A DNA stretch of 34,825 bases from Puniceicoccales bacterium (GTDB lineage Bacteria > Verrucomicrobiota > Verrucomicrobiia > Opitutales > LL51): NCBI GenBank assembly GCA_031255005.1, contig JAIRTH010000014.1:1-34825 (forward strand). The letters are read 5' to 3'. Below, piece by piece: positions 1 through 34,825 of the stretch. Position 1 is the first letter of the stretch. Each line of letters opens with the position of its first letter. The notes below the pieces were generated by a model. The model worked only from the letters and a program-made list of their open reading frames with translations, was not told the origin of the DNA and made no database searches. Both the position numbers and the translations under genes were made by a program.

Positions 1-56
1 ATCTAGGTTAACTAATTGATTCATAATTAAATATTCATAATTAAGAATAAATTTTA

Positions 57-84
57 TTGTAAATTAACGAAACCACTCTATAAT
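57..84 (+). promoter_or_regulatory. Putative sigma-70 promoter for the repeat lipoprotein
   Basis: The sequence shows TTGTAA at 57-62 and a perfect TATAAT at 79-84 with a 16-bp spacer. A transcript would start near position 91. That leaves little or no leader for the ATG at 95 but a normal one for the in-frame ATG at 125, so it supports the later start. Promoter activity is inferred from the match only. Confidence 0.45.
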
Positions 85-124
85 CTTCATTATTATGGTT
101 TTATTAGATATATCAGTGGTTAGA

Positions 125-346
125 ATGGCTATGTCATTTTTAGTTTTTGCCGCCATTCTAAATTCTGGATGCACATCAAAGGCTCCGGGATCGAAAAATG
201 GAGCAGCTCCGGCACCTAAAGCCGCTTCTGCTCCGGCACCTAAAGCCGCTTCTGCTCCGGCACCTAAACCGGCTGCTCCGGCACCTAAAGCCGCTTCTGC
301 TCCGGTACCTAAACCGGCTGCTCCGGCTAAACCTGCTGCCAAATAA
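125..346 (+). CDS. Small Ala/Pro/Lys-repeat lipoprotein
   Basis: This is a 73-residue protein with no family that I recognise. A hydrophobic N-terminus (residues 3-12) ends in a lipobox-like LNSGC with Cys16, so it is probably a lipoprotein anchored in a membrane. The mature part is almost entirely a low-complexity tail of Ala-Pro-Lys repeats, encoded by tandem 24- and 21-bp DNA units (206-319). The tail has the look of the flexible, positively charged Pro/Lys-rich linkers of envelope proteins, which may span or bind the cell wall; that is inference. An in-frame ATG at 95 would add ten residues, but the good TATAAT at 79-84 argues for 125, or ATG 131. The gene converges on priA. The -3 position of the lipobox is Asn, which is not typical, so lipidation is likely but not certain. 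Confidence 0.5.
   Translation: MAMSFLVFAAILNSGCTSKAPGSKNGAAPAPKAASAPAPKAASAPAPKPAAPAPKAASAPVPKPAAPAKPAAK
206..319 (+). repeat. Tandem 24/21-bp repeats inside the lipoprotein gene
   Basis: The units are 206-229, 230-253, 254-274, 275-298 and 299-319. Each begins GCTCCGG(C/T)ACCTAAA. The 24-bp form ends in GCCGCTTCT (Ala-Ala-Ser) and the 21-bp form ends in CCGGCT (Pro-Ala). All are multiples of three, so copy-number change keeps the reading frame and only alters tail length. A degenerate partial unit follows to the stop codon. Confidence 0.9.
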
Positions 347-380
347 CGCTGGCCGCTGGCATTTGTCTGCCCATGGACAA

Positions 381-2588
381 TTAGACTAGTTCAGTTGGAT
401 CCACATCAAGATATTCTCGAATATCCCGTGGAAATTGAAATTTCTTCCTTAGTGTACATAGATTTTTCACCTGGACACCTATTGATCCGGTCACAAAGAA
501 GCAGGTGGCAAATCTATACCAGTTATTTACTTTCTCTATCATGCACCTCGTTGGACCTTTCATTTCTACTGATGGATCAACGAGGTTTTTTTTCAAAAAT
601 AATTCCCAGTTTTTTGCAAAAAATTCTGCCTTAGATTCATTTCTACTCATTATAATGTGGCGAATCAATTTTCGATAGGGTGGATAGCCAAAAAGTTGTC
701 TAATTGCCAGCTCTTCCTTCATGAAACCACAAAAATCATTCCTCCGGGCTTTGGCTATGGCAATGCATTCTGGCCTAAAAGTTTGCAGCACAACTTCACC
801 CCTCGCATCGCCGCGCCCTGCCCTACCAGACACCTGTACAATCATTTGAAATGTCCTTTCCATGGACCGAAAGTCTTGTACATTCAGCGAAATATCACAA
901 TCAATCACACCCACCAATGTGACATTCGGAAAATCTAAACCCTTAGCTATCATCTGGGTTCCAAGCAAAATATCCACCGATCCTTTCCTAAATTCTGCCA
1001 AAATATTTTTGGCCTCATCCTTTCTTTTTATGGAATCCGAATCCATTCGAGCCAGAGATGCCTTCGGAAATATCCGGGAAATAATTTGTTCCAGTCGTTG
1101 AGTACCAACACCATTGTAAAATATTTCCAATCCACCACATTTTGGACAGTTTTTCTTTGGTGGCTCGGCATAACCACAAAAATGGCATTTCATCAGCTGT
1201 TGGCTCCGATGATAGGATAGCGACACATCGCAGTTCGGGCATCTGGCCACATGGTCGCAATTTGGGCATAAAGCCATGGGGGCATAGCCTCTTCTGTTGA
1301 GCAATAAAATTACCTGCTCATTTTTATCCAATCTGTCAAAAATCTTGTCGCATAATAAACTAGATATAACACCCTTTTCATATCTGCGGTCGATCAAATG
1401 GATCATAGGCAATACACTATTGCCAACACGTGAGGTTAACTCATTTAATTTATAACCTTTACGACTCACGTTGAAATAGGATTCCGCCGATGGCGTTGCT
1501 GAACCTAAAACGCATAGGGCATGGTTAAGCTTCGCTCGGTACACTGCCACATCTCGACCATTATACCTGGGCTGATCGTTCTGCTTATAGGATTGATCAT
1601 GTTCTTCATCCACAATCACCAAGCGCAGGTTTTTCAATGGTACAAATAGTGCAGACCTGGCTCCAACCACCACCTTTGCTTGGCCAGCGGCCATAACCAA
1701 CCAAGCATCCTTCCTTTCTCCATCCGAAAGATTACTGTGCCAGAGCACCACTCCATGGGCCGAAAATCGACTCCGAATTCTGTCCAATGTCTGTGGCGTT
1801 AAAGCCAATTCGGGTACCAAATATAAAACCTCTCCGCCGTGTTTTATAACATCTTCCATAACATCAAAATATACTTCAGTTTTTCCGGACCCTGTAATGC
1901 CATGGAGCAAATGCACAGAAAATAAACCCTGTCTAAAGCTGCCTCTCATAGCATCCGCCGCTGCCTGCTGAGCCTCGGTCAATACCATAGTCCGAGGATT
2001 ATGGCCATCTCCATGGGTACCAATCGGATCCATCCTGATTTCATTCACAAATTCTTCGACAAATATGCCTTTATCAATCAAGCCATTAACCACATTGGCA
2101 GAAAACAATTTCAATAGCTCCTTTTTCAAACAGCTTTTGATAGATTTAAGATAATTATAGGCCTGATGTTGTTTAGGAGCCTTCCGAAGTAATTTAAGTA
2201 ATTCATTATCATCCAATAGGTTAGCTATCTTTATCATCGTAGATAATTTTGCCGAAACATTCCTGCGCAAAGCGCTGGGAACAGCACATTCGAAAACGCT
2301 GGCCAATGATGCATTGTAATAATCTGATATCCAACAACATAATGACATAACATCAGCACTAACCACCGGAACATCGTAGATAATATTGGATATTTCTCGC
2401 AGCTCAAATCCATAGTCATCATTACCGTCTGAATCCACCAGATCTAGAACCACTGCCTGGACCAGATGGCGCCCCAAAGGGACCAGAACCAACATGCCAA
2501 TCTTCAAAATATCCACCAGTTCATGGCGAACGGTATAAATAAGTGCCTTATTCAGAGTTGAAAATAAAACTACCTTGGCCAATTGCAT
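381..2588 (-). CDS. priA: Primosomal protein N' (replication restart helicase PriA)
   Basis: PriA is a 3'-5' DNA helicase that recognises stalled forks and D-loops and reloads the replisome. The 735-residue length is normal for the family. An N-terminal DNA-binding region is followed by the helicase core: Walker A GITGSGKT at 230-237, DEEH box at 327-330, GSATPS at about 362-367, GTQMIAKGLDFP at about 543-554, and QVSGRAGRG at about 585-593. The PriA-specific zinc insertion is intact, with eight cysteines at 441, 444, 450, 453, 468, 471, 481 and 484. The ATG at 2588 is the only sensible start. The gene is divergent from murC-murB across 108 bp and convergent with the small lipoprotein gene. 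Confidence 0.97.
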   Translation of the reverse strand: MQLAKVVLFSTLNKALIYTVRHELVDILKIGMLVLVPLGRHLVQAVVLDLVDSDGNDDYGFELREISNIIYDVPVVSADVMSLCCWISDYYNASLASVFECAVPSALRRNVSAKLSTMIKIANLLDDNELLKLLRKAPKQHQAYNYLKSIKSCLKKELLKLFSANVVNGLIDKGIFVEEFVNEIRMDPIGTHGDGHNPRTMVLTEAQQAAADAMRGSFRQGLFSVHLLHGITGSGKTEVYFDVMEDVIKHGGEVLYLVPELALTPQTLDRIRSRFSAHGVVLWHSNLSDGERKDAWLVMAAGQAKVVVGARSALFVPLKNLRLVIVDEEHDQSYKQNDQPRYNGRDVAVYRAKLNHALCVLGSATPSAESYFNVSRKGYKLNELTSRVGNSVLPMIHLIDRRYEKGVISSLLCDKIFDRLDKNEQVILLLNRRGYAPMALCPNCDHVARCPNCDVSLSYHRSQQLMKCHFCGYAEPPKKNCPKCGGLEIFYNGVGTQRLEQIISRIFPKASLARMDSDSIKRKDEAKNILAEFRKGSVDILLGTQMIAKGLDFPNVTLVGVIDCDISLNVQDFRSMERTFQMIVQVSGRAGRGDARGEVVLQTFRPECIAIAKARRNDFCGFMKEELAIRQLFGYPPYRKLIRHIIMSRNESKAEFFAKNWELFLKKNLVDPSVEMKGPTRCMIEKVNNWYRFATCFFVTGSIGVQVKNLCTLRKKFQFPRDIREYLDVDPTELV

Positions 2589-2607
2589 AGCTAAATCTCA
2601 AAACCAA

Positions 2608-2626
2608 CTCGATATTTCGCATCGAG
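2608..2626. promoter_or_regulatory. Perfect inverted repeat between priA and murC-murB
   Basis: CTCGAT at 2608-2613 and ATCGAG at 2621-2626 form a perfect 6-bp inverted repeat with a 7-base centre. It lies 20 bp upstream of the priA start and 70 bp upstream of the murC-murB start. It could be an operator or a short leader hairpin for priA. No downstream T-run makes it a terminator. Function is unproven. Confidence 0.3.
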
Positions 2627-2696
2627 AAATCTAAACATTTTTACTCCTGTGCATTTTAATATTTAAATAAACCCAGGACAACCTTATATTAAAAAA

Positions 2697-4853
2697 ATGT
2701 ATCCTAGAAATTTTATATTCGTTGGTGTATTCGGAATGGGCATGGCACCACTGGCCATATATATGGCACAGCAAGGACATACAGTTTATGGCTGGGATGA
2801 CAATGAAAATGAATCCATGGCACTTTTGCTGGAAAAAAATGGCATTGTGATTCTAGCCGGTGACCATTGGCCCAAATCCATAGATCAGCTGATATATTCC
2901 AATGCCATTGGCCCAAATCATCCTATGCTTAACTATGCTAGATTGAACAAGTTAGAATACATCAAACGGGGTATATTTTTGTCAAAGATCGCTAAAAACA
3001 AAAAGCTAGTGGCCATCACCGGTTCCCATGGTAAAAGTTCTGCCACGGCTCTCCTAATCCATCTGCTTAAAGAACATAGCGTTCCATTTAGCCATATCAT
3101 CGGCGCCCTGCCTAGAGATCGCTCATTTCCAGCAAATTTCGATAAAAATTCAGAACTGCTTATCTGTGAAGTGGATGAAAGCGATGGTACCATTGAAAAT
3201 TTTACACCATATATCACGACCATATTGAATTTTGATGACGATCACTTGATCAACTATGGCTCCTTTGACGCCATGAAAAATGCCATTTCAAAGCTTTTTT
3301 CACAAACTAGCCACAGCATAATTGTCCCACAAACCGATGAAATGCTGGTCAATTTGGCCAAGGCCTCCGGTTCTGCTCCACGGAAATTTTGTCCGGACCC
3401 TAGCTCATTCGCTACCCACAATCTATTCGCCATTTTTAGCACCTTTGAGGCAATTACTGGCACCAAGCCAGATTTGGATAAAGTAAACAAATTCAATGGT
3501 TTACAACGCAGAGATGATTTTCTTGGTATCATTAATGGCCACGACATCTTCTGTGACTATGCCCACAATCCAGCAGAAATTTCAGCCTACATCACATCCA
3601 AAGCCGATAAAAAAAATTACATTCTGTTCCAACCCCACAGATATACCAGGACGAAACAGTACCTGGCTGAATTCTCAGAAGTTTTAAAAAAATCCATTCA
3701 AACAGTCATTCTTCCGGTGTATAAGTCCGACGAAATTGATAAAATCCCCGGTGGTACCAGCCAAGATTTGCTGAATCTATGCCACGATCATCCTACGGCT
3801 CTTGCCGAAACCAACCACGATTTACAGGAAAAAGTGTCGCAGTTTTTATCCACAACCGACGAAGCAAATTTGTTGTTCATCGGAGCAGGTAGCCTAAACC
3901 TAATGGCCAATGCCATGATAAAAGATATAAAAGCCAAAGAAATAACTAAGGAATTGCATGCCAATGGATTAGCCGATGAACTTGGATTGTCTGTGACCAC
4001 AAAATTGTCGGACCATAGCACATTTAAAATAGGTGGAACGGCAAAAATTTTCACCGAACCAAGTCACCTGGATTCGCTGCTCGCATTACTATCCATCCTA
4101 AAAAAATACCAATTTCCTTGGCTCATCCTAGGCAATGGATCCAATATGCTCTTCGATGACGAAGGTTTTGCCGGCGCAGTGATAGCTCTGACCAATAAGT
4201 TTTGGAAACAAGTTATCTGGTCGGATGAAAATACAGTAACAGTCTCCGCTGGAACATCTTTGAAAACATTTTGCCATGATGTGGCAAGCCATGGGTTCTT
4301 GGATATAGCTGGTCTATGTGGCATCCCTTCCACTGTGGGCGGAGCGTTGATCATGAACGCCGGTGCCAACAATATGGAAATTTCCACACCACTGATTTCG
4401 GTTAAAATTCTAAATGCCAACGGCGAAATATGTAATATAAATAAATCTGAGCTTAAATTTAGTTACAGGTCTGGCATCGATGTAAAATCTGGCATAATAC
4501 TATCTGCCCTATTCCAGTTCAAAAACAAAGCACCTCTCAAAGACATAATGGACGCATCCAAAGAGTTCACGCGCAAGAGGTTGTTATCACAGCCACTGGA
4601 ACCAAGTGCCGGAAGTGTTTTTAAAAATCCACCCAGTCTGTCGGCCGGCAGATTGATCGATGACTGTGGGCTGAAAGGTACCAAAGTCGGCGGTGCATCA
4701 ATCTCTCCAAAGCACGCGAATTTCATAGTAAATAACGGCCATGCTTCGGCCATCGATGTAAAAACCTTAATAAAAATTGCCCGGGAACGGGTCTATGAAA
4801 AACACGAAATTTTTTTAAATCGTGAAATTTTGTTGGCATCGGAACTAATTTGA
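2697..4853 (+). CDS. murC/murB: Bifunctional UDP-N-acetylmuramate-L-alanine ligase / UDP-N-acetylenolpyruvoylglucosamine reductase (MurC-MurB fusion)
   Basis: The protein of 718 residues joins two cytoplasmic peptidoglycan enzymes. Residues 1 to about 420 are a Mur ligase of the MurC type: an N-terminal Rossmann region, the ATP loop ITGSHGKSS at 107-115, CEVDESDG, and PHRYTRT; this half adds L-Ala to UDP-MurNAc. Residues from about 425 to 718 are MurB of the shorter type II form: KIGGTA, GNGSNML near 478, GIPSTVGGALIMNAGAN near 541-557, YRSG near 590, and GSVFKNP near 639 with the catalytic Ser; this half uses NADPH and FAD to make UDP-MurNAc. The product of the second half is the substrate of the first, so the fusion may channel it. 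The stop overlaps the malQ start (TGATG). I see no frame break at the junction. Confidence 0.93.
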   Translation: MYPRNFIFVGVFGMGMAPLAIYMAQQGHTVYGWDDNENESMALLLEKNGIVILAGDHWPKSIDQLIYSNAIGPNHPMLNYARLNKLEYIKRGIFLSKIAKNKKLVAITGSHGKSSATALLIHLLKEHSVPFSHIIGALPRDRSFPANFDKNSELLICEVDESDGTIENFTPYITTILNFDDDHLINYGSFDAMKNAISKLFSQTSHSIIVPQTDEMLVNLAKASGSAPRKFCPDPSSFATHNLFAIFSTFEAITGTKPDLDKVNKFNGLQRRDDFLGIINGHDIFCDYAHNPAEISAYITSKADKKNYILFQPHRYTRTKQYLAEFSEVLKKSIQTVILPVYKSDEIDKIPGGTSQDLLNLCHDHPTALAETNHDLQEKVSQFLSTTDEANLLFIGAGSLNLMANAMIKDIKAKEITKELHANGLADELGLSVTTKLSDHSTFKIGGTAKIFTEPSHLDSLLALLSILKKYQFPWLILGNGSNMLFDDEGFAGAVIALTNKFWKQVIWSDENTVTVSAGTSLKTFCHDVASHGFLDIAGLCGIPSTVGGALIMNAGANNMEISTPLISVKILNANGEICNINKSELKFSYRSGIDVKSGIILSALFQFKNKAPLKDIMDASKEFTRKRLLSQPLEPSAGSVFKNPPSLSAGRLIDDCGLKGTKVGGASISPKHANFIVNNGHASAIDVKTLIKIARERVYEKHEIFLNREILLASELI

Positions 4854-6394
4854 TGAGAATCGAAAAAGATAAAAAACTCCGGATGGAGCATTTATTCAGG
4901 ATGGAACATTTATTCAATTGTTTACAGCAGCGTTCTGCTGGAATTTTACATCATCTGACCTGCTTGCCCAGTGATCAAGGCATAGGCTGTATCGATGGCA
5001 ATGCAAAAAGCTTCCTGGATTTCCTTCGGGTAAGTAAAATAAAATACTGGCAAGTTTGCCCATTGTCTCCAACAGGTTATGGTGATTCTCCCTACCAAAG
5101 TTTATCCAGTTTCGCAGGCAATCCCTATCTGATAGATTTGAATTATTTTATAACAGAAGGTTTTCTTTCCAAAGAAGATATGAAACCTTTGGCCGAGCTT
5201 CCAAGGGACCATGTCGATTTTGCCAAATTAAATGAATTGTTCTGGCCCATAATATTCTCCGCTGCGGAAAATTTTCTCAAAAAAAATCAAAGCGAAGATT
5301 TTAATAAATTCGAAAAATCAACAAAATGGCTTGATCCATTCTGTAGATTCATGGCATTGAAAGAGTATTTTGACAAAAAACCTTGGTACCAATGGCCGGA
5401 TGAGTTTTCATCCATTAGAAATCTGAAAAAACTTCCACCAAAAGTAACAAAATCCATAAACCTGCACAAAGCCATACAGTACATTTTTCATAGACAATTC
5501 TCTGACCTGAAAAACTATGCCCGACAAAATGGTGTCAAATTAATAGGAGATATCCCCATTTTTCCAGGTTTGGACAGCGCTGACCTTTGGGCTAACAGAG
5601 AAATTTTTCTATTCGATGATAAAGACCAACCTACACTGGTGGCCGGTGTCCCTCCAGACTACTTTTCGGAATCAGGACAATTGTGGGGCAATCCATTATA
5701 TAACTGGCAAGTTCTCAAGAAGATAAATTACAAATGGTGGTTGGATCGCCTGGAAAGAAACCTCGAACTCTACGACGTGATTCGACTGGATCATTTCCGT
5801 GGTTTCTACGATTTCTGGGCCATACCCTTCGGCTCCGAAACGGCCAAAAATGGTTCCTGGGAGCCAGGGCCAGGTATAGATTTTTTCAAAGCTATCCGAA
5901 AAAAATTTCCGAAATTAGAATGTATTGCTGAAAATTTAGGTGATCTAAATAAAGGCGTAACCACCATGCTTGAAGCCACTGGTTTTCCAGGCATGGCCGT
6001 CTTGCAATTCGCTTTTTCAGACTTCCCCAAAAGTACTTATCTACCACATAATCAGTACCGAAACAATGTCATGTACACTGGTACCCACGATAATAATACC
6101 CTACGAGGTTGGTTTAACTCCTTGGATGAAATGGATAAACATAACCTGCGACGCTATGTAAAGTCCGACAATAATTGCATAGTCTGGGCACTCATAAATG
6201 AAGCCTATAAATCGACCTGCAATACAGCCATAATTTGCACTCAGGATATACTAGGACTGGACCACGACGCTAGACTAAATACACCTGGCACCCAAATGAA
6301 TAACTGGGCATGGAGAATGACCGAAGAACAGTTTGTAGCACTGAAAAAATCCTCGGAAACCCTCAAAGAATTGGCCGAAATCTATGATCGATGA
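4853..6394 (+). CDS. malQ: 4-alpha-glucanotransferase (amylomaltase, GH77)
   Basis: MalQ transfers alpha-1,4-glucan segments between maltodextrins, normally for glycogen or maltose metabolism in the cytoplasm. The 513 residues match the usual length. The N-terminal RSAGILHHLTCLPSDQGIG matches the family start. The three GH77 catalytic acids are present: Asp313 in RLDHFRG (nucleophile), Glu360 in AENLGD (acid/base) and Asp413 in TGTHDNNT. The start is uncertain. ATG 4853 overlaps the murC-murB stop by one base, suggesting translational coupling, but in-frame ATGs at 4883 and 4901 lie in a duplicated 18-bp element, and the conserved region begins only after them. The 3' end overlaps convergent kdsB by 13 bp. 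Confidence 0.96.
   Translation: MRIEKDKKLRMEHLFRMEHLFNCLQQRSAGILHHLTCLPSDQGIGCIDGNAKSFLDFLRVSKIKYWQVCPLSPTGYGDSPYQSLSSFAGNPYLIDLNYFITEGFLSKEDMKPLAELPRDHVDFAKLNELFWPIIFSAAENFLKKNQSEDFNKFEKSTKWLDPFCRFMALKEYFDKKPWYQWPDEFSSIRNLKKLPPKVTKSINLHKAIQYIFHRQFSDLKNYARQNGVKLIGDIPIFPGLDSADLWANREIFLFDDKDQPTLVAGVPPDYFSESGQLWGNPLYNWQVLKKINYKWWLDRLERNLELYDVIRLDHFRGFYDFWAIPFGSETAKNGSWEPGPGIDFFKAIRKKFPKLECIAENLGDLNKGVTTMLEATGFPGMAVLQFAFSDFPKSTYLPHNQYRNNVMYTGTHDNNTLRGWFNSLDEMDKHNLRRYVKSDNNCIVWALINEAYKSTCNTAIICTQDILGLDHDARLNTPGTQMNNWAWRMTEEQFVALKKSSETLKELAEIYDR
4881..4916 (+). repeat. 18-bp direct tandem duplication at the malQ 5' end
   Basis: GGATGGAGCATTTATTCA (4881-4898) is followed directly by GGATGGAACATTTATTCA (4899-4916), with one mismatch. 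It encodes the repeated MEHLFR/MEHLFN and creates two adjacent in-frame ATG codons. The copy is in frame and upstream of the conserved GH77 domain. Confidence 0.9.
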
Positions 6395-7140
6395 TCCACG
6401 GAATTTTTTAAAAACTCCAGGGCTTTCTGCATATCCTCCGGCGTATTTATTTCTATGGTCGGACCATCAGCCATTAGCGTGCTAATGCGGAAACCATTGT
6501 CTAAAAATCTTAGCTGCTCTAATTTTTCAACGTCCTCTAACTTGCTGGACTTTAATGAGTAATATTTTAGCAAAACTTCCCTGGCATAGCCGTAAACTCC
6601 AATATGACCAAGAAAATTATAGGCCTCTAGCCATTTTGACCTGTCCTTTTCATCCCGAATAAATGGTATGGTGCTCCTTGAAAAATACATCGCCTCACCC
6701 AAAGAATTTACCACAACTTTTACCAGATTTTGATCAAAAATATCTTCGCTGTTAACGAGTTTGAATACGGGCGTGACCATCTCGCAGTCATTATTTTTGG
6801 CAAATTGTACTATTTTTTTCAATACATTTATGTCCAGTAGCGGCTCGTCAGCCTGAAGATTTATGATAAAATCACCTTCAATCCGATCCAAAGCCGAAGC
6901 AATCCTTTCGGTACCACAGGAACAATCCGGTGAAGTGGTAATCACTTTCGCGCCCCAGGACATGGCCTCTTGGCGAACCATATCTTCATCAACAAGTACC
7001 ACAACCTCATCAACATCAGTAACAGCACAAGCCTTAGTCCATACGCGCTTTAGCACCGGAATGCCATCCAAGTCTGCCAAAATCTTACCCGGAAATCGAC
7101 TAGACGACCATCTAGCAGGTATAGCAATAACACTATGCAT
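6382..7140 (-). CDS. kdsB: 3-deoxy-manno-octulosonate cytidylyltransferase (CMP-KDO synthetase)
   Basis: KdsB activates KDO with CTP to give CMP-KDO for the inner core of LPS. The 252 residues match the family. The nucleotide-binding N-terminus IPARWSSSRFPGKIL (about 7-21) and the NLQADEPLLD motif (about 94-103, usually NVQGDEP) are clear, as is the PFIRD segment. The C-terminus has the expected EVDVEKL-like SKLEDVEKLEQLRFL region and a TIEINTPEDMQKAL end. With hldD, lpxI, msbA and lptE in the same window it shows a complete LPS pathway. The 3' end overlaps malQ by 13 bp. The 33-codon ribosomal peptide gene lies 14 bp upstream on the same strand, so the two may be cotranscribed. Confidence 0.95.
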   Translation of the reverse strand: MHSVIAIPARWSSSRFPGKILADLDGIPVLKRVWTKACAVTDVDEVVVLVDEDMVRQEAMSWGAKVITTSPDCSCGTERIASALDRIEGDFIINLQADEPLLDINVLKKIVQFAKNNDCEMVTPVFKLVNSEDIFDQNLVKVVVNSLGEAMYFSRSTIPFIRDEKDRSKWLEAYNFLGHIGVYGYAREVLLKYYSLKSSKLEDVEKLEQLRFLDNGFRISTLMADGPTIEINTPEDMQKALEFLKNSVDHRS

Positions 7141-7154
7141 AATAGAATTCTAAA

Positions 7155-7256
7155 CTAATTTCCCCAGGTCCTTTTCTTATGCCTATTTGCCCTAGAACGC
7201 TTACTGCGTTTATGCTTATTCATTTTCAACCTACGCTTTTTTTTCAGATTCCCCAT
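7155..7256 (-). CDS. 33-residue basic ribosomal peptide, AURKAIP1/COX24 (bS22/mS38-like) family
   Basis: This very short ORF encodes 33 residues, about half of them Lys, Arg or His: it starts [16 protein letters not shown] and continues through RANRHKKR to a TAG. The pattern [15 protein letters not shown]-x-RANRHKK is that of the AURKAIP1/COX24 domain (DUF1713), known as mitoribosomal mS38 and as the tiny bacterial 30S protein bS22 near the decoding centre. A Shine-Dalgarno AGAGG (plus-strand CCTCT at 7264-7268) sits at a suitable distance from the ATG at 7256. The gene is upstream of kdsB on the same strand. The basic composition, SD and size make it real with good probability; the ribosomal role is by family. 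Confidence 0.8.
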
Positions 7257-7288
7257 GGAAAAACCTCTATATAAATCAATTACTTAAT

Positions 7289-7314
7289 TCAGGAGTAGGA
7301 AACCCTAATCCTGA
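7289..7314. promoter_or_regulatory. Strong hairpin in the leader of the 33-codon gene
   Basis: TCAGGAGTAGG (7289-7299) pairs with CCTAATCCTGA (7304-7314), giving ten pairs of 11 with one G/A mismatch and a loop of four bases. On the minus strand it lies about 20 bp upstream of the SD of the small ribosomal peptide gene, as expected of a 5'-leader structure. On the plus strand it is followed by GTAAAGCTTTTTCTT, resembling a weak terminator, but no plus-strand transcript needs ending there. I therefore favour a leader regulatory structure, with low certainty. Confidence 0.4.
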
Positions 7315-7357
7315 GTAAAGCTTTTTCTTATAATTTTTTGAAAAAATGACAAAATTT

Positions 7358-7388
7358 TTGACATCTTTTATGCTCGATAGGTTATTCT
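7358..7388 (+). promoter_or_regulatory. Putative promoter of the mla operon
   Basis: A perfect -35 TTGACA at 7358-7363 is followed by weak -10 candidates (TTATTC at 7382 or TATTCT at 7383-7388) with a spacer of 18-19 bp. It lies 32 bp before the ATG at 7420. The match is partial, so the call is tentative. Confidence 0.3.
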
Positions 7389-7419
7389 TTACAAATCGCT
7401 TAAATTAATAAAATTTGCC

Positions 7420-8175
7420 ATGTTGATAAGTAAGATTTCAGTCAAAAATTTGACCATGAGCTATGGAAAAACCGTGGTGATGAATAATGTGACCTTTGAG
7501 GTGAAGCCCGGTGAAATTTTTCTGATAATTGGCGAAAGTGGCTGTGGGAAAAGTACATTGCTGAAACATATGATAGGATTAAAATCCACCAAGCCGGGTA
7601 CCATATTTTATGACGGCATAGATCTTATCGATGTGCTGGAGGATTCAACCAAATCCTTGGCGACACGGTTTGGAGTGCTCTACCAAAGCGGAGCGTTATG
7701 GAGTTCAATGACATTGGCAGAAAATGTGGCATTGCCGCTGGAAGAATTTGCGAATTTGCAAAAAAATAAGATTGAAGAAATCGTAAATTTTAAGCTTTCG
7801 TTGGTTGGTCTGGAAAAACATGGGCACCTGTATCCATCGGAAATTTCTGGAGGCATGCGTAAACGAGCTGGTCTGGCAAGGGCCATAGTTTTAGACCCAG
7901 ACATATTGTTTTTAGATGAACCCTCCGCTGGATTGGACCCGATCAGTGCAAAAAATCTCGATGATTTGATCCTTAAAATGCGTGAAACCCTAGGCACAAC
8001 CATGGTAATTGTGACTCATGACCTCTGTAGTATTTTCAAAATTGGTGATAATGCCATCTATCTAGATGCGGATTCCAAAACTGGTTTGGCCACCGGATCG
8101 CCAAATCAATTGCTTGAAAATTTTAATACTAAAGTAAAGTGCTTCCTCACCCGAGGAGAATTATGTAACAAATGA
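7420..8175 (+). CDS. mlaF: ABC transporter ATP-binding protein of the Mla (MCE) lipid transport system
   Basis: This is the cytoplasmic ATPase of an MCE-type phospholipid transporter between the inner and outer membranes. The 251 residues carry Walker A GESGCGKST (about 38-46), a Q-loop YQSGALW, the signature SGGMRKRAGLARA (about 144-156) that is typical of MlaF rather than other ATPases, Walker B ILFLDEPSAGLDP (about 162-174) and the His switch VTHD. The gene opens a three-gene operon; mlaD starts in an ATGA overlap. No MlaE permease gene is adjacent, although MlaF needs one. No clear SD precedes the ATG. Confidence 0.92.
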   Translation: MLISKISVKNLTMSYGKTVVMNNVTFEVKPGEIFLIIGESGCGKSTLLKHMIGLKSTKPGTIFYDGIDLIDVLEDSTKSLATRFGVLYQSGALWSSMTLAENVALPLEEFANLQKNKIEEIVNFKLSLVGLEKHGHLYPSEISGGMRKRAGLARAIVLDPDILFLDEPSAGLDPISAKNLDDLILKMRETLGTTMVIVTHDLCSIFKIGDNAIYLDADSKTGLATGSPNQLLENFNTKVKCFLTRGELCNK

Positions 8176-9173
8176 GTAAAAAATTCAGTTCATTAATCAT
8201 AGGAATATTTATAGTATGTTCATGCCTTGTAATGATAGTATTCGTTATATTGTTTTCCAAAGTAAACTTTTTTCGCAGTACCACAGATTTTGCCCTATAT
8301 TTTGATTCATCACTGAATGGCCTAGGCGTTGGCTCATCGGTAAAATTTAAAGGTGTTAGCGTGGGTGTGGTAAAAAAAATATCTATATTTTATGACGAAG
8401 AAAAAGACTTGGCCGTTACTCCGGTGATCATCGAAATAGACAATGCCATGTTCGACACCATTGGAAGCAAATCTAAAAATGAAGATAATACGGAGTTTTA
8501 TAAAAAGCAGATCAAACAGGGCCTGGCTGCCAAATTGACATTCGAAAGCATTGTGACTGGCAAATTATTCATAGAATTGGACTACTATGGCGCGAAGAAA
8601 ATTCGTACATTTTCCGTGAATAATACCCAATATAGTCAAATACCCACCACATCTTCGGGCATAGATGAATTTCTGGTAGGCACCGAACAAATAATTAAAA
8701 AAATTAGTAAAATTGATTTTATAGGTATTTCCGACAAAATATCATCCATCCTTTCCATGGTGGATCATAGCCTAACGAATACCGATCTGAAATCCATGGT
8801 CACTAGCATAACCATCGCAGCAAATTCTATAAATGATATATTCAAATTACCTGATCTTAAGCATGCTTTAAAGCGCTTCGATAAAACGTTGCACGCCATC
8901 GAAATTTTTGTATCGGCTCTAAAATCGAAGATAAATCCAGTTTCTGATAATATCCAATCTATGCTGGAAACCTGTAAAATAGCCCTTGAAAAATTTGGAA
9001 ATATGTCAGAGTCCATAGACTATACTGTTTCTGGTGAAATGGAATCGAAATATGGATTAGATGATGCAATACAGGAAATAACGCGCGCAGCAAAATCATT
9101 TAGAGCACTCGTGGATTATTTGGAACGAAATCCAAATGCAATACTTTCAGGGAAATCTAGTAAAAAGAAATAA
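8172..9173 (+). CDS. mlaD: MCE-domain protein of the Mla system
   Basis: The 333-residue protein has one N-terminal transmembrane helix (about 8-30) and then an MCE/MlaD domain beginning at ALYFDSSLNGLGVGSSVKF (about 41-59), followed by KGVSVGVVKKI. MCE domains form hexameric rings in the periplasm that carry lipids. The C-terminal half (about 170-320) is a long, mostly helical tail similar to those of longer MCE proteins. The start overlaps the mlaF stop by four bases. The lipoprotein gene follows with a gap of three bases. Confidence 0.92.
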   Translation: MSKKFSSLIIGIFIVCSCLVMIVFVILFSKVNFFRSTTDFALYFDSSLNGLGVGSSVKFKGVSVGVVKKISIFYDEEKDLAVTPVIIEIDNAMFDTIGSKSKNEDNTEFYKKQIKQGLAAKLTFESIVTGKLFIELDYYGAKKIRTFSVNNTQYSQIPTTSSGIDEFLVGTEQIIKKISKIDFIGISDKISSILSMVDHSLTNTDLKSMVTSITIAANSINDIFKLPDLKHALKRFDKTLHAIEIFVSALKSKINPVSDNIQSMLETCKIALEKFGNMSESIDYTVSGEMESKYGLDDAIQEITRAAKSFRALVDYLERNPNAILSGKSSKKK

Positions 9174-9176
9174 TCT

Positions 9177-9788
9177 ATGAATCATATAAAATATTTATTA
9201 TTTTTTCTTCCGTCAATTTTCAGCGGATGTATGTTCTCGCCAGTAACTGATTCCACGCGATTTTATACCATGGGGATGAAGACAACGGTCGAAGCCAATG
9301 GACAAAACCATGCCATTCCCATTGGCATAAGCAAAATTTTAATACCGTCCTACCTGGATAAACCTCAGATAATTACATTGATTTCTGACAACGAAATAAT
9401 CCAGGATGAGTTTAATCGATGGGCCGAACCCATAGAGGAATGCATACTTAGAGTACTGCGCGACAGGATCAATCAAAAATGCGATCAGGTAAAAATAGTA
9501 ATATTTCCCTTTGATAAACACATAGATATCGATTATAAAATAAAAATCAGAATTCATGATTTCATTCCAAATGAAACTGACAAAACCGTTACTCTGTCTT
9601 CATTTTGGCGCATGACAGACAAAAACCACAATATTATTGCCAAAAAGAACTCGATAATCGTGGCCAATTACCAAATCGACCAGCAAGAAAATAAATACCT
9701 AAATATGATAGCTGGCATGGAACAAGCCATTGTACAGCTGAGCTTCGACATATCCGAAGCAATAAATGCCATTATTTTTAAAAAATAA
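9177..9788 (+). CDS. ABC-type transport auxiliary lipoprotein (PqiC/MlaE-associated type)
   Basis: The 203-residue protein starts with a hydrophobic signal ending in FSGC (Cys18), so it is a probable outer-membrane lipoprotein. The mature part begins STRFYTM, like the SxxYYxL start of the PqiC/ABC auxiliary lipoprotein family, and has the family's IPIGISKILIPSYLDKPQI and a later EFNRWAEPIEECILRVL, which corresponds to the conserved W-x-E/D-P segment. These lipoproteins partner MCE proteins at the outer membrane. It is the last gene of the mla operon and converges on the MFS gene with a gap of four bases. Confidence 0.85.
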   Translation: MNHIKYLLFFLPSIFSGCMFSPVTDSTRFYTMGMKTTVEANGQNHAIPIGISKILIPSYLDKPQIITLISDNEIIQDEFNRWAEPIEECILRVLRDRINQKCDQVKIVIFPFDKHIDIDYKIKIRIHDFIPNETDKTVTLSSFWRMTDKNHNIIAKKNSIIVANYQIDQQENKYLNMIAGMEQAIVQLSFDISEAINAIIFKK

Positions 9789-9792
9789 TAAT

Positions 9793-11055
9793 TTATTTAC
9801 GACCTTGCTTGGGTTTTATAAACAATGCTATGAAAAACCCGCATATGACCATTATCGGCATCACTGACATCGCTACCCGAAAATCCATAGCCGTTGGTTT
9901 GGCACTGTTTAGCATATCCAATATATAGCCAACCAATGGCTGCAATAGACCACCTACGAAAGTTACGATCATATTGACCACTGCTATGGCACTACCACTG
10001 GCATATTTCGGATTGATTTCCAGACTGGCCACAAAACATATAACCTGGGGAGCAGAGACAAAGCCAGTGATAAACAATAATATCCGAATTTCCCATAGAG
10101 AAATATGGTTTAATAACAATATTATTGCCATGAACAACGGGCACAAAATTGTGCTGACCATTAGTAGTGATTTCTTCAGTCCGGTTTTATCCGACAAAAA
10201 TCCCCAAAATGGAGCACCAAACAACCAACCAGCATATAACATGGCTGTGACAAAACCGGCTTCGTCATTGGGAATACCAACCACAGCTTCGATAAATTCT
10301 TTACCCCATAGATCTCCAAAAACCGTGGTTGGCATGTACAATAAACCACCAACTATGCCAAGCAACCAGGTCTGAGGATTTTTTACCACCTCCAGAAGGC
10401 CAGTGAGAAAATTTTTATCGGAAAATTCCTCAAAATGAGCTTCTTTTCTTTTCTGTTCCCATATGGGAGTTTTTGGAACAAATAGGATTAGGATAATAGT
10501 AGAAATTATGCCAAAAATGGCCGAATAGATCCAACAGGTCTGCCAGCCCACACTGGACACAAAATCAGGAATTACCTTCAGGGCTAATATGGCACCAATA
10601 AAACCAATGGCTGTGGTTAGCCCCGAGACCAATGACAGCTTTTCCTTATGAATCCATACGGTGGCCAGGTACATGACGCCTATGAAACCAAAGCCAGAAC
10701 CAAAGCCCATAAAAAATCTGGCAATGGCAAAAATCGCAACAGAATTAATTGGCAGCAAAACCATGGAACAACCAATGGTTACGATTAGACTTGCATAGGC
10801 CATAACTGCTCTGCCACCTAATCTGTCTAACATTACACCCGCCACTAACTGTACCGGAGCATAGACATAATAGTATATGCTAGATGCTGTGCCGAAAATA
10901 CCAGCACTTACTTCATAATGAGACTGCATCTCTTGTAACATCGCTCCCGGAGCAACCCTTACGAACAGCTCATAAAAATAAAAGAAAACTGCCGCTAACC
11001 ATACAAACCATGCCATTAATTGACAAGAATCTTTTGCTTTTTCTATTTCATGCAT
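9793..11055 (-). CDS. Major facilitator superfamily transporter
   Basis: The 420-residue protein is an inner-membrane transporter with about 12 hydrophobic segments. The MFS signature between TM2 and TM3 is seen as MLDRLGGR (about 78-85), and the repeat after TM8 as GFLSDKTGLKKS (about 283-294). The N-terminal half has FFYFYELFVRVAPGAMLQEM and SSIYYYVYAPVQLVAG, and RFFMGFGSGFGFIG in TM4. These are typical of a proteobacterial MFS group common in intracellular gammaproteobacteria (Legionella/Coxiella type), whose substrates are mostly unknown. I cannot name a substrate. It lies 59 bp downstream of the ABC ATPase gene on the same strand. Confidence 0.9.
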   Translation of the reverse strand: MHEIEKAKDSCQLMAWFVWLAAVFFYFYELFVRVAPGAMLQEMQSHYEVSAGIFGTASSIYYYVYAPVQLVAGVMLDRLGGRAVMAYASLIVTIGCSMVLLPINSVAIFAIARFFMGFGSGFGFIGVMYLATVWIHKEKLSLVSGLTTAIGFIGAILALKVIPDFVSSVGWQTCWIYSAIFGIISTIILILFVPKTPIWEQKRKEAHFEEFSDKNFLTGLLEVVKNPQTWLLGIVGGLLYMPTTVFGDLWGKEFIEAVVGIPNDEAGFVTAMLYAGWLFGAPFWGFLSDKTGLKKSLLMVSTILCPLFMAIILLLNHISLWEIRILLFITGFVSAPQVICFVASLEINPKYASGSAIAVVNMIVTFVGGLLQPLVGYILDMLNSAKPTAMDFRVAMSVMPIMVICGFFIALFIKPKQGRK

Positions 11056-11114
11056 TTATATCTAGGGCAAACTACTGGGTGCCATCGGCTGAGCAAGTAA
11101 ATTTTTCCATATTT

Positions 11115-12095
11115 TTACAATAAATTCTGATTATCCCAACATCTTTCGGTGGCCATTAAAAATATTTCCTCTAGTGAAAGCTTTTTTTCAACCATTTCAA
11201 GCAATTTCCATTCGGTATAACGTACGATCTTTTCTCTGATATCCAACGGCTCAGCATCGCCATCGATGATAATACTAAATTCATGGATATTTAAATCTAT
11301 ATCCGAATTTATCTCAGAAAATACACAGCCATGGACACTGTGTTTAAATTTATCGATGATGCTGATGTCACAGAGAACTTTAACCTCCATCGATCTATGG
11401 CGAATAAATCTATTTCTCAGCTCAGAAATACTTCCATTGGCAACTAAATTACCATGATTGATTATGATTATACGATCACAAAGAGCATCAATTTCGGAAA
11501 GTATATGACTCGAGATCAGCATGGTTTTTTTTCCACGAAAGGTTTCGATGAGATCTCTGAAAATTATCATCTGATGGGGATCTAGACCTATGGTGGGCTC
11601 ATCCAATAGAATCAGATCTGGATCACCCAAAAAGGCATCAGTTATACCAATCCTTTGCCTATAACCTTTTGATAACGTACCTATTATGCGATAACGAGCT
11701 TTTCTAAAAATATCCGTCATGCGCATCAACTTTTCCACATGTAATCGGACTAATTTTTTGGGAATTCCTTTCAATGTGGCCCGTAATCTGAGAAATTCTC
11801 CCACTCGCAATTTTTCAGGCAAGGGATTTTTTTCCGGCATAAACCCAATATGTTTTCTAATTAGGTGGGAATCATAGGCCACCGAATTTCCACAAACTTC
11901 CACATTTCCACTGGTGGCATCCAATAACCCAACTATTATATTAAGTGCCGTTGATTTGCCTGCCCCATTGGGCCCAAGCAATCCGACCACTTCACCCTTT
12001 TCCACTGAAAATGAAACATCATCTATTACGGTTATGCCATGGTATTTTTTTGTCAATTGATCAACTTTCAATATGGGGTTAGACAGCATAATCAT
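11115..12095 (-). CDS. ABC-2 type transporter ATP-binding protein (GldA/CcmA-like)
   Basis: The 326-residue cytoplasmic ATPase has Walker A GPNGAGKST (about 39-47), the signature LSKGYRQRIG (about 142-151), Walker B LILLDEPTIGLDP (about 161-173) and the His switch ISSHILSE. The LSKGYRQR signature and a C-terminal domain of about 100 residues after the ATPase are typical of exporters with ABC-2 permeases, such as GldA of gliding and protein-secretion systems. No permease is adjacent; the flanking genes are hldD and the MFS gene. The annotated ATG at 12095 could be replaced by the in-frame ATG at 12089. The exported substrate is unknown. Confidence 0.9.
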   Translation of the reverse strand: MIMLSNPILKVDQLTKKYHGITVIDDVSFSVEKGEVVGLLGPNGAGKSTALNIIVGLLDATSGNVEVCGNSVAYDSHLIRKHIGFMPEKNPLPEKLRVGEFLRLRATLKGIPKKLVRLHVEKLMRMTDIFRKARYRIIGTLSKGYRQRIGITDAFLGDPDLILLDEPTIGLDPHQMIIFRDLIETFRGKKTMLISSHILSEIDALCDRIIIINHGNLVANGSISELRNRFIRHRSMEVKVLCDISIIDKFKHSVHGCVFSEINSDIDLNIHEFSIIIDGDAEPLDIREKIVRYTEWKLLEMVEKKLSLEEIFLMATERCWDNQNLL

Positions 12096-12108
12096 AAATC
12101 ACCCATGG

Positions 12109-13125
12109 CTATTCACCCATAATCCTGTCCGGCTCGATGTAATTTTTAACATAATCGGCCACCGCATCACCCAATGAAGTTATGGTCTTGGCATAGCCAA
12201 GCCTTCGGAGCTTTCCCAGATCCGCCTTGGTATAATATTGATATATATCGATCAGATGTTCTGGCATAGCCACAAAATCTATATTCACTGGCCGACCAAG
12301 AGCCTCGAATACCGGCGTAACTAATTCAATCCAGCTATGGGCTTTGCCGGAACCCACATTGAATAGCCCACCAGTGGACCTGCCATCCATTGATGAATCC
12401 ACCATGGCCAGAAATATGGTGATATCCACCGCATCCTTTACATAGATAAAATCTCTGAGTTGTTCACCGTCTTTGTAATCCGGCCTATGACTCTTGAATA
12501 ATTTTACCACGCCATCGCCGATGATCTGATCATAGGCTTTGCGAACCATACTAATCATGGTTCCTTTGTGGTTTTCATTGGGGCCAAAAACATTAAAATA
12601 CTTTAAGCCGTAGATCTTATCTAAAAATCCATGGCCTTTGGCATAACAATCAAATAAGTGTTTCGAATAACCATACATGTTCAACGGCCGAAGATCATAG
12701 AGATGCTCATCATCATCAGACATTCCTCGGCTTCCATTGCCATAGGTTGCTGCCGATGAGGCATATACAAATCTGCAGTCACGGGCCATAGCGAACTTTG
12801 CCAATGCCTTTGTATATTCGAAATTATTTTTAATAAGATAATCACAATCTGATTCCGTTGTGATCGCACAGGCCCCAAGGTGAAATATGGTCTCAATATC
12901 CTTTAAAACCATATCATTGGAAGATATACGACTTAGCAATTCATCGGCATCAATATAATCATCGAAGCGCAATGGGATCATATTCCTAAATCTATAATCT
13001 TTTCCCAGTCGATCACAGATCAATAGGTTTTCAAGTCCTCGACTATTCAACTCTCTCACCAATGCACTGCCTATAAAACCAGCGCCACCGGTTACTAATA
13101 TTTTACCCTTGGAAAGATCTCTCAT
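12109..13125 (-). CDS. hldD: ADP-glyceromanno-heptose 6-epimerase
   Basis: HldD (RfaD) converts ADP-D-glycero-D-manno-heptose to the L-glycero form used in the LPS inner core. The 338-residue short-chain dehydrogenase has the NAD-binding GGAGFIGS (about 14-21), the family-specific GACAITTESDCDYLIKNN (about 83-100), SSAATYG, and the catalytic Tyr/Lys in YGYSK (about 150-154). The KDGEQLRDFIYVKD and FNVGSGKAHSW segments are those of HldD. Its start overlaps the stop of the MsbA-like gene by four bases (ATGA), so LPS core synthesis and lipid A export are coupled in one operon. Confidence 0.93.
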   Translation of the reverse strand: MRDLSKGKILVTGGAGFIGSALVRELNSRGLENLLICDRLGKDYRFRNMIPLRFDDYIDADELLSRISSNDMVLKDIETIFHLGACAITTESDCDYLIKNNFEYTKALAKFAMARDCRFVYASSAATYGNGSRGMSDDDEHLYDLRPLNMYGYSKHLFDCYAKGHGFLDKIYGLKYFNVFGPNENHKGTMISMVRKAYDQIIGDGVVKLFKSHRPDYKDGEQLRDFIYVKDAVDITIFLAMVDSSMDGRSTGGLFNVGSGKAHSWIELVTPVFEALGRPVNIDFVAMPEHLIDIYQYYTKADLGKLRRLGYAKTITSLGDAVADYVKNYIEPDRIMGE

Positions 13126-14897
13126 AGTATCTGCTTTTTCAAATTCTGGTTATCGTAAAGATGTTTATATATGGAAGCTTTTGTATTTAATAATTCATCC
13201 GGCGTGCCCATTTCAGCCACTTTACCGTCGCTTAGCACGATCACCTGATCGACCATGGACATCATGCTAAATCTATGGGAAATTATTATTACTGTCCGAT
13301 TTTTAACCAATTCTTTTATGGCTTTGTAAATTTTGTGTTCGCTATCCGAATCCAATGCCGAAGTGGCTTCATCCAGGATCAATATCTGTGAATCTCTCAA
13401 AAATGCCCGAGCCAATGCTAACCTCTGCTTTTGGCCACCGGATAAAAAGCTACCATCTTCGCCTATGACCGTATCGTAACCATTTTCTAGTTTTTCGATA
13501 AAATCATTGGCAAAGGCCTTTTTGGCGGCCACAATGACATCGTCACGGCTGGCAGATAAATTCCCCCAGATTACATTATTAAATACCGTGTCGTTTACCA
13601 ATACAGGTTCCTGTGGCACAATGGCTATGTTTCTTCGTAGGTCTTTCAGAGCCATATTCTTAACATCTATGCCATCGATGCTAACTGATCCTGAATTCAC
13701 ATCATAAAACCTCATAATTAGATTTGCCAGCGTGGATTTTCCAATGCCGCTGTGTCCGGCAACGGCATAAATTTTTTCACTATCCATATGCAAATTCATG
13801 CCATTGAAAACATTTTTTTCATTGTCATAGGAAAACTTCACGTTATCGAACCTGATAAATCCTTTTAGCCGCGAAACTTTGGCTGGTATAACTGGATCTT
13901 TTATGGGTTCCGGCTCATTTAATATATTTTCTATCCTATCTATGCCTGCCATGGCCTCCTGAATTTTACCATTTAGCCATCCAATCCTTTTTATTGGCTC
14001 ATAGCTAATATATAATGCGCCACACAATGATAAAAACACATCTGCCTTGATCCCCTTCTCATATAAATAGAACATGGCGATGCCTACACCAACCGAAGCT
14101 ATAATTTCCACCACCGGAGATACAAGTATGTTATATTTAACAACCTTAAGAAATGCATCGGAAAAATTATGGCAGGCTAATCTGTACTTAGAAGTGGAAT
14201 AACTTTCCAAACAAAATGCCCTTATTTCTTTTATTGCAGCCAGGTTATGATTTAGATTATTGATGATCTTAGCTGTCTCATTTTGCATTTTTCCGGATTT
14301 ATCCCGGAGCTTCCTGCCGAATTGGCGTATGGGAAGAATAATCATTGGAAGGATCATCATAAATAGCATCAATATGGTCAAGGCGGATTGATGAAAGCAC
14401 AGATAAACTAAAAAGCCCACAGCACCTATCAATGTCACTGGCTGTTTTATCAAATCGTGGGAGATTTCCATCAGTGTATTTTGGATGATGGTTGTGCTAT
14501 TAATGGACCGAGAAATGAGATCACTGGGCGGCACATGATAGAAATAGGCCAATGGCAATCTTTGCATTTTTTTAAATATCAGTACTCGTATCTCTTGAAC
14601 TATTTTTTGACCACAGAATGCTATAAAATATGAACTTATGATCGAAGAAATACCCCTAATTGTCATCACAATAAACGGCAATGTGCAAAATAATGCAATG
14701 ATTGAAGATGAGACATCGTCCTGATTAAATACTTTATTTGAAGCGGCTTTGATAACCACAGGAATACCTAAACCACTGGCAATACCTGTGGTCGCACCGA
14801 ATAATAAGGCCATGAATACCTCGGCCTCGGCACCTTTTAAATACTTCAGATATTTGAATATTCTATTTATTCCATAATTGCTATTATTATTACTCAT
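13122..14897 (-). CDS. msbA: ABC transporter fused TM-ATPase, MsbA-like lipid A exporter
   Basis: The 591-residue half-transporter has an N-terminal six-helix membrane domain (residues about 25-320) and a C-terminal ATPase. Walker A GHSGIGKST lies near 378-386, the signature LSGGQKQRLALARA near 483-496, Walker B ILILDEATSALD near 503-514 and the switch ISHRFS near 538. The layout and the position next to hldD suggest MsbA, which flips lipid A-core across the inner membrane. The sequence alone cannot exclude another lipid or drug exporter of the same fold. An ATGA overlap links it to hldD. Confidence 0.82.
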   Translation of the reverse strand: MSNNNSNYGINRIFKYLKYLKGAEAEVFMALLFGATTGIASGLGIPVVIKAASNKVFNQDDVSSSIIALFCTLPFIVMTIRGISSIISSYFIAFCGQKIVQEIRVLIFKKMQRLPLAYFYHVPPSDLISRSINSTTIIQNTLMEISHDLIKQPVTLIGAVGFLVYLCFHQSALTILMLFMMILPMIILPIRQFGRKLRDKSGKMQNETAKIINNLNHNLAAIKEIRAFCLESYSTSKYRLACHNFSDAFLKVVKYNILVSPVVEIIASVGVGIAMFYLYEKGIKADVFLSLCGALYISYEPIKRIGWLNGKIQEAMAGIDRIENILNEPEPIKDPVIPAKVSRLKGFIRFDNVKFSYDNEKNVFNGMNLHMDSEKIYAVAGHSGIGKSTLANLIMRFYDVNSGSVSIDGIDVKNMALKDLRRNIAIVPQEPVLVNDTVFNNVIWGNLSASRDDVIVAAKKAFANDFIEKLENGYDTVIGEDGSFLSGGQKQRLALARAFLRDSQILILDEATSALDSDSEHKIYKAIKELVKNRTVIIISHRFSMMSMVDQVIVLSDGKVAEMGTPDELLNTKASIYKHLYDNQNLKKQIL

Positions 14898-14959
14898 GAG
14901 AAAGCGCCAAACAATTCACCCTAGGTCAGTTGCCATCCATCGATTGTCCAGTATGTTTT

Positions 14960-14983
14960 AATAACCTATCCATGATAGTTATT
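14960..14983. terminator. Hairpin between prmA and msbA (weak terminator or leader structure)
   Basis: AATAACCTATC and GATAGTTATT around a CAT loop form a stem of ten pairs with one bulged base. It is 20 bp after the prmA stop on the minus strand and about 60 bp before msbA. The minus-strand continuation is AAAACA, not a T-run, so intrinsic termination is doubtful. It may separate the prmA operon from the msbA operon. Confidence 0.35.
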
Positions 14984-15002
14984 TATTATTCATTCGAATT
15001 TA

Positions 15003-15881
15003 TCATCCCCTCATGTAACAGATCTCCATCCAGGCTCCATTTTTTCTTTCACTGAGCATAAATGAATCCCAATATCTCTTAACCAGTGGATCAAAGGCAT
15101 CTTTTACTGTCATACTTTCTTCAATCAGTATGCCACTAAGCGAGAGCATACCGTATTGTTTTACCGTATTCACTAGAATTGAAGCACTTTCTATCAATGT
15201 GGGAGCTAGCACATTGGCACAGATCAAATCTGCCTGATGGCCAAGTATACATTCCTGGATATTTCCTTTGGCAAACTCAATGCCTTCGGAAATACCATTT
15301 ACCTTGGCATTTTTCAGACTAATTTCTATGGCTTGCTTGTCTATGTCGAACCCATATACATTGGCCATGCCGAATTTTGCTGCAGCCAGTGATAGTATGC
15401 CTGAGCCACATCCCACATCTATGAAATTTTTCAAAAACAATACATCTCGAAATAGATTTTTAAAATCTATTATCCTAGCCAAGCATAGCTTCGTGGTTTC
15501 ATGGGCTCCGGTACCGAAGGCCATTTCGGCATCTATGTATACAGCAACTCCTCCTCCTTCTGGAATTTCATAGGTCTCTTTTTCCCATATGGGGACGATA
15601 TGCAACCTACCAATATTAAATGGTGTTATAAATTTCTTATATTCATTGGCCCAGTCTTTCCTCATGACCTTCTCCACCATGAACATGTCAAGACTCAACT
15701 CGGCGAACTCACTGGCGATCACTGCAATATCCTCGGAGGTAACCTTCTGAAAATATCCACTCAATGTGATACCACTATCTTCGATCTCGATAACCCATTC
15801 AGATAACTGCCTACTCTGGATGAAATCATTTATTCTATCGGCCATATCCGCCGATGGTAATTTAACAAACGCTCTTTCCAC
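15003..15881 (-). CDS. prmA: Ribosomal protein L11 methyltransferase
   Basis: PrmA trimethylates ribosomal protein L11 using S-adenosylmethionine. The 292 residues include the N-terminal substrate-recognition domain and the SAM domain. The PrmA hallmark AFGTGAHETTKLCL (about 121-134) precedes the SAM loop DVGCGSGILSLAAAKFG (about 157-173), and the catalytic-region CANVLAPTLI matches the family NxL pattern. The start is GTG at 15881, one base after the rpe stop, which indicates translational coupling in the order TPR lipoprotein, lptE, rpe, prmA. Confidence 0.95.
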   Translation of the reverse strand: MERAFVKLPSADMADRINDFIQSRQLSEWVIEIEDSGITLSGYFQKVTSEDIAVIASEFAELSLDMFMVEKVMRKDWANEYKKFITPFNIGRLHIVPIWEKETYEIPEGGGVAVYIDAEMAFGTGAHETTKLCLARIIDFKNLFRDVLFLKNFIDVGCGSGILSLAAAKFGMANVYGFDIDKQAIEISLKNAKVNGISEGIEFAKGNIQECILGHQADLICANVLAPTLIESASILVNTVKQYGMLSLSGILIEESMTVKDAFDPLVKRYWDSFMLSERKNGAWMEICYMRG

Positions 15882-15882
15882 T

Positions 15883-16536
15883 TTATTTTGTCTTCATATT
15901 TTTAATAAAATAATGCCTATCTTCTGCTTCAAAAAAAGATGTTCCAACGACAAGTATATCTGCACCAACATCATAGCATGCATGACTATTAGCTGCGTTG
16001 ATGCCGCCGTCAACCTCTATAAAATATTTTAGATCATTTATTTTTCGAAATTCTGCTAAATGCTTTATTTTTTCAATGGTCGATGATTCAAATTTTTGGC
16101 CACAAAAGCCCGGCCACACGGACATAACCACTATCACATCAATTTGACAAAGATAGTCTACTATGCTATCCACTCCGGTTCCTGGATTTATGGCCAAACC
16201 AACCCTACGCTGAGCAGACCTTAGGTCATTAAAAATCATAGAAATATTTGAAGAGCATTCGGCGTGAATCGTCAGACCATCGGCCCCAGCATCAATGAAT
16301 TTTTTTACAAAACCTTCAGGATTCATTAGCATTAAATGTACGTCAAAAAACAAGTCACTACCGGTCCTAAGTTCTGCAACGGTCTCCGGACCAAAGCTTA
16401 AATTTGGCACAAAATGTCCATCCATTATGTCCAAATGTACCATGCCAACTCCACTTTTATCTATGGCATCCAAACTTGCCTGCAGATTGGAATGGTTACC
16501 GGCAAATATGGATGGAGCTATTATCTTTTGATCCAT
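15883..16536 (-). CDS. rpe: Ribulose-phosphate 3-epimerase
   Basis: Rpe interconverts ribulose-5-phosphate and xylulose-5-phosphate in the pentose phosphate pathway. The 217-residue TIM barrel has HLDIMDGHFVPNLSFGP (about 34-50), the metal site in DVHLMLMNPEGF, and the phosphate-binding EVDGGINAANS near the C-terminus. The loop usually written S-V-N/E-P-G-F-G-G-Q reads SVWPGFCGQ here, with Trp and Cys in place of two usual residues. The 5' end overlaps lptE by 41 bp. Confidence 0.95.
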   Translation of the reverse strand: MDQKIIAPSIFAGNHSNLQASLDAIDKSGVGMVHLDIMDGHFVPNLSFGPETVAELRTGSDLFFDVHLMLMNPEGFVKKFIDAGADGLTIHAECSSNISMIFNDLRSAQRRVGLAINPGTGVDSIVDYLCQIDVIVVMSVWPGFCGQKFESSTIEKIKHLAEFRKINDLKYFIEVDGGINAANSHACYDVGADILVVGTSFFEAEDRHYFIKNMKTK

Positions 16537-17050
16537 AACCTGCCCATGGATGTATGATCATATGCACGATCTTTTTCGCCAGTTCATCACAAACCTTTGG
16601 CATAGCTTGATACCTTCTAGATTGATAGTTGGCATCGGTCAACAGATCCATTTCAACGCCAACCATTTCATTGGAGAAATATTCTTTGCCGGTTTTTCCA
16701 TCGGTTAATGTGCAAGTGGCCCTGAGAGAAATGGCTAGATAGGAAGCCAATTCGGTGTCACTGCTGGATGTGGCCGAGGTTTTTTGATCTGATGCCATGA
16801 CTGTCACGCTGAGAACGGCATCGGCATCGGCTTCATTGGTTAAGATTAGCCTACTATCTCTGGCAAATTCATCGCCCAGTTTCCGTGTGATAAAGGCTTG
16901 AATTTGTGGCACAAATGATTCATTGCCAACAATTTTAACGCACATACTTTCGAAGGGCAATGACTCGCTTTTACCCAGATGATAACTGGAAGAGCATCCG
17001 ATCAATAGCAGGGATAAAAATATGGTGTAATATGATAAAAAATTTAGCAT
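16496..17050 (-). CDS. lptE: LPS-assembly lipoprotein LptE-like
   Basis: The 184-residue lipoprotein has a signal ending LIGC (Cys19). The mature part begins with SSSYHLG and has the short alpha/beta pattern of LptE, including VKIVGNESFVPQIQAFI and RKLGDEFARDSRLIL, which fits the N-x-[ST] then amphipathic helix and R/L-rich strand of non-proteobacterial LptE. LptE plugs LptD in the outer membrane during LPS insertion. Remote homology only; other small envelope lipoproteins are possible. It sits 22 bp after the BamD-like gene and overlaps rpe by 41 bp. Confidence 0.7.
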   Translation of the reverse strand: MLNFLSYYTIFLSLLLIGCSSSYHLGKSESLPFESMCVKIVGNESFVPQIQAFITRKLGDEFARDSRLILTNEADADAVLSVTVMASDQKTSATSSSDTELASYLAISLRATCTLTDGKTGKEYFSNEMVGVEMDLLTDANYQSRRYQAMPKVCDELAKKIVHMIIHPWAGYGSKDNSSIHICR

Positions 17051-17072
17051 CGATTCATTGGATCATCGCAGC

Positions 17073-18290
17073 TCATTTAGAACCATTTCTATTTTTTAAT
17101 TGATCGGTGGCAATGGTTTCATTTTTTGCCGGTGGAAAATTTTTATCATCATCCTTCTGATCCATGGCAGAATTCTTGGCCAATGAATCGATTTTAAGAT
17201 CATCAGTATTGGGTCTATCAGTATCTGATGTATCTACACAACCATCTTTGACCCATGCCGATATGTCCTGCTTTTCGTATTTCTTAAACAAAAAGTCCAC
17301 CGGCGTCTTGACCGGCGGCACACCTTCGACCAAGTCATTCATCTTGGCCATAACATTGGCCTTCAATTCATCGCTGCAATTCACGCTAGCCGCAGCCTTA
17401 TACATGACATAGGCAGCCTTTGGATTATGTTTAGCGTTGTAATAAAAATCGCCCATGTTCATATTGGTTTTCATCACTTCCACCAACAATTTATCAATTT
17501 GTTCTTTAGCAAAACCAAACATCTCGTGCTTTGGAAATAGAACAATGAAGTCATTATAATAATCCAGCGCAAGGCAAACCGCCTTCTGATCATAGTCAGG
17601 CCCCTTTCCAAGGCTTTGATACATGTCAGCCATGGCCAAATAGGCATCTGGCAACAGAGATGAAGTTGGGTATTCATCTATGAGTCTATCCAAAGCCGCA
17701 AAGGCCAAATCATATTTCTTAGCCCTTCGATGGACCTTGTATATATTAAAAAGAGCCTCCTGTGCCTGATCGGTAAATGGAGCATTTTTTACTACCTTAT
17801 CGTAGTGCTTAACCGAGGAGTTGCGATCCTTAAAGCCTGGTATTAGGCCAAAATAATGAGGCCTTTCACCGCGTTGCAATGCCTTGGCTATTTCAAACTG
17901 CTTCCCAACCGCCGCTTCAAAAAGTGGACTATTATTATGCTTTAATATTATTTCATTGAACGAATCACAGGCGTTATCATATTGATGTCTATCAAGGTAA
18001 ATTTCACCACGCAGAAACAGTGCTTCGGTGATGATCGACGAATTTTTATGCTTTTTTATAATGTCATCACATATTTTTAAAGCACCTTTCCTGTCGCCAC
18101 AACCATAACAATTTTCTGCATCTCTAAACATTTTTACGATAGCACTATCATCATAGATTTTCCTACCTTTAGCCATTATTCTAGCTCGACGACTACCAAC
18201 CAAAGTATTTTTTTTAGGTGTCGTACAAGAAGTTACAAAAACACATAACATTAGTGCAAAAAAACAAAAAACAAAACGATTATTAGACAT
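17073..18290 (-). CDS. TPR lipoprotein, BamD/YbgF-like
   Basis: The 405-residue protein has a signal with lipobox VTSC (Cys22) and then helical TPR-type repeats from about 50 to 320, with A-E-x-C/G-D-x-x-x-A, E-A-L-F-x-R-G-E, Y-D-x-A-x-x-x-F and Y-P-T-S-S-L-L-P-D-A patterns typical of BamD (outer-membrane beta-barrel assembly) and of CpoB/YbgF. The last 70 residues are polar, rich in Asp, Lys and Asn, and probably disordered. It is longer than proteobacterial BamD (about 245). BamD is my best guess because an LptE-like gene follows, but CpoB-type function is not excluded. Confidence 0.65.
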   Translation of the reverse strand: MSNNRFVFCFFALMLCVFVTSCTTPKKNTLVGSRRARIMAKGRKIYDDSAIVKMFRDAENCYGCGDRKGALKICDDIIKKHKNSSIITEALFLRGEIYLDRHQYDNACDSFNEIILKHNNSPLFEAAVGKQFEIAKALQRGERPHYFGLIPGFKDRNSSVKHYDKVVKNAPFTDQAQEALFNIYKVHRRAKKYDLAFAALDRLIDEYPTSSLLPDAYLAMADMYQSLGKGPDYDQKAVCLALDYYNDFIVLFPKHEMFGFAKEQIDKLLVEVMKTNMNMGDFYYNAKHNPKAAYVMYKAAASVNCSDELKANVMAKMNDLVEGVPPVKTPVDFLFKKYEKQDISAWVKDGCVDTSDTDRPNTDDLKIDSLAKNSAMDQKDDDKNFPPAKNETIATDQLKNRNGSK

Positions 18291-18354
18291 TCAGATAACC
18301 TATTAACTTAACACACCACAGTAAAATTACCAATTGCATATTCTCAACTAAAAT

Positions 18355-19341
18355 TTACTTCCATTTTATAATAGATGCACCCCAGGTCATTCCAGCACCG
18401 AATGCCACAAGCAAAACCATATCTCCGGTTTTAATTTTTCCAATCTTGATAGCTTCATCCAAGGCTATGGGTATCGATGCTGCCGATGTATTGGCCCTGC
18501 GATTGAGATTACAAAATAACTTATCGCGACCAATATTAGCCCTTTCGGCCACCATATTTATTATCCTCATATTGGCCTGATGAGGAATTACGCAATCCAT
18601 ATCATTGGCCGTCAAGTTATTGCGTTTCAATATAATATCCATGGATTCTCCCATGTATTTTATGGCATTGCGAAATACTTCTCGGCCATCCATTTTTATG
18701 CAATGGTCCTTACCCATGACCGTTGTTCCGGAAGCTGGTTTGGCTGAACCACCGGCTGGTATGGTCAATAAATGTGATCCAGATCCATCGGCTCCGATGA
18801 ATACATCTATGATACCCTCGTAGTCTCCTTTGCTCACCACAGCTGCTCCGGCTCCATCGCCAAATAAGACACAGGTGGACCGATCTTCCCAATTAACCAT
18901 CGCAGATAATTTTTCGCTACCAATGATCAAAATATTTTTATAATTCTTATTGCTAAGCAGGCAGCTACGTGCCAGTTCCAGAATATACATAAAACCAGAA
19001 CAGGCCGCTCCCACATCCAGGGCCGGAATCGATCTACAACCCAAAAGTTTTTGCACGACACAGGCCGTAGATGGACAGATCATATCCGGGGCCATGGTTG
19101 CTAGTATTATCATATCCACATCTGCTGGAGTTAGATTGGCATCGGCCAATGCGGCCTTAGCTGCCATGAATCCCATGTAAGATGTGGTTTCCATCTCCGA
19201 AGCAATATGTCTAAATTCTATGCCAGTACGTTCAATGATCCATTCATTCGAAGTATCGACGGTTTCGGCAATGTCGTGATTTGTCAAGACTTTTCCTGGC
19301 AGATGGGATCCAACCCCACTTATATAGATAGCTTTAGGCAT
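18355..19341 (-). CDS. fabH: 3-oxoacyl-ACP synthase III
   Basis: FabH condenses acetyl-CoA (or a branched acyl-CoA) with malonyl-ACP to start fatty-acid synthesis. The 328-residue thiolase-fold enzyme has the full catalytic triad: Cys114 in DVGAACSGF, His254 in IPHQANMRI and Asn284 in RRANTSAASIP. The C-terminal FGAGMTWGA glycine loop is also present. It is the last gene of the rpmF-plsX-fabH operon. There is a 49-bp gap after plsX. Confidence 0.97.
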   Translation of the reverse strand: MPKAIYISGVGSHLPGKVLTNHDIAETVDTSNEWIIERTGIEFRHIASEMETTSYMGFMAAKAALADANLTPADVDMIILATMAPDMICPSTACVVQKLLGCRSIPALDVGAACSGFMYILELARSCLLSNKNYKNILIIGSEKLSAMVNWEDRSTCVLFGDGAGAAVVSKGDYEGIIDVFIGADGSGSHLLTIPAGGSAKPASGTTVMGKDHCIKMDGREVFRNAIKYMGESMDIILKRNNLTANDMDCVIPHQANMRIINMVAERANIGRDKLFCNLNRRANTSAASIPIALDEAIKIGKIKTGDMVLLVAFGAGMTWGASIIKWK

Positions 19342-19390
19342 GACCTAATTGCATGATTCACGACAATTTTTTTTTTACAAGCAATAAAAC

Positions 19391-20428
19391 CTAATGACCG
19401 ATAATCTCATTGGTTTTTATAATTAGATCGGCCTCCATTTCATTCACATCACCAGCCGAAAGATCCGAAGCTATTTTTACCGCATTTTTAACAGAATTTC
19501 TATTGCTTGCTCCATGGGCTTTCAACACAATTCCCTTCAATCCAAGCAATGGCGCTGCACCATATCTTTCCGGATTTAACCTAGATTTCAAATCCAAGAA
19601 AGCCCCTTTGGCCAACAATGCACCAAGCATCCGAAGTGGATTTTTTTTGAGTTCTTTTTTAAGGCCATTGGCCAGCGTAAAGGCAACACCTTCCAAAGCT
19701 TTTAGCAATACATTCCCCACAAAACCATCACAAACAACAACATCGGCATAATTTTCAAAAAGCTGAAACCCTTCGATCAATCCAATATAGGAAATAATTC
19801 CATTCATTTTTTTTAAGATTTCATGGGCTAGCTGGCTTAGATCATTGCCTTTGCCCTCTTCGGTTCCAATGGTCATCAGCGCAATCCTTGGCTTTTCAAT
19901 GCCCAGCACAGATTTACAATACATCGACGCGAGCACCGCATTATGCGCCATATTAATCACTGTGGAGTTTGGATTCGCACCCACATCTACCAATACAAAA
20001 TGCCTATCCATGGACGGAATAACCGAAGCCAATGCCGGACGATCTATGCCATCCTTTAGCCTTATTTTCAACGTGCTGCCAGCCATTAAACTGCCAGTAT
20101 TCCCACAACTCAACATGGCCGACGCAGAACCGTTTTTCACAAGTTCTATGGCTCGAAGCATTGATGAATCTTTCTTGGTCTTCAGTGCAACCAAAGGTTT
20201 TTCTGCCATACCAATGACTTCGGAAGCATGAACAACCGAAATCTGATCATTCTGACTAGCTCCATGCTTAGCAAGACATCTGGAGATGATTCCGTTGTCA
20301 CCCACCAATACTATATCGGCCAAGTTGCCATACTCCTCCATTGCTTCAAGGACTCCCAGGATCAATTCCTCCGGGCCTGCATCTGAGCCCATCACATCAA
20401 CGGCAACAGACCTACCTTGGTTATGCAT
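19391..20428 (-). CDS. plsX: Phosphate acyltransferase
   Basis: PlsX makes acyl-phosphate from acyl-ACP for the PlsY step of phospholipid synthesis. The 345 residues have the family start AVDVMGSDAGPEELILG, and SCGNTGSLMAGS (about 107-118), VDVGANPN (about 147-154) and VVCDGFVGNV (about 230-239). A TTG at 20434 directly after the rpmF stop would add two residues; I prefer the ATG at 20428 because the family begins close to it. It is the middle gene of rpmF-plsX-fabH. Confidence 0.96.
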   Translation of the reverse strand: MHNQGRSVAVDVMGSDAGPEELILGVLEAMEEYGNLADIVLVGDNGIISRCLAKHGASQNDQISVVHASEVIGMAEKPLVALKTKKDSSMLRAIELVKNGSASAMLSCGNTGSLMAGSTLKIRLKDGIDRPALASVIPSMDRHFVLVDVGANPNSTVINMAHNAVLASMYCKSVLGIEKPRIALMTIGTEEGKGNDLSQLAHEILKKMNGIISYIGLIEGFQLFENYADVVVCDGFVGNVLLKALEGVAFTLANGLKKELKKNPLRMLGALLAKGAFLDLKSRLNPERYGAAPLLGLKGIVLKAHGASNRNSVKNAVKIASDLSAGDVNEMEADLIIKTNEIIGH

Positions 20429-20434
20429 CAGCAA

Positions 20435-20623
20435 TTAGTCAGCATCATCGTTGAGATCAATGACCTGTCTTCCTCTATAAATACCAGTTTCTGGATTCAC
20501 ATGGTGAAGTCTAAACAGTGAACCATCAGACTTATCTGTCGAAAACTGCGGTGCAATAAACCTATTGGCTCCACGTCTTTTACGACTTCTTTGTTTGGAT
20601 TGTTTTCTTTTGGGCTGTGCCAT
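20435..20623 (-). CDS. rpmF: 50S ribosomal protein L32
   Basis: The 62-residue basic protein begins MAQPKRKQSKQRSRKRRGANR, the usual L32 N-terminus. The C-terminal part HHVNPETGIYRGRQVID matches the conserved end. The zinc Cys of some L32 proteins are absent (C-minus type). A perfect SD, AGGAGG (plus-strand CCTCCT at 20630-20635), lies seven bases before the ATG. It leads the rpmF-plsX-fabH operon. Confidence 0.96.
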   Translation of the reverse strand: MAQPKRKQSKQRSRKRRGANRFIAPQFSTDKSDGSLFRLHHVNPETGIYRGRQVIDLNDDAD

Positions 20624-20650
20624 CTAATACCTCCTTGATAATTTTTATTG

Positions 20651-20679
20651 ATTTAAGTAGTCACTCCATGGTTCGTCAA
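20651..20679 (-). promoter_or_regulatory. Putative sigma-70 promoter for rpmF-plsX-fabH
   Basis: On the minus strand the -35 TTGACG (plus-strand CGTCAA, 20674-20679) and the -10 TTAAAT (plus-strand ATTTAA, 20651-20656) are 17 bp apart. They are suitably placed, about 28 bp before the ATG and just upstream of a strong SD. Confidence 0.5.
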
Positions 20680-20752
20680 GGTCTTTTTAGCAAAGAATAC
20701 AAATTTCATTCATTTGACATTGTCACCACAATCTCTAAACTATATTAAACTC

Positions 20753-21379
20753 ATGCGAAAATTATATGGATTTACACTAATGGAAATGCTTCTCGCCATA
20801 AGCATAGGAGCAATAGTTCTGACTGGCTGTGCGTCCACTGCCATAACCTTTATGAGCCTATGGAGCAAAGAAGGCAAACATGATTTATCCAGAGAAAAGG
20901 AATATAGTGTTAATAAAACTCTTGCTGGAGAAATATTTAAAGCTTCATTTGGCTCTGCAGATAACATAGATTTCAGCTCTCTACCAGGAAGCAATAACCT
21001 TGGCGACACATACCTTCATTGGCGTTCCTATGACAAAGCATTGCCATTTATTTCCAATGCAGCCAAGGCGATATTCATAGATTATTGGCTTGTTTTTGAT
21101 AAAGAACACAAAGAATTAAGCATACATTATGACCCCAAGCTGAAACCCACAACCTCGTCTTCAGCAGCATCTTCAGGAATTCCGAAGGTCAACAAAATCA
21201 CCCTATTGGCTAATTGCAATGGCCTTAAATATCTATATTTCACTCCAGGCTCAAACAATCAGATGGGTAAATGGGAAAGCAAAGAAAAGCCCGAAGAGAT
21301 AAATGAAAATGGCACCCATAAATGGCTTATTCCGGATTCTTTGGTAATTTCCGTTGACAAAGCTCATGGCAGAAGCTGA
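20753..21379 (+). CDS. Type IV pilin-like (pseudopilin) protein
   Basis: The 208-residue protein starts MRKLYG and continues FTLMEMLLAISIGAIVL, the class III prepilin signature: a six-residue basic leader, cleavage after Gly6, Phe at +1, Glu at +5, and then a hydrophobic helix. Prepilin peptidase would cleave and methylate it. The rest (about 35-208) is a globular domain with no motif that I recognise, with resemblance in layout to PilW/GspJ-type minor pilins. The upstream in-frame TTG at 20714 is part of a TTGACA and is not a good start. It is divergent from rpmF and convergent with the PPi-PEPCK candidate. No other pilus or secretion genes are adjacent. Confidence 0.75.
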   Translation: MRKLYGFTLMEMLLAISIGAIVLTGCASTAITFMSLWSKEGKHDLSREKEYSVNKTLAGEIFKASFGSADNIDFSSLPGSNNLGDTYLHWRSYDKALPFISNAAKAIFIDYWLVFDKEHKELSIHYDPKLKPTTSSSAASSGIPKVNKITLLANCNGLKYLYFTPGSNNQMGKWESKEKPEEINENGTHKWLIPDSLVISVDKAHGRS

Positions 21380-21416
21380 ACGGTATTTTAACAAAGTAAT
21401 TTGATCTTTTATTTTT

Positions 21417-24400
21417 TTAACATATATCCTTGAGCACCGCCGGGTCAGCACCTATGGTACCAAATGCCAAGGTATCCTTTGTATCCTTGGATAGCCTATG
21501 GATGGTTGAAGTTGTTTCTTCTATCAATTTGGCCAAGCCCATTGAGTCCAGAATCGGGCTATGCTGATGAGAGGCACAGAATGATAGCATGTAATTGAGG
21601 CACTTTTTATAGCGATTTAAAGTCACTTCTCTGTAAGCCCGAAGCCGATCAATATACCAATCACTATCCAAAATATTTTCATTGGAAAACATGTCCCTGA
21701 ATTCCGGAGAAGCCATGGTCATTCCCTCATAATCTCCTTTGGCCATTATATATAACAGAGCTTTTATCGGTGGACAGGCCTTTGCTATGGAACCATCTTC
21801 GAAGAATATATTTGCGGCTCGCTGATGGGCATTGACTATATTTTCCATGCTGTCGGCAAAAATATCCATATCCTGGAGCTCTGGTTTTAATATTTCTTCG
21901 GAAAACACCGTATCAGGACTCGAAAGTATTCGACCGAAAAATGTCGATACGAATTTCTTTGTTATGCGATAGCCCAATCTGCTGCAGGCAATGGTCTTTC
22001 CGTTATATACTATATCGTTACATTTTTCAAAAAATCCATTCTCGATGAGGTATTTAGGATTCCTTTCTGCCGAAGTCATCCGACATACTATTTCCGGGAT
22101 CAAATAGGATATGTCATGGCCAATTTTCACGTTGGGACCGACACAGCCTGCCGATGATATGAACCCACCATAGCCGGTGACGAGAAAACTGACCAAAGTA
22201 TTATTGAGATCTATGATTGTGCTTAGACAGTTGAAAGGACCTTTGGTCATAACTCCTTCCAGTCCGGCACCGGTGGTTGACGGTGATTTGCCAGTCATAT
22301 TCGAAGCAAATTCCATAAAAAGTTCTGGTAGCTCAAGATAGTGAAGTGGATTATGAACGCATAGAGGTTTTATTCCATTCTCCGGAGGGTTATTTCGGCG
22401 TCCAGCTACCACCACATCCACAGAATGATAGATATGCTGGTTGGCAGTAAGTTTATTGGCCAAACGCAACCCCATGGCCATCATATGCATGGTTCTTGGA
22501 TTTAGAAGATCTTCCCTATTTTGGAGATACCTTGGATTTGTACTGAATTTACCATCTGGCATCTTTCTCAATTTCGATGGACATACCACATACTTTGGCG
22601 ATTTTTCGTCATTCAAAAATTTCTGCAAAAATTTCTGCATAGGCTCGGTATATTTGGAAAATCCGATGTTATCCTTTATCATATCAGCTACCTCGGATTT
22701 AGTAAGTGGATGATAGTTACACAAAAAAGTATCTGGCATCGTCATATCCAATTCGGCACCATGGTCATAGCCAGGAATGATTGCATCATCGGGCCTTTGA
22801 TATAGCCTAAATTCGCAATTTTCGACAAATTTTACAGATTCAAATGGCTTACTTAATCCATTAAGCCTGCGAGTGGGTACCACGGCCGTAGCCGTTATGT
22901 CGTCTTCCATTTGGATCTTTTTAGCTGGGTAGAAATCGTGGCGCAGTGTAAATGTTCTCCAGTGTTTATCGTTCACCAATCCAATCCTAAGATAATGTGA
23001 AACCAATTTATTATTAAGGTACTTTAGTTCGTTGCCATTGGCACCATTTATCAAATCCACAGAAAAATATTTTCTCCAATCACTTCCCCAGGCATCGCGA
23101 TAATGGACCTTTAGAACATACAGCAAATCCTTTAAATGAGGAGAAATCGTTCTTAGCCATGCATTATGCTCATCGGAATGCTCTTTATTTTGGGTAAACA
23201 TTTTGATGACAGACCCCAGGGATCTCTTCCTATCTAAAATGTGCAAATCCATCTTTCCATTGATTTTATATCTATTGCTATAGTCATGGTTAATGATATC
23301 ATCCACTACATCGCAATCCTTATCAAAGTCCACGCTGACAACGCTTCCGAGCAATATATTATCGGAGATAGATTTAGAAATCTCTGACTTGCCTCCGCCG
23401 GACACCGTCGATGGTTTATGGCAAAATACACCATCGCCACGGATACCAATCATCCGCCAGCCGTCGCCATCTTTTGGCTTTAGTAACTTAATTCTATAGC
23501 CACAGGGCAACATATAGCTATGACCGGGCACCAAATCTATTACTTTTTCATGGCCATTGATCGACCAAGAAATCTTCTGATCCATCATCAAAAAATGGGC
23601 ATCTTCGGGCACATATATTATATCGCTGAACATTTTGTCGATGGCATAACCTTCGTCTTTTACTATAACTGCATTGCCATATTCTTTCAAAAAATATTGC
23701 ATGGTTTGGTCACAATGTTCTATGTAATTCATAGAAAAATCATCACTGAGATCGTAGCTTGCAAAGGCAACGGCACCACCTGAATGCTCTTCTTCGCAGA
23801 TGCCCATTAAATTTGCCGAATAGCTTATATGGGTTTTTATCTCTTTCTTCCCATAGCCATTGTAGCTGTCGGCAATGATCGAAACCACCACACCGGCATT
23901 GGTCCGAGCCATTATTTTAAATGGTTGTCCGTCATGATACAACTCGTCATCTTTTTCCCAGCACATGCCATCACGTATCTGCCTATCAGTGGCTTCTGAA
24001 ATCCTTGGTAATCCAAGTTCTTTTTTGGTTAATTTGGTGAGGTGCGGAGCAATGATTATACAACCACTGTGCCCTGTCCAGGTATCGGGGCTAAAAGCCA
24101 CATCATTTTCGGCAAGAAACGGACACCCTGCACTACCAAAAATGCTTTCCACCATATCTAAAAAATTCACCAATGAGCCCGGAGTAAAAAATCTTATTTC
24201 CATCCGCATTTCATTGCAATAACTTGGAATCTTTGGACATACTATGGGCTTTAGATAACCTGATACAAAGGAGTAAGCTTTTGTCTTTTTAGTGGAAGTG
24301 AATGGCACTTCCAGCAGCGGCTCTGGCGGATTGCATGCATGTTTAAGCATCCGACAAAAGGCCAATTTTGGAACAGCTAATTTATCAGCAGGAACTTCTG

Positions 24401-24869
24401 GACCACCTTCCACCACATGAAACACACCCTTTGTGGTCCGTCGATCTATTTTTGGATTATGCAATATGCCCTGGCAGACTCGATAGGAAGATATGTATTC
24501 CGAGTGAAATTCATCAGCATCCGGCGGCAATGAAAGTACCCGAGAAACACCATGGCGATCGGTGGTAATGGTGGAATATGGAAGCCAAGTATGCTTTTCT
24601 TCCGGCGGAAGTTCTTTTAAAAATTCATCTAAAAATGCTATAATTCGCCTATCAGCAGGACAATAGGCACCATCCTGTCGCAGTCGCAATTCATTGACCA
24701 TTGACAATAGAGGCACAGCCATTTTTGTAATTGAATGGCTTTCATCATTGTCAAAATATGGCTGCCCCATTGACATAAGCATAAGATTTACATATTCTAA
24801 AAGAGTTTTATCTTCAAGGATTTGTATTTTTTTATTTTGATTTATACCCAAAGAGTTAACTAGATTCAT
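21417..24869 (-). CDS. Probable PPi-type phosphoenolpyruvate carboxykinase (diphosphate)
   Basis: The 1150-residue protein lacks a signal or membrane helix. The PPi-dependent PEPCK (EC 4.1.1.38; known in Propionibacterium and Entamoeba) has this unusual length of about 1100-1190 residues, about twice that of GTP-PEPCK. Motif order agrees with the PEPCK fold: GYGKKEIKTHIS (about 338-349) and EEEHSGG (about 359-365) resemble the substrate and metal Lys/His region of GTP-PEPCK (G-K-K then E-H). SGGGKSEIS (about 490-498) is P-loop like, and VDFDKDCDVVDD (about 513-524) is kinase-2 like. PPi-PEPCK makes oxaloacetate and PPi from PEP, CO2 and Pi, or the reverse. I infer this from length and motif order, not from an alignment. 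The ATG at 24869 is preferred over TTG 24875. It is monocistronic. Confidence 0.65.
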   Translation of the reverse strand: MNLVNSLGINQNKKIQILEDKTLLEYVNLMLMSMGQPYFDNDESHSITKMAVPLLSMVNELRLRQDGAYCPADRRIIAFLDEFLKELPPEEKHTWLPYSTITTDRHGVSRVLSLPPDADEFHSEYISSYRVCQGILHNPKIDRRTTKGVFHVVEGGPEVPADKLAVPKLAFCRMLKHACNPPEPLLEVPFTSTKKTKAYSFVSGYLKPIVCPKIPSYCNEMRMEIRFFTPGSLVNFLDMVESIFGSAGCPFLAENDVAFSPDTWTGHSGCIIIAPHLTKLTKKELGLPRISEATDRQIRDGMCWEKDDELYHDGQPFKIMARTNAGVVVSIIADSYNGYGKKEIKTHISYSANLMGICEEEHSGGAVAFASYDLSDDFSMNYIEHCDQTMQYFLKEYGNAVIVKDEGYAIDKMFSDIIYVPEDAHFLMMDQKISWSINGHEKVIDLVPGHSYMLPCGYRIKLLKPKDGDGWRMIGIRGDGVFCHKPSTVSGGGKSEISKSISDNILLGSVVSVDFDKDCDVVDDIINHDYSNRYKINGKMDLHILDRKRSLGSVIKMFTQNKEHSDEHNAWLRTISPHLKDLLYVLKVHYRDAWGSDWRKYFSVDLINGANGNELKYLNNKLVSHYLRIGLVNDKHWRTFTLRHDFYPAKKIQMEDDITATAVVPTRRLNGLSKPFESVKFVENCEFRLYQRPDDAIIPGYDHGAELDMTMPDTFLCNYHPLTKSEVADMIKDNIGFSKYTEPMQKFLQKFLNDEKSPKYVVCPSKLRKMPDGKFSTNPRYLQNREDLLNPRTMHMMAMGLRLANKLTANQHIYHSVDVVVAGRRNNPPENGIKPLCVHNPLHYLELPELFMEFASNMTGKSPSTTGAGLEGVMTKGPFNCLSTIIDLNNTLVSFLVTGYGGFISSAGCVGPNVKIGHDISYLIPEIVCRMTSAERNPKYLIENGFFEKCNDIVYNGKTIACSRLGYRITKKFVSTFFGRILSSPDTVFSEEILKPELQDMDIFADSMENIVNAHQRAANIFFEDGSIAKACPPIKALLYIMAKGDYEGMTMASPEFRDMFSNENILDSDWYIDRLRAYREVTLNRYKKCLNYMLSFCASHQHSPILDSMGLAKLIEETTSTIHRLSKDTKDTLAFGTIGADPAVLKDIC

Positions 24870-24889
24870 AGACAAAAAATTCCATAACT

Positions 24890-24917
24890 AAAATATTAAA
24901 TTTAATGAAACTATCAA
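24890..24917 (-). promoter_or_regulatory. Putative promoter for the PPi-PEPCK candidate
   Basis: On the minus strand TTGATA (plus-strand TATCAA, 24912-24917) and TATTTT (plus-strand AAAATA, 24890-24895) are 16 bp apart. They lie about 20 bp upstream of the ATG at 24869. The -10 is weak. Confidence 0.35.
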
Positions 24918-24945
24918 TTAGAAACACACGGCTCGGTGTAATTTT

Positions 24946-25587
24946 ATGAAAACGAACAGCTCATTAATCACCTTTGACCTGGAGATTCTACAAAATAACG
25001 GAGCCATTATAGGGATGGATGAAGCCGGTCGTGGCCCCTTGGCTGGACCTGTCTTCGCCGCTGCAGTGCGACTTGATGCAGACTTTTATAGAAATCGAAA
25101 TAATTTTTCCTGGCTTGGCGAAATAAATGATTCCAAAAAAATTAGTCCTAAAAAAAGAGAATGGCTATTTAGTAAACTAGTTGAAGTTGGAAGCATTGGA
25201 TCTCTATCCATGACCATTTGTAGCGCCGATGTTGGCGAAATCGAACAGCTTAACATATTCGGAGCTACCATAGTTGCCATGCATCGTTGCTTAGAAAATC
25301 TAGCCAGCCATGGTACACCAGTCATTGTGGATGGAAATTTTTTAAAAACTCTCAAATTCAACCACATCGGTATTCCGAAGGGAGATGGCAAAAGTCTGGT
25401 CATTGCCATGGCATCCATAGCGGCTAAGGTATCTCGCGATAGATATATGGAAAACCTTGACCTATTATACCCCAGCTACGGATTCGCCAGGCATAAAGGC
25501 TACGGAACTAGCCAACATATCGCCGCCATAAAAACCCATGGCTTAATGGCCGAACATAGATCTTTGTTTGTAAGGAAAATATTATAG
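24946..25587 (+). CDS. rnhB: Ribonuclease HII
   Basis: RNase HII removes ribonucleotides and RNA primers from RNA-DNA hybrids. The 213 residues have the conserved GMDEAGRGPLAGPV (about 23-36) with the catalytic Asp and Glu, NDSKKIS (about 61-67), the VDGN segment (about 127-130), and IAAKVSRDRYM (about 157-167). The 3' end overlaps convergent YhaM-like gene by six bp. It is divergent from the PPi-PEPCK gene across about 76 bp. Confidence 0.96.
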   Translation: MKTNSSLITFDLEILQNNGAIIGMDEAGRGPLAGPVFAAAVRLDADFYRNRNNFSWLGEINDSKKISPKKREWLFSKLVEVGSIGSLSMTICSADVGEIEQLNIFGATIVAMHRCLENLASHGTPVIVDGNFLKTLKFNHIGIPKGDGKSLVIAMASIAAKVSRDRYMENLDLLYPSYGFARHKGYGTSQHIAAIKTHGLMAEHRSLFVRKIL

Positions 25588-26565
25588 ATCCGCCGGTTCG
25601 ACAAGCAATTGGGATTCTAGTCCAGGGAATTTTTCAGAAAATATCTGAGAGACGGGTGTAGTACGCAAAAGATGACTAACCATCCCCATTTTGGCATCTA
25701 AATTATCAACCAACGACACAAATATTGCCTCCGGCGTGGATGGCATGACCACTGCTCCATATTCAAGCCTTCCTTGATGACTAAGTATTATATGTTCAAG
25801 GCGATCAAGTATCTCTGGCTCAAGTTCATTTTTAAGTGAAAATCGTCGGACCAATTGATAGCCCAGCACCACATGGCCATGCAAAAGGCCGATCTTTGTG
25901 CGCTCAACTGCCACATCTCCAATGTACTCAGGAACTTTGCCCACATCATGAAGGATCATTCCAGCCAAAGCCAAATCCATCGGTACATTTTGGTAAAATT
26001 TCAGTAAAGCCACACCACTGCGAACCACATGGACTGTATGCTCCAGTAACCCATTTTTATAGGCATGATGCATACTTTTAGCAGCCACACTATTAATAAA
26101 TTTATCACCCAGTTCATCCAATACTTCTGTGACCGTATTTCGAAGTTTTTCATTGGTAATCATGGCAATATAGTCATTGAGTTCTTTGGCCAATTCCTCC
26201 ACAGGCTCTTCGGAAATCATCGTCAATCGATGCTTCCAATTTCCATCGATTATCTCCGTTTCGGTTAATTTCCTTGCCGAGAGAATATCAGGGCTAAATA
26301 CGCCATTGTAATGCCGATTCATTCCTTCCAAAAAAATTATTGCACCAGCATTGCATCCACGAAATGAATTGAATATGGCCGAATTTTCAAAACAGGTAAA
26401 GCTAAAGCTAGAAGTCTTATCCCCTACTTCTATTTTTAAAAACTCGCTGCCATTTTTTGCGTTCCTGATATCAACTCTTTTCACCACTAAAACTGACTTA
26501 AATACTATGGTCTTACCTTCTGGCATGGAACGCAATTCCAAGGCATTCGAATACTTTTCAATCAT
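25582..26565 (-). CDS. OB-fold/HD-domain 3'-5' exoribonuclease, YhaM-like
   Basis: The 327-residue protein has an N-terminal OB-type nucleic-acid binding domain (about 15-100) and a C-terminal HD metal-dependent phosphohydrolase domain (about 160-300). HHAYKNGLLEHT (about 165-176), ILHDVGKVPEY (about 203-213), GHVVLGYQL and LSHQG with the terminal SLVDNLDAKMG are all typical of YhaM (CBF1 family), which degrades RNA and ssDNA from the 3' end. The protein is known best in Firmicutes. It may also act in DNA replication or repair. Neighbours give no further hint. Confidence 0.88.
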   Translation of the reverse strand: MIEKYSNALELRSMPEGKTIVFKSVLVVKRVDIRNAKNGSEFLKIEVGDKTSSFSFTCFENSAIFNSFRGCNAGAIIFLEGMNRHYNGVFSPDILSARKLTETEIIDGNWKHRLTMISEEPVEELAKELNDYIAMITNEKLRNTVTEVLDELGDKFINSVAAKSMHHAYKNGLLEHTVHVVRSGVALLKFYQNVPMDLALAGMILHDVGKVPEYIGDVAVERTKIGLLHGHVVLGYQLVRRFSLKNELEPEILDRLEHIILSHQGRLEYGAVVMPSTPEAIFVSLVDNLDAKMGMVSHLLRTTPVSQIFSEKFPGLESQLLVEPADL

Positions 26566-26616
26566 AGGCGAACCATAACTTGCCCAACGTTCAGCTCAAG
26601 AAGTTTTTACAAAACT

Positions 26617-27846
26617 TTATTCATTCCTAAGCGCAATGGCAGGTTCTATACACATGGCCTTCCAGGCCGGGAACATTCCGGCCAATGTACATATTAATAC
26701 GGAAAACAGAACTATGATAACAATTTCACCAGCAGAACAGTCCACCGGAAGATGAACAAAATGTGAAAACTTAGACAACATCCAGGAAGAATTGAATATT
26801 TTTGCTGTAAAATCGACGATGAAATCCCTATGGCATAGCACAAACCAAGAAAATATGCATCCTAAAAATGTTCCGCTGCATCCTATCAATAGCCCCTGGA
26901 CAAAAAAGTACAGCGTGACATGGGTTTTGGTCGCTCCCAGAGCCCGAAGCAATCCAATCTCTCGGGTTTTCCTCACCACCGAAGTCATCAAAGTGCTGGA
27001 AATTGAAAATGATGCCACCAATAAAATGAACATTAATACGAAAAACATCATGGTTTTTTCCAATCGCAAAACAAACAGCAGATCTTTGTTTAATTCTTTC
27101 CAGCTGAATATGTTTATTTCACATGGTAAGCTATTCCTCATCCTCTCCACAAAATCATCAACGGATTCTGAATCTTTCAATTTTATTAGCATGCCATGGA
27201 TTCCTTCGTCCAATTCGTAGAGATCCTGCATGAAAGACAACGGACATAATATAGAAGCATTATCCACATAGCTAACACCGGTTTCAAAGATACAGCAAAC
27301 TCTCATCTCCCGAGGTAATCGCATATCTTCGCTGTCAATGCTTGCCACGATTAGAGGAGAATAAATATCCACCGCATCTCCAACCCTTAGACCAAGCGAT
27401 CTGGCCAATCCAGATCCCATAAAAACTGTTTCCTCACTCAGTTCATCTATTTTCCCTGATTTTACAAACTTTTCTAGAGCCATAACTTGGCATTCTTTTT
27501 TTAGATCAATACCTTTTATCATTGGAAAAACAGGCCGATTTCCGTAGAGCAACATGACCACACCGCTGGCATAGGGAGAAACTGACGCCACCGAAGCATC
27601 ATCCAGGAAAAATTTCTCAAAATTTCCTGGATTCTTCATCAATGAGCTGCATTCCACTCGAACTTCACCTTGGGTATTGACTATGTTATCCTTCGTCTCC
27701 CGATTAAAACCATTCATAACACTTTGTACTACAATCAATACAGCCACACCGATGGCCACACCCATTATCGATACCAACGAAAAGAATGAAACGACCTTTC
27801 TAAAAGGAAACAAATTCCTAAGAGCTAAATAGAAATACCAAGGCAT
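26617..27846 (-). CDS. Lipoprotein-releasing ABC transporter permease (LolC/LolE family)
   Basis: The 409-residue inner-membrane protein has four transmembrane helices: one near the N-terminus (about 20-45) and three at the C-terminus (about 260-400), around a periplasmic MacB-type domain. The start PWYFYLALRNLFPFRK is the family pattern (xLRYLRxRR), and VVRKTREIGLLRALGATK is the FtsX signature. It releases lipoproteins for transport to the outer membrane with LolD ATPase, which is not in this window. I prefer ATG 27846, one base after the lpxI stop, over the ATG at 27885, because the family starts there. Confidence 0.93.
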   Translation of the reverse strand: MPWYFYLALRNLFPFRKVVSFFSLVSIMGVAIGVAVLIVVQSVMNGFNRETKDNIVNTQGEVRVECSSLMKNPGNFEKFFLDDASVASVSPYASGVVMLLYGNRPVFPMIKGIDLKKECQVMALEKFVKSGKIDELSEETVFMGSGLARSLGLRVGDAVDIYSPLIVASIDSEDMRLPREMRVCCIFETGVSYVDNASILCPLSFMQDLYELDEGIHGMLIKLKDSESVDDFVERMRNSLPCEINIFSWKELNKDLLFVLRLEKTMMFFVLMFILLVASFSISSTLMTSVVRKTREIGLLRALGATKTHVTLYFFVQGLLIGCSGTFLGCIFSWFVLCHRDFIVDFTAKIFNSSWMLSKFSHFVHLPVDCSAGEIVIIVLFSVLICTLAGMFPAWKAMCIEPAIALRNE

Positions 27847-27847
27847 A

Positions 27848-28720
27848 TCAGTATCCAAATATCCTGATATCCAGCTGATTAGCACGATCTAACACATTTT
27901 CCCTGTCAAGGACAATGGTACAATCTGATTCCAATGCAGCATATTTTATGCCAGCTTCTATCATAGAGTCCAGTGTGCGCATCCCGAAAACCGGCACATC
28001 AAACCTGAAATCATGGCCAAATTTAGAAGTTTTTACAAATAAAGCATTTCTCACATTGAATTTACCAGCTCTTAGCAACATGGCATCGGTGCCATCGAAT
28101 TCTTCCACACACAACACGGTACCGTTCTTCACAATGACGCCTTGGCCTATGTCCAATTTAGCTATCTCGCGCGCCATTCTAATACCATAGTTTAGGACCT
28201 CATCCTTCAGGTCAAACTTTCCATCGGTCAATTGGCCAACACTTACTATGTCTTCATCCATGAACGAGCGGGCATCTAACACCTTAATGTCATGCTTTTC
28301 AATAACTTCGCATACAGAGCCAAAGATGGTTTCGGCATTTCGAACATTTAGTTTTCTCAGTAAAAACAGCGCTCGCCAATCCGGTCTGAGTCCATGGAAT
28401 AGTTTTTTGGGATGTATCCGCCCAGCCATTATCACATAACCTGCCTTTATGGATTTCAATATCTTAAGTAACCTGCCTAGATTTCCTACATTTATTATGA
28501 ATTTATCATCTTCACCAAAGGCATTAAGCAATTGCTCATCGGTTTCATCTTCCAATGCTATCAGTTTAACCTTGACACCAGATTTGATCATGCGCTGGGC
28601 ACATAAAATTGGATAAATTCCACTGCCAGCTAACAGTGCAACGATGTTTGATCCATCAAAATCATAGGGAAGGAAATCCGAATCTAACCTGATACTACTA
28701 CTTTTTTGAAACATCGTCAT
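27848..28720 (-). CDS. lpxI: UDP-2,3-diacylglucosamine diphosphatase LpxI
   Basis: LpxI hydrolyses UDP-2,3-diacylglucosamine to lipid X in lipid A synthesis; it replaces the unrelated LpxH in many alphaproteobacteria and others. The 290-residue protein has the N-terminal ALLAGSGIYPILCAQ, the middle VIMAGRIHPKKLF and RSFMDEDI, and C-terminal PVFGMRTLDSMIEAG and YAALESDCTIVLDRE, all typical of the LpxI (DUF1009) family. The GTG at 28729 would add three residues. The start overlaps the PgpH-like gene by 23 bp or more. The lolC/E gene follows at once, so lipid A synthesis and lipoprotein release share an operon. Confidence 0.9.
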   Translation of the reverse strand: MTMFQKSSSIRLDSDFLPYDFDGSNIVALLAGSGIYPILCAQRMIKSGVKVKLIALEDETDEQLLNAFGEDDKFIINVGNLGRLLKILKSIKAGYVIMAGRIHPKKLFHGLRPDWRALFLLRKLNVRNAETIFGSVCEVIEKHDIKVLDARSFMDEDIVSVGQLTDGKFDLKDEVLNYGIRMAREIAKLDIGQGVIVKNGTVLCVEEFDGTDAMLLRAGKFNVRNALFVKTSKFGHDFRFDVPVFGMRTLDSMIEAGIKYAALESDCTIVLDRENVLDRANQLDIRIFGY

Positions 28721-31037
28721 AGGAAACACGGGAATGTAACATATTTACCATAATTGAGTAAAGAGCTTTTCTTAGTTCGTTTATCTCTTTCAAAGTCATA
28801 GAACAATCATCCAGCTGATGGGAAACCACTTTTTCATCGATAATATTATCCACCAATATTTTCACCGATTGGGGATTTATATTTTTCATCGATCGGCTGG
28901 CTGCTTCCAACGAATCTGCCACCATTAATATGGCAGTTTCTTTTGATCTTGGCGTCGGACCATCATACCTGAAAACGGCCTCATCTATGGCTTCAGCCGC
29001 CAAGGCCGCAGCCTTTGGATCATCGATCGGGACCAATTCAGATTCACGCTCACTCTGCTGTATCTGCTGCAATGCCTTGTTATAAAAATATCTTATTAGA
29101 GATGTGCCATGGTGTTCTCTTATGCCATTGATCACCCGTGGCGGTATACCAGCCCGCTCGGCCATGGCAATACCGTCCCTCACATGGGTTTTTATTATTA
29201 TTGCACTCACGAAGGGAGTTTTTTCATCATGGGGATTGAACCCTGCCCTTTGATTCTCAGTGAAATATTCAGGTTTTATTATTTTACCAATATCATGATA
29301 CATGGCAGAAGTCCTGCACAGAAAGGAGTTAGCGTTCATAGCTATGGCAGCCTGCTCGGCAATGTTCGCGACAATTAAGCTATGATGATATGTTCCTGGC
29401 GCTAGTATCTGCAAATTTCTCATCAATTCATGGCTATAGTCAGTCAATTCGACAAGTCTTAGATTGGTACAACACTTGAACCATTTTTCAAACAATGGAA
29501 GAATCCCCAGTGAAAACATGGTTGTAACAATGCCGGTCATAAGACAGCAAAACACCTGCCACAGACATACAAAATAGGTAATGTCTTTCGTCCAAAAATT
29601 CGAAATCGATGAAAATGAGAAGACCATGGCCGACCACATGCCGCCATAGATAACCTGGGATCTCAGTGATGCTCTACGGCAATAGTGAGCTGCAATGAAT
29701 ACAACCAATATGCACATCAACATGAACTCGATGTTCTCGGCAAGCATCATGGTGAAAAGAATAGAAACAAGACCACCAATTACCACTCCCACATAGGTTC
29801 GAATGAGCAATGTACAGAGTATTGTACTCAAATAAAATGGATTTATATAGGGCAACATATGTACAAAAACTTCCGAATCCCGGAAATGCTTGACTTCTCC
29901 AATCTGAAATATTGCTCTCAGGATTATCAGATTAGTAAACAAAATGGTCAGCATCAATAAAAAATTCTTAGATAAACTCTGTGCACTGCCCGGTGCCATT
30001 TTAAGGCACAGAAAGGAAAGTAGTAAAATGATAAACGTCGTTATAAATATCTTTACGGTTGCTGAATTTAACACATACCCAACAGTATTTAAATCGTCGA
30101 TATTTCTATAATAGGCCATCAATCGTTCGCGCACCGAGCTCTTCACCACTGTTCCGGCCTCCACAATGATATCTCCGGCATGAACTTCTTCTTTTACAGG
30201 TTCCACATCCTGTATCATCTTTAGAATTTTTGCATTGGTGGCATCTTCATCATAGGATAAATTTTTAGCTATGCCTTTTTTCATTATTCTAAACAGGGAT
30301 TGTTTTAGATCAAGAGGCCAGTCCATTGCTGATAGGCGTATTCTGAATAACTTTATGGCATCATCTTCTGATCTAACATGGGATTTCTTGGTATTGCCTT
30401 TTATTTCTATATTGAGAATTGGAGCTTCATTGTTTCCAAAAATATCCGAATTACTATAAACGCCATCGGCAAGAACATCTCGCAGGATATGCAAAGCCTC
30501 AATTATGGCAGCAGTTCTGGAATTTTCATCAATCGATTTAAGTAATACATCCACATCACCCCAACCCAGGGCCGAATTATATCTATCGTTGAATTTTCTT
30601 ACAAAATTTCTCAATTCAAACATATAAGCATTACCGATCTTTTCACCTTCAAGATTCTTACTTAGATTATCCAGTTCGTCGTCTAGGGCGAAAACTTCTT
30701 TTTCAAATCTGTCATAGTGAATAAAGCTCATGCTATACACCGGAGCCAATTGATTGCGAATCCTATTCTTTTCAATTCTTGTTCTTTCTTCGCTTTCATA
30801 GATGAAAGACTTATCAGCAATCACCGTTGCCTTGGCCTTTTGGCCTGGAATGAATTTAATAAAAAGTGAACTACGAAAAGCAAAACATAGCGTTGATATA
30901 ATAATAGATAGTATTAATATAATCAATAGAACAGGTGCAGTAACCAAAACCGGCGCATTATTGTTATATCTATCCAATAAGCGATGATTTGTTGATTCTT
31001 TACAGGTTCTGAGCCTTGACTTTTTGGAAAACCACAT
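28698..31037 (-). CDS. 7TM-HD phosphodiesterase, PgpH-like
   Basis: The 779-residue membrane protein has one TM helix near residue 35-55, a large extracytoplasmic domain (about 70-310), six to seven further TM helices (about 320-510), and a cytoplasmic HD domain. The HD core is seen in TYHHSLIVANIAEQA (about 551-565), MYHDIGKI (about 581-588) and REHHGTSLI (about 640-648), then DSLEAASRSM. In Listeria, PgpH degrades c-di-AMP; the substrate here is inferred only by family. I prefer the ATG at 31037 (preceded by GAGAAACTT) over a TTG at 31058. It is followed by lpxI in a 23-bp overlap. Confidence 0.88.
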   Translation of the reverse strand: MWFSKKSRLRTCKESTNHRLLDRYNNNAPVLVTAPVLLIILILSIIISTLCFAFRSSLFIKFIPGQKAKATVIADKSFIYESEERTRIEKNRIRNQLAPVYSMSFIHYDRFEKEVFALDDELDNLSKNLEGEKIGNAYMFELRNFVRKFNDRYNSALGWGDVDVLLKSIDENSRTAAIIEALHILRDVLADGVYSNSDIFGNNEAPILNIEIKGNTKKSHVRSEDDAIKLFRIRLSAMDWPLDLKQSLFRIMKKGIAKNLSYDEDATNAKILKMIQDVEPVKEEVHAGDIIVEAGTVVKSSVRERLMAYYRNIDDLNTVGYVLNSATVKIFITTFIILLLSFLCLKMAPGSAQSLSKNFLLMLTILFTNLIILRAIFQIGEVKHFRDSEVFVHMLPYINPFYLSTILCTLLIRTYVGVVIGGLVSILFTMMLAENIEFMLMCILVVFIAAHYCRRASLRSQVIYGGMWSAMVFSFSSISNFWTKDITYFVCLWQVFCCLMTGIVTTMFSLGILPLFEKWFKCCTNLRLVELTDYSHELMRNLQILAPGTYHHSLIVANIAEQAAIAMNANSFLCRTSAMYHDIGKIIKPEYFTENQRAGFNPHDEKTPFVSAIIIKTHVRDGIAMAERAGIPPRVINGIREHHGTSLIRYFYNKALQQIQQSERESELVPIDDPKAAALAAEAIDEAVFRYDGPTPRSKETAILMVADSLEAASRSMKNINPQSVKILVDNIIDEKVVSHQLDDCSMTLKEINELRKALYSIMVNMLHSRVSYDDVSKK

Positions 31038-31079
31038 AAGTTTCTCAGATAGATACAACCCTAACTGTAGCTGGCTAAT

Positions 31080-32843
31080 CTACAAGCTTATTATAGGCTT
31101 AGATAACCCAAATTTATTTTTTAACTCATTTAAAGAGATTTCCACCAGCGTCACATTGCCCCAGGGATCTGTTATATGATTATTGCTAGACAGCAGAGAT
31201 TTAACTAATTCCATTACATTTTCCATTTCATCATAATTTTTTATATTGATACAGCTACTAGCTAATTTTGCAAACCATTCACGATCCATCACTTCGATTG
31301 CTATTTTTCCACTATTGACCTCGGAAATGACATCCAATAGCAATTTTTCTGCCATCATTTCATCAAGCCATGGAGGTATAGCATCTATTCTGCATAGATC
31401 TTTTCCAAATTTTTCAATGACAATGCCATAGCGCGAAAATAGATCCATGGCACCATGGATGATTTCATCATCGGTCGTAGGCATTTGCACAACCCTAGGC
31501 AATAGAAGACATTGAGGTTCATCATTGATCTGTCTATGTACAAATTTCTCGAAAAATACTCGCCTTGATGCAGCTTTTAGATTTAAAGTCCAGAGGCCAT
31601 CCGTCGATTCAAAAATAGCGAATTGTCCGAAAACAGTGCCGATAAAAATTAACTCCAGATCCCTATTTATCACAACTTGTTCGACATTTAATGGTTCCAA
31701 TTCACGGATGTGCGTTTGCCTTGGAGGTAATTGAAAAACGTTACCGGTCCTATCCCACATAAATTTTGCCCTAGGCCCCGGAATGACTTCCAAATTAGAA
31801 GCAATGGATTTTTTTGATTGAAACCCGGAGATATCAACCACTGATTTTGACAGTAAAAATGAATCAATGGCTTTATATATGGCTTTCTCTATCAAATCCT
31901 TAACTGCTCGTTCATTTTTAAATCTAACTTCCCTTTTCTGTGGATGAACATTCACATCGATGGTATTTTTCGGAAAATTCAGTGATATAAATGCTACTTG
32001 GCCCTGCCAATGAGGTATAAATCCGGCATAGGCATCGCGAACAGCTCTATTTACAGTTTGGCTCAGTACCTGTCTTTTATTTACAAAGCAAACAATCTCT
32101 GTTTTATTAGCATTTATACATGAAGGATTAAGCAAGGCACCTTCCACCGAAATATTTCCGGAACAATCTGCGAAATCAAACAGCCATTCGGCATAGAATT
32201 CGCCGTATAGTTTAGAGGCTCTATGACTCCAACCATCGCAAACCGGAGAACAAAATAGCAATTTTCCGTCTCTATATAGTTCAAATTTCACCTTCCGTTC
32301 GGCCAACATAAAAGCTCTCATTACTCTTATTATATGCGCAGTTTCGGTCTCATCGGACTTTAAAAACTGCCTACGGGCCGGCAGACTATGTAACAATCCG
32401 GTGACTTCGATAAATGTACCTGAAGTCAACCCACATTCTTTGACATGTTGGATTTTTCCTGCATGGACAAAAATTTCTGTACCGGCTTCACTATTACCAT
32501 CATTGGTCCGCATTAAAAACTTAGAAACGCTGGCAATTGCCGGAATAGCTTCTCCTCTAAATCCGAACGTATCAATGGTTTGAATATCTTCTACCGAGAT
32601 TATTTTACTGGTGGCGTGTCTGAGCATTGACAGCTCAGCATCAACTCTGGACATGCCGATGCCATTATCTTCAATGGCTATCAAATTCTTACCTCCGGCG
32701 GAAAATCTGACAACAATTTTAGTAGCATTTGCATCTAAACTATTTTCTACTAATTCTTTAATTACAGCAGCAGGTCTCTCTACCACTTCGCCAGCAGCTA
32801 TCTGGTTGGAAATATATTCCGGCAATATCTTTATTTTCGACAT
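31080..32843 (-). CDS. mutL: DNA mismatch repair protein MutL, endonuclease motifs absent
   Basis: MutL links mismatch recognition by MutS to strand removal. The 587-residue protein has the GHKL ATPase: ELVENSLDAN (about 30-39), DNGIG (about 59-63), GFRGEA (about 94-99) and VNVHPQKREVRF (about 298-309). The C-terminal dimerisation domain follows (about 395-587). The endonuclease motif DQHAxxER reads NLKAASRR (about 421-428), and CPHGRP reads DPWGNV (about 559-564). The ACxA motif is also absent, so the protein should not cut DNA. The start is chosen by the family pattern SKIKILPEYISNQIAAGE; ATG 32864 would add seven residues. It is divergent from the sigma-factor gene. Confidence 0.95.
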   Translation of the reverse strand: MSKIKILPEYISNQIAAGEVVERPAAVIKELVENSLDANATKIVVRFSAGGKNLIAIEDNGIGMSRVDAELSMLRHATSKIISVEDIQTIDTFGFRGEAIPAIASVSKFLMRTNDGNSEAGTEIFVHAGKIQHVKECGLTSGTFIEVTGLLHSLPARRQFLKSDETETAHIIRVMRAFMLAERKVKFELYRDGKLLFCSPVCDGWSHRASKLYGEFYAEWLFDFADCSGNISVEGALLNPSCINANKTEIVCFVNKRQVLSQTVNRAVRDAYAGFIPHWQGQVAFISLNFPKNTIDVNVHPQKREVRFKNERAVKDLIEKAIYKAIDSFLLSKSVVDISGFQSKKSIASNLEVIPGPRAKFMWDRTGNVFQLPPRQTHIRELEPLNVEQVVINRDLELIFIGTVFGQFAIFESTDGLWTLNLKAASRRVFFEKFVHRQINDEPQCLLLPRVVQMPTTDDEIIHGAMDLFSRYGIVIEKFGKDLCRIDAIPPWLDEMMAEKLLLDVISEVNSGKIAIEVMDREWFAKLASSCINIKNYDEMENVMELVKSLLSSNNHITDPWGNVTLVEISLNELKNKFGLSKPIISL

Positions 32844-33041
32844 ACAGAATTTAATATGAGCCATCGAGCTCAATCACTATGCTTTATCATAACTTCATGA
32901 ACGACAAGTCAAAAAAAATCATACATTGTTATAAATTTATGGAAAATTTTGCTTTTTTACATTTCTCTAGCTAAGATATGTAAGCCATGGAAATTTTTTT
33001 GTATTGCCATTCATTTATATTTAAAGAGAGTTATCATTGAC

Positions 33042-33683
33042 GTGAGTAGCATAGAAATAATAAAGCCTGGTCCTCTGGATATTAGCACTGCGGATGTAAT
33101 TTTGAATGGCGAAGTTCTTGAGGAAAAGGATGTGGTAGCCAGAGCCCAATGTGGCGATGTGGCTGCCTTTGAAGCTTTGGTGAAGAAATATCGCGAGAGA
33201 TTGTATTCGGTGGTGTATCATTTATTGTCAAATGCCTCTGATGCAGCGGACTTAACCCAGGATATTTTTATAAAAGCTTTTCGCTCTGTGCATAAATTTA
33301 AAGGTCAGTCTGCCTTTTTCACTTGGCTATATAGAATAGCAATTAACATGACCATGTCCCATCTTCGGAAGCATAAAACCAACAGATTCTTGGCTCTAGA
33401 ACAGTTCGATGAATCTGCATTACCAAAAGATGTGGTCGAAAAAATTACCTTGGAAAATCCGACTGAAAAAAGTGCTTATCTTTTAGAATTACGAAAAGCA
33501 CTGAACGAATCTCTCCAAAAATTGTCTAATGAACATAGATTGGCTGTTGTGTTGTTTGAAATCGAAGGATTATCCCATGGAGAGATTGCAGAAATAATGG
33601 GCTGCTCTCCGGGTACAGTTCGGTCCAGGTTGCACTACGCCAAACTTGAATTACAGGCATATTTAGAGGATTTTATCAAATGA
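33042..33683 (+). CDS. ECF-type RNA polymerase sigma factor (RpoE-like)
   Basis: The 213-residue protein has sigma-70 region 2 (about 30-105), seen as DLTQDIFIKAFRSVHKFKG and FFTWLYRIAINMTMSHLRK, and region 4 (about 153-205), seen as LSNEHRLAVVLFEIEG, GLSHGEIAEIMGCSPGTVRSR. There is no region 1.1 or 3, as in ECF factors. The start is a GTG at 33042, with AGAGAG at 33025-33030; the upstream extension to 32949 is unlikely to be coding (hydrophobic and unlike sigma factors). A putative anti-sigma gene starts in an ATGA overlap and an HtrA-like gene follows. This sigma/anti-sigma/protease layout is that of the RpoE-RseA-MucD type envelope-stress system. Confidence 0.92.
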   Translation: MSSIEIIKPGPLDISTADVILNGEVLEEKDVVARAQCGDVAAFEALVKKYRERLYSVVYHLLSNASDAADLTQDIFIKAFRSVHKFKGQSAFFTWLYRIAINMTMSHLRKHKTNRFLALEQFDESALPKDVVEKITLENPTEKSAYLLELRKALNESLQKLSNEHRLAVVLFEIEGLSHGEIAEIMGCSPGTVRSRLHYAKLELQAYLEDFIK

Positions 33684-34147
33684 GATTATTTTTTCCATCT
33701 AATGATAGGCGATCGAAAGATCAGGATAAAAAGTTGTCGGCTCTATTGCAGATCAAAAAAGCCGAAATACCATCAAGGGATTTCTGGGCCAATTTTGATA
33801 CCAAACTCCATAGTAAGCTGGTAACCTCGATGGATGAAGGGGTCCCCAAGGCTGCGATTCATTCATTTTTTATGACAAGCAGAAGTGTGGTTTCCTTCAT
33901 ATCCTGCGTTGCTTGTTCGATTGCCATAATAATGGCCTTTGAAATCCAAGATCATCCAAGTAAACGCAGTCAACCAAAAGAGCCGCCTCCGTGTGTAAAG
34001 CATTTTGTCAAAAATGAGCTAACTTCCATTACCGGTTGTCACGACTTGGTGGCCTATACATCGGGTAATCATAATACAACTTGTTATGTCAGTAATTCTC
34101 TGGGGACAGAATCTTCCTGTTGGCCGAGGCCAAATAACTCATTTTAG
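33680..34147 (+). CDS. Putative membrane anti-sigma factor
   Basis: The 155-residue protein starts within the sigma stop codon (ATGA). A cytoplasmic segment (about 1-68) contains IPSRDFWANFDTKLHSKL, similar to the P-x-x-F-W-x-x-F-x-x-x-L pattern found in short anti-sigma-like proteins of Verrucomicrobia. A single transmembrane helix (about 71-90) follows, then a Cys-containing extracytoplasmic tail of about 60 residues. Position and topology point to an anti-sigma factor; no zinc H-x3-C-x2-C motif is seen. The tail may be a site for regulated cleavage. This is inference from context. Confidence 0.65.
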   Translation: MRLFFPSNDRRSKDQDKKLSALLQIKKAEIPSRDFWANFDTKLHSKLVTSMDEGVPKAAIHSFFMTSRSVVSFISCVACSIAIIMAFEIQDHPSKRSQPKEPPPCVKHFVKNELTSITGCHDLVAYTSGNHNTTCYVSNSLGTESSCWPRPNNSF

Positions 34148-34177
34148 TGCATCTACTGGTTTACTATTAATGTTGTC

Positions 34178-34825
34178 ATGAGGTGTGTGTTCTATGCAGT
34201 TGCACTAACTACCATCGGCCTACTTTATTGTAATGGTGATACGTCCGATGGTTGTGTCTGCAAAAATTGTGGAACAGCTATCGAATTCTCAGCGATATCT
34301 CCATTTTCCTTTGTCAGTGATATTTTTTCAAAGAGAAAAAACTCTGTGGTCAGAATCATTGGCATTCGCATCGATGGCAATGATTCTTCGAATACAAAAC
34401 CCGATGCCAAGACGGAAACTAAATCCGATGCTTCAAATCGAGAAAAATCCGCTGAGCATAATGGGAAAATTTTGTTCGGCTCTGGTTTTTTCATAGATGA
34501 TCTTGCTCGTACGGTTACCAGTGCAACCATTGTGGATGCAGCAACCAATATATGGGTGGAATATAATGGCCTATCCTATGCAGCAGAACTTGTTGGGTTG
34601 GATCGCGTTACAAACATAGCCATAGTGAGACTTCTCAAAAAACCTGACAATTTTGATTTCATCGACATTATGATTGGAAAACCCAGGGATAGCGTTCAAT
34701 GTGGTGAATTTTTGGTTTCGGTGGAATGTAAACTTGGGCTGGATCCAGCTCCAAATTTTGGCATAGTCGTCGGAGAAAATTCCAGCTATGAAAATAGTTC
34801 ATTTCCGGTTAAATTGACCAGAACC
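34178..34825 (+). CDS. HtrA/DegP-like protein with degenerate catalytic residues (partial, continues beyond the window)
   Basis: The first 216 residues of a longer protein are present; the frame is open to the window edge. It starts MRCVFYAVALTTIGLLYC, a probable signal peptide, followed by CVCKNC at 26-31 and a low-complexity linker (about 65-95). Then comes a trypsin-like S1C fold: GSGFFIDD (101-108), TVTSATIVDAA (112-122) and ELVGLDRVTNIAIVRL (137-152). In DegP the second and third motifs are VTNNHVVDGA and VGxDxxTDLAVLK. Here Thr117 takes the place of the catalytic His and Asn146 that of the Asp, so protease activity is unlikely; it may be a chaperone or sensor. The Ser site and PDZ domains are outside. 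ATG 34178 is 30 bp after the anti-sigma stop, in the same operon. Confidence 0.75.
   Translation, partial: MRCVFYAVALTTIGLLYCNGDTSDGCVCKNCGTAIEFSAISPFSFVSDIFSKRKNSVVRIIGIRIDGNDSSNTKPDAKTETKSDASNREKSAEHNGKILFGSGFFIDDLARTVTSATIVDAATNIWVEYNGLSYAAELVGLDRVTNIAIVRLLKKPDNFDFIDIMIGKPRDSVQCGEFLVSVECKLGLDPAPNFGIVVGENSSYENSSFPVKLTRT

Follow-up and report, generated by a model that had tools for sequence, protein, structure and literature searches.

An HtrA-fold pseudoprotease encoded beside an ECF sigma factor in Opitutales, probably a non-cutting part of an envelope stress switch

The last gene of the window (the whole stretch of DNA that was analysed, 34,825 nucleotides from a Puniceicoccales bacterium) encodes a protein with the fold of HtrA proteases that lacks the catalytic residues and follows genes for an ECF sigma factor and an anti-sigma-like protein. 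Judging from sequence comparisons, this pseudo-HtrA probably does not work as an enzyme but acts, without cutting, as a sensor or cap in an envelope stress switch. We propose that it is the dead, exported HtrA of an ECF sigma/anti-sigma/pseudo-HtrA module, in which its PDZ domain would cap the tail of an anti-sigma that Prc and RseP would cut, a reading to which we assign a probability of roughly 0.5. The loss of catalysis, its conservation and the linkage can be read from the sequences; tail binding and capping are what we infer. What the initial annotation had picked out as a local oddity is a class-wide family, and the C-terminus of the anti-sigma is implicated as well.

Structure and catalytic positions of the pseudo-HtrA

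The window is the entire contig C14 of a genome (G000) of 865 kb that is 95% complete, and the pseudo-HtrA gene runs off its end. Using an HMM built from 30 orthologs, we found the 3' portion of the gene in the same genome, at the end of contig C15 (10258 b) on the reverse strand. C15 shares 8 b with the window end, in frame with the ORF at 34178-34825. While this overlap is weak by itself, frame and homology combined make the join secure, and the joined gene agrees with the full-length gene (L004) of a same-genus genome, G001. Named orthologs come from Opitutales, among them Puniceicoccaceae bacterium 5H and Cerasicoccus frondis. The interruption inside the gene (window 34825/G000:C15:10258) is an assembly break and not a biological end. 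The joined protein of 365 aa consists of a signal peptide, a linker, a trypsin-like domain and one PDZ domain followed by the stop, with no early stop that would mark a pseudogene. In the full-length protein of G001, matches to Trypsin_2 and then PDZ_2 are found, trypsin and PDZ being the only domains. The N-terminus is hydrophobic in 95 of 110 orthologs, and most pseudo-HtrAs retain the hydrophobic-Gly-hydrophobic loop of the PDZ domain.

As for the trypsin-like core, the profile searches and a fold model bear out what had been recognised from the sequence. Pfam Trypsin_2 matches the ORF with 27.7 bits, marginally above the cut-off of 27.6. Against the curated family TIGR02037 (degP_htrA_DO) the score is 119 bits, below the cut-off of 416, and against the NCBIfam DegS model it is 72 bits for a cut-off of 423. 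An AlphaFold2 model of a homologue from Puniceicoccaceae bacterium 5H (L103, 13-row alignment) reached a pLDDT of 83.5, with a low-confidence C-terminal tail, and its best matches in the PDB are DegP, DegQ, DegS with OMP peptides (YQF peptide), AlgW and MucD.

The columns of the catalytic triad were set in two independent ways, by a MAFFT alignment of 30 orthologs and by a profile alignment against DegP chains in the PDB, in which "ltnasvv" aligned on "LTNNHVV" and "vtNlal" on "RSDVAV". Both place Thr117 and Asn146 at the positions of the catalytic His and Asp, as the initial annotation had claimed. The third position, read on C15, is Thr (GGETGSP), which gives T/N/T for the window's protein (Table 1). 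Across 133 Opitutales genomes (~27 families), the His column holds no His at all (Ser 62, gap 25, Asn 18, Thr 11, and others), the Asp column holds Asn in 117 genomes and Asp in one, and the Ser column holds Gly in 64 and Ser in 27, most genomes being without Ser. The Ser-keeping copies, which are some members of nine families, lack the His, and therefore no complete triad exists in the 133 genomes. A relocated triad is ruled out: His and Asp stand nowhere else in the fold, and the ortholog alignments over these genomes contain no conserved His or Asp substitute. In one family (f17; L095, L207-L213, L215), all nine copies have Thr at the Asp position, where Asn is near-invariant elsewhere. The triad is degenerate as well in 12 homologs from outside Opitutales, where, by eye, His is replaced by Ser, Thr, Gly, Asp or Glu, Asp by Gly or Arg, and Ser by Ala, Ile, Leu or Gly; a homolog from another class (G225) has Asn at both the Asp and Ser positions.

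Table 1. Features of the sigma/anti-sigma/pseudo-HtrA locus in window coordinates
Feature	Position	Strand	Basis
ECF sigma factor, RpoE-like	33042..33683	+	GTG start taken, frame open from 32949; Pfam Sigma70_r2/r4_2
Anti-sigma-like protein, 155 aa	33680..34147	+	PxxxFW N-terminal motif and position common to orthologs
Probable transmembrane segment of anti-sigma, ~residues 69-88 (VVSFISCVACSIAIIMAFEI)	33884..33943	+	Sequence directly
C-terminal Asn-Ser-Phe of anti-sigma, candidate PDZ ligand or degron	34136..34144	+	Terminal Phe/Tyr across orthologs
HtrA-fold pseudoprotease, residues 1-216 of 365	34178..34825	+	Frame open up to contig end; Pfam; contig C15 join
N-terminal export signal (predicted), hydrophobic, residues 1-20	34178..34237	+	Sequence directly; orthologs
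CxCxxC, residues 26-31	34253..34270	+	G000 and G001 only; missing from other genomes of the family
Thr117, catalytic His position	34526..34528	+	Ortholog alignment; DegP profile alignment
Asn146, catalytic Asp position	34613..34615	+	Ortholog alignment; DegP profile alignment
Arg215, invariant in ortholog alignment A1; Gln in canonical HtrAs (IQTD before GNSGG)	34820..34822	+	

Conservation and linkage to the sigma factor

When the pseudo-HtrA was compared with that of the same-genus genome, dN/dS was 0.076 overall (Nei-Gojobori, own script; dS ~0.9), with 0.21 in the linker, 0.059 in the protease part and 0.014 in the PDZ part (dS 1.3), which is thus the most constrained part of the protein. 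Other close pairs gave 0.10-0.23. These values point to purifying selection, and together with the full-length frame across C14/C15 they rule out a decaying gene. We built an unrooted tree from 93 proteins of HtrA type, by a quick method and with some long branches; in it, 43 Opitutales pseudoproteases and 12 homologs of other orders (one of them from another class) were split from 38 others, including canonical HtrAs, with 100% SH-aLRT. This tree is most simply read as showing that the inactive clade arose once. A search for a phage origin gave nothing. The proposal that the gene is a retained pseudoprotease is strongly supported by the complete frame, the low dN/dS, this 55-member dead clade and the missing His in all 133 genomes.

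The pseudo-HtrA is encoded in a conserved setting. The ECF sigma is matched by Pfam in regions 2 and 4, without region 3, and scores 139.9 bits against TIGR02939 (RpoE), below the cut-off of 236. The anti-sigma gene overlaps the sigma stop by 4 b, and its product has no family match in Pfam or NCBIfam. Its orthologs share the PxxxFW N-terminus and mostly a transmembrane segment (a hydrophobic segment exceeds a Kyte-Doolittle threshold of 1.6 in 92 of 116), while their periplasmic parts are otherwise highly variable. The placement after a sigma/anti-sigma pair noted at first is confirmed: in most of 36 loci, the genes for the ECF sigma, the anti-sigma-like protein and the pseudo-HtrA follow one another in this order on a single strand, overlapping or separated by short gaps. 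Families f30, f31, f34, f35, f36 and f40 of the same class have the triplet too, as does G225, which belongs to another class; beside the pseudo-HtrA of f39, the sigma alone is recognised. Family f30 includes genomes in a single contig of 2.2-2.5 Mb, which we take to be Methylacidiphilum. By Pfam, no RseB/MucB-family protein is found in the pseudo-HtrA or its operon neighbours.

Further features of these loci were recorded. In the window, mutL and a 7TMR-HD protein with an HD hydrolase domain (28698-32873, minus strand) lie divergent from the sigma gene, and in free-living relatives a polyprenyl diphosphate synthase-like gene (HDDILDNADLRR-type motif, by eye in one sequence) often lies directly upstream of it (cluster c3: L076-L079, L084, L086, L090-L092, L094). 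Cys is absent from the periplasmic anti-sigma tail of large-genome families, but where genomes measure ~0.6-1.3 Mb nearly every family has one to four (f1 in part, f7, f13, f16, f26, f27 and f28; f6 has none), as surveyed in window 33680-34147, L069, L172, L178, L203-L206 and L217-L222. These Cys possibly reflect redox wiring, habitat or codon drift. The window's own copies combine four Cys in the anti-sigma tail with CxCxxC in the pseudo-HtrA. The latter had been put forward as a redox or metal site; this idea is weak, the motif being specific to the genus (G000, G001), and we dropped a redox role as a general feature.

Sigma and pseudo-HtrA are also lost together. Sigma orthologs (above ~200 bits with our HMM, cleanly separated from paralogs below ~160 bits) are present in 152 of 223 Opitutales genomes. 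With family f14 set apart, 202 genomes remain, of which, in raw genome counts, 130 have both genes, 63 neither, eight the pseudo-HtrA only and one the sigma only; several of the eight are cases at contig edges, with masked sequence or of low completeness. Absence of both recurs in f1, f7, f11, f17, f20, f25 and f28. In f17 the pseudo-HtrA lies outside the sigma operon, yet G048 and G063 have both genes, and G029, G091 and G122 have neither. The exception is f14 (L271-L281), in which the sigma is retained without the pseudo-HtrA in 20 of 21 genomes. Apart from f14, the pseudo-HtrA is thus co-lost with the sigma. Together with the conservation of the operon, this supports the earlier suggestion of a non-proteolytic sensor or chaperone, either of which would fit.

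Active HtrAs have a different distribution. In the window's genome the pseudo-HtrA gene is the sole Trypsin_2 match, and no further match was found in seven other f1 genomes with the pseudo-HtrA or in the small genomes G025, G028, G038 and G039, whereas large-genome relatives mostly have 2-13. As far as these incomplete assemblies show, the dead copy therefore outlives active HtrAs under genome reduction. Two proteases of other types are encoded in the window's genome, one S41 protease with a frame of 809 aa, a Prc-like size, and one RseP-like M50 protease with a frame of 608 aa.

The C-terminus of the anti-sigma

Of 118 Opitutales genomes, 107 encode an anti-sigma whose last residue is Phe or Tyr; among other ORFs of the same loci, the background is 13 of 173 (7.5%). 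The aromatic end is the majority state in 21 of 24 families (binomial over families, treated as independent, 4e-21). Since all four Phe/Tyr codons are in use, selection acts on the terminal residue itself. The tails found outside Opitutales, SYENGLSF, HYEAMVAF, TYDSVVAF, RYEASVDF and SYESTLRF, follow a YExxVxF-like pattern that closely resembles the C-terminal signature of outer-membrane proteins; at position -2 the Opitutales tails are hydrophobic only loosely. Where paralogous ECF sigmas of these genomes have an anti-sigma-like neighbour, it mostly ends differently, although two such neighbours end in Tyr.

There are exceptions. In f7, seven of eight anti-sigmas lack the terminal aromatic residue (R, R, I, K, N, N, M) while the pseudo-HtrA is retained (L172, L178, L187, L189, L199, L201 and L202), and further exceptions are G015, G027 (..SYK), G042 and G209. 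The idea that the Phe tail occurs only together with the pseudo-HtrA failed on f14, where the nine anti-sigmas that were read all end in Phe (..VSIKF, ..LTLKF, ..IVALRF) without a pseudo-HtrA. The pseudo-HtrA is therefore not the sole reader of the tail, which in f14 may be read by, for example, Prc or a canonical HtrA.

Possible function and comparison with known systems

The closest parallels are the site-1 proteases of the sigmaE/AlgU pathways, DegS in E. coli and AlgW in P. aeruginosa, which likewise combine a protease domain with one PDZ domain and whose partners are an RpoE-like sigma and an anti-sigma with one TM segment. The pseudo-HtrA differs in lacking the catalytic His and Asp and mostly Ser, and in being encoded in the sigma operon; since it has no triad, it is not expected to cleave the anti-sigma. 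Moreover, in the Opitutales module the anti-sigma itself bears the aromatic tail. C-terminal YxF/WVF tails are ligands of the DegS and AlgW PDZ domains (PMC8545111), and Prc/Tsp and RseP cut an anti-sigma-type regulator and TcpP (PMC10202637).

Because of these precedents for tail binding and for the cutting of membrane regulators, we favour a cap, in which the PDZ domain, on an inert protease scaffold, would bind the anti-sigma by its C-terminal tail, on the periplasmic side, and cover that tail. Outer-membrane proteins that get trapped in the periplasm would expose C-termini of a similar kind, which would compete for the same PDZ domain. The freed tail would then be open to the tail-specific protease Prc at site 1, after which an RseP-type protease would cut at site 2 and the sigma would be released. 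The HtrA fold would thus be both sensor and lock, the cutting being left to other proteases. The dead triad, the constrained PDZ domain, the linkage and co-loss with the sigma, the aromatic tail and the retained Prc-like and RseP-like proteases are the basis of this model; the tail without pseudo-HtrA in f14, the pseudo-HtrA without aromatic tail in f7 and the loose -2 position count against it. The present data may fit a plain chaperone or a presenter as well as a cap. We consider it possible, at clearly less than even odds, that in Verrucomicrobiota the site-1 slot of a sigmaE-type pathway is taken by an HtrA turned into a lock that does not cut, whose PDZ domain holds an anti-sigma tail that mimics outer-membrane proteins, with competitive displacement in place of allosteric activation of proteolysis, and that this lock outlives every active HtrA in symbiont-sized genomes.

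The pseudo-HtrA might instead be an output of the sigma factor, a periplasmic chaperone that is co-transcribed with it and binds misfolded outer-membrane proteins without cutting them, the tail being read by Prc or other PDZ proteases only. HtrA-fold proteins are capable of chaperone action, and mucD, the HtrA-type gene downstream of the ECF sigma and anti-sigma genes in the algU operon, is co-transcribed with algU. MucD and DegP are among the top sequence and fold matches of the pseudo-HtrA, which differs from them in having one PDZ domain instead of two, no triad and no conserved RseB/MucB-like gene in between. Both f14, with the Phe tail but no pseudo-HtrA, and f7, with the reverse, speak for a chaperone. 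Against it stands the single PDZ domain, with no sign of the second of DegP-type proteins. Consistent loss with this sigma would also be unexpected for a general chaperone, though possible for a member of its regulon, and we regard this alternative as rather unlikely.

Less probable still is an RseB/MucB-like role, in which the protein would shield the anti-sigma via surfaces other than the PDZ domain and tail and answer lipid or OMP signals. RseB/MucB is an equally non-catalytic periplasmic partner of the anti-sigma from a similar place in the operon, where we see no RseB-family protein. The fold, however, is that of HtrA and not of RseB, and the terminal aromatic residue and strongly constrained PDZ domain suggest interaction with the tail.

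A precedent for a dead subunit that regulates an active HtrA is MamO of Magnetospirillum, an HtrA pseudoprotease that promotes MamE-dependent proteolysis (PMC4794232). It shares with the pseudo-HtrA the HtrA fold, the loss of proteolysis and repurposing (PMC4794232), and several canonical HtrAs that could serve as partners occur in large-genome relatives. But MamO has His and Asp, with Thr for Ser, a transporter (TauE-like C-terminal) domain and metal binding for biomineralisation, and belongs to magnetosome genes with no sigma link, while the pseudo-HtrA has lost His and Asp and sits in a sigma operon. A MamO-like metal site was set aside, the conserved di-His being absent. Such a role is very unlikely, since the window's genome, the f1 carriers, G025, G028, G038 and G039 have no other Trypsin_2 gene and therefore no active partner of the same fold. 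Finally, that the protein still cuts through other residues or that the gene is decaying, as the Ser retained in 27 genomes and the truncated look in the window might suggest, can be given almost no weight, given the total absence of His, the lack of a conserved replacement candidate, and the dN/dS and joined frame that contradict decay.

Our literature search on HtrA pseudoproteases and on Verrucomicrobia ECF/protease operons, which covered mostly papers free of subscription, returned MamO and nothing on the pseudo-HtrA family; a catalogue of ECF groups may already have an entry for this operon. To our knowledge, envelope-stress sensing in Verrucomicrobiota is almost unstudied. The f14 family is a natural knock-out of the pseudo-HtrA and is useful for comparison. 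Several reduced-genome lineages seem to lack any active HtrA/DegP, and "trypsin-like peptidase" annotations in Verrucomicrobiota are misleading for one entire clade. The age and conservation of this pseudoprotease suggest that the HtrA fold can persist without catalysis, and raise the question of an anti-sigma that may bear its own OMP-like PDZ ligand.
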